64,000 nucleotides of DNA from Hyphomicrobiales bacterium (GTDB taxonomy: Bacteria > Pseudomonadota > Alphaproteobacteria > Rhizobiales > Rhizobiaceae): positions 62,001-126,000 of the forward strand of contig UBXM01000020.1 of assembly GCA_900469445.1 (NCBI GenBank), in the 5' to 3' direction. How positions within the stretch are numbered: position 1 is the stretch's first letter; every line of letters begins with the position of its first letter. Shown one piece after another: positions 1-64,000 of the stretch. The position numbers were made by a program, and so were the translations under genes. Under the pieces are notes generated by a model. The model did no database searches and was not told the origin of the DNA. It was given only the letters and a program-made list of their open reading frames with translations.

Positions 1-74
1 TCTTGGTACCGGGACATCATGTGCGGAAAGGGACTTAGCAAAAGCTGCAGCTTCGCCAGATCGAACTGGCTCAT
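1..74 (-). CDS. Start of an unidentified gene leaving the window
   Basis: An ATG at 74 opens a frame that stays open to the window edge. Its 24 codons begin MSQFDLAKLQLLLSPF. It starts only 5 bases after the stop of the threonine-synthase-like gene, in the same direction, so it is very probably the next gene of the same operon. No strong ribosome binding site is visible, which fits translational coupling. The fragment is too short to name a family. Confidence 0.5.
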   Translation of the reverse strand, partial: MSQFDLAKLQLLLSPFPHMMSRYQ

Positions 75-79
75 GGTGT

Positions 80-1219
80 TCAATCATTCGTCCAAGCAGC
101 AAAGTCCTTGAAACCATGCCCTGTGACAATGCAGACAACCGTGTCTGAAGTGCTGACTTTCCCTTCGGTAAAGAGGCGACGACAAGCGGCGAGCGATGTT
201 GCTCCCGTAGGTTCGCTGAAAAGACCAGCTTTGCGCGCCAGAGCCAACATCGCGTTTTTGATATCATCGTCGGAAACCGCGACGGCTTGACCACCACTTT
301 GCCTGATCAGCGACAATGTATGGCTCCCCTCCTCGGGATATCCTAGCAAAGGATCGGAAATGCCGGATGCGATCGTCTTAGGCGTGTCCCAGGGTTCGAC
401 GATGTCCAGCCCCATAGCGAAAGCCCGGGCGATCGGCGCGCACCCGTCGGACTGCGCCGCTACCAGCCGTGGCATCGGCACTGCAGCATCAACGAAACCT
501 TGATGGACACCCTTCACCAATGGCCCGGAACTGGTCGGGATAGCGATCCAGTCGGGTGGAATACCATCGAGCGATGCGATAATTTCCTGGCCGACCAGTC
601 GAAGAGCGTCAACGCCGTAAGGATTGAGATAGGTCGTCGTCAGGTTGACATAACCGCGCTCGTCACTGAGTTCCATCGCACGTTTGAAGGAGTTGCCGTA
701 ATGCCCCGGCACGCGCTCCAGCGTTGCGCCGTAAGCCATGATCTGCGCGAGCTTGCCGTGCGGCGTCGCCTCCGGACAGCAGATCATCGCGGGTATTCCG
801 GCATTGGCGGCATAACATGCCGCCGCGGCCCCCGCATTGCCGCTCGATGCACTGACGATACCTCGCGCACCGAATTCTATAGCGCGAGAGAGCGCCGCAG
901 CGACCAGCCGATCCTTAAATGAACCGGATGGATTGCGCGTCTCATCCTTGATCAGGAGCCTGCCGCGAAAATCGGGATGCAACAAGGAAGGTGACACCGG
1001 CCTAAGCGGTGTACCGCCCTCCCCCAGTGTCACGTCGCCGCAAACGAAATCGCCTGCGCGCCATCCGGCAACAGGTTCCGTACGCTCCACCTCGAGAATG
1101 CCGTCACAGGCCGTGCAGCGGTAAAGAAGCTTCAGTGGATAGAAAGCTCGGCATGCGACACAGCGCAATCCTTTCATATCCCCAGGCTTATCCTTGATCT
1201 CCATCTCGGTAAGGTTCAT
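80..1219 (-). CDS. Threonine-synthase-like PLP enzyme with N-terminal zinc ribbon
   Basis: This is a fold-type II PLP enzyme of 379 residues resembling archaeal-type threonine synthase. Seen: a zinc ribbon (C20-x2-C23 and C35-x2-C38), a GEGGTPL motif near 66-72, the Schiff-base lysine K102 in NPSGSFKDR, and an SSGNAG phosphate loop near 131. The ATG at 1219 overlaps the stop of the preceding D-threonine-aldolase-like gene by four bases (ATGA), so the longer TTG start is unlikely. Known: the family performs beta/gamma eliminations or replacements on O-phospho or hydroxy amino acids. Inferred: in an operon with an aldolase-like PLP enzyme, an ALDH and a GMC oxidase, a catabolic lyase or dehydratase role is more likely than threonine synthesis. 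Family confidence is high; the reaction is unknown. Confidence 0.85.
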   Translation of the reverse strand: MNLTEMEIKDKPGDMKGLRCVACRAFYPLKLLYRCTACDGILEVERTEPVAGWRAGDFVCGDVTLGEGGTPLRPVSPSLLHPDFRGRLLIKDETRNPSGSFKDRLVAAALSRAIEFGARGIVSASSGNAGAAAACYAANAGIPAMICCPEATPHGKLAQIMAYGATLERVPGHYGNSFKRAMELSDERGYVNLTTTYLNPYGVDALRLVGQEIIASLDGIPPDWIAIPTSSGPLVKGVHQGFVDAAVPMPRLVAAQSDGCAPIARAFAMGLDIVEPWDTPKTIASGISDPLLGYPEEGSHTLSLIRQSGGQAVAVSDDDIKNAMLALARKAGLFSEPTGATSLAACRRLFTEGKVSTSDTVVCIVTGHGFKDFAAWTND

Positions 1220-2319
1220 TGCATCATCCCTCGTGCGGCAACAGGAAAGACACAGTCCACTCGCTGGCCGCGCATGCCGACATACCAATCGTAGCGGTCA
1301 ACGGTCGGATCGCAGTGCCCTGGCACAAGTCGCAGCATCTCGCCGACCTTCAACGACCCGCCGCGCAAGGTGAGCGTACCGTGTTCGTCGGATGCACCGA
1401 CACAATCGATATCCTCGCGTCCGTGAACGAGCGGCAACCCGCTATCGATCGCGATACCTTTGTGACCGCAATCCACAACGGCGACACCGTCACGTGCAGC
1501 ACTCATCACCGTGCTCAGCACGAAAAGCGACTGTTCGAACTCAGGCCGAGGTTTGTTACGCGCATAGTCGGCATCCATGAAGATGTAGGAGCCGGCCTGC
1601 AATTCGTTATAAACGCCACTGGCGGCCTCGTGGCGAAATGTGCCGGTACCAGCTCCGCCGACGATTTCGCAGGTAAGCCCCTCGGTCCGGATTGCCTCTA
1701 TTGTCTCCACCGTCTTGCGGACCGCGCCTGCGATCGCCTGCTCGCGTTCGTCTTCGCTGCGCAAATGCTGCGCTCCGCCGTGATAGGCCTGCAAGCCGCC
1801 GAAGATAAGATGCCGACTTGCGGCGATCAGCCTTGCCAATGCCGCTGCATCTGCGCCTGGCCGAACACCGCAGCGCGTGCCGGTCAGGTCGATTTCGACA
1901 AGCACCATGATGCGCTGCCCTGCTGCCTCCGCCACCTGATCGATAAGGTCGATCGTGCGCGTATCGTCGGCGCAGACAGACACTTTCGCCATCGACTGCA
2001 AGGCAGCAAGCCGCTTGAGCTTACGCTCTGCCACCACCTCGTTGGACACGAGGATGTCGCCGATGCAGGACCAGGCCAGAACTTCCGCCTCCGCCGTTTT
2101 CTGAACGCACTGACCGACTGCACCACGTGCCGCCTGCCAGCCCGCGATGACCGGAGATTTGTGGGTCTTGGCATGGGCCCGCAATCCCACCCCCGCCTTG
2201 CGGCAGAAAACAGCCATGCGGTCCATGTTCGCTTCCATGGCATCGAGGTCGATCAGTAGGGCCGGAGTATCGACCTCAGATTCATGCATTCCCGGTTCGG
2301 CCGGTGGACGCTGGATCAC
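1216..2319 (-). CDS. D-threonine aldolase / D-serine dehydratase-like PLP enzyme
   Basis: This 367-residue protein has an alanine-racemase-type TIM barrel at the N-terminus and a metal-binding C-terminal domain. The PLP lysine is K51 in AHAKTHKSP. Near the C-terminus an H335-C336-D337 triplet sits where this family binds its divalent metal. Relatives cleave beta-hydroxy-D-amino acids to glycine plus aldehyde, or dehydrate D-serine or 3-hydroxyaspartate. The GTG at 2319 is chosen because GAGGTG lies five bases upstream; the ATG at 2289 has no such site. It starts 9 bases after the GMC oxidoreductase stop and overlaps the next gene by ATGA. An aldehyde product would suit the aldehyde dehydrogenase in the same operon. 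Exact substrate unknown. Confidence 0.85.
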   Translation of the reverse strand: MIQRPPAEPGMHESEVDTPALLIDLDAMEANMDRMAVFCRKAGVGLRAHAKTHKSPVIAGWQAARGAVGQCVQKTAEAEVLAWSCIGDILVSNEVVAERKLKRLAALQSMAKVSVCADDTRTIDLIDQVAEAAGQRIMVLVEIDLTGTRCGVRPGADAAALARLIAASRHLIFGGLQAYHGGAQHLRSEDEREQAIAGAVRKTVETIEAIRTEGLTCEIVGGAGTGTFRHEAASGVYNELQAGSYIFMDADYARNKPRPEFEQSLFVLSTVMSAARDGVAVVDCGHKGIAIDSGLPLVHGREDIDCVGASDEHGTLTLRGGSLKVGEMLRLVPGHCDPTVDRYDWYVGMRGQRVDCVFPVAARGMMQ

Positions 2320-2328
2320 GATGTCACC

Positions 2329-3957
2329 TCAGGCTGCGATCGGGGGAAGTGTCTTGCCAGACAGCGTCTCGAAGTTGTCGCGGATATAGGCACTTGCCCG
2401 CAATGCGAGCGCCGAGATGGTCGGTGTCGGATTGACCACGCCGCCTGTAGCCAAAACGCTGCCATCGACGATGAACAGGTTCGGCACTTCCCAGGTCTGG
2501 TGCCATTTGTTGACGACCGAGGTTTTCGGATCGCTGCCCATGCGGCAGGTGCCGATCATATGCCAGGCCGGCGTACGGTATACGCCATCCTTGTCGCGAT
2601 AGTCATGCAACCTGTATTCGAACGCACCACAGGCTTTGGCGAGATCCTCCAGCCGGTCGAGCATATAGTTCATCATCCGCTTGTCGTTTTCGCCCGGTGC
2701 ATATTGTGTCTTTGCCGCCGGGACTCCGTCCGAATCTTTCAGAATGGGATCGAGCGTGACGCGGTTTTCTGGATTGGGCAGGTCGTCACCGATGGCGAAC
2801 ACCCCGATCGAATGGCCAAAATGCTGCTGAAACCAGTTGTGATGTTCCTTGCCCCAAGGCGCGCGTGCCGAGGTGAACCAGCCCGCCGCCAATTCTCCGG
2901 CGGACGCCGTGGAAGTGATGCAGTTGAAATTGAAGCCGTTGACGAAGCCACGTGATACGTCGGTCTCGGCGAACTGGCGCGACAAAAGCGAGGCGACGTA
3001 ACCGATCTGACCGTCCACCGGTTCATCCACCCACATTTCACAGGCCACCAGCGTGTGGTGAAGCAGATAACGACCGACCTGGTCATTGCCGTTGGCGAGA
3101 TTGTCCGAGGCCAGCAGAAGACGTGGAGTTCCGATACCGTTCGCCGCGACGATCACGATCTTCGCCTTTTGAAAATGCTTCTGGCCGGTATTGCGGTCGA
3201 TATAGAGCGCGCCACTTGCCCTACCGTCGGCATCCTTTTCGATCTTCAGAACGCGGGCATTGATCCTCAGTTCGCAGCCTGCTTCCAGCGCCTTAGGCCA
3301 AATGGACATGGAATATTTGCTCATCGAACCACGCGGGCAGCCGTTGCAGGTACCGCAATTGTTGCAAGCAGGGCGCCCGTCGTAATCTTCGGTCACTGCG
3401 CCGGCCTCAGCCGGCCACCAGTGCCAGTCAAGTTTATCGAAGCCTGAGGCAAGGCGCTTCGCCACCTTCGAAACGGGCATGGGTCGCGTCGGGCATTTAT
3501 CGCGTTCGGGCATCGCCGGATCTCCCGCGAGCCCGGAGACGCCCACCAGCCTGTCGGCCTCCTCATAATATGGCGCAATATCCTCATAGGAGAGCGGCCA
3601 GTCAGGCTGCAGGCCGTGTTCGGTGCCCTTTCGAAAATCGGAGGGACGATAACGCGGCCAGATGGCGCCATAGACATTGGTGGACCCGCCCACGGCGTTC
3701 CACATCAGGATCTGTGAGGAATCGGAATTGACCGGGAAGTCGTCCGGGTGGCTGCGCTTGTTGACGTCCGGGCTCCAGTTCGTGCGCCGCTGCCATGTCC
3801 AGTCTGCATGCAGATGCGGATGGTCTTTCGCCTCAACCCAAGAGCCCTGCTCGAGACAGACGACATCGAGCCCGGCTTCCGCCAGCACGAGAGCGGCAAG
3901 CGACCCGGTCGCGCCGGCACCGACGATCAAGATGTCACAGGTACGGTCATTGTTCAT
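2329..3957 (-). CDS. GMC-family FAD-dependent oxidoreductase
   Basis: A 542-residue FAD enzyme of the glucose-methanol-choline family, nearest in look to gluconate/fructose/sorbitol dehydrogenase large subunits. Seen: the FAD loop GAGATG at 13-18, a cysteine-rich CNNCGTCNGCP segment in the middle, and the C-terminal GMC motif around WHMIGTCRMG with NPTPT near the end. In related three-subunit dehydrogenases a cysteine cluster holds an iron-sulphur centre that passes electrons to a cytochrome c. The start at 3957 forms an ATGA overlap with the upstream small-subunit gene; an upstream TTG would add five residues. No cytochrome gene is present in the operon. It probably oxidises an alcohol or sugar-like substrate before the ALDH. 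Confidence 0.85.
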   Translation of the reverse strand: MNNDRTCDILIVGAGATGSLAALVLAEAGLDVVCLEQGSWVEAKDHPHLHADWTWQRRTNWSPDVNKRSHPDDFPVNSDSSQILMWNAVGGSTNVYGAIWPRYRPSDFRKGTEHGLQPDWPLSYEDIAPYYEEADRLVGVSGLAGDPAMPERDKCPTRPMPVSKVAKRLASGFDKLDWHWWPAEAGAVTEDYDGRPACNNCGTCNGCPRGSMSKYSMSIWPKALEAGCELRINARVLKIEKDADGRASGALYIDRNTGQKHFQKAKIVIVAANGIGTPRLLLASDNLANGNDQVGRYLLHHTLVACEMWVDEPVDGQIGYVASLLSRQFAETDVSRGFVNGFNFNCITSTASAGELAAGWFTSARAPWGKEHHNWFQQHFGHSIGVFAIGDDLPNPENRVTLDPILKDSDGVPAAKTQYAPGENDKRMMNYMLDRLEDLAKACGAFEYRLHDYRDKDGVYRTPAWHMIGTCRMGSDPKTSVVNKWHQTWEVPNLFIVDGSVLATGGVVNPTPTISALALRASAYIRDNFETLSGKTLPPIAA

Positions 3958-4511
3958 CGATGAACTCCCCAACGCTCGGTCTTGTTCGTGTCGAGATGAA
4001 GCCCGGACGTATCGACGGCGCGCATCTCTTCGGTCTTCAGATAATGGCCGCGTCCATGCTTCGGCGTGTCGCGGGCATGGTCGAACGGAGACATTTGATA
4101 ACCCGAAACATGCGGACGGATTGAATAGGGCCGGCCGGTCATGGCGATCGCCTCGACCACGAAGGGCGTCTCGTAATAGGCGAGCACCACCGCCCCGTAG
4201 ACCTTGTCGAACAAGTCGGGATCGGCAGCCTCGAAAGCTTTCACTGCTACGGCCCGTGCAGTCGGATCGTCGCTGTCGAGCCTGCCCGTGGGGCAGTCCA
4301 GTCCTTCGGCAATCTTGTCGAACATGCCGGGCGCGCCCTCGACAAAAAGGCGCAGGGCGATAATGCCGTGCACGCCTGCCTCAGACGCGGATGGCCAGCC
4401 CTCCGCACCTGGGATGAGTTCGTCAACGAGGCGTAGCAGAAGCCGCGTCTTTTCCACCGGTGTCAGACGGATATTGCTGTCCGCCTGCATCGCCACAGAA
4501 GCCATGCTCAT
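3954..4511 (-). CDS. Gluconate 2-dehydrogenase subunit 3-like small subunit
   Basis: This 185-residue protein resembles the small subunit (gluconate_2-dh3) that accompanies GMC dehydrogenases. It is helical, with an LTPVEKTRLLLRLVDELIPGA segment near the start and aromatic-rich YYETPFVVEAI later. The ATG at 4511 overlaps the ALDH stop by four bases, and its own stop overlaps the GMC start by four bases, so three genes are chained. In known enzymes this subunit often carries the Tat signal that exports the complex. I see no twin-arginine signal here, so the complex may be cytoplasmic or use another route. Confidence 0.75.
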   Translation of the reverse strand: MSMASVAMQADSNIRLTPVEKTRLLLRLVDELIPGAEGWPSASEAGVHGIIALRLFVEGAPGMFDKIAEGLDCPTGRLDSDDPTARAVAVKAFEAADPDLFDKVYGAVVLAYYETPFVVEAIAMTGRPYSIRPHVSGYQMSPFDHARDTPKHGRGHYLKTEEMRAVDTSGLHLDTNKTERWGVHR

Positions 4512-5980
4512 GCGGTCGCTCCCTTTCGATCGATGGTAATGGTGATCATCTTCAGCTCGGTCATCGCTTCCATGGTATGGACGCCGCCGAGACGGCCGAT
4601 CCCGCTCTTGGTATTGGAGCCCCCGCCGAAAGGCAGATGGATCTCCCACCAGGTGCTGCCAGCATTGATGTTGACGATGCCGGCCGGAATGGCCCTGGCA
4701 ATCTCGACGCCCCGCGTGACGTCGGCGGTGAAGACGCCGACCGAAAGGCCGTATTCGCTGTCCAGCGCCAGATCCAGCGCCTCCGCCTCATCCTGAAAAG
4801 CGAGAACCGGCACGACGGGGCCGAATGTCTCTTCACGGTTGATTTTCATGTCGCGGGTCACGTCGCGGATCACCGTCGGCTCGAAATAGAGATCGCTGCC
4901 GAGATCTGGCCGTGGCCTGCCGCCGGTTAACAGCGTGGCGCCGGAAGCAATGGCGTCATCGACATGTTCCTTCACCTTGGCGGAAACCTTGGCATTGTTG
5001 AGCGGTCCCATGGTCGTCCCCTGATGGAGAGGATCGCCGAGAACATGTTTGGCTGCGTGGGCAGTCAGCTTTTCACACAGGCTGTCGACTATCGAGTGAT
5101 GCGCGAGCACGCGGCCGGTTGCCGCGCAGACCTGACCAGCATTGAAGAACGCGCCGCCGGCAGCCGCTGCCGCCGCAGCATCCAGATCTGCATCCTCGAA
5201 GACAACGACCGGACCGTTGCCGCCAAGTTCCAAGAGCAAGGGCTTGCCCGCGCCGCGCTCGGCTATGCGCTTGCCGGTCGCAGCACTGCCGGTAAAGCCG
5301 ATAGCGGCGACATCCGGATGAACGACGAGTGCATCACCGGCCGTCGCACCTTCGCCGATGACAAGATTGAGTACACCAGCAGGAAGGCCTGCCTTCTCTA
5401 TTGCCTGCATCAAGGCGCAGGCGACGAGAGAGGTAGAGGGTGCCGGTACCCAGACGATGGCATTGCCTGTAGCGATCCCCGGTGCCAGATATTCGACCGG
5501 GATGTTCACCGGGAAATTCCACGGCGTGATCACGCCATAGACGCCACGCGGCTGTCGGATAGTCATGGCAAGCTTGGTCGGATCCTCGGTGGGCAGCGTC
5601 TGCCCGCCCATCTGCTTGACGAGTTCGGAGGCGAGACGAAAACCATCTGCCGCCTTGCCGACTTCGCCGAAGGCTTCCGCATAGACCTTGCCCTGTTCGG
5701 TGGAAAGTATCCGGGCGATGGATTCCCGCTCTGCGTCGATAGCGGCACCGATCGCCACGCACATTTCCGCACGTTTAAACACTGGTGTCGCGGCCCATGC
5801 GGCGGCGGCCGATTTTGCGGCGGCCACCGCGGTGGCCGCCGTCTCGCGGCTCGACTTCGGCAGTTGGGCGATCACGTCACCCGTCGCGGGATTGACCGCC
5901 GGCATGGTCTCAGGTTCGGAAACCCAGATACCGCCGATGAAGTTGCCGATCTTTGTGGTGGGAGCATAGGCTGTGTCCAT
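4508..5980 (-). CDS. NAD(P)-dependent aldehyde dehydrogenase
   Basis: Full-length ALDH-superfamily enzyme of 490 residues. Seen: TPWNFPVN with the catalytic asparagine, LELGGNGP with the general-base glutamate, NAGQVC with the nucleophilic cysteine, and EETFGPV toward the end. GGAGGAAG lies just upstream of the ATG at 5980. It oxidises an aldehyde to an acid in the cytoplasm. Its position between the hydrolase and the GMC pair, with an aldolase-like enzyme downstream, suggests it takes an aldehyde made by one of them. Odd: the segment usually read as V-x-K-P-(S/A/E) is VWVPAP, so the lysine that commonly contacts the cofactor ribose is a valine. That may mark a particular subfamily. Confidence 0.92.
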   Translation of the reverse strand: MDTAYAPTTKIGNFIGGIWVSEPETMPAVNPATGDVIAQLPKSSRETAATAVAAAKSAAAAWAATPVFKRAEMCVAIGAAIDAERESIARILSTEQGKVYAEAFGEVGKAADGFRLASELVKQMGGQTLPTEDPTKLAMTIRQPRGVYGVITPWNFPVNIPVEYLAPGIATGNAIVWVPAPSTSLVACALMQAIEKAGLPAGVLNLVIGEGATAGDALVVHPDVAAIGFTGSAATGKRIAERGAGKPLLLELGGNGPVVVFEDADLDAAAAAAAGGAFFNAGQVCAATGRVLAHHSIVDSLCEKLTAHAAKHVLGDPLHQGTTMGPLNNAKVSAKVKEHVDDAIASGATLLTGGRPRPDLGSDLYFEPTVIRDVTRDMKINREETFGPVVPVLAFQDEAEALDLALDSEYGLSVGVFTADVTRGVEIARAIPAGIVNINAGSTWWEIHLPFGGGSNTKSGIGRLGGVHTMEAMTELKMITITIDRKGATA

Positions 5981-5991
5981 TGTCTTCCTCC

Positions 5992-7149
5992 TTACTCTGC
6001 TGCCGCTGCGATGGGTTGCGCAGCCGTGCCGACGTCACGGCCACGGATGACCAAGCCGGCAGCGAAGAGCCGCTGCGGTGCCATAACGATTTCACCGCGC
6101 ACGTCTTCGAGCGCAAACGAGCCGTCGCGCAGTTCGAGCACGCTGGCATCTCCCTCGGCACCAATCTTGAATGTGCCGAGTTCAGGCCGCTGCAGGGCGT
6201 TCGCTGCATTGATCGTCGAAGCCGCGATCACCTCTCTCATCGGCATGCCAAGCGCGAGGAATTTCGACAGCGTCGTCACCTGATCGTAGGCCGGGCCTTC
6301 GATACAAAGTGCGTGCACGTCGGAAGAGATCGTGTCCGGCGGAAAGCCTTGATCCAGCATGGCCCGTGCTGTCTTCCAGGAAAACGAACCCATGCCGTGA
6401 CCGATGTCGAAGAGGACGCCGCGCTCTCGTGCTTCAAGGATTTCGGGCTTTATATTGCCCTTGCCGTCGACCGGCGAATTGGGGAACGGGCGATAGCAAT
6501 GGGTCAGCACATCCCCCTTGCGAAGGCGCGAGACGACGGCCTCATAAGATGGCGGCGGTTCGTCGATATGACACATTACCGGCAGGTTCGTCTCATCGCC
6601 CACCTGCAGTGCGATGTCGAGCGGCTGGATGCCTGAAGGGCCGGAAGCATGCTTGCCAATACGAACCTTGACGCCGATGATAACGTCGCGGTTGGCATTG
6701 ATCACCTCGACAGCCTCGCGGGCTGCCATCAGCCGCAGGTCATGGCTTTCGCCCAGCATGATATTCTTGGCAAAACCGTAGATGCCGGCAAAGGAGACAT
6801 GCAGATATACCAGCACACGCGCCGTGCTCTGGTCGATCACGTGTTTGCGGAAGCCCGGAAAATTGCCCGGTCCGGCACTACCGGTATCGACGCAGGTCGA
6901 GACGGCACTCATCCGGGCGAACGCATCGGGATCGACACCGAGCGATGTGCCGCCCCAGTAGACGTGGGTATGCATGTCGATGAGGCCCGGAGTGACGATC
7001 AGACCTGAAACGTCGCGCTCTTGCGCGCCGGCGAGGTCGTCGCCGAGTGCCGCCACCTTTCCGGCGGAAAAGGCGACGTCGGTCACGCGGTCGATGCCCT
7101 GCGAGGGATCGATAACGCGGCCCTTCTTGAGTACGAGATCATATGCCAT
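5992..7149 (-). CDS. Amidohydrolase/deacetylase (EF_0837/AHA_3915-type)
   Basis: This 385-residue TIM-barrel metallohydrolase has the amidohydrolase metal pattern: H60-T-H62 in DMHTH, a VKVRIGK segment that could hold the bridging lysine, later MCHID and LTHCYRPF histidines, and SSDVHAL with the catalytic aspartate. It resembles the EF_0837/AHA_3915 group found beside PLP-enzyme genes in D-amino-acid and amino-sugar-acid catabolism. It lies 11 bases before the ALDH and 25 bases after the ATPase gene. A likely role is to remove an acyl group or open a cyclic amide of the imported compound before the PLP enzymes act; this is inference from neighbours. Family assignment is good, substrate unknown. 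Confidence 0.85.
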   Translation of the reverse strand: MAYDLVLKKGRVIDPSQGIDRVTDVAFSAGKVAALGDDLAGAQERDVSGLIVTPGLIDMHTHVYWGGTSLGVDPDAFARMSAVSTCVDTGSAGPGNFPGFRKHVIDQSTARVLVYLHVSFAGIYGFAKNIMLGESHDLRLMAAREAVEVINANRDVIIGVKVRIGKHASGPSGIQPLDIALQVGDETNLPVMCHIDEPPPSYEAVVSRLRKGDVLTHCYRPFPNSPVDGKGNIKPEILEARERGVLFDIGHGMGSFSWKTARAMLDQGFPPDTISSDVHALCIEGPAYDQVTTLSKFLALGMPMREVIAASTINAANALQRPELGTFKIGAEGDASVLELRDGSFALEDVRGEIVMAPQRLFAAGLVIRGRDVGTAAQPIAAAAE

Positions 7150-7174
7150 GACTGCGACTTTCGGTTATTGACGG

Positions 7175-8194
7175 TTATCTGGATTGGCTGAGGCGCGCGC
7201 CGGTATCCGCGGCGAAGTAGCGGAGAGCCTCTTGGCTGGCGCCGATGGTGATTGTCTCTCCCGGCGCAAGCCCGGCAGTGTCGGTACAGGTGGCGCGTAC
7301 GATGTGCCCGCCAACTGCGATATCGAGGAATTGGAACGGGCCGGCCGGTTCGATCAGCACCAGTTCACCGCTGAGCGAGAACGGGTTGACGGTACCGTTT
7401 TGGGGCTTCAGGTCATGTGGGCGGATGCCGACCACATGATCAGCTGCCCCGCCACAGAGATCACCCGGCAGGAAATTCATCTGCGGGCTACCGATGAAAC
7501 CGGCAACAAACCGGTTCGCCGGACGGCTATAGACCTCCATCGGCGCAGCGAACTGCTGCAGCACGCCATTGTTCATCACCGCAATCCGGTCGGAAAGCAC
7601 CATGGCCTCCTCCTGATCGTGGGTGACGAAGATGACGGTGATGCCAAGTTCCTTCTGCAGCCTCCGAATTTCGGTGCGCATGTGGACACGCAGCGATGCA
7701 TCGAGGTTAGACAACGGCTCGTCCATCAGCAGCACCGAAGGGTTGCGCACGATGGCACGCCCGACAGCGACGCGCTGACGCTGGCCGCCCGAAAGTGCCG
7801 CCGGAAGCCGATCCAGCAGCGCTTCGATACCGAGGACGTCGGCCGCCCAGGCAACCTGCTTGGCGATGGTTACCGTATCGATCTTCTGCTGCTTCAACGG
7901 AAAGGCGATGTTGTCGCGCACTGTCATATGCGGGTAGAGCGCGTAGTCCTGGAAGACCAGCGCAATGTTGCGTTCGCGCGGCCCGAGATCGGAAATCTCG
8001 CGCCCATCAAAGCGGATGGAACCGTCGGAGATCTCTTCCAGACCGGCAATACAGAAGAGAAGGGTCGACTTGCCGCAGCCGGACGGACCGAGGAAGGAGA
8101 TGAACTCGCCGTCCTTGATAGACAGGTCGAGACCCTTGAGAACATGCACGTTGCCATAACGCTTGTTGAGATCGGCGATATTGATGGATGACAT
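7175..8194 (-). CDS. CUT1 sugar-type ABC transporter ATP-binding protein
   Basis: A 339-residue MalK/UgpC-type ATPase. Seen: Walker A GPSGCGKST near 37-45, signature LSGGQRQR, Walker B LLMDEP, the H-loop in VTHDQEEA, and a C-terminal TOBE-like regulatory region (VGIRPHDL). The ATG at 8194 is preceded by a GGAAAGGAA stretch; the longer open frame upstream only overlaps the permease gene antiparallel to its codon usage. It powers the fused permease encoded immediately upstream, 28 bases away. Confidence 0.93.
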   Translation of the reverse strand: MSSINIADLNKRYGNVHVLKGLDLSIKDGEFISFLGPSGCGKSTLLFCIAGLEEISDGSIRFDGREISDLGPRERNIALVFQDYALYPHMTVRDNIAFPLKQQKIDTVTIAKQVAWAADVLGIEALLDRLPAALSGGQRQRVAVGRAIVRNPSVLLMDEPLSNLDASLRVHMRTEIRRLQKELGITVIFVTHDQEEAMVLSDRIAVMNNGVLQQFAAPMEVYSRPANRFVAGFIGSPQMNFLPGDLCGGAADHVVGIRPHDLKPQNGTVNPFSLSGELVLIEPAGPFQFLDIAVGGHIVRATCTDTAGLAPGETITIGASQEALRYFAADTGARLSQSR

Positions 8195-8222
8195 GGATGG
8201 CGTTCCTTTCCCCCTTGCGGGA

Positions 8223-10112
8223 TCAGCCCTTGACCGCGCCCGAAAGGGCCCCCTGGACGAGGTAGCGTTGGAAGAAGAAGGCGATGGCGACCGGCGGCAG
8301 GATCGCCAGCACGCTTGCGGCAAACATCGGGCCGTATTCATAGAACCGTGCCTGGTTGAGGAAACCGGCGATGATGACCGGGATGGTCTGGGTTTTCATC
8401 GTGGTGGTCAGGATCATTGCGAAGAGGAACTCGTTCCAGGAGACGAGGAAGCAGAAGATCACCGCCGCGATGATGCCCGGCCGCACGATCGGCACGAGAA
8501 CCTTGGTGAACATCGTCCAGCGGCTGCAACCATCGATCTGAGCCGCCCGCTCGAGGCTGACCGGCATGTTTTCGAAACTCGCCTTCATCATCCATGCAGC
8601 CAGCGGCATCAGGATCGTCGAATAGGCAATGATGACGCCGAGATAGGTGTCGATCAGCCCCATGGAACGGAACAGGATGAAGAAGGGCAGGACAAGCGTC
8701 AGAGCCGGCACCATGCGCGTCAGGAGCAGCCCCCAGAGGCTGATGGCAAAGAAACGCCGGCTTGCGTATCGCGCGAAGCCATAGCCGGCAAAGGTGCCGA
8801 GTGCGACATTGATTAGAGAGACGATCGAACCGATGACGAAACTATTGAACAGCGCCACCGGCACACGCTGCGCCTGAACACTGGTCGTCCCTTCGGCCAT
8901 AAGCACCATGCGGTAATTTTCTAGCGTCAGAGTCGACGGGAAGACCGAAGGCGGTGTGCGGATGAGATCGGTCGCCGGCGACAGACTGATCATGACCAGA
9001 ATCGCGACCGGCAGAAACGACCACAGGAAGATCGCCAGAACGCCCGCGCCGAACAACACGCGTGTCAGATTGCGCTGCGTCGTCGGGTGCAGAAACGGGC
9101 GAATGTTCCATGCCGGGATGATCGCCATCGCGGGACGAACCTTAGCGACCTTTGCCGCCGCCGGTTCCGGGACAACTGACGCCGACTTCGACTTCTTCGG
9201 ACTGAGGACGAAGAAATAGAGTACGGCAAGAGCCAGACTCAGCATGGTCAGCAGGTAGAGAGTGGCGGCTCCTTCCCCGAAACGCAGGAACTGGAATGAC
9301 TGGACGTAGCCGAGCCACGACAGGGTTGTGGTCGCCGTGCCCGGCCCACCGCGTGTCATGATCCAGATGATGTCGAATGTCATCAACGCATTGATCGTCG
9401 AAACGATGGTCGAGAAGAGTAACGACGACTTTAGCCATGGAAGCGTGATCGAGAAGAAACGCTTGACCGGCCCGGCCCCGTCTAGCATCGCCGCACGATG
9501 CAGGTTGCCCGGCATCGACTGAAGCGCCGACAGCATCATCAGCGTTGTCAGCGGCGCCTGGTTCCAGATCTGCGTGATGGCGACAAGGTTGAGTGCGCGA
9601 AAACCGTCGCCGAACCAGGCTGTGGCAAGCGAGCCCAGCCCGATATCGTGCAGGAGACCATTCAGCAGGCCGAAATTACCCGCATAGATGAAGGACCAGA
9701 GGACACCGATTGAAACCGGCGCCATGGCCCATGGGATGAGCACCACGCTACGCAGCAATCCGCGGCCCGGAAATCTCTGGTTCAGCACCAGAGCGAACAG
9801 GATGCCGAGCACCGTGGTTCCGACAACTGCCAACACAGAAAAATAGGCCGTTCGCGCCAGTGCCGCCCAGAAGTCCATGTTCTGGAACACGCGGCCGTAA
9901 TTGGCAAAGCCGACGAAAATCCATTTTTTGGTAATCGGGTTGGTACTGTTGAACGAAAGATACAGGCTGTAAAGCAGCGGAAGGCCGACGATCAGCACCA
10001 TCAGTATAAGGACCGGTGCTACGGTGAGATAGGCGAAGGCTGGTACCGAGCCGATACGGCGGCGGCGCGGCGCAGCGACATCGATCTTGGGCGCATCTGC
10101 GGTAAGCGTCAT
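8223..10112 (-). CDS. Fused CUT1 ABC permease (MalF-like plus MalG-like)
   Basis: One 629-residue frame holds two complete inner-membrane permease halves. The first, about residues 20-305, has an EAA loop LDGAGPVKRFFSITLPW. A short alanine-rich linker follows. The second, about 335-629, has its own EAA loop IDGCSRWTMFTKVLVP. In most CUT1 systems these are two separate proteins that heterodimerise. The fusion fixes their stoichiometry. The gene follows the binding-protein gene after a 137-base gap containing a stem-loop, and precedes the ATPase. The reading frame is continuous through the linker, so I see no reason to split it. Confidence 0.9.
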   Translation of the reverse strand: MTLTADAPKIDVAAPRRRRIGSVPAFAYLTVAPVLILMVLIVGLPLLYSLYLSFNSTNPITKKWIFVGFANYGRVFQNMDFWAALARTAYFSVLAVVGTTVLGILFALVLNQRFPGRGLLRSVVLIPWAMAPVSIGVLWSFIYAGNFGLLNGLLHDIGLGSLATAWFGDGFRALNLVAITQIWNQAPLTTLMMLSALQSMPGNLHRAAMLDGAGPVKRFFSITLPWLKSSLLFSTIVSTINALMTFDIIWIMTRGGPGTATTTLSWLGYVQSFQFLRFGEGAATLYLLTMLSLALAVLYFFVLSPKKSKSASVVPEPAAAKVAKVRPAMAIIPAWNIRPFLHPTTQRNLTRVLFGAGVLAIFLWSFLPVAILVMISLSPATDLIRTPPSVFPSTLTLENYRMVLMAEGTTSVQAQRVPVALFNSFVIGSIVSLINVALGTFAGYGFARYASRRFFAISLWGLLLTRMVPALTLVLPFFILFRSMGLIDTYLGVIIAYSTILMPLAAWMMKASFENMPVSLERAAQIDGCSRWTMFTKVLVPIVRPGIIAAVIFCFLVSWNEFLFAMILTTTMKTQTIPVIIAGFLNQARFYEYGPMFAASVLAILPPVAIAFFFQRYLVQGALSGAVKG

Positions 10113-10190
10113 GATATCCCTCGCATGTCATCCCAGGCAGACGCCGTAGCGACACATCCTGTGATCATTCTGGGGGCTGAAATCCGGAAC

Positions 10191-10221
10191 GCGGCCGCCA
10201 TCACCGATGTACGGCGGTCGC
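10191..10221 (-). terminator. Stem-loop between binding-protein and permease genes
   Basis: An inverted repeat GCGGCCGCC (10191-10199) and GGCGGTCGC (10213-10221) with one imperfect pair and a 13-base loop lies 29 bases beyond the solute-binding-protein stop. There is no T-run. Such hairpins after binding-protein genes commonly stabilise or attenuate the transcript so that the binding protein is made in excess. Confidence 0.5.
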
Positions 10222-10249
10222 ATTCTCCAATTCTGCTGATATCAGGCTA

Positions 10250-11551
10250 TTACTGGTATTGAGCTTTGAGCTCGGATGCCTTGTCTGCCAGGCGCGTCAC
10301 CAACTCGTCCGTTGAGCTGCCGGAGCGAATATATTCCTGAACCTGCTGCATCATGAACATGTCCCATTCAGGGAACCAGATGGCCTTGCCGATGGCGCGC
10401 GACGTCGCCATGCCTAGCTGCTGCGACGACACGTCGAGATCACGCCACTTGGAGAAGCTCTCGACGATCTCGGGATCGGCCATGACCTCCTTGTAACCGG
10501 AGCCAAGGCCGAATTCGAGCGCCCAGCGCTTAATGACGTGATACTGGCCATCACTGGCCTTGCCACCGAAGAATTTCAGCAGGTTCCAGACGCGTTCCTC
10601 ATCGACCGGCTGCGCGCCCATCAGATAGGAGGCAGTCCATGCCATGGTGGAGCGTGTCGCACCCGGCATCAGCGAATTGCGCACCTTGCCGGCAATCTTG
10701 GAGACCGCCGGATCGTTGGCGACCTTGTGGTTGTAGTCATGGACGACCATGAAGGTGTGTCTGCCCGAAGCGTAGGACGGCACGCCCTCGCCCGGCAGCG
10801 TCATGATATCGGCCGTGACGAGGCCTTCCTTATACAAGGTCTGATGCACTTCAAGGATCTTGCGCAAAGCGGGTTCGTCGATGAAATTGCCGTCCGCATC
10901 GAAAACCTTGGCACCTTCGGAATACCAGCAGGCAAACACGTGCCACGACATGTTCGGCCAGTTCTGCTGCCACATGCCGTGGAATGGTGCATCAGAAATG
11001 CCATCGGCCTTGAGCTTGCGACAGGCTTCGAGCACCGCGTCCCAGGTGGCGGGTGCGTCAATGCCAGCCTTCTGCAGATGTTCCTCGTTGTAGAGGAAGG
11101 TGTTGTAGCCGGCGTAATACGGCAGGCCACAGAGTTCGCCCGTCGGCAGCGACAGGGATTCGACACTGACTGGAAACATGCCGGCCTTGATCTCGTCCAC
11201 GCCCGGCAATCCGTCGATGCTGCGGATCCATTCCGCCGTGTGCCAGCGCGCAATGTAATTTTCTTCGGCATACAGCATGTCGAGATGCTGGCCGCCGGTC
11301 AGTTTGGTTTCCGCCAACGGATGATAGTCGCCGGAAATGAGTTCGTAAGCGACGTTCTCGTCATAAAGTTTCATGAAGGTCTTGACGTTTTCCTCGACGA
11401 TCGAAGGCTGATATTGCCAGCCTGCAAAAGTCAAAGCGGTCGATGGCGCTGCAAAAGCGCGCCCGCCAAGCATGGAAGCGGCGGTCACACCTCCAATACC
11501 CTTCAATACATTTCGCCTGGACATGAGTATTCGTTCTAGCGAAGAAGTCAT
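10250..11551 (-). CDS. CUT1 ABC transporter solute-binding protein
   Basis: This 433-residue extracellular binding protein (SBP_bac_1 type) starts with a Tat-like signal: MSRRNVLKG at 10-18 followed by a hydrophobic stretch and a cleavage-like AFA-AP. The body begins ALTFAGWQYQPS. It would capture the substrate in the periplasm for the fused permease. It is the first gene of the transport-catabolism operon, 249 bases downstream of the RpiR regulator gene. The first ten residues before MSRRN may or may not be translated. Substrate cannot be read; the class carries oligosaccharides, polyols, glycerol-phosphates and related molecules. Confidence 0.9.
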   Translation of the reverse strand: MTSSLERILMSRRNVLKGIGGVTAASMLGGRAFAAPSTALTFAGWQYQPSIVEENVKTFMKLYDENVAYELISGDYHPLAETKLTGGQHLDMLYAEENYIARWHTAEWIRSIDGLPGVDEIKAGMFPVSVESLSLPTGELCGLPYYAGYNTFLYNEEHLQKAGIDAPATWDAVLEACRKLKADGISDAPFHGMWQQNWPNMSWHVFACWYSEGAKVFDADGNFIDEPALRKILEVHQTLYKEGLVTADIMTLPGEGVPSYASGRHTFMVVHDYNHKVANDPAVSKIAGKVRNSLMPGATRSTMAWTASYLMGAQPVDEERVWNLLKFFGGKASDGQYHVIKRWALEFGLGSGYKEVMADPEIVESFSKWRDLDVSSQQLGMATSRAIGKAIWFPEWDMFMMQQVQEYIRSGSSTDELVTRLADKASELKAQYQ

Positions 11552-11749
11552 GCTAGTTCCCCTTAGCGATGGCTTGTTGGAGCGGTATTCCGGTTCCCTC
11601 GGAATAGACAGAAACTAAATGTGCCCGTGCCGTATCGGCTTACAGGCGTCTCGATGCGCTACAGCCATAACTATGAGTGATTTTTTTGGGCTGTCTACAA
11701 TAATTTTACTTCCGGATCATTTTATTGCATTTCATCGCGACAATTCAGG

Positions 11750-11783
11750 TTTTTGCAGATTTTTTGATCAGAAAATGCAAAAA
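11750..11783. repeat. Inverted repeat between rpiR-type gene and ABC operon
   Basis: TTTTTGCA (11750-11757) and TGCAAAAA (11776-11783) are perfect 8-base inverted arms with an 18-base spacer that itself contains TTTGATCA. The element lies 18 bases beyond the regulator stop and about 200 bases before the binding-protein start, in an AT-rich gap (11552-11800). It could be a terminator for the regulator or an operator for it. Confidence 0.45.
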
Positions 11784-11800
11784 ATAGTCGCCGAATTCTT

Positions 11801-12736
11801 TTAGTCGCAGAGTGGCTGCACATCCGGCTTATCTCTGGACATGGCCAGTTGCTGCTTCAACCGCCGCAGCTTTTCTCGTCCCGCATCGTTGCGGGCGATA
11901 GCAACGCTATAGGCAACGATGTCGATCGCGATCAGATAGGCATATCGCATCGAGGATGGGCTGAGGATGTCGTCGTCGGGAGGGCTGTCGACTGCAAGAA
12001 CGTTATCGACGGAAGCCGCCAAACTGGATTTGCTGGGAGCAAATGCAATTGTTGTTGCTCCGTATTCGCGGGCAACCGAGACAGCGCGTTCAAGGCCGCC
12101 GTTTTCTCCGGTAAGAGAGCAGCAGAGAACGAGATCCTGTTTGTCGACCGTCGAAGCAAGCATCAGTTGCATTTCTTGATCGCAGCAGGGGATGACACGT
12201 ATCCCCAGACGAAAGAAACGGTTCTGGATTTCTTCGATCAGCCAGGACGATACTCCGCCGCCACCAAACGCATACAGCGTCGTACAGTGGCTGATCAGAT
12301 CGACGACATGGCGGGCCTGAGCAAGATCGATCCCGTGGCTGACTTCATCGATGGTCCTCTGCGCCCGCTTGCTAACCCGCTCAGCAACCTCTTCGATAGA
12401 GGCCGGAGGCGTCATTGGTTCGAGATAGTGGATGCCGACCCGCACGGATCCCATGATTTTCAGCTTAAGATCCTTCAAGCCGTCGCAGCCGACCGTGCGC
12501 GCAAATCGCGTTATCGTTGGAGCGGACACATTGAGCCAGGTCGTCAACTCTTCGATAGGAAGTTCGACAAAGCGGTGTGGCTCGGAGAGTATCGCATCGG
12601 CGATCCGGCGGTTCGATTTTGACAAAGCCTCTCGCGCATCGACCAGTTTTGCAAGAATATCCTGGGCTCTCGTCTTTTCATGAGTACGAGTGGCAGCGTG
12701 CGTGACCGGTATGGTGTTCGATCGTTTCAACGTCAT
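11801..12736 (-). CDS. MurR/RpiR-family transcriptional regulator
   Basis: A 311-residue regulator. The N-terminal 90 residues form an RpiR helix-turn-helix domain (SKSNRRIADAILSEPHRF, then LNVSAPTITRFARTVG). The rest is a SIS sugar-isomerase domain (LYAFGGGGVSSWLIEEI and CCSLTGENG). Known: the family binds phosphorylated sugars or amino-sugar compounds and usually represses the adjacent catabolic genes. The ATG at 12736 has GGAG six bases upstream, better than an upstream alternative at 12769. It reads in the same direction as the 11551-80 operon and is the natural candidate for its control. Confidence 0.9.
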   Translation of the reverse strand: MTLKRSNTIPVTHAATRTHEKTRAQDILAKLVDAREALSKSNRRIADAILSEPHRFVELPIEELTTWLNVSAPTITRFARTVGCDGLKDLKLKIMGSVRVGIHYLEPMTPPASIEEVAERVSKRAQRTIDEVSHGIDLAQARHVVDLISHCTTLYAFGGGGVSSWLIEEIQNRFFRLGIRVIPCCDQEMQLMLASTVDKQDLVLCCSLTGENGGLERAVSVAREYGATTIAFAPSKSSLAASVDNVLAVDSPPDDDILSPSSMRYAYLIAIDIVAYSVAIARNDAGREKLRRLKQQLAMSRDKPDVQPLCD

Positions 12737-12883
12737 CGGATCTCCAATTTCAGGAGAAAATCCAACCAAAGCCTCGACGTGTCAACAAATGCTGCGCATT
12801 GGATCGATCACTGATGGTCACCGTACGCTTCGGTTGGCAACACGACGCAGCTCCTTCTTCCGACCAGCGTTTAATCGGGTTGA

Positions 12884-12997
12884 AATCGGGCGAGCGCTGG
12901 CGGGGGCTCGACCATCTATGCCTCGGTCATCTGTACGCCGGCCGATCTCGAACGCTGCTGCCGAAAGAATTTCCGCGACTTTATCGCCTCCAAATGA
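12884..12997 (+). other. Gap 12737-13036 with a possible gene-tail remnant
   Basis: The 300-base gap between the RpiR gene and the amidase has no complete gene that I recognise. On plus, an open stretch bounded by stops reads like a protein C-terminus (STIYASVICTPADLERCC, then RKNFRDFIASK and stop at 12995). It has no start codon and no family match I can name. It may be a remnant of a lost gene, or chance. Confidence 0.25.
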
Positions 12998-13036
12998 GAT
13001 TTTAGCTCGCCCTTTTCAGGAACCTCCGCTCCTACG

Positions 13037-14455
13037 TCAATGCTGCTCTAATCCGGCCGCGACAGAGGGACGAGCGTCTCTAGATGAGAGGGCCGTCTCG
13101 ATAACCTGAGCGGCTCGATAGACGCTGAATTCGTCGAAGTGCCGACCAACAACTTGAACAGCAAGCGGCAGACCATCGGGGTTTAAGCCTGTCGGTACGA
13201 TCATTGCTGGAGACCCCGTGAGATTGAAAGGCGCATTGGCAGACAAGGTCCCGTTCAGGAGTGAACCCGGCTCGATCCCTTCGATGAGCGGAGCAGCACC
13301 TACGGCACCGACGACGAGAAGAAGATCAACATCACGCATGGCCTGACTTAGCTCACGGATAAGTTCTCCTCTCCGGCGGCTTGCCTGAACGTAATCGGCC
13401 GCAGTCAGGAGAAATCCGGGAAGAAAGCGCTCGATAGCGAAAGGCCCGTAGAGGTGGAGATTGTTTTTGAAATCATCCTCATGGAACGCGGCCGCCTCGC
13501 CATACATGATGACCCGCTGTGCGGCAAAGTAATGCCTTAGCGGAGAGAGTTCGACCTCTACAATATTGGCCCCGGCATCCTTCAACACCTTGGCCGCCTG
13601 CTCGAAAGCGGAGACGATCTCATCGGAGAACCCGTCGGGCTCTTGCTCATGAAAATTACGGACCAGGCCAATCTTCATGCCCTTGACGCCCATGTCGACC
13701 GCCATCGACCATCCCTGCGGAGCGATATCGGCCGAGGCCGGATCAAGTCGGTCATATCCGGCAAGAGCTTCAAGCGCGATGGCATTGTCCTTGACCGTCC
13801 ATGTCATCGGTCCTGCCGTCTCCAGCGAATAGGCCTGCTGGGTAATCCCGCGACGGCTTATACGGCCATAGGTCGGCTTCATTCCCGCAAGCCCGCAATA
13901 GGCCGATGGCGTGCGCACGGAGCCACCTGTATCCGTTCCGATCGCGAGCGGGACAGTTGCGGCAGCAACCGCCGCGCCGGAACCGCTTGATGACCCCCCG
14001 GTAAACCGGTCCAGATCCCAAGGGTTTCGTGCCGGACGGTGAGGCAGACTGAAATCCGGCCCGCCTATGGCAAATTCCTGTGTTTCGGCCTTGCCAAGCA
14101 TGATCGCCCCTGTGGCGTTCAGGCGCTCGACGACTGCCGAATCTTCCCTGGCAATCTCATTGAGTGTCAACCGCGAGCCGTTGGTTGTCGGCAGGCCTGC
14201 CACATCGATAATATCCTTCAGCGCGTAGGGAATGCCATGCATTGCTCCTTTATAGCGCCCCGCCATGATGTCGGCCTCAGCAACCTTCGCCCCCGCACGC
14301 GCGCTATCGTCCTCGATACGCACATAACAGTTCACCGCGGGATTAAGCGCGTTGGCGCGATCCAGATAGTGATCGACGACCTCAACCGGCGAAATCTCAC
14401 GGGTTTCGATGAGCCGGGCAGTTTCGACCAGCCCGAGTTTCCAGATTTCAGACAT
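13037..14455 (-). CDS. Amidase-signature family amidase
   Basis: This 472-residue amidase-signature enzyme shows the full Ser-cisSer-Lys triad: K80 in GIPYALKDIID, the cis-serine in GGSSSGSGAAV near 153-163, and the nucleophile S179 in GTDTGGSVR. It would hydrolyse an amide or ureide in the cytoplasm, releasing ammonia or an amine. It starts 3 bases after a small AtzG-like gene, and lies in the same direction as a NitT/TauT-type importer, so the imported molecule is probably its substrate. The pairing with an AtzG-like partner resembles AtzE (1-carboxybiuret hydrolase); other amidases such as GatA-like or indoleacetamide hydrolases remain possible. Confidence 0.9.
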   Translation of the reverse strand: MSEIWKLGLVETARLIETREISPVEVVDHYLDRANALNPAVNCYVRIEDDSARAGAKVAEADIMAGRYKGAMHGIPYALKDIIDVAGLPTTNGSRLTLNEIAREDSAVVERLNATGAIMLGKAETQEFAIGGPDFSLPHRPARNPWDLDRFTGGSSSGSGAAVAAATVPLAIGTDTGGSVRTPSAYCGLAGMKPTYGRISRRGITQQAYSLETAGPMTWTVKDNAIALEALAGYDRLDPASADIAPQGWSMAVDMGVKGMKIGLVRNFHEQEPDGFSDEIVSAFEQAAKVLKDAGANIVEVELSPLRHYFAAQRVIMYGEAAAFHEDDFKNNLHLYGPFAIERFLPGFLLTAADYVQASRRRGELIRELSQAMRDVDLLLVVGAVGAAPLIEGIEPGSLLNGTLSANAPFNLTGSPAMIVPTGLNPDGLPLAVQVVGRHFDEFSVYRAAQVIETALSSRDARPSVAAGLEQH

Positions 14456-14458
14456 GCA

Positions 14459-14698
14459 CTATTCTTTCGATATGGAGGTGTCAGCCGATGCGGATTGTTT
14501 ATCCGCTGATGGCATCGGAGCATGAAAGACATGCGCGCCTTCCGTCTTGCGGCTGCGCGGTACGCGCAGGATATCCGTCAAGGCGCGGATATGAACATAA
14601 GACCTGCGCATTGCTTCAAATTGTGCTTCGTCGAGCTGAAGTCCTGCTCTGTCGATAAGGACGGCGAATTCTTCGCGGCTGATGGTGTCGGGCGGCAT
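14459..14698 (-). CDS. AtzG/DUF4089-like small amidase partner
   Basis: A 79-residue protein directly before the amidase. It has a helical core (ISREEFAVLIDRAGLQL, EAQFEAMRRSYVHIRALTDIL) and an extended tail with GAHVFHAP. This size, the helical pattern, the tail and the position recall AtzG/DUF4089 proteins, which clamp onto AtzE-type amidases to form an active heterotetramer. The match is by my reading of pattern and context rather than by strong motifs, so the call is tentative. The last 20 residues are serine- and alanine-rich and probably disordered. Confidence 0.6.
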   Translation of the reverse strand: MPPDTISREEFAVLIDRAGLQLDEAQFEAMRRSYVHIRALTDILRVPRSRKTEGAHVFHAPMPSADKQSASADTSISKE

Positions 14699-14735
14699 TT
14701 TGGAAAATCCGTGTCGGTTCCGTTTATTAGGAAAT

Positions 14736-14758
14736 CACCGGCGGCCGTGCCGCCGGTG
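14736..14758 (-). terminator. Strong hairpin after the NitT/TauT binding-protein gene
   Basis: CACCGGCGGC (14736-14745) and GCCGCCGGTG (14749-14758) are a perfect 10-base GC-rich stem with a 3-base loop, 8 bases beyond the binding-protein stop and before the AtzG-like gene. No clear T-run follows. It may attenuate readthrough into the amidase genes or protect the upstream message. Confidence 0.65.
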
Positions 14759-14765
14759 TTCAAAA

Positions 14766-15779
14766 TCAAGCGTATTGGAATGCGGTATCCAGGAGGCTTT
14801 CCGAATAGGGCTCGGTGCTGACCTTGTTGAGGAAGCCCAGTGCTTTCTGGCCCATTTCACGCGTCACTTTGCTATTTTGCGGCCAGGCCTGAGACATCGA
14901 AGACCAGACGCCGTCAAAAAGCGCCTTGTCGGTCTTGTCGTGATATTTGGCGTGAATGGCGTCACGGATCTTGTCAGCCTGTTGCGGATCATGGATGGCA
15001 ACAAGGGCGTCGTCGATCGACTTCGTGAACTTCGCGGCCGTCTCGGGATTGTTCTTCAGCCAGGTTTCGCGCGTGATGTAGCTGATGTAAGGATAGTCGT
15101 TCAACTCGGGGATGGCGCCTTCCGACATGTTGAACAACATCATCCCCTTGTAGTCCTTCACAGCGATATCGCTGTTGGGGCTGGAGGCTACAAATCCGTC
15201 GATCCTGCCCTGCTGGAACGAAGCAAGTACACCGCTGATCTGCTGAATACCGAGGATCTCAAGATCCTGGTCCGGCTTCAGGCCACCGCGCTCGAGCAAA
15301 TACAGGAGGAGCTGGTGAGTGCCGCTACCCAGCCCAATGACAGCGATCCGCGCACCACGCAGAGCTTCGATCTTCTGTTCAACTGTACTGGCTTCGGTGA
15401 TGCCCTTGTTGTCGGCCAAAGCTTTCGAGAGGACAACATTGGAGGCATAGCGTGTGCAGGAGCAACCGAAGATCTTGGCGTCGGTGCCGCGTTCGCGCGA
15501 CCGCATTGCACTTGATGACGCTTCCACGGCAATGTCCACATTGCCCGAGAGTGCAGCGGCAAGGGCCTCGGTGCCGCCGAGATTGACGGTGAATTCAGCG
15601 TCGAGCCCGTTGGCAGCGAAAATCCCCATCTCCTGCGCGACCATGGCGGGTACGAACAGAAAACCGTAGGTGGACTGGACAATCTTTACCTTGGTCAGGG
15701 ACTGGGCCAAGGATGGAAGAGGAAGCGCCGTTGCGGCGATAAGGCCGGACGTTCCGGCAAGAAATGTTCTGCGTTTCAT
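14766..15779 (-). CDS. NitT/TauT-type ABC solute-binding protein
   Basis: A 337-residue periplasmic binding protein of the NMT1/SsuA type. The N-terminus MKRRTFLAGTSG plus a hydrophobic run and SLAQ looks like a Tat signal with cleavage near residue 26. The mature part begins TKVKIVQSTYGF. The group binds nitrate, taurine, sulfonates, pyrimidine precursors, ureides and similar. It follows the permease gene by 76 bases and is followed by a strong hairpin. Linked to the amidase, an amide- or ureide-containing nitrogen source is the most economical guess. Confidence 0.88.
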   Translation of the reverse strand: MKRRTFLAGTSGLIAATALPLPSLAQSLTKVKIVQSTYGFLFVPAMVAQEMGIFAANGLDAEFTVNLGGTEALAAALSGNVDIAVEASSSAMRSRERGTDAKIFGCSCTRYASNVVLSKALADNKGITEASTVEQKIEALRGARIAVIGLGSGTHQLLLYLLERGGLKPDQDLEILGIQQISGVLASFQQGRIDGFVASSPNSDIAVKDYKGMMLFNMSEGAIPELNDYPYISYITRETWLKNNPETAAKFTKSIDDALVAIHDPQQADKIRDAIHAKYHDKTDKALFDGVWSSMSQAWPQNSKVTREMGQKALGFLNKVSTEPYSESLLDTAFQYA

Positions 15780-15855
15780 GGCTGTTCCGTTTCTGGAGAT
15801 TTATAGTTGGGTACGCGTGGGCTTTGCCCATCGTTGTTGATCGACTGGCCCTCAC

Positions 15856-16635
15856 TTAGACGGCCACCTCCCGCAAATCGTTGCTCGACTGCCAGGGCAT
15901 GGCCAGCCGTTCGACGACGTTGACGACATAGTTCAAAATGAACGCAAGGATGACGATGGCGGCGAGTGCGGCGAAAACCCCGCCTGTGTTGAACTGCCCG
16001 GCGGAATCAGCCAGCAGATAGCCAAGGCCGCGGTTCGAAGCCATCATCTCGCCGACGATCGCGCCGATCAGGGCATAGGGAACCGAGATGCGCAGGCCAG
16101 CGAAAACCCAGTTAATAGCCGAGGGGATGACGACTTTCGTCAGGATATGCTTCTCCCCTGCTCCCATCAGACTGAGGATCGAGATCAGTTCCTTCTCGAC
16201 CTGACGCACACCGGTGAACGTATTGATGAAGACCAGGAAAAAGACGGTTGTCGCCACCAGGATGAGCTTCATCTCCATGCCGATCCCAAACCAGAGGATG
16301 AACAGTGGTGCGAGTGCGACTTTCGGCAACGAGTAGAAGGCCATGATGAAGGGATCGAGGACTTCTGCAAGAAGCGGCGCGCGCGCCAGCGAGATGCCGA
16401 CGACGATGCCGATGAGAGAGCCGATGAGGAAGCCGGTAAACGCTTCTGTGGCGGTAATGCCGGCATGCATCAGCAAGGCGCCGCTCGATAGCCAGCCCCA
16501 GAAATTGCTCCAGACCTCGGAGGGGCTGGAAATGAAGAAGGGGTTGAAGAGCGTGCCGGAGCTTGCCTCCCACAGAACACAGGTGACCAGCACGATGAGC
16601 AGGCGAAGTCCGAAAAGTCGAATTTGATGGTTCAC
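15856..16635 (-). CDS. NitT/TauT-type ABC permease
   Basis: A 259-residue inner-membrane permease (SsuC/TauC type) with about six membrane segments and the EAA loop GAGEKHILTKVVIPSAINW. The GTG at 16635 is chosen because it overlaps the ATPase stop by four bases (GTGA) and has AGAAGGAG upstream; the longer frame upstream lies over the ATPase gene. It would form a homodimeric channel with the ATPase and binding protein beside it. Confidence 0.9.
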   Translation of the reverse strand: MNHQIRLFGLRLLIVLVTCVLWEASSGTLFNPFFISSPSEVWSNFWGWLSSGALLMHAGITATEAFTGFLIGSLIGIVVGISLARAPLLAEVLDPFIMAFYSLPKVALAPLFILWFGIGMEMKLILVATTVFFLVFINTFTGVRQVEKELISILSLMGAGEKHILTKVVIPSAINWVFAGLRISVPYALIGAIVGEMMASNRGLGYLLADSAGQFNTGGVFAALAAIVILAFILNYVVNVVERLAMPWQSSNDLREVAV

Positions 16636-17468
16636 CGGATTTCTCCTTCTTCTTCCGGCACGATGATGTCCCACAGCCGGGCGGCGAGCTTCGTGAAGAC
16701 TTCGTTGTTGCGCAGGCGCAGGATGTTTCGGTCGCCGGGAAGCGGCACATCGACAATCTCGCGGATCGTGCCCGGACGCGGGGTGAAAACGGCGCAACGG
16801 TCACCGAGCGCCACGGCCTCATCCAGATCGTGGGTAACGAAGATCACGGTCTTCTTCATCGTGCGGCAAAGACGCACCAACTCAGACTGCATCTTGGCGC
16901 GTAGCTGCGGGTCAAGCGCGGCGAATGGCTCGTCGAGCAGCAGTGTCTCGGGATCGTATGCGAGAAGCCGGGCCAGTGCGGTGCGCTTGCGCATCCCGCC
17001 GGAAAGCTGTGACGGATAGGACTTCTCGAAACCGGACAGACCGACGAGCTGCGTAAGCTCGGCGATACGATCGGCCCGCTTTTTCCTGTCCCAGCCGCGA
17101 ATTTCGAGCGGCACAGCAATGTTCTCGGCGACGGTACGCCAAGGCAGGAGATGGTCCTTCTGCGTCATGTAACCGGTCTTGCGGTTAGCACCCTGAACCT
17201 TCTCGCCGCCATAACGGACAGTACCCGCCGTTGGAGCGAATAGCCCGGCGGTCATGTTGAGAATGGTGGATTTTCCGCATCCCGACGGGCCGACGACCGT
17301 CAGGATTTCACCGCGAAAGATCGAGAGGTTGAGATCTCGGACTGCCGTTACGGAGCCATTGGCCGAATTAAAAGCCTTCTCCACCCCTTCGAAGGAAACA
17401 ATTGCCTCGCGGGGTAGCGCTGACGCCGATGGCGGCGGCGCTAAATCTATCTGTTGTGAAACCATCAT
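16632..17468 (-). CDS. NitT/TauT-type ABC ATP-binding protein
   Basis: A 278-residue SsuB/TauB-type ATPase. Seen: Walker A GPSGCGKST, Q-loop in YMTQKDHLLPW, signature LSGGMRKR, Walker B LLLDEPFAALD, and VTHDLDEA. It is the first transporter gene of this operon, 117 bases after the IclR gene. That gap (17469-17585) probably carries its promoter, although I see no convincing -35/-10 pair. Confidence 0.92.
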   Translation of the reverse strand: MMVSQQIDLAPPPSASALPREAIVSFEGVEKAFNSANGSVTAVRDLNLSIFRGEILTVVGPSGCGKSTILNMTAGLFAPTAGTVRYGGEKVQGANRKTGYMTQKDHLLPWRTVAENIAVPLEIRGWDRKKRADRIAELTQLVGLSGFEKSYPSQLSGGMRKRTALARLLAYDPETLLLDEPFAALDPQLRAKMQSELVRLCRTMKKTVIFVTHDLDEAVALGDRCAVFTPRPGTIREIVDVPLPGDRNILRLRNNEVFTKLAARLWDIIVPEEEGEIR

Positions 17469-17585
17469 GTCGTTTATCCTTGTTCTGCGCCTTCGCCCGG
17501 GGGCAGGGAAATGGCGTTGGAATGCTGTCGGTTCGGCATCTTGTTTGTGAGGCGCCGAGCACCGGGAAAGCTGCGCTGCATCACG

Positions 17586-18413
17586 TCAGGCAATTTTGCG
17601 TTCGCCGACACCGACAAAAGATTGAGCTTCCTGCTGGGAGCGGCCGAGGGCGGCCTCGATCTTGAGCCGTTCTTCGTCGAGAACCTGCAACAATGCTGCA
17701 CGCCGCGAGGGGGGCAGCCGCTCGGACACGGCAACGAAGCTGACGGCGCCAATGACCTTGTTCCATCGATCTCGCACGTTCAGGGCTAACCCGCCCCATC
17801 CGGCGACGATGTCACCTTCGGCGATGGCAAAACCCTGCCCGCGCGTTTCGGCCACCTTGGCAAGAAGATATTCGTCGGTATTGCTGGAAAACGAGGCAGC
17901 GCGTTCGGCGGAGGTTTGCGCGAGCACCGATGCGATCTCGTCGTCATCGAGAGCGGCAAGCTGCGCTAGCGAATGCGCTCCGATGCCCAATGGGCGCACT
18001 GATCCCTGCCGTACCGACGTCGGCAGGACCGGGTAGTCGCCCTCAATGCGTGCGATGCAGCGTGTGTGCGCGCCAAACCGGACTGAGAAGAGCCCGACAT
18101 CGTGGGTCTCGTCGGCGATACGCTGCAACGAAGGGCGAACGATATCGACGATATTGAAACGACGTTCCGCCGCCAGCCCGAGCGACCAGCATGTCGGGCC
18201 TATCAGGTACCCTGCATCAGTGGCCTCGACCAGCCCTTCCGCTACGAGGGCGTTGAGCAGCCGATATACCGTTGCACGTGGCAGATCGAGACCTTGAGTG
18301 ACCTCCGCAAGCTTTTTCGGCTCCGGCGCACTGGCTGCAACAATCTGAAGCACACGAAGGGCGCGTCCGAGCGTCCGAGAACTACTATCTAATTTTTCCA
18401 AATTTTGTCTCAC
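17586..18413 (-). CDS. IclR-family transcriptional regulator
   Basis: A 275-residue IclR regulator. The winged helix occupies about residues 12-75 (LGRALRVLQIVA, LPRATVYRLLNALVAEGL), followed by the ligand-binding domain (VGLFSVRFGAHTRCIARIEGD). The start is uncertain: a GTG at 18413 lies inside an inverted repeat that may be the protein's own operator, and there is no good ribosome site. It is divergent to the MFS gene and upstream of the ABC/amidase genes, so it probably regulates one or both. Confidence 0.88.
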   Translation of the reverse strand: MRQNLEKLDSSSRTLGRALRVLQIVAASAPEPKKLAEVTQGLDLPRATVYRLLNALVAEGLVEATDAGYLIGPTCWSLGLAAERRFNIVDIVRPSLQRIADETHDVGLFSVRFGAHTRCIARIEGDYPVLPTSVRQGSVRPLGIGAHSLAQLAALDDDEIASVLAQTSAERAASFSSNTDEYLLAKVAETRGQGFAIAEGDIVAGWGGLALNVRDRWNKVIGAVSFVAVSERLPPSRRAALLQVLDEERLKIEAALGRSQQEAQSFVGVGERKIA

Positions 18414-18429
18414 CTAATGAGATGAAATT
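18401..18429. promoter_or_regulatory. Candidate IclR operator
   Basis: AATTTTGTCTCA (18401-18412) and TGAGATGAAATT (18418-18429) form an inverted repeat with 10 of 12 positions complementary and a 5-base centre. A further half-like TTTTATCTC occurs near 18457-18465. The site covers the proposed IclR start and faces the divergent MFS gene, the usual place for an autoregulatory IclR operator. Confidence 0.5.
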
Positions 18430-18526
18430 CTATGTTTGTATTATTCAATGAAATATTTTATCTCGTCAATCGACTTTTGCACATATGCGAGCCATTTGTT
18501 TGGTTGCGTAATTTTTAGGCTATTAA

Positions 18527-19951
18527 ATGACCTTATCGCTCGACAATGCGGCAAAGCAGACTCCGCGACGGTGGATTATTCCCATGATTGTCGCGCTGGC
18601 CTTCTTCATCGAGCAATTCGATACGGCAGCCCTCATCATTTCGGTGCCGGTGATCGCAGCAGATCTTGGAGTTGAACCCCTCCGGCTTTCTTTGCTCGTC
18701 ACCGCTTACGTCACGAGCGTCGTCATGTTCATGCCGGCAAGCGGCTGGTTATCAAATCGCTTCGGCGTGCGGCGCATTTTCCTGACTGCATTGACCATCT
18801 ATGTCGGCGGATCGATCGGCTGCTCGTTGTCATCCAATTTTGAAATGCTGATTGCATTCAGGATCGTTCAGGGCATGGGTGGCGCGATGATGACGCCGGT
18901 CGGCCGGATGATCATGCTGCGCAGCTTCGGGCGTCACGAGTTGATTGCCGCCATGGGATTGATGACCGCGCCGGTTCTCTTCGGCCCGCTGCTTGGCCCT
19001 TTGATTGGTGGCCTGATCAGCTCGCATGCCGATTGGCGATGGCTTTTCCTCGTAAACGTACCCGTTGTCCTGTGCGGCCTGCTGGCGACGGTCTTGATCG
19101 TGCCGGCCGACACTCCGACATCCGGAACACGCTTCGATCTGCGTGGCTTTCTGCTGCTTTCGCCGGGCATAGTGCTGCTGCAATTTGCAATCGAGATGCT
19201 GAAGTCTCCGGGAGTTTGGCGAAGCATGGCAGCGCTCCCGGCTGGGCTAGCACTCACGCTAATCCTCGGTTACTGGTTTCACGCGAACAAAAGACATCGT
19301 GCAGCCTTGCTGGACATCGGCCTTCTACGGAGCCAGAGTTTCCGGGCAGGCAGTATCGTCGGCGGGCTGAGCCGCATGGGTTTCAACGCCACGCCCTTTC
19401 TGCTGCCTTTATACCTCCATTTCGTATTGGGTTATGGACCGGGCATATCGGGCACCATCGTCGCCATGGCGATTGTCGGCTCGCTGGCAGCCAAACCCTT
19501 TAATGGCTGGCTCGTGCGCAGCCTCGGCTTTCGAACAACCCTGGCTGGCAGCGCCGTTTTGGGCTCTCTGCTGATCGGCGCACTTGCGCTTTATGGAAGT
19601 GAAGTTCCGCTCTGGCTCTTGGCCATCCATATCATCAGCATTGGTGCGGTACAGACGATACAGTACAATACCCTCAACATCATCAGCTACATTGACGTCA
19701 CGCCGGGACGGCTCGGTGCAGCTTCCAGTCTTGGGGGCATCATCCAGCAATTATCCATGGGAATGGCAGTCAGCTGGTGCGCAACAGTGCTTGGCGTACT
19801 AGGCGGCGGCTCACTCGCGCCATGGCATTTTAAGACGGTGTTTGTCATTGCGGCATTGCTGCCATTGCTGGCATCAATGGGCTTCTTGAGACTTCGCCCT
19901 TCTGAGCCCTCCGATAGGCCGCGTTCAGAATTGCCACACACAAACGATTAG
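18527..19951 (+). CDS. MFS drug/metabolite exporter (DHA2-like)
   Basis: A 474-residue major-facilitator protein with many hydrophobic segments, consistent with 12-14 membrane helices. The first helix carries FIEQFDTAALIISVPVIAADL, similar to the D-x-T-I-V-N-V-A-L-P region of EmrB/QacA-type antiporters. Motif A-like GWLSNRFGVRRIF follows helix 2. It probably exports a small organic compound by proton antiport. It is divergent from the IclR gene and may protect against or secrete the compound handled by the neighbouring ABC/amidase system. Confidence 0.85.
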   Translation: MTLSLDNAAKQTPRRWIIPMIVALAFFIEQFDTAALIISVPVIAADLGVEPLRLSLLVTAYVTSVVMFMPASGWLSNRFGVRRIFLTALTIYVGGSIGCSLSSNFEMLIAFRIVQGMGGAMMTPVGRMIMLRSFGRHELIAAMGLMTAPVLFGPLLGPLIGGLISSHADWRWLFLVNVPVVLCGLLATVLIVPADTPTSGTRFDLRGFLLLSPGIVLLQFAIEMLKSPGVWRSMAALPAGLALTLILGYWFHANKRHRAALLDIGLLRSQSFRAGSIVGGLSRMGFNATPFLLPLYLHFVLGYGPGISGTIVAMAIVGSLAAKPFNGWLVRSLGFRTTLAGSAVLGSLLIGALALYGSEVPLWLLAIHIISIGAVQTIQYNTLNIISYIDVTPGRLGAASSLGGIIQQLSMGMAVSWCATVLGVLGGGSLAPWHFKTVFVIAALLPLLASMGFLRLRPSEPSDRPRSELPHTND

Positions 19952-20152
19952 GATGCTGGGGACTGCCATAGTTTCTCTAAGTGACTTAAACTCCTTTAAT
20001 GAATGCACTTAGACTGATGGTCTCCCGTCAGCCCAAATGCGGCTACAGGCTTTGCGGAGTGGGAGTGAAAGTCGCCGGTGTAACGCGAGCTCCCTGTCCT
20101 CCTGTGTCGGTCCGGCGCTCTATCAGCCCTTGAGAGCGAGCGAAGATTATTT

Positions 20153-20199
20153 TGGTAACGATGTCATTGACAAGGTAGCGGTTGATGGTAACGATATCA
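20153..20199 (+). promoter_or_regulatory. Paired LacI-type operators around a TTGACA -35 box
   Basis: Two copies of a 14-base imperfect palindrome with central CG, TGGTAACGATGTCA (20153-20166) and TGGTAACGATATCA (20186-20199), are 33 bases apart. TTGACA (20167-20172) abuts the first copy. The second copy covers the expected -10 zone, so binding would block transcription of the ribose-type ABC operon. The same layout recurs at 33355-33405. The rest of the 19952-20269 gap shows no gene that I can support; a 78-codon frame there looks spurious. Confidence 0.7.
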
Positions 20200-20269
20200 T
20201 TTCGAAGGTGATCGCTCCCGTGAATGAATTCTATGGCGGCAGACGCCGACGCAAAAAAGGGGAACCAAA

Positions 20270-21337
20270 ATGAACGTAACCAAGACCTCTCGACCCGCGC
20301 ATCTGCAAAAGGCCCTCAAGGCAACGGTTGCCGCAGGATGCTTCCTCGCCCTGTCCACGGGTATCGCTTCTGCTGCAGCCAATTGCGTCAAGGGCGATCG
20401 CAAGGCGCCCTACACGATCGGCTGGGCAAACATCTACTCCGTTCCGACATGGATGAAGCAGACCGAAGGAACGATCTCGGCAGAAGCTGAGGAGCTTAAG
20501 AAAGCGGGCCTGGTCGAGAAGCTGATGATCACCGATGCGCAGGGTAATGCGCAGACACAGATCCAACACATCCAGTCTATGATCGATGCGAATGTCGACG
20601 CGATCGTGGTGATTGCGGGTTCCTCGAATGCGCTTGATCGCGTCATTTCCGATGCCTGCGACAAGGGTATCGCCGTCGTCAACTTCGACAGCCTCGTCAA
20701 TACCGACAAGGTCACCGCCAAGATCAACACCGATTCAGGTGAATGGGGTCGCGTAGCCGCCACTTGGCTTTCCGACAAGCTCGGAGGCAAGGGCAAGATC
20801 ATCGTCATGAACGGCCCGGCAGGCATCTCGGTCAGCGACGATCGTCGAAAGGGCGCCCAGCCGGTTCTCGACGCCAATCCGGGCCTCGAGATCCTCACAG
20901 AGACGAATACCGAATACAATGTGGCGCCCGCCCAGGAAGCGATGACGAGCCTGCTTTTTGCCAATCCGGAGATTGACGGCGTGCTCTCGCTTGGCGGCTC
21001 ACTTTCCGCAGGTGCCGTCATGGCCTTCGATCGACAGGGACGCGATCAAGTGCCGATCACCGGCGAAAACGCCCGGCAGTTCCTCGAACTCTGGAAAGAA
21101 AAGGACCTCAAGGCATGGGCAACGATGCAGCCGAACTGGCTCGGTGCGCTTTCCGTCTACACAGCGGTTCAGGCTCTCGAGGGCAGGAATGTACCTGCCT
21201 TCATCAAGGTTCCTCTGCCCGTCATCGATGATACCTCTGTCAAGGGTTATCTCGATCGCGCTGACAAATTCCCGGCTGACGGATACATCTACTCGGATTA
21301 CGACAAGGCGCTCTTCGACAACCTGATCGCCCAGTAA
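20270..21337 (+). CDS. CUT2 (ribose-type) ABC solute-binding protein
   Basis: A 355-residue periplasmic sugar-binding protein of the RbsB type. Residues 1-35 are a Sec signal peptide ending ASAAA. The mature domain shows the family pattern YTIGWANIY, DANVDAIVVIAGS, KGIAVVNFDS and NPEIDGVLSLGG. It is the first gene of a five-gene plus operon and begins 70 bases after the second operator. It would deliver a sugar or sugar-derived compound to the two permeases downstream. Confidence 0.9.
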   Translation: MNVTKTSRPAHLQKALKATVAAGCFLALSTGIASAAANCVKGDRKAPYTIGWANIYSVPTWMKQTEGTISAEAEELKKAGLVEKLMITDAQGNAQTQIQHIQSMIDANVDAIVVIAGSSNALDRVISDACDKGIAVVNFDSLVNTDKVTAKINTDSGEWGRVAATWLSDKLGGKGKIIVMNGPAGISVSDDRRKGAQPVLDANPGLEILTETNTEYNVAPAQEAMTSLLFANPEIDGVLSLGGSLSAGAVMAFDRQGRDQVPITGENARQFLELWKEKDLKAWATMQPNWLGALSVYTAVQALEGRNVPAFIKVPLPVIDDTSVKGYLDRADKFPADGYIYSDYDKALFDNLIAQ

Positions 21338-21358
21338 TCCGCAGCAAAGGAAGCCGTC

Positions 21359-22867
21359 ATGACGGATGCAAAACCCCTGCTCGAAGCTAGGCAGGTGTTT
21401 CGGGGTTTTTTCGGCAATCCGGTTCTGAAGGGCGTCGATATCGCCCTTTATCCGGGCAGGGTTCACGCCCTGCTCGGAGAGAACGGTGCGGGCAAGTCCA
21501 CTCTGATCAATCTGCTGTCCGGTGCTCTTCAACCCGATAATGGGGAGATCGTCATCGATGGCCAGCCAGCGGGGCGCTATAGCCCCGCCTCGGCCAGAGC
21601 GGCGGGTATCGCCGTTGTGCAGCAAGAGTTGAGCCTGACTGCGAACCTGTCCATAGCTGAGAATATCGGCCTTGGAGCCTTTCCTCGCCGATTTGGCCTG
21701 ATCGACTACGCCACCCTGCATCGTGGTGTTCGTGATGTCTGCGCGATGGTCGGGCTTACGGAACCTCTCGACATGCCCGTGGCCGACCTTTCACTCGGCC
21801 GCAGGCAGACGGTGGAAATCGCCAAAGCGCTGTATCGCAAGCCCCGCGTACTGATCCTCGATGAACCGACCTCCTCGCTCTCTGCACACGAGGCTGGCGT
21901 TCTCGCGGACCTCATGGTGACGCTGAGGGACCAGGGCACAGCTCTGCTTTACATCTCCCACCGCCTGAACGAAGTTCAGGCTCTCTGCTCGCATGTCACT
22001 GTCCTGAAAGACGGAAAGGTGACGGGAAACCAGTCGCTGTCGGGCATAGATGGCGAAGGATTGGTGCGCCTTATGGTCGGGCGCGAAACCGGCGATCTTT
22101 TCCCGCCGCGATCCGCGGCGCAGCCTACGGCAACCCGTATCATGGTCGAAGGCTTTTCCGCCGGCGCGGTCAAGGAGATCTCCTTCTCGGGACGGGCCGG
22201 CGAGATCGTCGGCATCGGCGGCCTGGTTGGGCAAGGGCAAGAGGACTTGCTGCTCGGACTCTATGGCGCGATCCCGGCGAAGGCAACCAAGGCGGAGATA
22301 TCCGACAGGCAGGACCTTCCTCGGCATGTGCAGGCGGCCAATGCTGCCGGTATTGTCTATGTACCCGCAGACAGGAAGCATGAAGGTCTGGTCCTTCCTC
22401 ATTCGATCGCATCGAACATCATTCTTCCTTCGCTTGGTCGTCTCGCTCGTCATGGTTTGCGTGACCGCAGTGCCGAGAGCGGGCTCATCGCAGATCTCGC
22501 GCGCCAACTGACCATCAAGGGTGATGTCGGGCGACCGGTCCAGGCTCTTTCCGGCGGCAATCAGCAGAAGGTGGCTCTTGCGAAATGGCTGCCGATCAAT
22601 CCTTCCATTCTTCTTCTCAATGACCCGACGCGTGGCGTCGACATCGAGACGAAACGTGAAATCTATCTGATGCTGCGGAATTTCGCGACCGAGGGCCGGC
22701 TGGTGATCATCGCCAGCTCTGACACGCCCGAACTGGTACATCTTTGCGACCGCGTCGTGGTGTTGCGCGAGGGCCGGGTCGCTGCCGAACTCGAAGCCGA
22801 CGCCATCAGCGAAGAAGCCATTGTCGGGGCGGCAATGGGCGTGGAACAGGCAGGAGCGGCCGCATGA
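21359..22867 (+). CDS. CUT2 ABC transporter ATPase with two nucleotide-binding domains
   Basis: A 502-residue RbsA-like duplicated ATPase. The first domain has Walker A GENGAGKST near 41-49, signature-like LSLGRRQTVEIAK and Walker B LILDEPTSSLS. The second lacks a classical Walker A (GLVGQGQED) as usual for the family, but keeps LSGGNQQK. Odd: its Walker B reads LLLNDPTRGVD, so both the acidic pair residues differ from the common DE. One catalytic site is therefore probably inactive. It overlaps the next permease gene by ATGA. Confidence 0.92.
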   Translation: MTDAKPLLEARQVFRGFFGNPVLKGVDIALYPGRVHALLGENGAGKSTLINLLSGALQPDNGEIVIDGQPAGRYSPASARAAGIAVVQQELSLTANLSIAENIGLGAFPRRFGLIDYATLHRGVRDVCAMVGLTEPLDMPVADLSLGRRQTVEIAKALYRKPRVLILDEPTSSLSAHEAGVLADLMVTLRDQGTALLYISHRLNEVQALCSHVTVLKDGKVTGNQSLSGIDGEGLVRLMVGRETGDLFPPRSAAQPTATRIMVEGFSAGAVKEISFSGRAGEIVGIGGLVGQGQEDLLLGLYGAIPAKATKAEISDRQDLPRHVQAANAAGIVYVPADRKHEGLVLPHSIASNIILPSLGRLARHGLRDRSAESGLIADLARQLTIKGDVGRPVQALSGGNQQKVALAKWLPINPSILLLNDPTRGVDIETKREIYLMLRNFATEGRLVIIASSDTPELVHLCDRVVVLREGRVAAELEADAISEEAIVGAAMGVEQAGAAA

Positions 22868-23829
22868 CTGTCATATCATCCTCGGATCGGCTGTACCGAG
22901 CCATTCAAGGCCGTCGTAATCGCGGCCTTGGCGGGCTCTACCTGGTGGTTGCGGCCTTCGTCGTTCTCTATGCCATCCTGTTTCCCGGCATCCTTTCGAT
23001 GGGCGGATTTGCGAAATTTACGCAAAACTGGTTTCCGCTCGCGCTCGTGGCCATGGCGCAAGCGCTGATGATGCTGACTGGAGGTATCTCGCTCGCAATC
23101 GGTCCGTTGGTTAGCCTCGGGGCCGTTATTGCGGCAACCACAATGGGCGGATCGCTCGGGGTCGTCGGCGGCGTGGCAGCCGTCGCGCTGACTGGACTTG
23201 CTATTGGCGCGGTAACGGGAGTCATCGTCGCGCATCTGCGACTTCCCGCCATCATCGTCACCCTTGCAGGCTCATTCATCGTCACCGGCGTCGCCCTCAT
23301 CCTCTTGCCAAGGCCCGGCGGCTTCATTCCGGACTGGCTGTCGGATGCCCTTGCAGGCCATACCCCAACAGCCTTCCTTTTGCTGGGCTTAATTCTGCTG
23401 ATGTGGAAGGCATTTCTTGCAACGCCGCTAGGACTTGGCATTTACGCGGCAGGCGACAATCCTGTCGGCGCATTCAGAAGCGGCATACCGGTGGAGCGGA
23501 CCAAGGTCGTCGCCTTTGCGGTTTCTGGTCTTCTGGCATGTCTTGCAGGCCTTTTTGTTGCCGCGCAGACGGGGTCCGGAGACCCGATCATCGGCACGCC
23601 GTTCACTTTGAACTCCATTGCAGCGGCGGTGCTCGGCGGCGTCGGATTTCTTGGTGGCAAGGGCACGATGCGTGGCGCGATCTGCGGCAGCCTGCTTCTC
23701 TCCGTCATGATCAACGTCATGTTCTTCCTCGGTTTTCCGCCCGTCGCGCAGTATGTGGCGCAAGGCCTGATCATTGTCAGCGCTGTCGCCGTGCCCGAGT
23801 TAATCCATGCCTGGAGGGCAAAGCGATGA
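22864..23829 (+). CDS. CUT2 ABC transporter permease 1
   Basis: A 321-residue RbsC-type permease with about eight to ten hydrophobic segments and the typical GGVGFLGGKGTM loop near the end. The ATG at 22864 overlaps the ATPase stop by four bases. It pairs with a second, different permease encoded next, so the channel is probably a heterodimer rather than the homodimer of classical Rbs systems. Confidence 0.92.
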   Translation: MTVISSSDRLYRAIQGRRNRGLGGLYLVVAAFVVLYAILFPGILSMGGFAKFTQNWFPLALVAMAQALMMLTGGISLAIGPLVSLGAVIAATTMGGSLGVVGGVAAVALTGLAIGAVTGVIVAHLRLPAIIVTLAGSFIVTGVALILLPRPGGFIPDWLSDALAGHTPTAFLLLGLILLMWKAFLATPLGLGIYAAGDNPVGAFRSGIPVERTKVVAFAVSGLLACLAGLFVAAQTGSGDPIIGTPFTLNSIAAAVLGGVGFLGGKGTMRGAICGSLLLSVMINVMFFLGFPPVAQYVAQGLIIVSAVAVPELIHAWRAKR

Positions 23830-24767
23830 ACATCGTGCGATCCATCTTTCGTAATCCACCGCTGCTCACCCTCACGCTGGTCGTGGCTGTCTGGGTCATC
23901 GCCAGTCTCACCCTGCGTGGTTTCGGCAATTACGGACACCTTCGCTACCTTCTGGAACTTGCGTCCGTCATCGGCATCGCAGCCGCGGGCCAGACACTTG
24001 TCGTTCTCATGGGCGGGATCGATCTTTCCGTCGGCGCGATCATAACCGTCACTGCGATCCTGCTCCCGCTGATTTCCCCAGCATGGGATCCAACAGGTCT
24101 TGTCGGCATCGCTCTCGCGCTTGTCATCGCGACGTGCATAGGCCTTTTCAATGGTGCGGGTGCAGCCTTCCTCCGGGTGCCGCCGATTATCATGACGCTG
24201 GCCATGGCAACCTTTCTTCAAGGTCTGCTCGTCATCGTCGCCGGCGGAAGCGCCGTCACGGTCAGCAATCCGGCGGTGATCCTGCTTGGCCAGTCCCGGC
24301 CTTTCGGCATTCCTGCCGGCATACTGCTCTGGGCCGTCGTCTCTATCTTCGTGCTCGTTCTCATTCACCGTATGCCGATCGGTGCACGCTTCCTCGCCAT
24401 TGGTGCAAATCCGCTTGCTGCACGCCTTTCGGGCGTTAGCCTGACCCGTAATACATTGCTGCTCTACTCGCTTTCGGGCCTGTTTGCAGGCATAGCAGGC
24501 GTGCTTGTGCTTGGCATGAACAGACAGGGTTATGTGGGCATCGGCGATCCCTACCTGTTGACCTCCATCGCTGCAGTGGTGCTCGGCGGGACGTCTATCC
24601 TCGGTGGTCGCGGTACCTATGCAGGGACAATACCCGGCGCGATCCTGCTCGTGACGACGACGGCGCTCATCACGGTCGTCAATGCCTCGCCAGGATGGCG
24701 CTCCATCATGTTCGGAGGCCTCATCCTCTCGCTTCTGCTCATTTCCGGCAGAGAAACCCGCAGATGA
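23826..24767 (+). CDS. CUT2 ABC transporter permease 2
   Basis: A 313-residue RbsC-type permease. Seen: VLMGGIDLSVGAI, the hallmark of the family, and VVLGGTSILGGRGTY in the last third. Its ATG overlaps the stop of permease 1 by four bases, and its stop overlaps the following hydrolase start in the same way. A long antisense open frame (23442-25073, minus) covers both permeases but is only the complement of GC-rich coding sequence. Confidence 0.92.
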   Translation: MNIVRSIFRNPPLLTLTLVVAVWVIASLTLRGFGNYGHLRYLLELASVIGIAAAGQTLVVLMGGIDLSVGAIITVTAILLPLISPAWDPTGLVGIALALVIATCIGLFNGAGAAFLRVPPIIMTLAMATFLQGLLVIVAGGSAVTVSNPAVILLGQSRPFGIPAGILLWAVVSIFVLVLIHRMPIGARFLAIGANPLAARLSGVSLTRNTLLLYSLSGLFAGIAGVLVLGMNRQGYVGIGDPYLLTSIAAVVLGGTSILGGRGTYAGTIPGAILLVTTTALITVVNASPGWRSIMFGGLILSLLLISGRETRR

Positions 24768-25696
24768 CCAGGCGATATGAGGGACCGGTGGTAGATCCGC
24801 ATCATCACCTCTGGGATCTATCGCTTGATCGCCATCCATGGCTGAAGGAGACGCGCGACAGCGGTGGCGAGATGGTCTTCGGCAGTCTGGCGACGATCCT
24901 TCGGGACTACGGTGTGGAAGAATACCGAAGAGACGTTGCGAACCAGAACATCGTCGCGTCTGTCCATGTCGAAGCCGGCTGGTCGGACGATCACCCCCTC
25001 GACGAGACCCGCTGGCTCGATAGCCTCGATCGGAGCACGGGGGTTGCAAGTCGCTATGTCGCACGTGTTCCACTCGATAGTCTGGACGTCTCCCGGCTGA
25101 TTACGGCAGAGGCAGCAAATCCGAATGTTGTCGGCATCCGTGACATCGTAAGCTGGCATCCTGATCCGGCGAAAAGCTTCGCCCCACGTGCCAACCGGAT
25201 GAGCGATCCGGTATGGCGGGAGGGCCTCCGTCACCTTGCCAGTCACGGCCTTGTCTTCGACCTGATGCTTTATCCCTGGCAGATGGAAGAGGCTCTTTCA
25301 CTCGTTCGGGACTTTCCCGAAACGCTTTTCGTCGTAAACCATGGCGGTAGCCCGGCGGACAGAAGCGAGAATGGCATGGCGCTGTGGCGCGATGGCCTTC
25401 GAGCGCTCGGCGGCCAGCAGAACGTCAGGCTGAAAATATCAGACCTCGTCGCCTACGATAACGAATGGACATTCGAGAGCCTGTCGGAAGTGATCCACCA
25501 CTGCATCGACTGTTTCGGCGCGAACAGAGCCATGTTCGCCAGCGATTTCCCGGTTGCAGGGCTGCATGGATCGCTCGACGAGATATACGAGGTCTTCCGC
25601 AGGTTTGCGGAGCGCCTTTCATTGGAAGAGCAGCAGGCACTGTTCTTTTCTACAGCCAACGAAACCTATAGGCTTGGGCTAGAAAAGCAGATTTAA
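24764..25696 (+). CDS. Amidohydrolase-2 family hydrolase (sugar-lactonase-like, COG3618)
   Basis: A 310-residue TIM-barrel hydrolase. Seen: VDPHHHLWD at 10-18 giving the first metal histidines, VVNHGGSPAD in the middle, and MFASDFPV with the catalytic aspartate near residue 260. This group includes L-fucono- and L-rhamnono-lactonases and 2-pyrone-4,6-dicarboxylate lactonase. It is translationally coupled (ATGA) to the sugar-type importer, which favours hydrolysis of a sugar lactone or similar ring taken up by it. No sugar dehydrogenase that would make the lactone is in this operon. Confidence 0.82.
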   Translation: MTRRYEGPVVDPHHHLWDLSLDRHPWLKETRDSGGEMVFGSLATILRDYGVEEYRRDVANQNIVASVHVEAGWSDDHPLDETRWLDSLDRSTGVASRYVARVPLDSLDVSRLITAEAANPNVVGIRDIVSWHPDPAKSFAPRANRMSDPVWREGLRHLASHGLVFDLMLYPWQMEEALSLVRDFPETLFVVNHGGSPADRSENGMALWRDGLRALGGQQNVRLKISDLVAYDNEWTFESLSEVIHHCIDCFGANRAMFASDFPVAGLHGSLDEIYEVFRRFAERLSLEEQQALFFSTANETYRLGLEKQI

Positions 25697-25698
25697 TC

Positions 25699-25715
25699 GG
25701 GGGCTTAGAGCCCCC
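25699..25715. terminator. Short hairpin between convergent operons
   Basis: GGGGGCT (25699-25705) and AGCCCCC (25709-25715) form a perfect 7-base stem with a 3-base loop immediately after the hydrolase stop, between two converging operons. There is no T-run on either strand, so it is a weak candidate for bidirectional termination. Confidence 0.45.
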
Positions 25716-25735
25716 TAGGCGATCACCGCACGATC

Positions 25736-26917
25736 TTAGAGCGAGCCGACGGCCTCACGAACCCAGTCCAGTCGAGGCGCGGGGATCAATCCGTAGTTAT
25801 AGAAGTTTATACCCTCCGCACCCGCGTCGATCGCGGCCTTCACGCGCGCTTCGAGGATGGCCGGACCGTCCACCTCAGGATAGAAGACCCGCAGGCCAAC
25901 ACCAAGGAACTTGTCCGGACCAAGTGCGACGCGACCAGTCTCGATCACATCCGCCACCGCATCAGGGCTTGCGTCGTAGCAGCACAGTATGGCGCCATCA
26001 CATAGCTTTGCCACAGCCGGAAGATCAACGCCGCCTAGCCACCCGTCCTTGAGGTCAATTAGAACGATGCGCGTCGAAGGATCGGCCGAAGCCTTAATCT
26101 CGCCGATCAGACTGGTCACCGGTTCCATTCGCCACTGCAGGAAAGCATGGAGTTCAGGATGCTCACGAAAAGCATCGATCCCCTCTTGCGGGAAGTTCGG
26201 AAACTGGACTACCGGAACAGCACGCTCGCAGAGTTCGGCAATGTATCTTGAGACCGTCAGGCGTGCACCATCGACGGGCACACCGGCGTTTAGTGCACGC
26301 GCCGTACAATGCTTGCAGAAGCAGAGTGAAAGAAGGAAATCGTCTTCCGCATTGAGGCCCACTCCATCCTTTTCGTGATGGTATTCATGGGCAAATCCCA
26401 TGAAATTGGGGCTTTCCAGCTCCAGCATATCGGGCTTGTAGTTGGTGGATATATCCTTGACCAAGGTCAGCACATAGTCGCGCGCAGCGGGGCTTGACGG
26501 GCACAGATTGTAGAAGTTCGCGTTGCCGAACGCATTGCGCGTCACATGTTCAGGGTGGAGTATGCCAAGACGACTATTGTGCAGGCAAACGGTCCAGCAG
26601 GAAACTTTGAGCCCGGTCTCGCCACGTCCTTCAACCAGCGCCTTCAGCATGTCGCCGCGGTCGGTGAGGTTGCTGGAGACCAGAGGCTGGATCTCCTTGT
26701 CGGCCCAGAGCGCCTCGTCGATCTGGAAATAGACTGTTCCATCTTCCGGAAAATAGGCCTTCTGTGTCGGGCTGCGCGGCTGCAGAAAGCGACCGGCATG
26801 GTAGGAGGTGGCCAGACTGACCGCGTTCAGCCCAGCTCGCTCCTTGATCTCGTTTACGAATGTCTCAACACCCTGGTCCTGAATATCCCAGGGATAGGTC
26901 CATATGGATCGGTGCAT
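25736..26917 (-). CDS. Uncharacterised, possibly TIM-barrel glycoside-hydrolase-like protein
   Basis: A 393-residue protein I do not recognise with confidence. It has no signal peptide. It alternates predicted strands and helices in a barrel-like way (GLKVSCWTVCLHNS, MLELESPNFMGFAHEY, RIVLIDLKDGWLGG, LGVGLRVFYPEV, GAEGINFYNYGLIPAP). It also contains CFCKHCTARA, a CxC-x2-C pattern seen in some uncharacterised putative glycosyl-hydrolase-like proteins. GAGGA precedes the ATG. It is the last gene of the minus operon, after the LacI regulator, so it probably acts on the same carbohydrate-linked substrate. Confidence 0.75.
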   Translation of the reverse strand: MHRSIWTYPWDIQDQGVETFVNEIKERAGLNAVSLATSYHAGRFLQPRSPTQKAYFPEDGTVYFQIDEALWADKEIQPLVSSNLTDRGDMLKALVEGRGETGLKVSCWTVCLHNSRLGILHPEHVTRNAFGNANFYNLCPSSPAARDYVLTLVKDISTNYKPDMLELESPNFMGFAHEYHHEKDGVGLNAEDDFLLSLCFCKHCTARALNAGVPVDGARLTVSRYIAELCERAVPVVQFPNFPQEGIDAFREHPELHAFLQWRMEPVTSLIGEIKASADPSTRIVLIDLKDGWLGGVDLPAVAKLCDGAILCCYDASPDAVADVIETGRVALGPDKFLGVGLRVFYPEVDGPAILEARVKAAIDAGAEGINFYNYGLIPAPRLDWVREAVGSL

Positions 26918-26984
26918 TTTATCCTCGTAAAACTACCGGCCTCTTTGAGCGACGCCTGGATTAAGTAAAACGGAAGGGCGGATT

Positions 26985-28073
26985 TTAAAGGCTTCCTCGT
27001 CTGATCACCCTCAGCGGCAAGCGGTGCGTCCTGTCGGCGATTTTTTTGCCATCGGACAGACTGTCCAGGATCATTTCGCCGGCCATCCTTCCGAGACTTT
27101 GCGTGTCAATACCAATCATGGTCAGGCCGGGGGGAATCTCCGCAGCGATTTCGCTATCGCCGAAGCCGATCATCGCCAGGCGCTCGGGAACAGCAATGTG
27201 CTGCCGTCGAGCCTCGGCAAGGCATCCAAACGCCAGAAGATCGTTAGCGCAGAAGATCGCCTCCACATCCGGGCATTCTGCCAGGAGTTGGGTGAGGCAG
27301 GCTGCGCCATCAGATGGCCCGACAATATTTCCGCCGAGAGCAACCCCAACAAGTTCGAGACCGAATTTCTGGCATCCCTCCTTGAAGCCTTGGAGGCGCA
27401 ATGCGCCCCGGCCGCCACGCCTGCCGATATAGGCCACCTTCCGATGCCCTTTTTCCGCCAATTCGGTTGCCGCAAGCAAGCCGGCCTCGGTGTTGGAAAA
27501 TCCGACAAGCATATCGATCGGGTCTTGCGGCAAGGCCCATGTCTCCATGATCGGAATTCCGAGATTTTTCAGTGTCTCGCGGTTCTCCTCGAGTTCAATG
27601 ACACCGGTGAACATTACCGCAGCCGGTTTCAAGGCCTGCAGCGACCGGATAGCCGCGGTCTCGCGATCGTAGGAATATGCCGTCTGCCCCACCAAGAAGA
27701 GATATCCAGCCTTCTCCAGAATGTTGCCGCAAGCATGCAATGCGAGTGAATACTGCTCGCTAAACATATTCGACGCAAATGCCATGACCACATTAGAGCG
27801 GCCGCTTCTGAGCGCGCTGGCAAAAGGATTGACCCGGTAACCGGTGGCTTCGACGGCCTGCTGTATCCGGTTGCGCTTCTCGGCGCTTACCTTGTGAGGT
27901 TTGCTCAACGCTCGAGAAACAGTAATAGGCGCGACACCCGCCATACGCGCGACATCGCCAATGCTGACGGCGTCCGCTGACTGCCCACCATCTGGTCCGG
28001 CCGGTGGCTTGGGTATGCGAACGACATCATCATAGATGACGTCAGTTACGGACTTTGATTTACCCCTCGCCAT
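26985..28073 (-). CDS. LacI-family transcriptional regulator
   Basis: A 362-residue LacI/GntR-type (LacI fold) repressor. After a 35-residue unusual N-terminal extension, the helix-turn-helix reads VSIGDVARMAGVAPITVSRAL, with a hinge region RVNPFASALRSGRSN, and the rest is a periplasmic-binding-like effector domain. GGAG precedes the ATG at 28073. It sits inside the minus operon, so it probably controls its own expression. It is the only LacI protein in the window and the obvious ligand for the CG-centred palindromes at 20153-20199 and 33355-33405. Confidence 0.92.
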   Translation of the reverse strand: MARGKSKSVTDVIYDDVVRIPKPPAGPDGGQSADAVSIGDVARMAGVAPITVSRALSKPHKVSAEKRNRIQQAVEATGYRVNPFASALRSGRSNVVMAFASNMFSEQYSLALHACGNILEKAGYLFLVGQTAYSYDRETAAIRSLQALKPAAVMFTGVIELEENRETLKNLGIPIMETWALPQDPIDMLVGFSNTEAGLLAATELAEKGHRKVAYIGRRGGRGALRLQGFKEGCQKFGLELVGVALGGNIVGPSDGAACLTQLLAECPDVEAIFCANDLLAFGCLAEARRQHIAVPERLAMIGFGDSEIAAEIPPGLTMIGIDTQSLGRMAGEMILDSLSDGKKIADRTHRLPLRVIRRGSL

Positions 28074-28098
28074 GAATTCTCCGGCTTCGATGTGGCTT

Positions 28099-29106
28099 CT
28101 AGCCTTTGATTAATCGGCCAACTTGCACGAGGCAATCGCCGTTTTCGCAGCGAGTGTGGAGGCGCCGGGAAATGACCACGCCCGACACCTGGAAGCGAAG
28201 TTCCTCTTCCGTTTCCGACAGACGTTCAAAGTCGTGATACCAGCCAGCGACATCTCCGGCCTCGACGTTCGCGCCGATATCGACCGCTGGTTCGAACCAG
28301 CCGGTACGGTTCGCGTAGATCGCTTGATCGTGGGAATTGAGACTCAGAAGAAGGGTCTCCTGCATTCGCGAATGGCTTGGCAGTACAGGCGCCTTGGTCA
28401 AACCGGCGGCCATCAGGAGGTTATTGATCGCAAGCGCCGTGATGGACATGGTCTGCGGCGTCACACTGCCGCCGCCGCCGAACTCGCCGCTGATGCCGAT
28501 CGCGCCGGCTCGTGCAGCGGCCGCCATCGAGGTCGGTGCATCAATGCCGTTCCTTGCAATGAACGCATAGGGCATGCCGAGCGCATTGAGGAGCTTCACG
28601 GCCTTGGCATGCCGGTCCGCGTCGTCGTTTTCCTCGATCAGGCCAGTCGGAAGGTGCGCCATCGAGGTTCCACCGGAATGCATGTCAAAGACGATGTCAT
28701 AGCCGGGGAAGAGTTCTCGCTCGAGGAAATTTGCTATCCGGCTGGTCGGAGTTCCTTCCATGCTGCCGGGGAAGGCACGGTTGAGATTACCGCCGTCGAG
28801 CGGCGAGCAGCGGCGCGCAGACATCACCGCCGGCATGTTCGCAAAGGGAATGATTGTAAGCTTGCCGGTTATGTCGGCCGGCTCGACGCTGCGGATGAGG
28901 CGCTTGAGATTTATCTCACCCTCATATTCATCGCCATGGTTTCCCGCCATCAGCAGGATCGACGGACCGTCGCCATTTCGGATCGTGCAGATGGGCGTCC
29001 GGACATGAAAATATGGAGAACGATCGACCGAGAATGGCGCCGATAGCCAGCCGAACTGCTTGCCCTCGGCATTAAAATCGATCGAATGGAATAGTCCGGT
29101 ATGCAT
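28099..29106 (-). CDS. DoeB/EutE-like N-acyl amino acid deacylase (AspA/AstE family)
   Basis: A 335-residue zinc hydrolase of the succinylglutamate desuccinylase/aspartoacylase family. Zinc ligands are in GNHGDEYEG (His, Glu) and DMHSGGT (His); the catalytic glutamate is in GEFGGGG. Length and the DGGNLNRAFPG and ICTIRNGDGP segments resemble the DoeB/EutE subgroup, which deacetylates N-acetyl-2,4-diaminobutyrate in ectoine breakdown. The partners of that pathway (ectoine hydrolase, transaminase) are absent, so the substrate is probably a different N-acyl amino acid. It follows the amino-acid binding-protein gene by 92 bases. Confidence 0.85.
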   Translation of the reverse strand: MHTGLFHSIDFNAEGKQFGWLSAPFSVDRSPYFHVRTPICTIRNGDGPSILLMAGNHGDEYEGEINLKRLIRSVEPADITGKLTIIPFANMPAVMSARRCSPLDGGNLNRAFPGSMEGTPTSRIANFLERELFPGYDIVFDMHSGGTSMAHLPTGLIEENDDADRHAKAVKLLNALGMPYAFIARNGIDAPTSMAAAARAGAIGISGEFGGGGSVTPQTMSITALAINNLLMAAGLTKAPVLPSHSRMQETLLLSLNSHDQAIYANRTGWFEPAVDIGANVEAGDVAGWYHDFERLSETEEELRFQVSGVVISRRLHTRCENGDCLVQVGRLIKG

Positions 29107-29198
29107 GAAACACCTTATGGTGCGCTGGATTTACCCTGCGCGTTTGATCTCAGTTCGCAGTGGGACCCGCCTGTCGGCGAGCCCCGGTTGTAGTCGGA

Positions 29199-29978
29199 TC
29201 ACATATGCGGAAGGGTCTGCTCTTCCTTGAAGAAGGTCATCTGCAGCTTGGCGAGATCACCGCTCATGTTATGAAAGAATAGAAAGGTATTGATCCAGTT
29301 TAGGAAGTTTTGTTCGCCCTGCTTTACGCCAACATGTGCCGGCGAGAGGCGGATGCGGTAGGCGATGGCAACGTTCTTTCCAGGATTATCGTCGGCGACC
29401 TTGACGGCAATCGCGCTGTTCTCGGCGAAATAGTCAGCCTGTCCGGCCAGGAATGCGGCGATGGCAGATGGCGTGTCTTCGAAGCGTACGAGCTTTGCCT
29501 CGGGTGCATTGTCCGTCAGCCAAGTGTCGAGGGTCGAACCTTTGGCAACGGCGATCTGCTTGCCGGCAAGGCCGGAGACATTATCGATCTTCTCGCCATT
29601 GCCACCGAAAACGCCGAGGCTTACAGCAGCGTAAGGCTGCGAGAACATGATCTGCTGGGCGCGCTCCGGCGTTGCACCGGCGGCGGCAATGAGAACATCG
29701 ACCTTGTCGGCGAGCAGGCTCGGGATGCGGCTTGCGCCAGTCAGCGGTACGATCTCCAGCTCGGCATTGAGATCCTTGGCCATCATCCGTGCAAGTTCGA
29801 CATCGAGCCCGGTGTCCTTGCCTTCGGCATCCTTATAACCCCAGGGAGCTGCATCCAGCAGAACACCGACGCGAAGCTTGCCGTTCGATGTGACGTCAGC
29901 CAGCGTATCGGCGAGAGCCGGAGCAGAAAGAGCCGCGGCAATAGTGGCCGCTGCAATGATATGCTTGAACAGTTTCAT
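29199..29978 (-). CDS. Polar amino acid ABC solute-binding protein
   Basis: A 259-residue SBP_bac_3 protein. Residues 1-23 are a signal peptide ending APALA. The mature part has the family pattern GKLRVGVLLDAAPWGYKD, DVELARMMAKDL and DVLIAAAGATPERA. AAAAGGGGAA lies just upstream of the ATG. It would bind an amino acid or related polar compound for the two permeases and the ATPase encoded just upstream. Confidence 0.92.
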   Translation of the reverse strand: MKLFKHIIAAATIAAALSAPALADTLADVTSNGKLRVGVLLDAAPWGYKDAEGKDTGLDVELARMMAKDLNAELEIVPLTGASRIPSLLADKVDVLIAAAGATPERAQQIMFSQPYAAVSLGVFGGNGEKIDNVSGLAGKQIAVAKGSTLDTWLTDNAPEAKLVRFEDTPSAIAAFLAGQADYFAENSAIAVKVADDNPGKNVAIAYRIRLSPAHVGVKQGEQNFLNWINTFLFFHNMSGDLAKLQMTFFKEEQTLPHM

Positions 29979-30017
29979 GACATTCCCCTTTTGTTGCGCT
30001 TGAATTCTCTCGACCGG

Positions 30018-30749
30018 TCACCGCGCGTGGTGACCGATGAAACTCTTGAGTTCCGGCGTTTGCGGATTGGCGAACAGTGTCTTCGGGTCGCCCTGCTCCC
30101 AGACGCGACCCTGGTGCATGAAGACCAGCTTCGTCGCGACATTGCGGGCGAAGTTCATTTCGTGGGTGACGAGAACCATTGTCATGCCTTGCGCCGCCAT
30201 TCCTTCCATTACCTTCAGCACCTCACCGACCAGTTCCGGATCGAGTGCCGAGGTTACCTCGTCGAAGAGCATCAGGTGAGGTGACATTGCCAGACAGCGG
30301 GCAATCGCGACGCGCTGTTGCTGCCCGCCGGAGAGCTGCTCCGGATAGGCATTCAGCTTGTCAGCAAGGCCGACGCGCTCGAGAACCGAGAAGGCCAGTT
30401 CCTTTGCACCGCGCTTGTCGGTCTTTCCGGTCAGGATCGGCGCAAGCGTGACGTTTTTCTCGATCGTCATGTGCGGGAAAAGATTGAAGGCCTGGAAAAC
30501 GATGCCGACCTTCTGCCGCATCTGTCGGAGGCCATCCATGCTCGTGGAGACGGATTGTCCTTCGAGCAGGATCTCACCCGAATTGATCGTTTCGAGTGCA
30601 TTGATGCACCTTAGGAGCGTGCTTTTTCCCGATCCGCTGCGCCCGATGATGGTGACGATCTCGCCTTTCTCGACATCGAGCGAAACGCCCTTGAGAACTT
30701 CCAGCGGTCCGTAGTTTTTACGAACGTTCTTGATTTCAACGAGCGCCAT
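30018..30749 (-). CDS. Polar amino acid ABC ATP-binding protein
   Basis: A 243-residue GlnQ/HisP-type ATPase. Seen: Walker A GRSGSGKST, signature LSGGQQQR, Walker B LMLFDEVTSALDPE and the H-loop VTHEMNFA. In Walker B the usual DEPTS is DEVTS, a common variant in this family. Its first 14 bases overlap the preceding permease gene. Confidence 0.93.
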   Translation of the reverse strand: MALVEIKNVRKNYGPLEVLKGVSLDVEKGEIVTIIGRSGSGKSTLLRCINALETINSGEILLEGQSVSTSMDGLRQMRQKVGIVFQAFNLFPHMTIEKNVTLAPILTGKTDKRGAKELAFSVLERVGLADKLNAYPEQLSGGQQQRVAIARCLAMSPHLMLFDEVTSALDPELVGEVLKVMEGMAAQGMTMVLVTHEMNFARNVATKLVFMHQGRVWEQGDPKTLFANPQTPELKSFIGHHAR

Positions 30750-31386
30750 TAAGCCGCGCCTCCAGGGTCCGGGACCAGGTGGTCAGTGGGAAACAGATGG
30801 TGAAGTAGATGGCCGCCACCAGCGTGTAGACGAGAAGCGGCTGAAAGGTCCCAGCGCTGATCATTTGCCCAGCTCGGGCCAGTTCGACCAGGCCGACGAC
30901 GGAGGCAAGCGAGGTGTTCTTGATAAGCTGAACCAGGAACCCGACCGTTGCCGGCAGTGCGATGCGAAATGCCTGCGGGCCGATGATATGGACGAACTGC
31001 TGCAACCAGGAGAGGCCGAGGCAGGCTCCCGCCTCCCATTGAGCCTGGCGAACAGCTTGAATGCCGCCGCGCCAGATGTCACCGAGAAAGACGGCCGTGT
31101 AGATCGTGTAAGCGGCACCGACGGCAACGACGGTTGGCACATCTTTGCCGGCGAGCACGGGAATGCCGAAATAGAAAAACATCAACAGTCCCAGCAGCGG
31201 TATGCCCTGGATGAGCTCGACGAACGCCGAGGCGACGAGGCGCAGAACAGTAGATCCGCTCGTACGTGCAAGAGCGAGTGCAAGCCCCAAAGGTACCCCG
31301 AAGGCAAGCGCAATCGCTGCCATGAGAAAGGTCCATTCGAGCGCGGTCGCAAGAAAGATCAGGTCGGAGAATGAAAACTGACGCAT
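30736..31386 (-). CDS. Polar amino acid ABC permease 1
   Basis: A 216-residue HisM-type permease with four to five membrane segments and the typical EAA loop region QAQWEAGACLGLSWLQQFVHII. It starts 9 bases after the other permease gene and overlaps the ATPase gene by 14 bases. The two permeases differ, so the channel is a heterodimer. Confidence 0.92.
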   Translation of the reverse strand: MRQFSFSDLIFLATALEWTFLMAAIALAFGVPLGLALALARTSGSTVLRLVASAFVELIQGIPLLGLLMFFYFGIPVLAGKDVPTVVAVGAAYTIYTAVFLGDIWRGGIQAVRQAQWEAGACLGLSWLQQFVHIIGPQAFRIALPATVGFLVQLIKNTSLASVVGLVELARAGQMISAGTFQPLLVYTLVAAIYFTICFPLTTWSRTLEARLNGAR

Positions 31387-31395
31387 GGTCGAAAC

Positions 31396-32064
31396 CTATC
31401 GGCGCGTTGGCCAGCGGAAGACGGCCCGCCCGACAAGCGCGAAGACAATCTTGAAGAAAACAACGAGAGTGAAATAGATGCCGCAGGTCAGCGCATAGAC
31501 TTCAAAGCTGCGATAGGTGCGACTGTCGATGAAGCCCGCCGCGTGGAACAACTCATCGGCCGAAACCTGGGAGGCGATCGAAGTGCCGAGCAAAAGCAGC
31601 ACGAATTGCGAGGTTATCGACGGATAGATGTTGCGGATTGCCGGCGGCAGCACGATACGCGACAGAACCTGCCATCGGGTTAGACCGAGGCAGAGGCCCG
31701 CCTCAATCTGGCTCGGCGGAATAGAACTCAGGCCGGATCGCAGAATCTCGCTGGCATAGGCTCCGAAATAGATCGAAAGGGCCACAATCGAAGCCTGGAT
31801 CGGCGAGAATTTCAGGCCGATAGTGGGCAACACGAAGAATATAATGAAGATCTGCAGCAGTGCCGGCGTATTGCGGATAATTTCGATATAGGCACGCACA
31901 CCAATGCGCGCGGACTTCGGTCCGCTCCGCAACACGACAGCGCCGATAATCCCGATGACGAGCCCAATCGCTGTTGCAGAGACCGTAAGCAGCAGCGTGG
32001 TCAGCACACCATCAATGAACTGGTCTTCATAGCGCCAGAGCGGGCGAAAATTGAAGTTGGGCAT
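31396..32064 (-). CDS. Polar amino acid ABC permease 2
   Basis: A 222-residue HisQ-type permease. The family loop reads IPPSQIEAGLCLGLTRWQV, and the early ALLQIFIIFFVLP segment matches the conserved membrane helix of this group. It starts 8 bases after the stop of the DSD1-like PLP enzyme gene and shares its operon. Confidence 0.92.
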   Translation of the reverse strand: MPNFNFRPLWRYEDQFIDGVLTTLLLTVSATAIGLVIGIIGAVVLRSGPKSARIGVRAYIEIIRNTPALLQIFIIFFVLPTIGLKFSPIQASIVALSIYFGAYASEILRSGLSSIPPSQIEAGLCLGLTRWQVLSRIVLPPAIRNIYPSITSQFVLLLLGTSIASQVSADELFHAAGFIDSRTYRSFEVYALTCGIYFTLVVFFKIVFALVGRAVFRWPTRR

Positions 32065-32072
32065 CGCCGTTC

Positions 32073-33344
32073 CTAGTGAAAAAAGGTTCGGTAAAGGCGC
32101 TCGATCCGGCCCGATGCATCAATCCCGTAGAAGGTGCGCCAGCGGTCAAAACAGGTGCAAGGATGCGAGATGCCGAACTCTACGATATCGCCGATGGCCA
32201 ACCCGGCAGCACTTTCAAAGCACAGGAATGCATGCTGGTCATTGAGCTTGGTGACGTTTGTCAAAGAAACGAGGTTTGCTTCGATCAATTTTCCGTCCCG
32301 GTAAAGCCGGAGCGCTACAGGCATATCTTGATCGAATGAGACATCCCGCATGCCCATGCCGGCTATCGCCAGCCCCGGCTCGGGAACGGAAATCACCTCT
32401 GCCCAGATACGCATTGCTGGCAGGAATGCCTCGGATGCCTTGAACGCAGCACCATCCGAGACCAGCAGCCTGCGCTCGTCAATCGACTGAAAACCCCGTT
32501 TGTAGACACCGTGATCAGAGAAGAATATCGCGCCGCTGCGTAGTAACAGCGTCACATTCCTGTCCTTATCGCAAAGCGGCGAAAGTGCTGCGATCACGCG
32601 ATCGAAGTGGACCGATCCACCGGCCGAAACGACCAGCGCGCGCTCGGGATGAGCTTGACGAATGAGCGCGAAAGTCCCGACAACAAGATCAAACAGCGCA
32701 GCCATGTTCGCATCGAGTATTTCAGGCGTCGTTCCACTAACGGAGCCTTCATAGGTCGAAACACCAGCCAGCACGATTTCCGAGCAGGCCGAAAGGATGT
32801 CGATGATCTTGCTTGCGGCCTCTTTCGTGCGCGCGCCGGTCCGGCCGGCGCCAACCTCGACGAAGACCTTGAGGGGATTGCCTACGCGACCTTCGAAAGA
32901 CTGCACCAGGTTGATCGCTGCCTGTGTGGAATCGGCACAGCACGCAATCTCGGCCTGGGGGAACGCGTCAACGAGCACACGCAAGCGCCCTGCCGCCGCA
33001 AGGCCACCGATCTGGTTGGCGATCATGACATTCAGCACACCGGATCGAAGCAGCATTTCCGCCTGAAATAGATCTGCAGCTGTCGCGCCTGATGCGCCGG
33101 CATCAATAAGATCGATTGCAATTTCGGGACACATCGGCGTCTTGGCATGCGGCGCGACGTTTGCTCCATAGGCCGAGATAAGCGCGAGAAAGCGATCCCG
33201 ATTACTGCGGTAGGTATCAAGGTCAATAGTCAGGAGAGGCAGGGCAAGGGAACCGTCCGTCGGCTTCGAACCAATGATATTCGATTGCGCATTGAGTTCC
33301 GGCTGATTGCCGGATGGTTCCCGAAAGTGTGGAGAAGAATGCAT
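32073..33344 (-). CDS. DSD1-like PLP enzyme (D-threonine aldolase/amino acid deaminase fold)
   Basis: A 423-residue fold-type III PLP enzyme, the second of this superfamily in the window. The PLP lysine lies in VAPHAKTPMCPEI; the metal site near the C-terminus is SHPCTCFDRW, with a His and two cysteines. About 38 residues precede the barrel, longer than in the homologue at 1216-2319, and the two share only the fold pattern. Relatives cleave or deaminate beta-hydroxy-D-amino acids. It is the first gene of the minus operon, 10 bases from the nearest operator, and is divergent to ridA. A dehydratase reaction would produce an enamine/imine that RidA hydrolyses, which fits the pairing. Confidence 0.85.
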   Translation of the reverse strand: MHSSPHFREPSGNQPELNAQSNIIGSKPTDGSLALPLLTIDLDTYRSNRDRFLALISAYGANVAPHAKTPMCPEIAIDLIDAGASGATAADLFQAEMLLRSGVLNVMIANQIGGLAAAGRLRVLVDAFPQAEIACCADSTQAAINLVQSFEGRVGNPLKVFVEVGAGRTGARTKEAASKIIDILSACSEIVLAGVSTYEGSVSGTTPEILDANMAALFDLVVGTFALIRQAHPERALVVSAGGSVHFDRVIAALSPLCDKDRNVTLLLRSGAIFFSDHGVYKRGFQSIDERRLLVSDGAAFKASEAFLPAMRIWAEVISVPEPGLAIAGMGMRDVSFDQDMPVALRLYRDGKLIEANLVSLTNVTKLNDQHAFLCFESAAGLAIGDIVEFGISHPCTCFDRWRTFYGIDASGRIERLYRTFFH

Positions 33345-33354
33345 CTGTTCCCGA

Positions 33355-33405
33355 TGGTATCGTTGTCATTGACAATGCTCGTAGCATCTGATGGTAACGT
33401 TGTCA
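33355..33405. promoter_or_regulatory. Second paired LacI-type operator region, divergent promoter
   Basis: TGGTATCGTTGTCA (33355-33368) and TGGTAACGTTGTCA (33392-33405) are 37 bases apart. TTGACA (33369-33374) abuts the first, exactly as at 20153-20199. The motif is an imperfect palindrome with a central CG as expected for LacI proteins. The region lies between the PLP-enzyme operon (minus) and ridA (plus), so one repressor could shut off both. Confidence 0.7.
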
Positions 33406-33505
33406 TTAGCATTTTGAACAGCTGGTCGAGAAAAATCTCCGGCGCACCGCATGTCGGCGACAGTCAGACCTCTACGCGACATGGCAACAGTGAAAGGAAA
33501 ATCAC

Positions 33506-33901
33506 GTGACCGATAAGAAGCCGATCCGCTATGCCGTGGCCGATGCCCAAGCAGGCGGCCAGCGCCGTCCCTTTGCCAAGGCCGTCCGCGCCGGCGACTT
33601 TATCTACGTCTCCGGTCAGGTGCCGACAATCGATGGCGAAGTCATTGTGGGCAATATCGTCGAGCAGACCGAGCAGGTCATTGCAAATATCATCGAAGTG
33701 CTGGCACTGGCCGATTGCACATTGGCTGATGTCGTCAAGGTCAATGTCTGGTTAGACGATGCGCGAGATTTCTCGAGTTTCAATGCCGTCTTCCAGAAGT
33801 ATTTCCTAGATCAGCCGCCGGCGCGCTCCACAGTGCAGTCTCCGATGATGGTCGACGTCAAGGTCGAAATGGATGTGATTGCCTACAAGCCAATCGCTTA
33901 G
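33506..33901 (+). CDS. ridA: RidA family enamine/imine deaminase
   Basis: A 131-residue YjgF/YER057c/UK114-type protein. Seen: DFIYVSGQVP, VKVNVWLDDARDF and PPARST, the last with the arginine that binds the carboxylate of the imine. Known: trimeric RidA proteins hydrolyse reactive 2-aminoacrylate-type intermediates made by PLP dehydratases. It starts with GTG at 33506 behind AAAGGAA. It is divergent to a DSD1-like PLP enzyme under a shared operator, so it probably deals with that enzyme's product. Confidence 0.92.
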   Translation: MTDKKPIRYAVADAQAGGQRRPFAKAVRAGDFIYVSGQVPTIDGEVIVGNIVEQTEQVIANIIEVLALADCTLADVVKVNVWLDDARDFSSFNAVFQKYFLDQPPARSTVQSPMMVDVKVEMDVIAYKPIA

Positions 33902-33914
33902 CTGGCGAATTTCA

Positions 33915-33932
33915 AAACCGGGATGGCGGTTT
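33915..33932 (+). terminator. Weak hairpin after ridA; gap 33902-34351
   Basis: AAACCG (33915-33920) and CGGTTT (33927-33932) can pair in a 6-base stem 14 bases after the ridA stop, without a T-run. The remaining gap to 34351 is relatively AT-rich and holds no gene that I can support; a 75-codon frame at 34053-34280 has no recognisable features. Confidence 0.3.
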
Positions 33933-34351
33933 CATCAACTGCCTTTCTCGACCAGTTTCAGTCTCCGCTCGCAAAGCGATACAAAACACATCAGGTCTTG
34001 AATGGAATCGAACCGCTGTTCCGATCTTCGCAATTCAACTCGTTGATAAGGATTGATTTCTTTCCTTCTCATGATGTCTGATAGAAAAATTATTGGAACA
34101 CGGCAGTGTATTCTACGATGCGCTGGTGGTTATATGTGCCCAGCACGTTTGCCCAATGGTTTAATTCCGTGTGGCGTATTTCGGCCCGAGAAAATTATTT
34201 GGCCCGATAAATCAAGTGACCTGTTCAGCGAGTTTTGCTCGGTGATCGGAGGAGTGAGGTTGATCGCTCCTTTGAGATGACAGCTGTAGTTGAGTTCGTT
34301 GCTGCAAACCTGATAGTCTGAATTTCACGCACTCATCGCGTTGCCTTCCGA

Positions 34352-35959
34352 CTATTTTGCCTCCGAAAGGATCAGGTCAGCTCCCTTCTCAGCGATCATG
34401 AAAACGGCCGCCTGAGTGTTACCGGAGACCATGGTGGGCATGATCGAGGCGTCGACGATACGCAGCCCTTTCACACCGTTCACCTTCAGCGTTGGATCGG
34501 TGACTGCACCCAGATCCCTGCCCATGCGGCAGGTGCCGCAAATGTGGTATATCGTCTGACCGTTGGCGCGCGCGAAGGCGAGCCAGTCCTCGTCGCTGCG
34601 GCAATCTTTGCCGGGACTTGTTTCGCTTTCGCGGAAACCGTCCATCGCCGGCTGCTCGACGATATTTCGGGCAAGCTTCATACCCTCCACCATCGCTATG
34701 CGATCTTCCTCCACCGCGAGAAAATTCGGGCGGATGACCGGACCGATATCGGGGTCGGATGAGGCAGCATGAATCGAGCCGCGCGACTGCGGTCGGAGCT
34801 GGGTGACGCCGATCGTCATCCCGGGATGTTTATCGAGGATACGCTCGGCGGCATTGGCGTAGCTTGCATGCATGAAGAAATACTGGACATCCGGCCCAGC
34901 CAGTCCCTCCCGGGTGCGCACGAAGCCATGCACCAGCCCGGTGCCGAGCGACAGAATGCCTTTCCGGGTCGCGGCATATTGCGCAACCGCGCGCGCCAGC
35001 TGCAGGCCCCGCGTCTGCTCGTTGAGCGTGAAAGGCTGCTTTACGCGCCAGTTCATGCGGGTGCAAAAATGGTCGATATAGTTTTCGCCGACGCCGGCAA
35101 GCGAATGTTTCACTCGAATGCCAAGGTTTTGGAGAATGTCAGGATTGCCAATGCCGGAAAGCTCCAGCAGTTGGGGTGTCTGGGCCGCGCCAGCCGCCAG
35201 GATCACCTCGCCCTTTGCAACGAAGCAACGCTCTGTTCCACCGACTCGGGCGGTGACACCTGTGGCGCGATTGCCGTCGAGATCTACACGCAGCACATGG
35301 GCATCGGTCAGCACACTGAGATTGGAGCGCTTCATCGCTGGTTTCAGATAGGCGTCCGCCGCACTCACCCGGCGGCCGTTCTTCTGGTTGACCTGATAAT
35401 AGCCGAACCCGTCCTGGCTCTCGGCGTTGTAATCTGGATTGCGCGAGTAACCGGCCTCTCCGGCCGCAGTGATGAAAGCTTCGGCGATCGTCGGCCTCAC
35501 CGCTACCGTCGTTAGCGGCAGCGGCCCGCCGCGGGCGCGCAATGGACTTTTTAACCCGTCGAAATCCTCCAGCTTGCGGAAGAAGGGCAGCACGTCGTCG
35601 AAACTCCAGCCACGGCAACCCGCCTGCGCCCAACCATCATAATCCTGCTGCTGCCCGCGCACATAGATCATTCCGTTGATCAGCGTCGAACCGCCGAGCC
35701 CCCTGCCTCGCGGGACTGAGATAACCCTGTTGTTGGTCGCCTCTTCCGGCTCCGACTTGAAACGCCAGTTATAGACAGGATCGACGAGCAGCTTGGAAAA
35801 GCCAGCCGGTATGCCGATCCAGATGCTGCGCGCGGCACCTCCGGCCTCGAGCAGCAGGACCTTGTGGCGACCGGACTGCGTCAGCCGGTCGGCCAGCACG
35901 CAGCCGGCATTTCCACCGCCGACGATGATGTAGTCCCAGGCTTCCGGTTCTGGGGTCAT
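34352..35959 (-). CDS. GMC-family oxidoreductase (choline/alcohol dehydrogenase-like)
   Basis: A 535-residue FAD enzyme of the BetA/alkanol dehydrogenase group. Seen: FAD loop GGGNAG at 14-19, GRGLGGSTLINGM for the second GMC signature, and the C-terminal IYHICGTCRMG with the active-site histidine and SGNTQA with the asparagine. It oxidises a primary or secondary alcohol. Its ATG overlaps the stop of the upstream FAD-linked oxidase by four bases. It is the last gene of a twelve-gene minus block. Unlike the GMC at 2329-3957 it lacks a cysteine cluster and a small partner. Confidence 0.9.
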   Translation of the reverse strand: MTPEPEAWDYIIVGGGNAGCVLADRLTQSGRHKVLLLEAGGAARSIWIGIPAGFSKLLVDPVYNWRFKSEPEEATNNRVISVPRGRGLGGSTLINGMIYVRGQQQDYDGWAQAGCRGWSFDDVLPFFRKLEDFDGLKSPLRARGGPLPLTTVAVRPTIAEAFITAAGEAGYSRNPDYNAESQDGFGYYQVNQKNGRRVSAADAYLKPAMKRSNLSVLTDAHVLRVDLDGNRATGVTARVGGTERCFVAKGEVILAAGAAQTPQLLELSGIGNPDILQNLGIRVKHSLAGVGENYIDHFCTRMNWRVKQPFTLNEQTRGLQLARAVAQYAATRKGILSLGTGLVHGFVRTREGLAGPDVQYFFMHASYANAAERILDKHPGMTIGVTQLRPQSRGSIHAASSDPDIGPVIRPNFLAVEEDRIAMVEGMKLARNIVEQPAMDGFRESETSPGKDCRSDEDWLAFARANGQTIYHICGTCRMGRDLGAVTDPTLKVNGVKGLRIVDASIMPTMVSGNTQAAVFMIAEKGADLILSEAK

Positions 35960-37368
35960 TCTGCGCCTCCCGCGATCGACGTTTTCGGCAACAGCTTACC
36001 GGGATTGAACAGGCCGCCTGGATCGATCGCCTGCTTGATCGCCCGCGACAGGCGTTGTTCGGGCTCTGCCTTGGTGCGCAGCCATTCGGAGAGCCGGTAG
36101 CGACCGATCCCATGTTCGGCCGAGATGGAGCCGCGATGGCGGCCGACCGTGTCATGGACGGCGCGATTGACGGCCTCGTGATCCGCCGCACCGTTCAGCA
36201 AGATATTGTAATGAAGGTTGCCGTCACCCAGATGGCCGAAGACATTGAAGCCGGCACCGGGGCAGACAGCAGCGACAGCGTTTCCGGCCTCGATGAGAAA
36301 GTCCGCCATCGCGCCGAACGGTACGGAAATATCGTGTTTCAGCCCGCCCCCCTCGCGGGCTTCGGCCTCGGTGATGTGTTCGCGCAACGCCCAGAGTGCT
36401 TGCGCCTGCTGGTGGCTGGCGGCAACGACGCCATCCAGCGCCAGATCTCTTTCGAAGGCCTCCGTCAGCAATGTTTCCATCGCCGTCTCAAGCCCGGAAA
36501 GGCTGGAGGATGCCTCAACCAGTAGGTACCATTCGCCGGCGGCGATCGGGCTCTTCAGCCCGGCATGTTTTTCGACGAGACTGATCGACGTTGCGGAAAT
36601 CAGCTCGAAGGCCGAAAGGGCATCGCCAACCGTGTTCTGAGCCAGTGTGAAAATGCCGAGCGCCGTCTCGACATCGGCGACGGACAGCAGCGCGGTGACG
36701 CTGTCGCGCGGCAAAGGCACAAGCCGCAGAACCGCCGCCGTGACGACGCCGAGCGTTCCTTCGGCACCGATGAAAAGCTGTTTCCAGTCGTAGCCGGCAT
36801 TGTCCTTGCGCAGATGACGAAGCCCGTCGACGACAGTTCCATCGGCCAGCACGACTTCGAGCCCCAGAACCAGCGCACGGGTCATGCCGTAACGCAGCAC
36901 GTTGATGCCGCCGGCATTGGTCGACACGATCCCGCCGATCATTGCCGACCCCTCGGCGGCGAGACTGACGGGTAGCAAACGGTCATGTTTTTCCGCCTCG
37001 TGCCTGACCGTCTGCAGGATGGCGCCGGCCTCCACCTCGACGGTCATGCCGACCGGGTCGAGATCACGGATCGCCTTCATCCGGCCGAGAGACAGCACAA
37101 TCTCATCGCCATGGTTTCCCGGCGTGGCGCCGGCTGCCAGACCGGTATTGCCGCCATGCGGCACGACCGCCGCACCGTGGCTGCCGGCCGCTTTGATTAT
37201 CGCGGCGACCTCTGCCGTGTTCGCCGGCCGCACGACGCATAGCGGCGTGCCTTTGGCGCTGCGCTTCCAGTCCGTGGCGTAAGCTTCGACATCCGAAGCA
37301 GTCGTCAGAACTTGGTTTTCACCACATATCCTGCGCAATTCGTCGAGAAGCGGACGGAAGTCCGTCAT
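35956..37368 (-). CDS. FAD-linked 2-hydroxyacid dehydrogenase (GlcD/D-lactate type)
   Basis: A 470-residue enzyme with an N-terminal FAD-binding-4 domain (VVRPANTAEVAAIIKAA, VVPHGGNTGLAAGATPG) and a C-terminal FAD-oxidase domain carrying NVFGHLGDGNLHYN, where histidines bind a metal in relatives. It oxidises a D-2-hydroxyacid to a 2-oxoacid, passing electrons to quinone or a flavoprotein. The ATG at 37368 overlaps the shikimate-dehydrogenase-like stop by ATGA; a longer frame upstream is not needed. Confidence 0.9.
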   Translation of the reverse strand: MTDFRPLLDELRRICGENQVLTTASDVEAYATDWKRSAKGTPLCVVRPANTAEVAAIIKAAGSHGAAVVPHGGNTGLAAGATPGNHGDEIVLSLGRMKAIRDLDPVGMTVEVEAGAILQTVRHEAEKHDRLLPVSLAAEGSAMIGGIVSTNAGGINVLRYGMTRALVLGLEVVLADGTVVDGLRHLRKDNAGYDWKQLFIGAEGTLGVVTAAVLRLVPLPRDSVTALLSVADVETALGIFTLAQNTVGDALSAFELISATSISLVEKHAGLKSPIAAGEWYLLVEASSSLSGLETAMETLLTEAFERDLALDGVVAASHQQAQALWALREHITEAEAREGGGLKHDISVPFGAMADFLIEAGNAVAAVCPGAGFNVFGHLGDGNLHYNILLNGAADHEAVNRAVHDTVGRHRGSISAEHGIGRYRLSEWLRTKAEPEQRLSRAIKQAIDPGGLFNPGKLLPKTSIAGGAE

Positions 37369-38216
37369 GCGATTGCCCCCATATGCCGGGCCATCAATTC
37401 GATCTGGCACTGAAGCATCGGTAGACCACGCTGGATGCGGCAGCCCCTGGCGTCGGCGGCGCTAAGAAGCGGCGTCATCAACGGGTCCATGATCGCATCG
37501 GCAACGACCTGATCCGGGGAGAGACGCGAGAAATCCAGCGGATGGGTATCCTCCGGCTTCATCCCAAGCGACGTGCCGTTGACGACGAGGTTGTGTTCGC
37601 CAACCGATCGGGCATCGGTCGAAAGCTCCAGCGACGGATGGATTTTTTTCAGCCGGGCGACCAGTGCTTCGGCCTTGTCGAGGCTTCTGTTGGCGATCGT
37701 CAGGCGGCTGACACCGGCGTCAGCCAGCGCAAAGGCGATGGCGCAGGCCGCGCCGCCGGCACCGGCTATATAGGCGGCCTTGCCGGCCGGGTCATAGCCG
37801 GTAACGTCCTTGAGTGCGACGACAAAACCGATACCATCCAGCATCGTGCCGATCATTCGCCCATCCGCCTCGCGGCGAACGCAATTGACTGCTCCGATAT
37901 GCCGCGCCTCGCCGGTAATCTCGTCGCAGATCTCAAGCATGGCCGGCTTGTGCGGCACGGTGGCGATGAAGCCGCCGAAATTTTCCATCGCCGACAGGCC
38001 CTGGACCAGCGTCGCCAAACCTTCCGGCTTGACCTGGAAGGGGATCAGCACCGCATCAAGTCCGTGATGGCGGAACACCCCGGCCATCACCTGCGGCGTC
38101 TTCACATGATAGATCGGGTCCGCGAGGATGCCGTATATCCGGGTACGGCCGGTGATCTCATGGTCGGCTTCTTCGCGCATATCGGTCCGCTCGATCTGGA
38201 TTTTTGTCATGTTCAT
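37365..38216 (-). CDS. Shikimate dehydrogenase-like NAD(P) oxidoreductase
   Basis: A 283-residue AroE/YdiB-type protein. Seen: the catalytic lysine in ATVPHKPAM, GAVNCVRRE, the substrate aspartate in TMLDGIGF, the nucleotide loop AGAGGAA and a family-typical SLGMKPEDTHPLD. The usual SxS shikimate-binding motif near the N-terminus is replaced by YHVKTPQ, so the substrate may not be shikimate. In a catabolic block with hydroxyacid and alcohol dehydrogenases, a role on quinate-like or other hydroxylated ring acids is possible. It is probably not the housekeeping AroE. Confidence 0.85.
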   Translation of the reverse strand: MNMTKIQIERTDMREEADHEITGRTRIYGILADPIYHVKTPQVMAGVFRHHGLDAVLIPFQVKPEGLATLVQGLSAMENFGGFIATVPHKPAMLEICDEITGEARHIGAVNCVRREADGRMIGTMLDGIGFVVALKDVTGYDPAGKAAYIAGAGGAACAIAFALADAGVSRLTIANRSLDKAEALVARLKKIHPSLELSTDARSVGEHNLVVNGTSLGMKPEDTHPLDFSRLSPDQVVADAIMDPLMTPLLSAADARGCRIQRGLPMLQCQIELMARHMGAIA

Positions 38217-38230
38217 TTCGCCGGCGTGGA

Positions 38231-39040
38231 TCAGGTCATGTAAAGCCCGCCGGCGACGTCGATCGTCTGGCCGGTGATGAAGCTCGATTCCGGCGAAGTC
38301 AGATAGATAGCGAGATCCGCCACCTCCTCCGGCTGGCCAAGGCGCGCCAGCGGCGTCATCTTCACCTGCTCGTCATTGATCTGCTTCGCCACGCCGCGCA
38401 CCATCGGTGTCTCGATCCGGCCGGGCGCCAGCGCATTGACGCGAATACCGAACGGCCCGAGTTCCGCCGCCAGATGTTTGGTGAAACCGATCAGCGCCGA
38501 TTTTGTCGCCGCGTAATGGCAGGCGACGATCGGCGAATAGGTCTTGCCGGCAACCGAGGACAGATTGACGATCCAGCCGCGCTCGGCTTGCCGCATCGAT
38601 GGGGCCAACGCCCGGATCGTGTTGAACGCCCCCGTCAGGTTGACCGCGACGACGCGGTTCCACTCGGCCGGCTCCATTTCCCACACCTTGTGGGCGACGC
38701 CGTCATGCTTGGGAGAGATACCGGCATTGTTGACGACCGTATCGAAGGCACCGTCCGTCGTCTTGGCGGCTCTGTCCAGCGTCGACGATACGGCGTCATA
38801 ATCGGCCACATCGAGCATCAGCGGCACGCCGCTGCCGTAACCTTCCGTTTCGATCAGCCTGACCGTCTCGGCAATATCCGCCTCGTTCATGTCGGCCACA
38901 CCGACCGTCGCGCCCCGTGCGGCGAAGCCAAGGGCTATCGCCCGACCGATCCCTCGGCCGGCACCGGTGACAAGGACACGCCGGCCGGCATGGCTCGGGC
39001 GATTGGCGATGGATTGCGGATTTTCTTCTCTCTGCGGCAT
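38231..39040 (-). CDS. Short-chain dehydrogenase/reductase
   Basis: A 269-residue classical SDR. The cofactor motif TGAGRGIG lies near 25-32, VNNAG follows, and the catalytic Ser-Tyr-Lys is in NLSSVAG and HYAATKS. The C-terminus ends VAGGLYMT. It oxidises or reduces a hydroxyl/ketone. It starts 2 bases after the LivF-type ATPase stop, so it is translated with the transport genes. Confidence 0.9.
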   Translation of the reverse strand: MPQREENPQSIANRPSHAGRRVLVTGAGRGIGRAIALGFAARGATVGVADMNEADIAETVRLIETEGYGSGVPLMLDVADYDAVSSTLDRAAKTTDGAFDTVVNNAGISPKHDGVAHKVWEMEPAEWNRVVAVNLTGAFNTIRALAPSMRQAERGWIVNLSSVAGKTYSPIVACHYAATKSALIGFTKHLAAELGPFGIRVNALAPGRIETPMVRGVAKQINDEQVKMTPLARLGQPEEVADLAIYLTSPESSFITGQTIDVAGGLYMT

Positions 39041-39042
39041 GA

Positions 39043-39747
39043 TCAGATTCCCAGATATGCTTGGCGGACATGGTCGTTGGTGAGCAGTGCTTCCGACGTG
39101 TCGGAGATTACTATCTCGCCGTTTTCGAGCACGTAACCGCGGTCAGAGGCCTTTAGCGTATTGAACACGTTCTGTTCGACAATCAGCACGGTCGTGCCGG
39201 TCGAGGTGACCGCCTTGATCACCTCGAAGACCTGCTGGACGATGATCGGCGCAAGGCCCAGCGACGGCTCATCGAACATCAGGATGCTCGGGCGAGCCAT
39301 CATTCCTCGGGCAATCGCGACCATCTGCTGCTCACCGCCGGAAAGCGATCCGGCGCTTTGGGAAAGCCTCTCACGTACCCGTGGAAACAGGGACAGCACA
39401 TGTTCCAGCGTTTCGGCCTGTCGGCTGCGTGCCTCCTTGCGGTAGGCACCCATCAGCAGGTTTTCCTCCACCGTCATGTCGGCAAAAAGCTGACGTCCCT
39501 CGGGGATGAGGGTAATGCCGAGATCGACAACCTCATGGGCCGGCGTGCTGGTAATGTCGCGATCCTCGAAGAAGATCCGGCCTTCGGTCGGCTGGATCAA
39601 ACCCGCGATGGTACGCAGCGTCGTCGTCTTGCCGGCCCCGTTTGCACCGACGATCGTCACCACCTCGCCGCGTTTCACCTCCAGCGATACGTCATGGAGG
39701 ATGGTCGTCGGCCCGTAACCGGCGTGAATGCCTTCAAGCCTCAGCAT
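39043..39747 (-). CDS. Liv-type (HAAT) ABC ATP-binding protein, LivF-like
   Basis: A 234-residue ATPase. Seen: Walker A GANGAGKTT, signature LSGGEQQM, Walker B ILMFDEPSLGLAP and the LivF-type VEQNVF. It overlaps the fused permease-ATPase gene by 14 bases. Together with the LivG part of that fusion it forms the ATPase pair of the importer. Confidence 0.93.
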   Translation of the reverse strand: MLRLEGIHAGYGPTTILHDVSLEVKRGEVVTIVGANGAGKTTTLRTIAGLIQPTEGRIFFEDRDITSTPAHEVVDLGITLIPEGRQLFADMTVEENLLMGAYRKEARSRQAETLEHVLSLFPRVRERLSQSAGSLSGGEQQMVAIARGMMARPSILMFDEPSLGLAPIIVQQVFEVIKAVTSTGTTVLIVEQNVFNTLKASDRGYVLENGEIVISDTSEALLTNDHVRQAYLGI

Positions 39748-41551
39748 GGACGAAATCCTTTCCGAGATAAGCTTCGATCACCTGTTTGTCGCGCACCACA
39801 TCCTGCGTCTTGCCCTCGGCAATGATCTGGCCGGAGCTCAGGACGATGACCCGGTCGGACAGCGACATCACGGCCTGCATCACATGCTCGATCGCGATGA
39901 TCGACACGCCGGTGTCGCGGATCGACAACATGAGATCGATGGCGCGGCGGACATCCGCCTGGTTGATGCCGGCCATCACTTCGTCGAGCAGCAGGATGCG
40001 CGGTTTCATGGCCATGACGCGGGCGACTTCGAGGCGCTTAAGCCCCCCGATCGTCAGCCCTCTCGCCTCGGCATCGAGATAATGCCCAAGCCCCATGCGA
40101 TGCGCCGTCTCGCGCGCAACCTCGCGTGCTTCTCTCACATCCGAATGACGATGGAAGGCGCCGACCATGATGTTTTCCTCCACCGTCATGGCCGCAAACG
40201 GCTGGACGATCTGAAAAGTGCGACCGACGCCGATGGCGGCGAAATCACCCGGCGTCACCGGCATCATCATCGATCCGTCTGCCGCGCGCACCTTTACCGT
40301 GCCGCTGGACGGCTTCAGGAAACCGGAGATCATGTTGAAAACGGTCGTCTTGCCAGCGCCGTTCGGGCCGATCAGTCCTAGGATCTCGCCTTCCTTCAAG
40401 GTCAGGCTCACATCGCGGGTGACATGCAGCCCGCCGAAATGTTTGTCGAGATGATCGACGACCAGAATATCGTTTCCGATCGGCGGCCGGCTGGCGCGTG
40501 CAGCGGCTGCGATTGGCGCAGCCTGCGCCTTCTTCTCATCATTCTTGCCGTTGAAGAACCTCCCCGTCAGGCCGACGATGCCGTTCGGCATGAACAGCAC
40601 GACCAGCACCAGCACGATGCCATAGACGAAACCGTGCAGGCCAAGCGCCTGTGCGCCGAGCCAACCGCGAGCAAGCTCTGACAGCGGGACGAGGAAGAGG
40701 GCTCCGACCAGCGGGCCGAAGATCGTGCCGATGCCACCAATCAGTGCGAACATCGCGATCTGGATCGACGTCGTCAGCGAAAACACCGAGCTAGGATCGA
40801 TGAAGGTGAGATACATGGCGTGGAACGTGCCGATCATCGCCGTCAGGGCCGCCGAGGCGGCAACCGCGATCAGCCGCACCTTGACCGTACTGACGCCAGC
40901 GGCCTGGGCCGCACTTTCACGCTCGCGGGTGGCGACGAGATAGAAGCCGAGCCGGTGCGAGCGAATCCACCAGGCGACGCCGAGTGCCACCATCAGCATG
41001 CCGAAGGCGATCAGGAGCCCCGGCGTGCGATCGCGGAAGACCATCCATTCCCAGCCGAATTTCAGCGGGATCATCAGACCGGTTGCGCCGCCGGTCAGTT
41101 CGCGGAAATGCAGCGCAAGGACGCGGAAAACTTCGAGGAATGCGATTGTCGCAAGCGAAAAGAACGGCCCGCGCAGCCGGAAACAGGGATAGCTGATCGC
41201 AACAGCCACGACCATCGAGACGGCAGCGCCGACGAACATGCCGAGCCAGGGGGATATGCCGAGGTTCATAAGGATGATCCCAGCATAGGCGCCGATGCCG
41301 TAGAAGATCGCATGGCCGAGTGACAGCTGGCCGGCATAACCGCCGACGATGTTCCAGGCGGTAGAAAGGCCCGCGAAGATGAAGATGGTGACGAAGATAT
41401 GCGAAACGAACTGATTGCCGATCAGTATCGGGATGATCAGAAGCGCGAGCATGCCAGCGGCGAAAAGGCCGATCCGTTTCCAGGGCAGCGTTTTCGATCG
41501 GGCTTGTGTCATGGCGGTGTCGAGCGTGGTGTCTGTCACGGTCTTCCTCAT
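39734..41551 (-). CDS. Fused Liv-type permease and ATPase (LivM-LivG)
   Basis: A 605-residue protein joining two parts of a branched-chain-amino-acid-type ABC importer. Residues about 25-345 are a LivM permease with hydrophobic helices and GGYAGQLSLGHA. After a charged alanine-rich linker the ATPase begins near 370 (LDKHFGGLHVTRDVSL) with Walker A GPNGAGKTT and Walker B ILLLDEVMAG. In most systems these are separate; LivM-LivG fusions are known in proteobacteria. Start ATG at 41551; the internal MTQARSK methionine 14 residues later is an alternative. Confidence 0.92.
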   Translation of the reverse strand: MRKTVTDTTLDTAMTQARSKTLPWKRIGLFAAGMLALLIIPILIGNQFVSHIFVTIFIFAGLSTAWNIVGGYAGQLSLGHAIFYGIGAYAGIILMNLGISPWLGMFVGAAVSMVVAVAISYPCFRLRGPFFSLATIAFLEVFRVLALHFRELTGGATGLMIPLKFGWEWMVFRDRTPGLLIAFGMLMVALGVAWWIRSHRLGFYLVATRERESAAQAAGVSTVKVRLIAVAASAALTAMIGTFHAMYLTFIDPSSVFSLTTSIQIAMFALIGGIGTIFGPLVGALFLVPLSELARGWLGAQALGLHGFVYGIVLVLVVLFMPNGIVGLTGRFFNGKNDEKKAQAAPIAAAARASRPPIGNDILVVDHLDKHFGGLHVTRDVSLTLKEGEILGLIGPNGAGKTTVFNMISGFLKPSSGTVKVRAADGSMMMPVTPGDFAAIGVGRTFQIVQPFAAMTVEENIMVGAFHRHSDVREAREVARETAHRMGLGHYLDAEARGLTIGGLKRLEVARVMAMKPRILLLDEVMAGINQADVRRAIDLMLSIRDTGVSIIAIEHVMQAVMSLSDRVIVLSSGQIIAEGKTQDVVRDKQVIEAYLGKDFVHAEA

Positions 41552-41558
41552 GGCGCCC

Positions 41559-42446
41559 TCAGGGCGAAACGTGTGAAAGGGAGAGGCGATTGCTGAACAG
41601 CCCCGAGGGTTTCAGGATCAGGATGAGCAGGAACATGCCGAAGACGACGACTTCCCTGACGTCCGATCCGATGTAGAAGCCGGCGAATGAATCGATCAGG
41701 CCGATGATCATCGCGCCTGCAAATGCACCCGTCAGCGAGCCGAGCCCGCCAAGAACCACGACCACGAAGGCCGTCAGCACGAAATAGGTGCCGATATTCG
41801 GCGAGGTCGGGTAAAGCGGAGCCACCATCGAGGCGGCAAGCCCGACGCAGGCTGCGCCGATGCCGAATGTCAGCATGTAGATGCGGTTGACATTGATCCC
41901 CATCAGCTGTGCAGCGGCCCTGTTCTGCGCCACCGCGCGGATCGCGCGCCCGGTCTGGGTGCGTTTCAGGAAAGCCTGCAATCCGATCACCAGCATGATC
42001 GACACGGCGAGGATGACAAGCTGGCCCAACAGCACGCGCACCGGGCCAATCGTGATCGGCGTCCGCAGTCCGGATGCTGGGGTGTTGGCGATGTCGGCAC
42101 CGAACAGGAGAAGTGCCAGATTGATCAGCGCGGTTGAAAGGCCGACAGTCGCAAAGATCTGGATATGGTCATCGCGCGCCGACATCAACGGCTGGATGAT
42201 GAACCTTTGCGTCGCCACACCGGCGACGAACAACAGGGGTGCCACAATCACCGAGGTGAGCAGCGGATGGATGCCGAGTTTGGTGGTGAACAGATAGACC
42301 AGATACATGCCGAGCATCAGGAATTCGCCATGGGCGAAGTTGACCACCTTGACGATGCCGAAGATCAGGGTCAGTCCGACGCTGACGATGGCAAACAGCG
42401 CGCCGAGCATCAGTCCGCTGACGAGCACTTGCAGAAACGTTTCCAT
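41559..42446 (-). CDS. Liv-type ABC permease, LivH-like
   Basis: A 295-residue inner-membrane permease. Seen: LGALFAIVSVGLTLIFGIVKVVNFAHGE, the LivH hallmark, written here in part as GIVKVVNFAHGE. A later loop GGLGSLTGAFAGA is also typical. The ATG at 42446 has GGAGGAGG upstream; the longer open frame has no support and covers the intergenic hairpin. Confidence 0.92.
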   Translation of the reverse strand: METFLQVLVSGLMLGALFAIVSVGLTLIFGIVKVVNFAHGEFLMLGMYLVYLFTTKLGIHPLLTSVIVAPLLFVAGVATQRFIIQPLMSARDDHIQIFATVGLSTALINLALLLFGADIANTPASGLRTPITIGPVRVLLGQLVILAVSIMLVIGLQAFLKRTQTGRAIRAVAQNRAAAQLMGINVNRIYMLTFGIGAACVGLAASMVAPLYPTSPNIGTYFVLTAFVVVVLGGLGSLTGAFAGAMIIGLIDSFAGFYIGSDVREVVVFGMFLLILILKPSGLFSNRLSLSHVSP

Positions 42447-42477
42447 GATGCCTCCTCCGGCAAAACGCGGGCCGAAC

Positions 42478-42503
42478 GGCTGCCGGATCGAAGCCCGGCA
42501 GCC
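42478..42503 (-). terminator. Stem-loop between binding-protein and LivH-type genes
   Basis: GGCTGCCGG (42478-42486) and CCGGCAGCC (42495-42503) are perfect 9-base inverted arms with an 8-base loop. The element is 44 bases beyond the binding-protein stop and 31 before the permease start. It is GC-rich, without a T-run, so a transcript-stabilising or attenuating role is more likely than full termination. Confidence 0.6.
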
Positions 42504-42547
42504 CGTCGTCCGAAGTGCGGCGCAAGCCGCTCCCCGAGACGCCCAGC

Positions 42548-43750
42548 TTATTTGGCGACGTTGAGCTTGCTGACGGCAGCTGCATCGGGGTAAACGGCGA
42601 CGAGCTTGCCGCCCTGCCATTGCATCCCCATCATCGCGGCGCGCTCATTCTGGCCGTTTTCACCGAACTTGATTCCATAGCCCGCAGCCGTCTGTCCGTC
42701 CGCGATGTCGATCGCCTTTACCGCTTCGACGATCGCGTCGGGCTCGAAGCCCTCAGCCTTGCCGATCGATTCCATAAGCGCCTTGGCACCGACATAGTTG
42801 TTGAGCGAATGGCCCGAGCGCGGCGCGATGCCGTATTTCTTCTTGTAGGCTTCGACGAAGGCCTCGAGACCCGGTGTCGCTTTGGTATTGACCAGGAACT
42901 GGGTGAAATCGACGTCCAATACGTTTTCGATCACGTCGTGGCCCACGGCGTCGGCCGTCGGCTGCATCGAATAACCGCCACCGCCGCCGATGACGGCAGC
43001 AGGCTTGTAGCCGGCCTCGTTCGCTTGCTGGAGAAAGAGAACGGAATCGTTCTGGTAGGAGGTCTGCAGCACCACATCGGCTCCAGCCTGTTTCAGCTGC
43101 AGCACCAGCGATGACATATCGACAGTTGCCGCCGGATAACCGGAAGAGAGCACGATGTTAAGGCCCTTTTCCTTAGCAAAGTCCGCCTGGTGTTTGGATA
43201 CCGAGGTGCCGTAGCTCGAATCCTCGTAGATGATGCCGATCTTGAGATCGCTTGGTTGCTTGCCGAGACCGGGCGCAACTTTTTCGACCACCATGTCGAC
43301 CACCATCTCGCCCATGTCCTTGGCGTAGGGATTGGTGCGGAACATGTATTTGAGGCCGCGGCTTGTTACTTCGTCGGCAACGGCACCGAGTTCGAAATAG
43401 GGAATGCCGGAAAGCTCTGCAACCTGGCTCGCCGCGATCGAGCGTGCCGATGAATAGGTGCCGAAGATGGCGGAAACCTTTTCAAGCGAAATCAGCCGGC
43501 GAGCCTCGCCGATCGCCTGGTTGTTATCCACGGCGTCGCCCTTGACGAGAACGACCTTCTCGCCCTGGATGCCGCCAGCGGCGTTGATTTCATCGACGGC
43601 GATCTCAAGACCTCTCGCACTCTCCTCCCCGAGAAGCGCGAGCTGACCGCTGAACGGATACAGCGCGCCGAACTTGACGTCGGCGTGGGCTGCGGATGCC
43701 GACAGCACGATCGCTGCGGCGGTCATTTTCAACAAGTTCGGCAATTTCAT
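42548..43750 (-). CDS. Liv-type ABC solute-binding protein
   Basis: A 400-residue periplasmic protein of the LivK type. Residues 1-23 are a signal peptide (cleavage near AHA-DV). The mature part begins VKFGALYPFSGQLALLGEESARG, with DEINAAGGIQGEKV and VSAIFGTYSS typical of the family. GGAGGAAAA precedes the ATG. It binds an amino acid, amide or aromatic/aliphatic acid; neighbouring dehydrogenases favour a hydroxylated acid. Confidence 0.92.
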   Translation of the reverse strand: MKLPNLLKMTAAAIVLSASAAHADVKFGALYPFSGQLALLGEESARGLEIAVDEINAAGGIQGEKVVLVKGDAVDNNQAIGEARRLISLEKVSAIFGTYSSARSIAASQVAELSGIPYFELGAVADEVTSRGLKYMFRTNPYAKDMGEMVVDMVVEKVAPGLGKQPSDLKIGIIYEDSSYGTSVSKHQADFAKEKGLNIVLSSGYPAATVDMSSLVLQLKQAGADVVLQTSYQNDSVLFLQQANEAGYKPAAVIGGGGGYSMQPTADAVGHDVIENVLDVDFTQFLVNTKATPGLEAFVEAYKKKYGIAPRSGHSLNNYVGAKALMESIGKAEGFEPDAIVEAVKAIDIADGQTAAGYGIKFGENGQNERAAMMGMQWQGGKLVAVYPDAAAVSKLNVAK

Positions 43751-43795
43751 CTTTTCCTCCCGTGAAAAGCCGTGATTTGCTGCAATGCGACTGTG

Positions 43796-45547
43796 TCAGT
43801 AGTTCAACGCCTCCTTGCCCTGGAAACTTGTGATCGGCGGATGCGCCCGCTCGTCGGTCACGACGTCGATTACGGTCAGGATATCGGCCGCCAGCGCCTC
43901 CTTCAGGGCCGGCAGAAAATCCTCCGGCTTCTCGACCCGCACACCGCGGCACCCGACCGCTTTGGCAATCGCTGCGTGGTCGACTGCCTCGAAATCACAG
44001 ACATCCGTGAAATTACGGAACAGGCTGAGTTCGGCATGCTTCTGGTAACCGAGGATCTGATTGTTGAGCACGACCAGCACGACCGGCAGCTTCATGCGCC
44101 GCGCGGTCTCCATTTCCGACCAGACATGGCCGAACCCGCCATCGCCGGTGAGGCAGACTACCGGTGCGTCGGGACGGGCCGTCTTGGCGCCGAGCGCATA
44201 GGGAAGGCCCCAACCGAGACCGGCAATGCCGCGCGGTGTGATGAAGCGCTGACCGGCCTTGCGCGCAGTCAGGAAGTTGGTGATCCAGATCGAGGAGTAA
44301 CTCGCATCGGCAACGACGATGCTCTCCGGTGTCAGCACCGTATCGAGATCGGCCATCAGCCTTTCCGGACGGACGGGCACCGCATCCATGTTCACCAGAG
44401 CCTTCATGTCGTCCTGATGAGCGGCACGACCGGCGGCGATCTTATCCTCCAACTCCTTGCGACGGGCGGAAATGGCGGAGAGATCATGGCCCTTCAGTGC
44501 TTCGGTCAGTGCTGCCACGGTCAGCTTGGCATCGCCGGCCAAGCGCAGCGCCTCGTAATTGCGGCCGATCTCGCCACCATCGATATCGAGATGGATGAAT
44601 TTTGCGGTCTTCGGATAGAGAGACCAGCTATCGGTGCCGTTCTGGTTGGTCCGGTTGCCGACGAGCAGCACGACATCCGCGTCCGTGACGAGATCACGCA
44701 AATGCGATGAGCAACCGCGCGGCGCCATGAAATAGCCGACCACGCCGACGGAGAGCGGATTGGTCTCATCGACCGATCCCTTGCCCATCACCGTCGTCGC
44801 CACCGGTATACCCAGCGCCTGCAGGGCCGCGATTTCAGCCGCCGCCTGCGAAGCATGCACGCCGCCGCCTGCAATTACGATCGGCCGTGCCGCCTCGGCA
44901 ATCAGCTTGGCCGCCTCGGCAATGCGGGCCGGATCGGCGACCGTGCGATCGAGCGGGAATGTGCCAAGCGCTGCATCGCGGCGCGGTGCGGCAGGATCGA
45001 TCTCCGGCCGTTCATCCAGCACGTCGAGCGGAACGAGCAGGACGACAGGTCCGGGTCTGCCGGTCGCGGCAGCGGCGAAGGCCATGTCGACATAGTCATC
45101 GATGCGGGCGGGATCGGCGATCCGGCGCACCCACTTTGCCACACCGCCGAACAGAGCGAAATGATCCAGCTCCTGGAAGGCATTCTTGTCGGTAAACCGA
45201 CGGGCAACGTCCTGCACGATGGCAACGATCGGGATCGACGCCTTCAGCGCTTCCGCAAGGCCGGGAACCAGTAGGGTCGCCGCCGGTCCGTTCTGCGCGG
45301 TCACCACGGAGACCTTGCCGGAGACGCGGGCGAATGCGTCTGCCATAGCGGCACCTGCATTTTCGGTACGGTAACCGATCTGCCGGATGCCGTAGTCGGG
45401 TGCGGCGAGAAACAGGGCGGACGGAATGCTCTGCCCGAAAACTTCTTTCACGCCGTGACGGCTGAGGGCGGCCGCCAGAACATGCGCTCCGGTCATGTTG
45501 TTGGCGGCTGTCTGCGCCTCTGGTTTACTCATTACGTTCATACTCAT
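43796..45547 (-). CDS. Thiamine-diphosphate-dependent enzyme (acetolactate synthase-like)
   Basis: A 583-residue ThDP enzyme with the three usual domains. The N-terminal domain has the glutamate in GYRTENAGAAMADAFARV. The C-terminal cofactor motif is GDGGFGHVWSEMETA to VVLNNQ. It probably decarboxylates or carboligates a 2-oxoacid, which the hydroxyacid dehydrogenase in the same block could supply. It lies 45 bases before the binding-protein gene. GAGAGG sits better spaced for the ATG at 45541 than for 45547, so the first two residues are uncertain. Confidence 0.88.
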   Translation of the reverse strand: MSMNVMSKPEAQTAANNMTGAHVLAAALSRHGVKEVFGQSIPSALFLAAPDYGIRQIGYRTENAGAAMADAFARVSGKVSVVTAQNGPAATLLVPGLAEALKASIPIVAIVQDVARRFTDKNAFQELDHFALFGGVAKWVRRIADPARIDDYVDMAFAAAATGRPGPVVLLVPLDVLDERPEIDPAAPRRDAALGTFPLDRTVADPARIAEAAKLIAEAARPIVIAGGGVHASQAAAEIAALQALGIPVATTVMGKGSVDETNPLSVGVVGYFMAPRGCSSHLRDLVTDADVVLLVGNRTNQNGTDSWSLYPKTAKFIHLDIDGGEIGRNYEALRLAGDAKLTVAALTEALKGHDLSAISARRKELEDKIAAGRAAHQDDMKALVNMDAVPVRPERLMADLDTVLTPESIVVADASYSSIWITNFLTARKAGQRFITPRGIAGLGWGLPYALGAKTARPDAPVVCLTGDGGFGHVWSEMETARRMKLPVVLVVLNNQILGYQKHAELSLFRNFTDVCDFEAVDHAAIAKAVGCRGVRVEKPEDFLPALKEALAADILTVIDVVTDERAHPPITSFQGKEALNY

Positions 45548-45573
45548 TTCCTCTCCCTAAACAGGACATTTGT

Positions 45574-46575
45574 TCAGCCCTGTTTCTCCATGACGAGAAC
45601 GATCTTTCCTGTGTGGCTGCCGCGATCCATGCGCGCATGGGCTTCGGCAACCTTGTCGAATGCGAAAGTGGAATCGATCAGCGGCCGCGCCTCCGCGCTG
45701 GAGAGCAGCGGCAGGACATTTGCCTGGAGCGCCGCAGCAAGCCGCGCCTTCATCTCGATCGGCCGAGCCCTAAGCGTCGATCCGGTCAGGGTTACGCGCT
45801 TCATCAGAAGCGGCAGAAAGTCGAGTTCGGCTTTCGAACCCTGTTGAAACGCGATCTGGGCGATACGGCCATCGGCCGCGATCGCTTCGAGATTGCGCTG
45901 GATATAGCTGCCGCCTACCATGTCGAGAATGACGTCCGGCCCCTTGCCGCCCGTCAGCTCTTTCGAAACTGCAACGAAATCGTCTCGGCGATAATCGATG
46001 GCGGCATCGGCGCCGAGGTCGAGGCAGGCCTGGCATTTTTCAGCGGAACCGGCCGTGACGATTACCTTTGCGCCGAAAGCCTTTGCAAGTTTCAGCGCCG
46101 TAGTGCCGATCCCCGATGTGCCGCCATGAATGAGTAGCGTTTCGCCGCGCTTGAGGCCGGCACGTTCAAAGACATTGCTCCAGACGGTGAAATAGGTCTC
46201 TGGAAACGCGCCCGCCTCGACGAAGGACATGCCTTCGGGAATGGGCAAAGCTGCACCTTCCTGGATGATCGCCCGCTCTGCATAAGCGCCGCTATGGACC
46301 AGCGCCATAACCCTGTCACCCGTCTTGAAACGCGTGACACCCGGCCCAACTGTTTCCACCACTCCGGCAAGTTCGAGGCCCAGAACGTCGGAAGCACCCG
46401 CCGGCGGCGGATAATTGCCCTGCCGCTGCATGACGTCCGGGCGATTGATACCGGCTGCATGCACACGCACGATCATTTCCCCAATGCCGGGAGCATTCAA
46501 CTCGCGTTCTACTATTGCAAGCACATCCGGCCCGCCCTCACCCTTGGCGATCACGGCTCGCGTCATTCCGCTCAT
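45574..46575 (-). CDS. Zinc-free MDR quinone oxidoreductase
   Basis: A 333-residue medium-chain dehydrogenase/reductase of the zeta-crystallin/QOR group. Seen: VRVHAAGINRPDVMQRQG, LGLELAGVV, and the NADPH loop LIHGGTSGIGT. The zinc ligands of alcohol dehydrogenases are absent. It probably reduces an enone or quinone, or acts as an acyl-side-chain reductase in the pathway. It overlaps the upstream alcohol dehydrogenase gene by ATGA. Confidence 0.9.
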   Translation of the reverse strand: MSGMTRAVIAKGEGGPDVLAIVERELNAPGIGEMIVRVHAAGINRPDVMQRQGNYPPPAGASDVLGLELAGVVETVGPGVTRFKTGDRVMALVHSGAYAERAIIQEGAALPIPEGMSFVEAGAFPETYFTVWSNVFERAGLKRGETLLIHGGTSGIGTTALKLAKAFGAKVIVTAGSAEKCQACLDLGADAAIDYRRDDFVAVSKELTGGKGPDVILDMVGGSYIQRNLEAIAADGRIAQIAFQQGSKAELDFLPLLMKRVTLTGSTLRARPIEMKARLAAALQANVLPLLSSAEARPLIDSTFAFDKVAEAHARMDRGSHTGKIVLVMEKQG

Positions 46576-47636
46576 GCGTCTTCCCCTTCGAATGTCACAT
46601 CCCGTCCTTGCGGAAACAGCAGTACCTTCACCGCCTGTCGGCTGCGCGCCAGTTCGAATGCCTCGATGCTGCTCGATAGGGGACGCCGGTGAGTGATGAG
46701 CTTCGACAGGGCATCGGAGTTTTCGGCCAGAAGTTGGATCGCTTCGCGCAAGGCCCGGTCCGTCGTGTCATGGGCACCACGCAACTGCTTCTTCTCGCGC
46801 ACAAATCGCGTCAGATCGAGTTCCAGCGGTTTGGAATGGATGCCGGCGACGACAAAGACGCCCCCCGGTCGCAGGACAGCAAGGCCGTCGGATACGGAGC
46901 GAGCTACGCCGGTCGCCTCGATGACGCGATCGGCAGACTGGCCGAAGGCGTCCGCCACCGCCTGTTCCAGGTTCTTGTCAGCGAGATCGAAGGCATGGTC
47001 GATGCCCATCTGCAAAGCCAGCGACAGGCGCAGCGGATCGCGCAATCCGGCAACCAGCACCTCAGCGCCGCGGTGTTTTGCGACCCAAGCGATGCCGAGC
47101 CCGATCGGCCCCGGTCCGAGCACGACGACACGCGCTCCTGGTTGGACATCAGCGATATCGACAGCGTTGACGGCCACTGCCAGCGGTTCGCTTAAGGCGG
47201 CGATGGAAAGATCGAGCTCGTCTGGGACATGTCGGCAATTGGCGACCGGCACCGTGACCATATCTGCAAAACCGCCATCGCAATGCAGGCCGATAATGCT
47301 GCGGCGGCTGCAATTCTGCGGATCATCGGCAAGACAGGAACTGCATTTGCCGCAAGTCTTGGTCGGCCAGCAGACGACACGATCGCCTTGCGCGAAATCC
47401 GAAACATCCTTGCCAACGGACCGGATGACGCCGGAAAACTCATGACCGACCGTAACCGGAAGGTTCGCGGCCATGAATTCGTAACCCGGCGTCCATTCGT
47501 ACGCATGGAGATCGCTACCGCAAATACCCGCAGCAGCAACCTCTATCAAAACATCACCAGCTGCTGGCGACCGCAGGCCATCGAGCGGCACTAGCTCAAG
47601 CCCGAAGGCAGCCGCAGTCTTGCGGAGCGCAATCAT
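46572..47636 (-). CDS. Zinc-binding alcohol/polyol dehydrogenase (MDR)
   Basis: A 354-residue zinc MDR enzyme of the sorbitol/threonine dehydrogenase type. Seen: catalytic zinc site GICGSDLHAYEW and GHEFSGVI, four cysteines of the structural zinc in CGKCSSCLADDPQNC, and the NAD loop VVLGPGPIG. GGAGGAAG precedes the ATG at 47636. It is the first gene of the block, 131 bases from the divergent GntR gene, and probably the first oxidation step. Confidence 0.92.
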   Translation of the reverse strand: MIALRKTAAAFGLELVPLDGLRSPAAGDVLIEVAAAGICGSDLHAYEWTPGYEFMAANLPVTVGHEFSGVIRSVGKDVSDFAQGDRVVCWPTKTCGKCSSCLADDPQNCSRRSIIGLHCDGGFADMVTVPVANCRHVPDELDLSIAALSEPLAVAVNAVDIADVQPGARVVVLGPGPIGLGIAWVAKHRGAEVLVAGLRDPLRLSLALQMGIDHAFDLADKNLEQAVADAFGQSADRVIEATGVARSVSDGLAVLRPGGVFVVAGIHSKPLELDLTRFVREKKQLRGAHDTTDRALREAIQLLAENSDALSKLITHRRPLSSSIEAFELARSRQAVKVLLFPQGRDVTFEGEDA

Positions 47637-47735
47637 GAACTTCCTCCAAGTTCATCCCCAGCCATGACTGGCCTCCTCGCCCGTCGTTGGTGTACGATTC
47701 CTCTTCGCACAAGCCGGAGTTTGCTATATGTTATT

Positions 47736-47745
47736 TGTTATAACA
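47736..47745. promoter_or_regulatory. Palindrome in the divergent GntR/dehydrogenase promoter
   Basis: TGTTATAACA is a perfect 10-base palindrome in the 47637-47767 gap between the dehydrogenase operon and the divergent GntR gene, 23 bases before the proposed GntR start. A TATGTTATT stretch just upstream (47727-47735) resembles another half. FCD-type GntR proteins often bind short AT-rich palindromes of this size at their own promoters. Confidence 0.5.
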
Positions 47746-47767
47746 CTATCTGCATGATGGGTGATAA

Positions 47768-48475
47768 GTGTCAAGAACGGCAATTGAAAATAAACTGATG
47801 TCCGCATCCGAAGCCGACTGGGCTCAACCGATCGTGAAGGAAAACCTGAGCGACCGGGCCTATTTCCGCCTGCGGCAAGCGCTGATGCGCGGCCAGTTGA
47901 AGCCGGGCGAGATGCTGCGTCTGCGTCCGATGTCGGCACGGTTCGGCATCAGCGCCACGCCGATGCGAGAGGCGCTATTGCGGCTCGTCAGCGAAAAGGC
48001 TCTGACGCTTGATGCTCGTGGAACGGTCATGGTGCCGACCCTTACGCTCGACCAGCTGCTCGAAATTCGGGCTATCCGCATGGATCTTGAGGGCCGAGCA
48101 GCGGGCGCGGCGGCGACGGCGGCCAACGTAGAAGAGATCGATGCCCTAGAGAGAATCCATGCTCGCATCTCCGAATGCCATGCATCTCAGGCATTCGTGG
48201 AGGCAATAGACCTCAATACTGAATTCCACCTGACGCTATGCCGTATGGGTCGGTTGCCGATCGTTTATGACATCGTCGAAACGTTATGGATCCGCTGCGG
48301 TCCAATCCTGTCGCATCTCTATGATGCCGGATTGCCGGACTGGGAGCCACACCCTCACAGACGCGTCGTTAAGGCTCTTCGAGACAAGGACGCGGATGCG
48401 GCTCAGGCAGCCATGCGCGACGATATCGAACATGGCGGCAAGGGCTTGTTGATGCACGCCACGGGCGGCACTTGA
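47768..48475 (+). CDS. GntR-family (FCD) transcriptional regulator
   Basis: A 235-residue regulator. The N-terminal winged helix reads AYFRLRQALMRGQLKPGEMLRL with FGISATPMREALLRLVSE; the C-terminal helical FCD domain follows (RAIRMDLEGRAAGAAA). FCD ligands are usually carboxylic acids, often intermediates of the controlled pathway. The start is either GTG 47768 or ATG 47798; neither has a convincing ribosome site. It is divergent from the dehydrogenase/Liv block and very probably its regulator. Confidence 0.9.
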   Translation: MSRTAIENKLMSASEADWAQPIVKENLSDRAYFRLRQALMRGQLKPGEMLRLRPMSARFGISATPMREALLRLVSEKALTLDARGTVMVPTLTLDQLLEIRAIRMDLEGRAAGAAATAANVEEIDALERIHARISECHASQAFVEAIDLNTEFHLTLCRMGRLPIVYDIVETLWIRCGPILSHLYDAGLPDWEPHPHRRVVKALRDKDADAAQAAMRDDIEHGGKGLLMHATGGT

Positions 48476-48505
48476 GACGCGACCAGTTTGAGTAAGAAAA
48501 TACCT

Positions 48506-48532
48506 TCACATCAGTGATAGGTTTTGATGTGA
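48506..48532. terminator. Hairpin between convergent GntR and nucleotidyltransferase genes
   Basis: TCACATCA (48506-48513) and TGATGTGA (48525-48532) are perfect 8-base inverted arms with an 11-base loop in the 112-base gap between two converging genes. Bidirectional termination is the simplest reading; an operator-like palindrome is the alternative. Confidence 0.45.
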
Positions 48533-48587
48533 TCTGAACCCACGCTGAGCTAGCTGTATCCACAAAGGCTTGAAACCGCTGCCTATT

Positions 48588-49694
48588 TTAGATCGTGCTC
48601 AAAGGGACGCCCTCCGGCGAGTTTAAACCGATCTCGGTGTTACCTTGTCTTCTGATTCGGTTCAGCGCATCTTGGCCTTGCGCAGACAGCATGCTGTTTG
48701 CAGATTTCTGAAGCGCCTCTTGCCACGCAGGCCCACGTTGCCACGCTTCCTCGAACGCAATCGCGAAATCTGACGCCCTGCGGGTCTCATAAAGAGCTTC
48801 AAAAAGGATTTCGGCCTGGCGAATATCTTTGTCGCGTTTGATCGCACTCAGCCCGTCGGTTCTGCGTCTTGTGGCCACGATCATTTTGTGCACCGCATAT
48901 CGGGCAGGGTCTGGAACAGTCACTGGGACGCCGCTCTTGTGCAGCAGGATCGTTCTTAAAGGATCTCTGATCAGGAAATCGAGAAACCGGAGTGGATCCG
49001 CACTTGCGCCACCAAGAGCGGGCATGCTTGCAGGCTGGTCGATGTAGTCATCAGATCCGCGGTTCGAAGTTAAAAATTCTACACGATATCCAGTTGCATT
49101 CTGAAAGGCGGACGAGGCAATCGAACCTGGTCGGTGGGGGACCGGCCGAAAACTTGGATCAACGTTTTGCAGGAGATCAACAATGGGAGGAAGAGTGTCT
49201 TCAACCTCGCGAGAGATCGCATAATCCTGAGCGATATCGGCATCCCCGGTCAGAATTGCAGCCGCTGGCAATCGAACGCCTAGTAAGCCCGCATAGGTTT
49301 GGAACGCGACCGTGCCGATGAGCACACCGCGGAGCCGAAAGAGGCCGCCGGATGCAAGTGCTTCTACGATCGCTCCTGACATAGTATCCGGCGCAATCAT
49401 TCCGCCTTCACGAGTGAGACTACTTACCATCCGCCGTCGTGCAAGAAGATCATCTTTCTGACGCTGATGTGTTTCGACGCGGCGGGTGATCTCACCGTCT
49501 TCTGTAGGACCGACATAGCGCCGAGATTTTCCGCCAGAACCATCCGGGATGTCGAAGTACCAGTAACTTTTTTCTTTGACCATAATGCGCTGAAAACGGC
49601 CTTCTGGGGGGAAGTCGGCGGTCCAAGCGGCATCCATCGACCGTTGTCCCAGCTCCGCCAGCATTGTCTGATAGACGAGATCGATCTTTTTCAT
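48588..49694 (-). CDS. GSU2403-fold nucleotidyltransferase-like protein
   Basis: A 368-residue protein whose middle, LRGVLIGTVAFQTYAGLLGV followed by LTGDADIAQDYAIS, matches the uncharacterised GSU2403 nucleotidyltransferase-fold family: a G-T-x-A-F strand-helix and then an acidic D-A-D in place of the usual D-x-D. The N-terminal third is basic and contains KEKSYWYFDIPDGSGGKSRRYVG. Function unknown; related folds act as toxins or tRNA/RNA nucleotidyltransferases. It has no operon partner, weak ribosome site, and lies next to a broken integrase, which suggests acquisition by transfer. Confidence 0.75.
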   Translation of the reverse strand: MKKIDLVYQTMLAELGQRSMDAAWTADFPPEGRFQRIMVKEKSYWYFDIPDGSGGKSRRYVGPTEDGEITRRVETHQRQKDDLLARRRMVSSLTREGGMIAPDTMSGAIVEALASGGLFRLRGVLIGTVAFQTYAGLLGVRLPAAAILTGDADIAQDYAISREVEDTLPPIVDLLQNVDPSFRPVPHRPGSIASSAFQNATGYRVEFLTSNRGSDDYIDQPASMPALGGASADPLRFLDFLIRDPLRTILLHKSGVPVTVPDPARYAVHKMIVATRRRTDGLSAIKRDKDIRQAEILFEALYETRRASDFAIAFEEAWQRGPAWQEALQKSANSMLSAQGQDALNRIRRQGNTEIGLNSPEGVPLSTI

Positions 49695-49711
49695 AGTGAT
49701 CCAACAAGAGT

Positions 49712-49736
49712 TATACCTTTTCCGATGGACGGTATA
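49712..49736. promoter_or_regulatory. Inverted repeat upstream of the nucleotidyltransferase gene
   Basis: TATACC (49712-49717) and GGTATA (49731-49736) are perfect 6-base arms with a 13-base spacer, 17 bases upstream of the ATG at 49694. It may be an operator or part of an AT-rich promoter. The rest of 49737-49920 holds nothing I recognise. Confidence 0.35.
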
Positions 49737-49920
49737 TCAGGATTAATCCCTCTGTGAAAGGGAAGAGACATCATCCTGTGCATCGACGAACACCAACTGA
49801 GAAGCAGGAACGAGATCGTCAGGTCAGCCGCCTCCGTACGGTCAGGAAGCCGATACATCCTTTCTTAGAGCTCGCCTCATATTCCCACTCGCCCTCGGCA
49901 TAGGTGCCGAGAGAAACGGA

Positions 49921-51287
49921 ATGAGCATGACCAAAAACGAAATTTCATCACGGCATTTTCAGCGAAAGATATCCGAATTCTGCGAGCTGCGTATCGCGCC
50001 GATCGCATCCAAACGAGTGTTGGAGAACGTCCGCCCCTATCTCCTAAGCTTGATATTCTACCGAAAATTGCCGCCGTTCCTAAATGGCCATATCGATTGG
50101 AAGACAATCGGTCAGTCCTGTGGGATCGAAGCGGAGTTGACGGCGGAACTGAAAAAGCAGCTCCGGCCAGGCTTGGAAGCAATCATTCGATGGCTCGGGG
50201 CAACGCCAGCGGCCGAAAAACGGCGGCCGCGAAAGCCGATGGCACATCAGGTAAAAAAGGCGGCCGCCGGAAAGGCCGCTTGCCCGCCTTCCACCAGAAA
50301 GCCCCAACGCGTAGCGGTCGACGGTTCCTTTGTCCGGTCTACGTCGACACAGCCTGGACCTGCACCGAAGCCGATCAGTCCGTTCCCAGAACCGCTATTC
50401 GACGCCACAGAATATCCGGCAAGCTTTCAGGATGCGTTGGCCTATCATATGCGCCGGTTCGGCGACACATATTGGCAGCTCTACCGCGCTGTGGTCCATC
50501 TAAACGAGACATTCGATAACAAGACGTTACTATCCTGGATACAGGGCGAACGTGTACCCCGATCCGTTGCGAGTTTCGACATCCTCCGCAGGATCGAGCG
50601 GCGCTATCGGTTAACCGAGGGATATTTCAAAGAGAAACTGCCGCATCAGGCACGCTCCCTTTGCGGTCACGATCTCGGTGAGATCAGCCCGGCTGAGCGG
50701 CGCAGGATTTCGTTGCATCTTCCGGATGACTTCAGCAGTCTGCCCTTTATCAAGCGCGAGGAGAACCTTGACTGGGTGCGCCGAGTGATAATCTCCGGAT
50801 CGACAGAGTATCGTCGATACCAGGCGGCGGCCAGCAAGCAACGTTACGCCATCCGCTTTCCCGGCGTCACTTATGGCGGAAGCGCTTTGTCGGCCAGATC
50901 CTTGGCATCCGTGGCCGGCGCCAATCAAAATCAAGCAGCCGAGTTCGATGATCCTGATCTTCTCTCCAGAGTCGTCGATGCGCCGCCGCGGCTTGCCATG
51001 GAAATGGCAGATCTTATCCGCTTCAAACCTCGACGTTGACGGCAATTGGATTTCAGCGGAATGGCGTTTGGGGTGAGGAAACGGCTTGGTTTGCGCCCGC
51101 ATGGCCCGCAAAATCTGCGAGACATTCGTGCTACGCATATTCTGAAAAAAACCGGATCATACGAACAGGCAAGCTACCCCATTCAGGATATTGCAGATGT
51201 CGTGCAGCAGCACTTAGGTCGCTTCCTACTACAAGACAAGGCGGCTCTCGCCGCCAAATCCTCAAGCAGGTTTGGGAAGCTGCGTAA
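49921..51287 (+). pseudogene. Decayed tyrosine-recombinase-type integrase
   Basis: An intact 372-codon frame (49921-51039) is followed by two short pieces that read as its continuation. The first frame ends MADLIRFKPRR and stop. Adding one base to the AAA run at 51025-51027 gives RFKTSTLTAIGFQRNG in another frame to about 51085. From there a third piece in the first frame reads GLRPHGPQNLRDIRATHIL and KTGSYEQASY, the conserved end of a tyrosine recombinase, and one more missing A at 51256-51258 restores ILKQVWEAA and a stop at 51285. Between the last two pieces most of the catalytic core is missing. The tail reads QQHLGRF where I expect the nucleophile as HYGRF. Two frameshifts plus an internal deletion make it non-functional. 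Confidence 0.7.
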
Positions 51288-51502
51288 CCTCGAATGAGGA
51301 GCCGCCTCGGGCGCGCAAACCCCGTTGCGTCTGAGCAGTGCGTCCTCGTTTCGCTCTTGAAGAGGTTAGAAGCGACAACCCCTCCGCCAAATTCGGGATG
51401 TTACTGATATTAGGGATCTACCCCGAGTCTGGAAGACGCGACATGGATTTTTTGGCTGGCGGATCAAGGACGCCAGCCGCTCCCGTTGTGCGTCTGGAGC
51501 AA

Positions 51503-51784
51503 TCAAGTAAGCTTCCCCACCAGGTGGGCATAATCGGAGAACGTAAAACTCTCCTTCCGCTGGGCAGCCTGATTGGCCAGATGCAGCACCCTGATCGGAA
51601 ACAGCTTGGCCGCTTGGTTCGCGTCAGAGAGGTTCGACAGCTCAGCTATTTGGACGCCATCTTCGGCACGGGCTAGAGCGGCAGTGACCTCTTGATGCGT
51701 GAACAGCCCCTTGTCGACAGCCATGTTGGTAAGCTCGGCGATGGCCATGATCAAGCCCTCGAGGTGCAGGTTTGCTGTGTTCAT
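51503..51784 (-). CDS. Small conserved-looking protein of unknown function
   Basis: A 93-residue protein, helical and soluble, with no motif I recognise. It contains IMAIAELTNMAVDKGLFTHQE and ends YAHLVGKLT. The ATG at 51784 is preceded by GGAGG five bases away, so an upstream ATG at 51796 is unlikely. It is the last gene of a minus operon led by the PQQ/PEBP fusion, 24 bases after the DUF4142 gene, so a stress-linked role is plausible. Confidence 0.7.
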   Translation of the reverse strand: MNTANLHLEGLIMAIAELTNMAVDKGLFTHQEVTAALARAEDGVQIAELSNLSDANQAAKLFPIRVLHLANQAAQRKESFTFSDYAHLVGKLT

Positions 51785-51808
51785 TGTGGCCTCCATACAA
51801 AACGAGGC

Positions 51809-52354
51809 TCAACGCGCCGCGATCATCATTTTGACATGGGCCATGTGCGTTTCGAGGCTGGGCAAGGTCTCCTTCGCGAAGCCGACGACCGACTGGTCAT
51901 CGCCAGATCCAGCATAGGTCCGGAAAATGCCGATCGCCTCCATGTGGGCCTGGGCCTGCATGTCAAGGTAGAGAGTGTCAAAGTCTTTGCCGCTGGCTGT
52001 CTGAAGCTGATCCAACATCTTTTGATGCTTCGGCGCCAAGACCACCGGCTCGGCGAGGTCAACTCCTTTTCCCTTGAGGACTGCCTTGAGCTTGTCACCC
52101 GCCTTTTTGTGGTCCGCGATGATCATTTTCGCTGCATCCTTCAGATCAGATGCCTCGGCTTTTTCTAAGGCCAGTTCGCTTGACTTGATCTCAAACTCGT
52201 TTGCGCTGGGTACGACGCGGACGAAAGTCGCACGGTCCATCACCATCATCGGGGCCGCATCACCAGCAGGTTTCGGTTTCACGGCTTCAGCGAGTACCGG
52301 CTGGCATGCGAGCACGAATGACAGGGCTGCAAGTGTAGATAGGGTCGTTCTCAT
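51809..52354 (-). CDS. DUF4142 (ferritin-like fold) secreted protein
   Basis: A 181-residue protein with a signal peptide (residues 1-22, ending PVLA) and a four-helix DUF4142 domain: FVRVVPSANEFEIKSSELAL, DAAKMIIADHKKAGDKL, PKHQKMLDQLQTASGKDF and a final HMAHVKMM. The family is periplasmic, of unknown biochemical role, and common in general-stress regulons of alphaproteobacteria. GAGGAG lies ahead of the ATG at 52354. It sits 19 bases after the hydrolase stop, in the EcfG-type operon. Confidence 0.88.
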   Translation of the reverse strand: MRTTLSTLAALSFVLACQPVLAEAVKPKPAGDAAPMMVMDRATFVRVVPSANEFEIKSSELALEKAEASDLKDAAKMIIADHKKAGDKLKAVLKGKGVDLAEPVVLAPKHQKMLDQLQTASGKDFDTLYLDMQAQAHMEAIGIFRTYAGSGDDQSVVGFAKETLPSLETHMAHVKMMIAAR

Positions 52355-52373
52355 GGGGATCTCCTCAGCCTGG

Positions 52374-53480
52374 TTACTTTGCGGCTTCAAATGCGGTGAC
52401 GAGATCGGCGTTTGCTGCATCGACGGTGACTTTCGCCTTGTCGAGAACCTTGGCCATCCCGAAGAATTCGTGTGTCACGCCTTCGACCTCGATGAGATTG
52501 ACGGCCACACCTGCGGCCTTCATTTTCTCCGCGTAGGCTTGTCCCTCGGAGTGAAGCGGGTCGATCTGCGCGGTGACCACAGTGGCAGGGGGAAGGCCTT
52601 GCAGATCCGATCGGCCGACAAGATTGATACGAGGGTCCGCTATCTCGTCCTTGGATTTGAAGACATGCGAGACAAACCACTCCATATCGGCCTTGCCCAG
52701 CGGCGCTGCATTCGCATTTTCCTGGTAGGAGGCGGTGTTCATGTCATTGCCGGCGATTGGATAGACGAGTAGCTGGTGGACCGGCATCATCGTTTTTTTC
52801 TCTTTCGCCATCAGCGCAACGTTCGCCGCAAGATTGGCGCCCGCGCTTTCACCGGCGACGGCAATCCGCTTGGAATCGCCGTTGAGAGTGTGGATATTCT
52901 CGACAGTCCAGGTGTAAGCTGACCACGCATCATCGTGCTGTGCAGGGAACTTGCTTTCCGGAGCGTGATGATAGTCGGCGGAGACAACGATTGCCTTTGA
53001 ACCGAGCGCAAGGGCACGGGGCGTGGCATCGTATACGTTGATGTCGCCCACCACCCAGCCGCCGCCGTGGAAGTAGAGAATAACCGGGAAAGGCCCCTCG
53101 CCCTCGGGAATGTAAACGCGAGCGGGCAATGCGCCGGCCGGGCTCGGGATGGCGATATCTTTCGTTGCAACCTTCGCCTCGGGGAATGGTGAGATCTTCT
53201 TGTCCCGTTGCACGGTCCGCGCCGCGTCGGCAGCACTTGCCTGAGTGCGCGCTTCCGGAACATTCAGTGTTGCGAAGGGCTTGGCTTGAAGTGCTTTCAA
53301 GGCATCAAGGACTGACTGCATCTGCGCGTCGGGTTTGGCCGGCTGTTGCTCCCCGGGTTGCGGTGCAGATGTCGCGGGTTGCGATGTAGCGGGCTGTTGC
53401 GCCGAAGCGATACCAGCGGACGACGACAGAAGGAGAAGAGTAAGGCTGCCGGCGCGCAGGGGTAAGTTCGATATACGCAT
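52374..53480 (-). CDS. Secreted alpha/beta hydrolase (HSL-type esterase)
   Basis: A 368-residue hydrolase. Residues 1-27 are a signal peptide ending GIASA, followed by a Pro/Gln/Thr-rich low-complexity linker to about 52. The catalytic domain has the oxyanion motif YFHGGGW, the nucleophile elbow VAGESAG, and a C-terminal histidine in GVTHEF, with the acidic residue in QIDPLHSEG. It is an esterase/lipase of the hormone-sensitive-lipase family acting in the periplasm. It lies 37 bases after the PQQ/PEBP gene in the same operon. Confidence 0.9.
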   Translation of the reverse strand: MRISNLPLRAGSLTLLLLSSSAGIASAQQPATSQPATSAPQPGEQQPAKPDAQMQSVLDALKALQAKPFATLNVPEARTQASAADAARTVQRDKKISPFPEAKVATKDIAIPSPAGALPARVYIPEGEGPFPVILYFHGGGWVVGDINVYDATPRALALGSKAIVVSADYHHAPESKFPAQHDDAWSAYTWTVENIHTLNGDSKRIAVAGESAGANLAANVALMAKEKKTMMPVHQLLVYPIAGNDMNTASYQENANAAPLGKADMEWFVSHVFKSKDEIADPRINLVGRSDLQGLPPATVVTAQIDPLHSEGQAYAEKMKAAGVAVNLIEVEGVTHEFFGMAKVLDKAKVTVDAANADLVTAFEAAK

Positions 53481-53517
53481 TCTGTATTCCTCAGATTGAA
53501 CGGGGATGTTTTCGGCG

Positions 53518-55311
53518 TCACTGCTTCGGCGGTTCGGCTTTCTGCTGGTACAGACCCATCAGCTCCCCCTTGCCAATCACGTGGCCGGAAATGGCTGCAA
53601 GCAACGCATCCCGATCCGAGGTTGGCGGGATATCAATCACCGAATCGAGGGCGATCACCTGGAAATGGTAATGGTGTGCCTTATCACCGACGGGAGGCTT
53701 TGGTCCGAAATAGCCATGAGTGCCTGAGCTGTTGCGACCCTGAAGGACGCCTTCTGGCTCGACCAGTCGGAGTTGCTCCTGCAGACCCTCCGGCAGGCTG
53801 GTCACCGTGCCGGGAATATTCCAGGCAAGCCAATGAACGAATGGCTTGATCGGTGAGGAATCCGGATCCTCCATGATGATTACGTAGGATGCGGCGTCAG
53901 GGACTGCGTTCCAACGAATGGAAGGAGACACACCGTCGGCATATTCGCTGTGTTTCAGCGGAATGGAAGTGCCGGTGTCGAAGGCTTCCGACTGCACCGT
54001 GATTTTGCCCTGGCCATCGGTCTCAGGTCGATCAAGCGCCAGCGGGACACCGACACCCTTCTTTGCCTGGGCCTCCATGACGCTGGCAGGCGCATTCTTT
54101 GCGGACGCGGCTTTTTGCGCATCCCCGGAATAGGCAATCCGGTAGATCACGCCGTTTGCGTCGTCGGCCATGAGGAGCGAGCCGTCCTTGGCGATCGCCA
54201 GGCCAACCGGACGCGCGAAATGGTTTTTGCCGCCGTCGGTCAGGAAGCCGGTGAGGAACGGTTCAATCGTCTTGGGTTGACCATCTTCAAAGTGAACCCG
54301 AACGATCTCGTAGCCCGAGGCTGGGTTTCGATTCCATGAGCCGCGCATTGTGGCGAACGCATCGTCGGCATACTCGGCCGGGAACGATGATCCGGTATAG
54401 AATTTGAGCTGCATCGGTGCGGCGTGAGCCGTATAACCGATCACCATCGGCTCGCTCAGATCGCGCCATTGCTCTTTTGTCAGTCCGCCAACCGGGGTGG
54501 ACTGAGGGTAGATGTCCCCGGAACCGAAGACGTGCGGCCATCCGTATTGCTTACCCTGCTCAAGCCGATTGAGCTCCTCAGCCTGTACTTCATCGCCTAG
54601 CAGATCGATCCCGTGATCGAGACCCCAGAGTTCACCGCTCTGCGGTTGCCAGTCAAAGCCTATCGTGTTGCGTAAGCCAGACGCGAAGATGGTTCGGCTT
54701 TTCCCATCCGGCGTCGCTCGCAACACCGCGGCATTCTCGGCATTGCTTTCGTTGCATGCATTACAAGTCGATCCGACACTGATGTACAGCATCCCATCAG
54801 GACCGAAGGCCATGACCCGGTTTGGATGCTGGCCAGAGTCTGGAAGGTCCCCGATGATCATCTCGAGCGGACCAAGCGTACCATCACCCTTGATGTCGGC
54901 GACGAATACCTCTTTGACCGTTACAAGATACAGCTTGTTATCCTTGATCGCTAGGCCGTGAGCCTGAGCTCGCGCCGCCACCTGAACAGGGGCCGCGTCG
55001 GCTTTTCCGTCACCATCCTCATCCTTCAAAAGGAGAACGTCGCCCTCTTCGCGCCGGCTGACATAGACGTAGCCTTTGTCGGAGACGGCGAGGATGCGAC
55101 TATTTCCAAGTCCTTGGGCAAACGGCTCAACAGAAAAACCTTCAGGAAGCTTGAGCTGATCGATCCTATCGCTTGTTGGTGCAACTTTGTTCGGCTTGAA
55201 TATGTTCGTCGTGATCTGGACTTCGGTGCCGTCACCCTGCTGGGCGAACGCGACGCCGCACGACAGTACCGCTGCCGCGACAGATGCCGCGCGAACTAAA
55301 ATCTGGACCAT
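53518..55311 (-). CDS. PQQ-dependent sugar dehydrogenase-like propeller fused to PEBP domain
   Basis: A 597-residue secreted protein with two domains. After a signal peptide (residues 1-24) comes a sorbosone/PQQ-glucose-dehydrogenase-like beta-propeller to about 395, with SVGSTCNACNESNAENAAVLR, GLRNTIGFDWQPQSGELWGLDHG and FARPVGLAIAKDGSLLMADD-type repeats in part. From about 415 a YbhB/YbcL-type phosphatidylethanolamine-binding domain follows (YVIIMEDPDSS, FVHWLAWNIP, HGYFGPKPP, HHYHFQVIALD). GGAGG lies ahead of the ATG at 55311. An EcfG-like promoter starts 32 bases upstream. The fusion implies that a periplasmic oxidation and a small-ligand-binding function work together; the substrate is unknown. 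Confidence 0.88.
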   Translation of the reverse strand: MVQILVRAASVAAAVLSCGVAFAQQGDGTEVQITTNIFKPNKVAPTSDRIDQLKLPEGFSVEPFAQGLGNSRILAVSDKGYVYVSRREEGDVLLLKDEDGDGKADAAPVQVAARAQAHGLAIKDNKLYLVTVKEVFVADIKGDGTLGPLEMIIGDLPDSGQHPNRVMAFGPDGMLYISVGSTCNACNESNAENAAVLRATPDGKSRTIFASGLRNTIGFDWQPQSGELWGLDHGIDLLGDEVQAEELNRLEQGKQYGWPHVFGSGDIYPQSTPVGGLTKEQWRDLSEPMVIGYTAHAAPMQLKFYTGSSFPAEYADDAFATMRGSWNRNPASGYEIVRVHFEDGQPKTIEPFLTGFLTDGGKNHFARPVGLAIAKDGSLLMADDANGVIYRIAYSGDAQKAASAKNAPASVMEAQAKKGVGVPLALDRPETDGQGKITVQSEAFDTGTSIPLKHSEYADGVSPSIRWNAVPDAASYVIIMEDPDSSPIKPFVHWLAWNIPGTVTSLPEGLQEQLRLVEPEGVLQGRNSSGTHGYFGPKPPVGDKAHHYHFQVIALDSVIDIPPTSDRDALLAAISGHVIGKGELMGLYQQKAEPPKQ

Positions 55312-55342
55312 GTACGAAAACCCTCCACTTGGTTGGTCCCGC

Positions 55343-55367
55343 AACCATCAGGGAGTCGAATAGTTCC
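55343..55367 (-). promoter_or_regulatory. EcfG-type general-stress promoter for the 55.3-51.5 kb operon
   Basis: On the minus strand GGAAC (55367-55363) is followed after 16 bases by GGTT (55346-55343). This matches the alphaproteobacterial EcfG consensus GGAAC-N16/17-cGTT except for G in place of C. It lies 32 bases upstream of the PQQ/PEBP start. The remainder of the 55312-55963 gap shows no gene that I can support. Confidence 0.65.
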
Positions 55368-55963
55368 TTGACGACATGGATTAATCAGCTCACGGGAGCG
55401 ACACCAGTTCTACAGCGCCTCGGCTCAAGCGAGTGGAACTCAAGCTACCTGCTACCAAAGGTTGCCGCGCCCTCCCGACCGCAGCTCGAGCCCGAACAGT
55501 TACGAGAGGATTACGCATTAGCGTTTTCTAACGTCGCTTCGGCCTGTTCTGTGACAAATGTCGTCCTGTAGGTGATCAAAGTGGCGAAGTATTTCTGCTA
55601 TTTCAGCACGTATGTACACGGCGACCCGTGGTCGACATTCGGCATCCTGCGGCAATAATGGCCGATCATTTCATCAACTCTGCGTGCTTCTTCTTGCAGG
55701 CTGTACTGTTTAGGAAAATGCGGTCGCGCGAAAGGTGAGGTCTCGGACCGCTGGAGTGATCGAAAAGCGACGATTAGGCTCCAGAGGCCATTCGAGCCAC
55801 CGACCTGCTAGCAAAAACTTTCCAGTTGGCGGGAAACGCTCTCATCCCTTGATCCAGCGATCTCTCTTGCCCCTCGACCGTCCTGTAGCGCCGCCATTGC
55901 ATCCGAATGACGCAAGGGATACGTGTTCTCCGTCAAATCATTCCTTCCTCATTAGAGATATCC

Positions 55964-58900
55964 ATGACGACGCCCCCTCAACAGACGCCGACACGGCGAA
56001 GCCTAGGCCTAGACGCGCGGGTCGTTTTCGCTTTAGCCGGAGCGCTGGCATTTTTCGTCATCAGCGCTGCGGTGGCTTGGTACAATGTCCAGACCCTGCG
56101 TTCCAACAACGAACGGGTCGTTCACAGCCATGAGGTGATCGTCGCTCTCGCCGACCTTCTGTCCAACATCCAGGACGCTGAGACAGGGCAGCGCGGTTTT
56201 CTGCTGACAAACAGCGATCGCTATCTCGAGCCATACAACGTGGCAATCACCATTATTCCGAGACGGCTTGAGATGATCGCTGGCATGATCAGCGACAATG
56301 CGTCTCAGCAGCAACGTTTGTCCAACCTCAAATCGCGCGTCGAAGGAAAACTGTCCGAGCTTCGCGAGACAATCGATCTGCGAAGGTCTCAAAATGCCGA
56401 AGCGGCGCTCGCGGTGGTGAATTCCGATCGCGGCAAGGTCGAGATGGACGCTATTCGCTCGCAGTTGACGGCGATGCGGCAGGAGGAGACCCGCCTGCGC
56501 ACGCAACGCCTTGCGGAGATGGACAACGCCTATACGACCGCGTTCGCCAGCAGTATCCTTGCTGGTCTGCTCGGTATACTGCTGACCGTCGCTATCGGTG
56601 TGCTGATCCGTCAGGCGACACTGACGCGGAGGCGTCAGGATTGGCTGCAAACCGGAGAAGTGGGTTTGAATGCCGCGGTCGCCGGCGATCGGCGCACCGA
56701 GGAGCTGGGCGATAGCATTCTGCAATTCCTGGCGCGCTACACCGGCGCCGTCGCTGGCGCGATTTTCGTCAAGGGTGAGGACGATTTTCTGCGCGCCGCG
56801 ACCTATGGCGTTCCGGAAGGCGCCAACGTGCCGGAACGCTTCAGGTCGAAAGAAGGTCTACTTGGTCAGGCCGTGACGGAAGCAAAACCTATCCTTGTTG
56901 AAGGCGTGCCGGACGGGTATCTGACCTTCGGCTCGGCACTCGGACGTGACAAGCCGCGGCATTTGATGATCTCGCCGGGAAGTGTCGATGGCGCGGTCAA
57001 TTGCGTCATCGAACTCGGCTTCCTGCGTCCCGTCGACGGCTCGGCTCTGGCCCTTCTCGGACAGGCGTCGGCCTCGATCGCCACTGCCGTTCGCTCAGCG
57101 AAATATCGCAGCGACCTCCAAAATTTCCTCCGCGAAACTCAGCGACAGGCCGAGGAGCTTCAGGTTCAGGGCGAAGAACTCCGCGTTTCCAACGAGGAGC
57201 TTGAAGAGCAAGGCCGGGCTCTCAAGGAATCGCAGGCACGTCTCGAGCAGCAGCAGGTCGAGCTCGAACAAACGAACTCGCAGCTGGAAGAACAGGCGCA
57301 GCAGCTCGAAGGCCAGCGCGACGACCTCGAGAAGGTCAACGCGTCGGTGCAACTCAAGGCCCGCGAACTTGAACAGGCAAGCCAGTACAAGTCGGATTTC
57401 TTGGCCAACATGTCGCACGAGCTGCGCACACCGCTCAACTCTTCGCTCATCCTGGCCAAGCTACTTGCAGACAACCCGGACGAAAATCTCACAGCCGAAC
57501 AGGTGAAGTACGCACAGACAATCCAATCTTCCGGCAACGACCTTCTCAATCTGATCAACGATATTCTCGATCTGTCAAAGATCGAGGCAGGCCATGTCGA
57601 GATCCGGCCGGAGCCGGTCTCTCTCGACAGATTGGTCAGCGGTCTCAGGCAGCTCTTCGAGCCCTTAGCGAGCTCGAAAGGCCTCGGCTTTAAGATCGAC
57701 ATCGCGCCTGAGACGCCAGCCGTCATCGAGACAGATCCGCAACGTCTCGAACAGGTGCTCAAGAACCTTCTTTCGAACGCCTTCAAGTTCACCGAAAAGG
57801 GCAAGGTGACACTGACCTTGCGCAGCGCAGGCGATGGTCAACTCGCTTTAGCGGTGACCGATACCGGCATCGGCATCGCCGAGGATCAGCAGCGCAGCAT
57901 TTTCGAGGCCTTCCATCAGGCCGACAGTACGATCAGCCGCCGCTTCGGCGGAACCGGCCTCGGTCTTTCAATCTCCAGAGAGCTCATGCGCCTCCTCGGT
58001 GGAGCAATCCATCTGAACAGCCGGCACAACCACGGCAGTACGTTCACCATCGTCGTTCCGGTCTCCTATGATCCGTCCAGGGTGGCCTCCCGTGACATTC
58101 ACCCGTCGAACACGGTGACAGCCCCGCAATCCGTCGTCGAAGAGGTGCGGCCAATACAGCCGGTGCACCATCGGATCGTCGAGGACGATCGGGCAATGCC
58201 GAATGAGGGCAAACGCACTTTGCTGGTGATTGAGGACGATGAGACGTTTTCGGCGATCCTGCGTGACCTTGCACGCGAGATGGGCTTCCGGGCGCTCGTC
58301 GCGGGAACAGCCCATGACGCGCTGGACCTTGCCAAGCAGCACATGCCGAGCGCCATCGTTCTCGATATCGGGCTACCGGATCAATCAGGGCTTTCCGTCC
58401 TCGACAGGCTGAAGACCGACGTCCGGACCCGCCATATCCCGATTCATATCGTGTCTGCAGACGACTATTCCGAGACCGCGCTTTCACTGGGCGCCGTCGG
58501 TTACATGATGAAGCCGGTGCGGCGCGAACAGCTCGTCGAAGTCCTTAAGAGATTGGAAGCTAAGCTTTCGCAGGGCGTCCGCCGCGTTCTGATCGTCGAG
58601 GACAACGAGGTCCAGCGCGAGGCCGTCATGAAATTGCTGACCTCGCATGACGTCGAAACCGTCAGCGCCGGTACGGCCGCCGAATGTCTGGCGCTTTTGA
58701 AAGAACAGACCTTCGACTGCATGGTGCTTGACCTGACCCTGCCCGACGCGTCAGGCTACTCGCTTCTCGAAACAATCAGCGGTGACAACAGCCATTCGTT
58801 CCCGCCGGTAATTATATATACGGGCAGAGTTCTGTCGGCGGACGAAGAGCAGCGTCTGCGTCGCTATTCGAAATCCATCATCATCAAGGGCGCCAAGTCG

Positions 58901-59398
58901 CCGGAACGCCTGCTCGACGAGGTGTCTCTCTTCCTGCACCAGGTGGTTTCCGACCTGCCGGATGAACAGCAGAAGATGATCCGCAAGGCCCGCAACCGCG
59001 ACGCGTTGCTGGAGGATCGCAGGATCCTGATCGTCGAAGACGATGTCCGCAACGTCTACGCGCTGACCAATATTCTGGAACCTCGCGGAGCCGTCATCGA
59101 GATTGCCCGCAACGGCCAGGAAGCGCTCGACAAGCTCAGCCAAGCCCAAAACGATGCGACCAAGGCGATCGACCTCGTCCTGATGGACGTGATGATGCCC
59201 GTGATGGACGGGCTGACCGCGACACGCACTATCCGGAGAAACCCCGACTGGAAGAAGCTGCCCATCATCACGTTGACGGCCAAGGCCATGCCCGACGACC
59301 AGCAGCGCTGCATCGAGGCCGGCGCCAACGACTATATGGCCAAGCCTCTCGACGTCGAAAAACTGTTGTCGCTCGTGCGCGTATGGATGCCCCGGTGA
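55964..59398 (+). CDS. Hybrid histidine kinase: CHASE3-GAF-coiled coil-HK-three receivers
   Basis: A 1144-residue membrane sensor. Order: membrane helix ~20-42, CHASE3 sensor ~45-180 (AETGQRGFLLTNSDRYL), second helix ~188-212, GAF ~230-375, long Glu/Gln-rich coiled coil ~385-475, HisKA with H485 in NMSHELRTPLNSS, HATPase with N/G boxes, then receivers with phosphoacceptors D801, D923 and D1075. The second receiver lacks a normal end (IIKGAKSPERL). An ATG at 55964 is preferred over 55907, as it starts right before the signal anchor. It overlaps the following CheR gene by 16 bases. Confidence 0.9.
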   Translation: MTTPPQQTPTRRSLGLDARVVFALAGALAFFVISAAVAWYNVQTLRSNNERVVHSHEVIVALADLLSNIQDAETGQRGFLLTNSDRYLEPYNVAITIIPRRLEMIAGMISDNASQQQRLSNLKSRVEGKLSELRETIDLRRSQNAEAALAVVNSDRGKVEMDAIRSQLTAMRQEETRLRTQRLAEMDNAYTTAFASSILAGLLGILLTVAIGVLIRQATLTRRRQDWLQTGEVGLNAAVAGDRRTEELGDSILQFLARYTGAVAGAIFVKGEDDFLRAATYGVPEGANVPERFRSKEGLLGQAVTEAKPILVEGVPDGYLTFGSALGRDKPRHLMISPGSVDGAVNCVIELGFLRPVDGSALALLGQASASIATAVRSAKYRSDLQNFLRETQRQAEELQVQGEELRVSNEELEEQGRALKESQARLEQQQVELEQTNSQLEEQAQQLEGQRDDLEKVNASVQLKARELEQASQYKSDFLANMSHELRTPLNSSLILAKLLADNPDENLTAEQVKYAQTIQSSGNDLLNLINDILDLSKIEAGHVEIRPEPVSLDRLVSGLRQLFEPLASSKGLGFKIDIAPETPAVIETDPQRLEQVLKNLLSNAFKFTEKGKVTLTLRSAGDGQLALAVTDTGIGIAEDQQRSIFEAFHQADSTISRRFGGTGLGLSISRELMRLLGGAIHLNSRHNHGSTFTIVVPVSYDPSRVASRDIHPSNTVTAPQSVVEEVRPIQPVHHRIVEDDRAMPNEGKRTLLVIEDDETFSAILRDLAREMGFRALVAGTAHDALDLAKQHMPSAIVLDIGLPDQSGLSVLDRLKTDVRTRHIPIHIVSADDYSETALSLGAVGYMMKPVRREQLVEVLKRLEAKLSQGVRRVLIVEDNEVQREAVMKLLTSHDVETVSAGTAAECLALLKEQTFDCMVLDLTLPDASGYSLLETISGDNSHSFPPVIIYTGRVLSADEEQRLRRYSKSIIIKGAKSPERLLDEVSLFLHQVVSDLPDEQQKMIRKARNRDALLEDRRILIVEDDVRNVYALTNILEPRGAVIEIARNGQEALDKLSQAQNDATKAIDLVLMDVMMPVMDGLTATRTIRRNPDWKKLPIITLTAKAMPDDQQRCIEAGANDYMAKPLDVEKLLSLVRVWMPR

Positions 59399-60228
59399 TC
59401 GAAACATTCGAGAAGGTCGAGGACATTGAGATCCGGCTTCTGCTGGAGGCGCTTTATGTGCGTTATCACTACGATTTCCGCAACTACGCGATGGGGTCGG
59501 TCAAACGCAGGTTGCGGCAGGCCTGCGAGCAGATGGGTTTTGCCACGATCTCCGCGCTCCAGGAAAAAATTTTGCATGACGAGACCATGCTGCCGCGGCT
59601 GCTCGGGTATCTCACGGTCCAGGTGAGCGAGATGTTCAGAGATCCGAGCTATTTCCGCGCGATCCGCGAAAAGGTCGTCCCGCATTTGAAGACTTACTCT
59701 TCCCTCAAGATCTGGATCGCGGGCTGCAGCTGCGGCGAGGAAGTCTATTCCCTGGCAATCCTGTTTCGCGAAGAAGGTTTGGAGGATCGAACGATCTTCT
59801 ATGCCACCGATATCAATCAGGATGCATTGCAGGCAGCAGAAGCCGGCGTCTATAACCTCGACCGAGTCCAGCTGTTTACCGAAAATCATCGCAAGTCAGG
59901 TGGCAGATCCTCCCTTTCCGATTATTACAAGGCCGGGTACGGCCGGGTTTCTTTCGACCGGTCATTGCGCGAGCGTGTCGTGTTTTCGGACCACAGCCTC
60001 GTGACTGATGCGGTCTTCGGCGAGATGCAACTGATTTCATGCCGCAACGTGATGATCTATTTCGACCGGACCCTGCAGGATCGCGCCGTCGGCCTTTTCA
60101 AGGACTCGCTGGCGCGGAAGGGATTTCTAGGTATCGGAGCAAAGGAGAACCTACGCTTTTCCGCGCATGCAGACGGCTTCAAGGAATTCGTCCGCGAGGA
60201 AAAAATCTATCAAAGGGTCGGGCTATGA
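59383..60228 (+). CDS. CheR-type protein glutamate methyltransferase
   Basis: A 281-residue CheR-family SAM-dependent methyltransferase. Seen: SAM motif IWIAGCSCGEEVYSLAIL, the acidic ATDINQDAL, and RNVMIYFDRTLQD typical of the family. It would methylate glutamates on a sensor protein. No chemoreceptor gene is present, so the target may be the coiled coil or another part of the adjacent kinase. Start ATG 59383 overlaps the kinase end by 16 bases; a GTG at 59395 with a GTGA overlap is an alternative. Its own stop overlaps the CheB start by ATGA. Confidence 0.92.
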   Translation: MDAPVIETFEKVEDIEIRLLLEALYVRYHYDFRNYAMGSVKRRLRQACEQMGFATISALQEKILHDETMLPRLLGYLTVQVSEMFRDPSYFRAIREKVVPHLKTYSSLKIWIAGCSCGEEVYSLAILFREEGLEDRTIFYATDINQDALQAAEAGVYNLDRVQLFTENHRKSGGRSSLSDYYKAGYGRVSFDRSLRERVVFSDHSLVTDAVFGEMQLISCRNVMIYFDRTLQDRAVGLFKDSLARKGFLGIGAKENLRFSAHADGFKEFVREEKIYQRVGL

Positions 60229-60794
60229 CGGCGTACCGACCCAGGGCGATCGTAATCGGAGCTTCCGCCGGCGCATTGGAGGCGCTTACCGTTATCCTGC
60301 CATCGCTGCCAAGTGATTTTCGCGCCCCGATCATCATCGTCGTGCATATCCCGTCCGACAAGCGGAGCGTGCTCGCGGAACTGTTCCGAGCGAAATGCAG
60401 GATCCAGGTCATCGACGTGGAAGACAAGGAGCCGCTCAAGCCGGCCACCGCTTATTTTGCGCCGCCGGATTATCATCTGCTCGTTGAAGACACGGAAACC
60501 CTGGGTCTGACCTATGAAGAACCTGTTCTGTTTTCCAGGCCTTCAATCGACGTCCTGTTCGAGAGTGCCGCCGACGTTTACGGTTCTGATGTCACTGCCA
60601 TATTGCTGACTGGTGCCAATCAGGATGGCGCGAAAGGCCTTGTCGCCGTAGCCGAAGCGGGCGGACAGGTGATCGTACAGGACCCCGAGACGGCCTTCGC
60701 TGCCGCGATGCCGGAAGCTGGTCTGAGACTTTGCCCGAACGCTGAGGTTCTTTCGCTGGACGGCATATGCGCATATTTGAGGAGGATTGGCTGA
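60225..60794 (+). CDS. Stand-alone CheB-type methylesterase
   Basis: A 189-residue CheB catalytic domain without the usual receiver. The triad is visible: S14 in GASAGA, H41 in VVHIPS, D134 in TGANQDGAKG. It removes methyl groups added by CheR or deamidates. Lacking a receiver, its activity must be controlled by partner proteins, perhaps one of the four receivers encoded around it. The ATG overlaps the CheR stop, and its TGA is directly followed by the ATG of the next gene. Confidence 0.92.
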   Translation: MTAYRPRAIVIGASAGALEALTVILPSLPSDFRAPIIIVVHIPSDKRSVLAELFRAKCRIQVIDVEDKEPLKPATAYFAPPDYHLLVEDTETLGLTYEEPVLFSRPSIDVLFESAADVYGSDVTAILLTGANQDGAKGLVAVAEAGGQVIVQDPETAFAAAMPEAGLRLCPNAEVLSLDGICAYLRRIG

Positions 60795-62342
60795 ATGGGC
60801 CAAGTATCGTTTCTTTTGGTCGACGATCTCGAAGAAAATCTCATTTCTCTCGAAGCACTGTTGCGACGCGAGGGTCTGACGATTTTGAAGGCGCGGTCGG
60901 GAGATCACGCTCTCGAACTTCTTCTGGAGCATGACGTCGCGCTCGCTCTGATCGACGTACAGATGCCCGGACTGAACGGTTTCGAGCTTGCCGAACTAAT
61001 GCGCGGCAATGAACGAACAAGGCGCGTGCCGATCATCTTCGTGACGGCCGGGAACACCACCGATAGTCGTTGGCGGTTCCGCGGTTATGAGGCCGGGGCT
61101 GTCGATTTCATTCAGAAGCCGATCGAGCCGGACGTCTTGCGTAGCAAGGCGGACGTATTCTTCGAGCTTTATTGCCAGCGCCAACAGATTGCAGCGCAAC
61201 GAGACGAATTGCAGAACCATGCCGAAGCGCTAAAGGATGCAGATCGCCGCAAAGACGAGTTCCTAGCTACCCTCGCCCATGAACTGCGCACGCCATTGGC
61301 ACCCCTTCGCAATGGTCTCGATCTTCTTCAGCGCAATCCGAACGGGGAGAAAGCGGGCGATATACGCAGCATGATGGATCGGCAACTGGTCCACCTTGTC
61401 CGGCTGATCGATGACCTCCTAGATGTCTCGCGCGTCAGCCAGGGGAAAATCGAGCTGAAGAAGACGCCCGTCCGCATTGACGAAATCGTCAGATCGGCGA
61501 CGGAGGCAAGCCGCCCGCTGATGGACGGCGCAGGCCACCGGCTAGAGATCGAGATGTTGGAAAATCCGCTCTGGGTCGACGGTGACGAGGTCCGCTTGTC
61601 GCAAGCGGTGTCAAACCTCCTCAACAACGCCGCAAAATATACGCCCGCGGGCGGGCGTATCACACTTGGCGTGCGTGCTGAAGCCCAGCGCGTTGTCATA
61701 TCGGTAACCGATACGGGCATTGGCATACCCGACAACATGCAGGCAAACGTTTTTCAGCTGTTCACCCAGATCGACGACCACCTGCAACGTTCGCAAGGCG
61801 GTCTGGGCATCGGGCTTGCCCTTGTTCGCCAGCTTGTTGAATTGCATGGCGGAGCGGTGAGTGCTTACAGCGCGGGGCCCGGGACCGGAAGTCGATTCAC
61901 GATAAAGCTTCCGCTGGTGTCCGCCCCGGCGCCGACGCGCGCGCCGGACCAATCTAAAAGACCCGTCCCTACCTTTCGGCCGCTCAAGGTTCTAGTCGTC
62001 GATGACAACCCGATCATCGCCGACACGCTTGGAATGATGCTGGAGGATATCGGCCACAAATTCGAGGCTGTCCATGATGGGCGCGAGGCGCTGGACGTCG
62101 CTAAGCATTACCATCCGGATGTTATTCTTCTCGACATTGGCCTTCCGGGGATGAATGGATATGAGGTGTGCAAGGCCTTTCGCAGCGATGCAGAATTCCA
62201 GGAGACCCCAATTATTGCGCAGACCGGCTGGGGGCAGGATCGCGACAAGGAGCTGGCGACGGAGGCAGGTTTCGATTTTCATCTGACGAAGCCTGTTCCA
62301 CTCGAACAGCTACAGAAGGTATTCGCGACGCTTTCATCTTAA
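60795..62342 (+). CDS. REC-histidine kinase-REC hybrid protein
   Basis: A 515-residue soluble hybrid kinase. An N-terminal receiver has D54 (LIDVQMPG), a helical linker follows, then HisKA with H162 (LAHELRTPL), HATPase (NLLNNAAKY, DTGIGIP, GGLGIGLALV), and a C-terminal receiver with D447 (LLDIGLPG). No membrane helix. It could take phosphate from the upstream CHASE3 kinase through its first receiver and relay it. It starts immediately after the CheB stop, so the four genes form one coupled operon. No output response regulator or HPt is found in the window. Confidence 0.92.
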   Translation: MGQVSFLLVDDLEENLISLEALLRREGLTILKARSGDHALELLLEHDVALALIDVQMPGLNGFELAELMRGNERTRRVPIIFVTAGNTTDSRWRFRGYEAGAVDFIQKPIEPDVLRSKADVFFELYCQRQQIAAQRDELQNHAEALKDADRRKDEFLATLAHELRTPLAPLRNGLDLLQRNPNGEKAGDIRSMMDRQLVHLVRLIDDLLDVSRVSQGKIELKKTPVRIDEIVRSATEASRPLMDGAGHRLEIEMLENPLWVDGDEVRLSQAVSNLLNNAAKYTPAGGRITLGVRAEAQRVVISVTDTGIGIPDNMQANVFQLFTQIDDHLQRSQGGLGIGLALVRQLVELHGGAVSAYSAGPGTGSRFTIKLPLVSAPAPTRAPDQSKRPVPTFRPLKVLVVDDNPIIADTLGMMLEDIGHKFEAVHDGREALDVAKHYHPDVILLDIGLPGMNGYEVCKAFRSDAEFQETPIIAQTGWGQDRDKELATEAGFDFHLTKPVPLEQLQKVFATLSS

Positions 62343-62715
62343 CGGGCGGCACATCTACGCGCGCTAACGGACGACGTCGTCAAGTCGTCGGCGGTTGACG
62401 GTGAACAGCTGGATGAGCAGCAGGTTCGATCCTCGCTCGCCCGACCATTCGGCGTCGATATTGTAACACCAAACCGCCCGCTTGAAGGAATTGTCCATAT
62501 CACGCCCGATGCCATGATCAGTTGGGCAGAGCCACTGACCGCCGAGCGACTGTTCCGATGGCATGCTGTCATTTTTCCGACTGGCCGCAACGAATGGCCA
62601 TAAACTTCGCGTCGGCGGCGATGAGTGACGATTCTGGCCCATATGGAAATTGTCTCCGGTGCATTCGGGCACGAGAAAGCCGACTATGGAGGATCGCGTC
62701 GCCGGCGACCATACG
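62343..62715 (+). pseudogene. Decayed Fic-family gene (DUF4172-type)
   Basis: Immediately after the kinase stop and in the same frame, translation reads HLRALTDDVVKSSAVDGE and PLTAERLFRWHAVIFPTGR, the N-terminal pattern of Fic proteins with a DUF4172 extension. A stop occurs at 62601. The homology jumps to the +1 frame (HKLRVGGDE, from 62599), then briefly to the +2 frame (DDSGP), and returns to the first frame at 62640 as HMEIVSGAFGHEKADY, before ending. No start codon, several stops and at least three frame changes: a dead fragment without the catalytic HPFxxGNG motif. Confidence 0.65.
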
Positions 62716-62893
62716 TCCACGTGCTGCCGTTGAGCCGGTGAAGAACAGGTCGGACGTCCTCCACCGATGCGTGATCTTCCGCGAGCGATGTCAGGAATTC
62801 CTCCAGCAGGATGATCTGGCCTTCTGTCTTACGGACATGCGCTTCGTGTTCGCTGCGTATACGGATAATTCTCGCTCCGCTTGACTTGCGGCG
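62684..62893 (-). other. Possible remnant of a small helical protein
   Basis: On minus a 69-codon stretch free of stops, without an ATG, includes IRIRSEHEAHVRKTEGQI and LLEEFLTSLAEDHASVEDV, which looks like a real amphipathic helical protein. A separate frame just upstream holds an ATG (MGWKNKARSIVTPQVKRS), so one frameshift could join them. I do not recognise a named family. The rest of 62894-63100 holds nothing clear. Confidence 0.35.
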
Positions 62894-63100
62894 TCACGAT
62901 GGAACGTGCCTTGTTTTTCCATCCCATGGGTGGTTTCAGGCCTGCTACCAACAATTTATCGCGTTGTGCTGTTAGACATCTTGATCTCCTCAATGGTGGC
63001 AGCAAATTTGATCAATTGTTGACAGTTCCCAAGAAGGCTGAGGTCCTTGAAGTCATATCGAGCCACGATCTCCACCCAGACCTGTTTTGGCGCGACCATG

Positions 63101-63125
63101 GGAACTATGGGTCCCTTGACTGGTT
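63101..63125 (+). promoter_or_regulatory. EcfG-type general-stress promoter for the 69-residue gene
   Basis: GGAAC (63101-63105) and GGTT (63122-63125) are separated by 16 bases, the same spacing and the same -10 variant as at 55367-55343. The element ends 29 bases before the ATG at 63155. Confidence 0.7.
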
Positions 63126-63154
63126 ACTTGACCTTGAACCGACAGGAGGATGTC

Positions 63155-63364
63155 ATGGGTAAAGTTGAAGACGATGCCAAAGGTCAGTACGCTCCATCGC
63201 AGGCCGATCGGAAGGCGACAGGGGTGGCTAGCGCCAAGCCGACTGTCATAACCGGTTCTGAGGATGCCACGGTCCATCGCGACCCGCCGGGGAAGAAGCA
63301 TGGAAAGGATTTCGACCCAAACTATGATCCTGCCGACAGCAACGAAGGCGAGTTTCGCGGCTGA
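63155..63364 (+). CDS. Small hydrophilic protein, probable stress protein
   Basis: A 69-residue protein with no membrane segment and almost no large hydrophobic residues: charged, Gly/Pro/Asp-rich, likely disordered. It begins MGKVEDDAKGQYAPSQADRK and ends with an acidic DFDPNYDPADSNEGEF stretch. AGGAGG sits five bases before the ATG, a strong site. An EcfG-type promoter lies just upstream, so it is probably induced in general stress. I know no function. Confidence 0.7.
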   Translation: MGKVEDDAKGQYAPSQADRKATGVASAKPTVITGSEDATVHRDPPGKKHGKDFDPNYDPADSNEGEFRG

Positions 63365-63931
63365 TTGGGACGGTGATCGGTAACAGCTTAGTCCGATTGA
63401 TCGCATGCGGAGAAAGGTTGCCGGTTCACGCCGGCTCCCTTAGGCAACACTAGCACCGGGTAAGCCCCAAGAACAAAACCCGATGCGAGCGAGCCTAGTC
63501 GAGGTCCAGGCAACTCTAGAGTTTCAAGTGCATGGCGTATGGTGAGGTGGTGAATGACTGACCTGCACTGGCGACTTCTAATCAGGTTGCTTGAACCTAA
63601 CCACACCTGACAAACCGCGCCAATGAGAATTAGCTCCCACTAAATCATGAGATCGAAAAACCGAAAGGAAAACCTGCCCACGAGGACCGGGTTACTCACC
63701 AACAGGGCGAAGCCAGTGGGGACACAGCGCGACCGTCCAACTACATGTGGATGTTCGAAAGCAGGTGCAATCATTGCCCAGCGTGAACGGCGTTCTACCC
63801 ATCATTATGGCGAGAAGACGGGCCTATAGAAGACGCTTGATCTTTCAAGCGTGCATTGAGTTTATAACGACGAAAGCTTGCGTCATGTGGTCCATGCTGT
63901 TGCCATCGATATCGAAGAGCATTCGTTGTGG
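63365..63931. other. Gap without recognisable genes
   Basis: This stretch has only short frames on both strands, with no family pattern, convincing ribosome site, RNA gene or mobile-element end that I can identify. It may be degenerate sequence at the edge of the accessory region. Confidence 0.4.
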
Positions 63932-64000
63932 CTACTGCATTCCACCTGTAAAAGGAATTACAGCGACGGCGTGTGACTGCGCAATCTCCTCGGCACTAGT
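63932..64000 (-). CDS. Possible C-terminal end of a gene entering from the right
   Basis: From the window edge a minus frame reads TSAEEIAQSHAVAVIPFTGG, then two more residues and TAG at 63934-63932. The composition looks protein-like, but 22 codons are too few to be sure. Confidence 0.25.
   Translation of the reverse strand, partial: TSAEEIAQSHAVAVIPFTGGMQ

Follow-up and report, generated by a model that had tools for sequence, protein, structure and literature searches.

A conserved kinase helix as the likely target of the CheR/CheB pair in a cfc-type operon of a Hyphomicrobiales bacterium

The window, the whole stretch of 64,000 nucleotides analysed here, carries a four-gene operon that in our reading, to which we assign a probability of roughly 0.6, encodes a sensor of the CfcA/RsbK type together with enzymes for its own adaptation. 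What is tuned by reversible methylation would then probably be a membrane histidine kinase and not a chemotaxis receptor. The operon is not new in kind, being of the same sort as the Pseudomonas cfcABCDE and bmsA loci in their published descriptions (PMC4951495, PMC8175716), a type already known in that genus; what is new is that sequence comparison pinpoints the helix that is likely methylated.

Results

Four coupled genes occupy positions 55964-62342 (Table 1), and the overlaps of 16, 4 and 0 nt given by the sequence-only reading are exact in the ORF coordinates. Gene 1 has the order CHASE3-GAF-S-helix-HisKA-HATPase-REC-REC-REC, in which all parts but the S-helix were returned by Pfam; Pfam also identified gene 2 as CheR, gene 3 as a receiver-less CheB and gene 4 as a REC-HK-REC protein, all in agreement with what had been claimed. 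Hydrophobic segments flank CHASE3 (near aa 14-40 and 191-220). A longer ATG frame of gene 1 starts at 55907. The aspartates named earlier, D801, D923 and D1075 of gene 1 (1144-aa numbering) and D54 and D447 of gene 4, are indeed those of receivers, the first three each being invariant in 60 nonredundant kinase rows. Pfam gave no match to MCP, CheW, CheA or HPt, nor to any output domain, in the four proteins, so that no component of a conventional chemosensory operon (MCP, CheA, CheW) was found among them. The label "receptor-less" holds for the operon but not for the genome, which has 26 MCPsignal matches elsewhere, together with three further CheR and three further CheB domains.

Table 1. Features of the operon in the window (positions count from the first letter of the window).
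Feature	Position	Strand	Details	Basis
Gene 1, hybrid kinase, CfcA/BmsA type	55964..59398	+	1144 aa; ATG 55964	ORF, Pfam
CHASE3 sensor domain	56108..56515	+	aa 49-184	Pfam 4e-41
GAF domain	56696..57091	+	aa 245-376	Pfam GAF_2 8e-9
S-helix core	57140..57316	+	aa 393-451; heptad coil, E/Q-rich; putative CheR/CheB substrate	conservation
EELxxxNEEL motif	57173..57202	+	aa 404-413	motif comparison
HisKA	57389..57592	+	aa 476-543; phospho-acceptor H485 at 57416-57418	Pfam
HATPase_c	57731..58063	+	aa 590-700	Pfam
Three receivers	58289..59383	+	phospho-acceptors D801, D923, D1075	three Response_reg stretches, Pfam
Gene 2, CheR methyltransferase	59383..60228	+	281 aa	CheR_N + CheR, Pfam
Gene 3, CheB methylesterase domain only	60225..60794	+	189 aa	CheB_methylest alone, Pfam
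Gene 4, REC-HisKA-HATPase-REC hybrid kinase	60795..62342	+	515 aa; H162, D54, D447	Pfam

CheR has the conserved SAM-site motifs FRD (R86), GEE (119-120), ATDIN (D143) and SCRNVxIYF. In CheB, which lacks the N-terminal receiver of the classical protein, S14, H41 and D134 match the corresponding positions of solved CheB in an alignment and do not vary among relatives (81 rows); we take them to be the Ser-His-Asp catalytic triad. The catalytic residues of CheR and CheB are invariant across relatives.

The order kinase-CheR-CheB is kept in 80/80 named loci, all retrieved with CheR alone, and the operon is therefore not a chance arrangement. Of 43 loci sampled across the phylum by searching with the kinase, 41 include CheR and 38 include CheB. 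Loci with the cfc-type gene order were recovered in Pseudomonadota, and the kinase part of non-alpha relatives is 40-49% identical to the window kinase. Gene 4, detected in 75/80 loci, keeps its N-terminal receiver, while its kinase class changes or its C-terminal receiver is missing (22 loci have a gene 4 of the class that lacks HisKA, 20 of them domain-scanned); the first gene past CheB is merely 363-409 aa long in 25/41 phylum loci. A census of CHASE3 in the class gave 42/240 genomes.

We then considered the coil that precedes the H-box. Among all 53-aa segments of the kinase, aa 392-444 have the lowest entropy, 0.276 bits, against 0.288 for the best HisKA segment, in a CheR-retrieved set of 60 kinases with a mean identity of 66% (81 rows less four short ones, L073, L092, L115 and L131, and those at least 90% identical to retained ones). 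Many Gln in the helix are invariant. This ranking fails in the phylum set, where heptad shifts blur the alignment of the S-helix (1.21 bits vs 0.71 for HisKA, 1.13 for HATPase and 1.06 for REC3). The helix is also fairly conserved in CheR-less kinases (0.64 vs 1.25 for GAF; the three-set comparison used 58, 35 and 19 nonredundant rows), so conservation alone fails to single out CheR, and the coil may instead owe its conservation to a role in dimerisation or in the docking of receivers. Helix length is no discriminator either: among 20 CheR-less kinases, 14 are shorter by 21 residues, one by 14, and five are longer by 7. The S-helix alone as a query matched 5/289 class genomes and was dropped as insensitive, because the coil is of low complexity.

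A motif within the helix is linked to CheR. Strict EELxxxNEEL is present in 79/81 CheR-retrieved rows, and as both misses end before the helix, in 79/79 of those that cover it. It occurs in 36/41 phylum rows vs 0/20 CheR-less homologues, and a relaxed form in 41/41 vs 3/20, five of the 41 having the relaxed form only. The CheR-less controls, from which a truncated locus (L150) was excluded, belong mostly to one clade, so the difference may reflect ancestry; five of the 20 loci (L153, L159, L161, L165, L167) lie on short contigs and their neighbourhood is therefore only partly visible. A Fisher table of kinase ORFs in the studied loci (114/4/91/54) is not a fair test, since these loci were picked by CheR or by kinase. 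One locus without CheR (L231) has the strict motif; another copy in that genome (L236) is linked to CheR.

In the window's own genome, 2/54 kinase ORFs have the motif, namely the window kinase and a CheB-CheR-kinase fusion, and the 52 others are without it. The motif is found in 15/15 distinct CheB-CheR fusion frames vs 0/12 frames that have CheR without CheB. Like the operon, these fusions combine an EELxxxNEEL coil with both CheB and CheR (the own-genome example, C51, is a 1443-aa frame); they differ in being a single polypeptide, whose CheR is about 30-35% identical to that of the window; the kinase domain is seen in the own-genome copy (L172) only, other fusion loci ending early. We tentatively suggest, at somewhat less than even odds, that histidine kinases acting as CheR substrates can be recognised by an "EEL...NEEL" heptad code in their S-helix, with CheR/CheB either encoded separately beside the kinase or fused to it.

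The motif lies among three Glu pairs spaced by one heptad, 397/398, 404/405 and 411/412, which we propose as candidate methylation sites; both Glu are retained in the CheR-linked sets and mostly one in the CheR-less set. In chemoreceptors, methylation uses Glu pairs that are heptad-spaced on a coiled coil. The operon resembles the MCP adaptation system in this layout and in its CheR/CheB pair, and differs from it in having no MCP, CheA or CheW and in its proposed substrate, a histidine kinase. Among the 80 genomes that have both the kinase and CheR, 72 have at least one MCP match and eight have none at E<=1e-5; CheR in these eight therefore needs another substrate.

The surroundings of the operon were also searched. 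Among the matches listed for 28 downstream proteins (21 of 33 candidate fifth genes and seven others), no family was common to more than two and no conserved output gene was found; 20 scanned of 25 downstream genes of the phylum set gave six receivers and three BLUF matches. An EcfG-type promoter motif occurs within 400 nt upstream of the kinase in 12/76 loci vs 0.9 expected from mononucleotide shuffles, with 15/80 in a CheR-coding control. A stricter form occurs within 300 nt in 4/76 vs 0.58 expected from locus-wide density, three control patterns giving 0. The motif was not found at the window kinase. A Gram-positive RsbK homologue, sought through plasmid CheR matches, was not found in the three loci obtained: Priestia (L286) has CheR and a receiver-bearing CheB with no HisKA or HATPase match, Kovacikia (L287) a motif-less kinase that lies roughly 3 kb away from CheR, and Acetoanaerobium (L288) CheR only.

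Discussion

In their published descriptions, cfcABCDE of P. putida KT2440 (CfcA = PP_3761) and bmsA-type loci, e.g. P. brassicacearum genes 3082-3079, resemble the window operon in that a CHASE3/GAF hybrid kinase is accompanied by CheR, CheB and one more gene, for a receiver protein or a hybrid kinase. The Pseudomonas cfc operon, which encodes another receiver protein besides the CfcA kinase, CheR and CheB, is associated with c-di-GMP phenotypes (PMC4951495, PMC6849547, PMC8175716), and its partner CfcR is described as a GGDEF/EAL response regulator driven by the kinase. The passages of this literature on cfc-type operons state no target for the CheR/CheB pair. A precedent is offered by RsbK-RsbM-RsbY (PMC4574943, PMC12848376), described as a CHASE3...GAF-S-helix-HK-REC kinase with an adjacent CheR-like methyltransferase gene; in Bacillus cereus, RsbM is reported to methylate RsbK in vitro at a site placed on the S-helix (PMC4574943). 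The window has the same coil before the H-box and a neighbouring CheR-family gene. By these accounts RsbK differs in having HAMP and one REC, where the window kinase has three, and in its output, the RsbY phosphatase and sigma-B, for which there is no such gene among the operon's four; RsbM has no cognate CheB, whereas the window operon has one, and a second kinase.

Coil conservation in the CheR-retrieved set, the motif, the MCP-less genomes and the RsbM/RsbK precedent as reported (PMC4574943) together support, but do not prove, the earlier suggestion that the coil is the CheR/CheB substrate. We propose that CHASE3 and GAF would detect a signal and set the kinase via the long S-helix beside the H-box. 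CheR would methylate Glu/Gln of this helix, the three Glu pairs being the best candidates, and the receiver-less CheB would demethylate or deamidate them, which may shift kinase gain, in either direction, as methylation does in chemoreceptors. Phosphate from H485 would pass to the receivers within the same protein and, with D54 predicted as the preferred target outside it, to the N-terminal receiver that gene 4 always keeps; gene 4 would be a second kinase under receiver control, and the final output regulator would be encoded outside the operon. The earlier idea of a route through up to five receivers is not favoured, because the RsbK receiver is described as an inhibitor, not a relay (PMC4574943), and neither the kinase class of gene 4 nor its second receiver is constant among relatives. 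Reversible adaptation, while unproven, is plausible because a CheB is present, unlike in RsbK/RsbM. Against a sensor governed by methylation, mutants of other cfc genes in P. putida still show the crinkle phenotype, according to unpublished results quoted in PMC4951495.

Alternatively, the enzymes may act on the kinase as a one-way setting, in which the methylated kinase holds its receiver in a locked position, a mechanism put forward for RsbK (PMC4574943), and CheB is a constitutive counterweight or a Gln deamidase. This would fit the description of RsbM as a negative regulator acting jointly with the receiver (PMC4574943), a CheB without a receiver for feedback, and the invariant Gln. We nevertheless consider it unlikely, as CheB adjoins CheR in all 80 CheR-retrieved loci, which favours turnover, and RsbM is described without a cognate esterase.

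It is less probable still that CheR and CheB modify another partner, such as the product of gene 4, some response regulator or a protein encoded elsewhere, with the S-helix kept because it dimerises, docks receivers or transmits the signal. In Salmonella, CheR has been reported to methylate PhoP, a response regulator (PMC8546571). Most loci include gene 4, and S-helix conservation extends to kinases without CheR. However, relatives differ in the kinase class of gene 4 and in how many receivers it has, the motif is common to CheB-CheR fusions of a different architecture, and three loci (L226, L238, L249) keep kinase and CheR with no CheB match and no second-kinase match above 80 bits.

Chemotaxis systems of some bacteria have enzymes in common, and MCPs are encoded in this genome and in most of those with kinase and CheR. 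That the pair acts on conventional chemoreceptors encoded elsewhere, the kinase being merely co-regulated, nevertheless seems very improbable in view of the eight genomes without an MCP match, the two other CheR/CheB pairs near MCPs in this genome (C13 and C70, with CheB frames of 441 and 453 aa, enough for a receiver), and the statement that CheR/CheB of the P. putida operon have been ruled out as chemotaxis components (PMC4951495, citing Garcia-Fontana 2013).

Returning to a kinase that carries its own adaptation enzymes, sequence comparison narrows the candidate target to three neighbouring Glu pairs on one helix, and genomes that have the kinase-CheR pair without an MCP match are natural test cases. 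If the motif indeed marks CheR substrates, reversible methylation of the chemoreceptor kind would control hybrid histidine kinases widely, even in bacteria without chemoreceptors. If the target of CheR/CheB is the kinase, methylation-based sensory adaptation would not be exclusive to chemoreceptors.

The operon and its relatives

ORF and domain scans bore out the four-gene operon put forward in the sequence-only reading: its gene layout and domains, the 16, 4 and 0 nt by which neighbouring genes overlap, and its receiver aspartates (D801, D923 and D1075 in gene 1, D54 and D447 in gene 4) are all correct. The gene 2 product resembles solved CheR chains (top match 5ftw, 1.5e-27) and the gene 3 product solved CheB chains (top match 3sft, 2.8e-27). 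In separate 81-row alignments of the two proteins, the CheB Ser, His and Asp aligned with the known triad are invariant, as are the functional CheR motifs FRD, GEE, ATDIN and CRNV.

Coordinates of the features discussed
Feature	Position	Description
Divergent upstream gene	53518-55344 (-)	sorbosone-dehydrogenase-like, PEBP-like C-terminal part (translation read by eye)
Gene 1, hybrid kinase	55964-59398	1144 aa, CHASE3-GAF-coil-HisKA-HATPase-REC-REC-REC (ORF and domain scan)
Gene 2	59383-60228	CheR_N-CheR (ORF and domain scan)
Gene 3	60225-60794	CheB methylesterase domain without receiver (ORF and domain scan)
Gene 4	60795-62342	REC-HisKA-HATPase-REC (ORF and domain scan)
CheB-CheR-kinase fusion, own genome (L172)	G000:C51:529052-531763	1443-aa frame, coil with EELxxxNEEL
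HisKA-less gene 4 of a relative	L103:9423-10478	receiver without HisKA
GGAAC-N16-CGTT in relatives	<=400 nt upstream of kinase	L064, L065, L066, L068, L069, L070, L072, L074

The operon CheR is patchy in the genus, occurring at >=76% identity in 13 of 36 same-genus genomes searched (own genome counted) and in 0 of 24 from other genera of the order; weaker matches (30-35% identity) mostly sit in long frames that are CheB-CheR fusions. Starting from CheR, 105 relatives could be confirmed in named genomes, of which the 80 best were kept. These are mainly Rhizobiales, together with genera of Sphingomonadales, Acetobacteraceae and Caulobacterales, a single Halopseudomonas and a single Pseudomonas MAG. 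In all 80 kept loci, CheR is preceded by a kinase match and followed by CheB. The kinase and CheR genes usually overlap; among 70 loci listed, 42 do so by about 16 nt. At the other extreme (L136) the two genes stand about 450 nt apart.

A search of 398 genomes across the phylum with the N-terminal half of the kinase (E<=1e-60) gave 44 places in 41 genomes, own genome counted. CheR lay within 41 of the 43 other loci fetched, so this kinase type is nearly always CheR-linked; CheB was present in 38, and in a few loci (e.g., L241, L245, L248, L250) another kinase intervenes. A point against the link is one locus (L247) that has CheB, with CheR not found in the locus.

Upstream of the kinase, GGAAC-N16-CGTT, which resembles an EcfG general-stress promoter, occurs within 400 nt in eight of the 11 nearest relatives with names (L064-L074), and its spacers differ. 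There is none upstream of the operon in the window, and a coding-sequence control gave as many matches as upstream regions.

The S-helix as candidate substrate

Conservation was measured in 60 nonredundant kinases (mean pairwise identity 66%) from loci picked by CheR, not by kinase. S-helix residues 392-444 have the lowest entropy of all 53-residue windows (0.276 bits, against 0.288 for HisKA windows), and the values for CHASE3 (1.57) and GAF (1.48) are much higher. The mean majority-residue frequency by heptad position is 0.84 at b, 0.94 at c, 0.83 at f and 0.97 at both e and g. In the phylum set, where heptad shifts blur the alignment, S-helix entropy (1.21 bits) exceeds that of HisKA (0.71) and is close to that of HATPase (1.13), and it is 0.64 in the CheR-less set; these values count against the argument from conservation.

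The CheR-less set comprises 20 relatives (L151-L170), long hybrid kinases (frames of 1203-2180 aa) homologous from GAF to receivers, with neither CheR nor CheB matched in the fetched DNA around them. They share the start of the S-helix with the window kinase type. The span between residue 398 and the catalytic His is 87 in the CheR-retrieved set. In CheR-less kinases it is 21 shorter in 14/20, 14 shorter in 1/20 and 7 longer in 5/20, so helix length does not discriminate. The pairs E397/E398, E404/E405 and E411/E412 are near constant in CheR-linked kinases (56-58 of 58 in the CheR-retrieved set, 30-32 of 35 in the phylum set), whereas CheR-less kinases have Glu at 398 and 405 in 19/19 and at 411 in 11/18, are mixed at 397 and 404, and never have it at 412.

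The strict motif EELxxxNEEL (residues 404-413) is found in 79 of 81 CheR-retrieved rows (80 loci plus the window), the two misses (L092, L131) being truncated before the helix, and in 36/41 phylum rows versus 0/20 CheR-less rows; the relaxed form EELxxxN[ED]xL gives 41/41 versus 3/20. Against the link, one phylum locus (L231) has the strict motif with CheR not in the locus, and its genome holds a second, CheR-linked copy (L236). In CheR-linked kinases the relaxed motif lies 53, 60, 74, 81, 88 or 95 residues ahead of the catalytic His, a single heptad phase that the three CheR-less matches share; coil continuity would require such heptad-wise shifts anyway. Because most of the CheR-less controls belong to a single clade, the association of motif and CheR could reflect ancestry. 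Among other proteins, CheB-CheR fusions carry the strict motif in 15/15 distinct frames (16 rows, two being the same protein), and frames with CheR but without CheB in 0/12 (three come from other genomes and are the CheR of this operon; the remaining nine are different CheR proteins). Within the own genome, 56 HisKA places were surveyed, with 54 distinct kinase ORFs around them, and two of these ORFs have the motif: the CheB-CheR-kinase fusion and the window kinase. Because the motif was derived from the latter, only the fusion is an independent match.

Of 80 genomes with a kinase-CheR pair, eight have no MCPsignal match at E<=1e-5. One is G749, whose listed completeness is 100% and whose locus L238 has no CheB match; the others are those of L092, L095, L109, L111, L133, L138 and L139. 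Three of them (L092, L095, L109) are MAGs, in which a missing match may reflect incompleteness. The eight include Brucella (former Ochrobactrum) pituitosa and pseudogrignonensis, and seven of them have the helix motif, the exception being truncated L092.

Taken together, conservation, the Glu pairs, the motif contrast, the fusions and the genomes without an MCP match support as a hypothesis the earlier proposal that the kinase coil may be the methylated element, a proposal partly anticipated in print.

Published relatives and phosphate flow

A genomic association of RsbK with CheR was found by de Been and colleagues (PMC12848376), and one paper cites 127 RsbK-like kinases from 10 phyla (PMC4574943). 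De Been et al. (2011) reportedly also proposed that the helix preceding the H-box is methylated and demethylated. In B. cereus, the hybrid kinase RsbK is methylated by the CheR-like RsbM, at an S-helix site according to an abstract citing earlier work; RsbK and D827 variants were labelled in vitro with 14C-SAM, loss of RsbM or of the RsbK receiver gives constitutively high sigma-B, and RsbM is described there as having no cognate esterase (PMC4574943). The window operon differs in having a CheB. Three phylum loci (L226, L238, L249) with kinase and CheR but no CheB match resemble the RsbK-RsbM arrangement in this respect.

In P. putida cfcABCDE, CfcA is called a CHASE3/GAF hybrid kinase (PMC6849547); CfcB and CfcC are CheR and CheB, CfcD carries a receiver, the diguanylate cyclase CfcR needs CfcA and its H496, and for CfcB/CfcC a role in chemotaxis is stated as ruled out (PMC4951495). 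P. brassicacearum gene 3082, called a bmsA orthologue, shares its locus with genes for CheR, CheB and a hybrid kinase (PMC8175716), and a title cited there has BmsA modulating biofilm formation and motility. Literature searches turned up no open-access report that CheR/CheB act on CfcA or one of its close relatives.

Gene 4 was found in 75 relatives, with its N-terminal receiver kept and the remainder exchanged: REC-HisKA-HATPase-REC in 34, REC-HisKA-HATPase in 17, a receiver without HisKA in 22 (HWE kinases in 20/20 scanned) and two unclassified. The catalytic module is swapped at a fixed operon position, and the constant receiver looks like an input from gene 1, D447 not being a general relay step. 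The RsbK receiver acts as an inhibitor (PMC4574943). For both reasons the suggested relay through five receivers, though possible, is not favoured. Among downstream proteins scanned there is no conserved output gene; three of 20 match the BLUF blue-light domain, likely the 142-aa genes after gene 4 in L240, L242 and L243.

In summary, this kind of operon is already known in print and the window operon is a further member. What it adds beyond the RsbK precedent is the presence of CheB, together with candidate sites in the S-helix that are precisely placed and open to testing.
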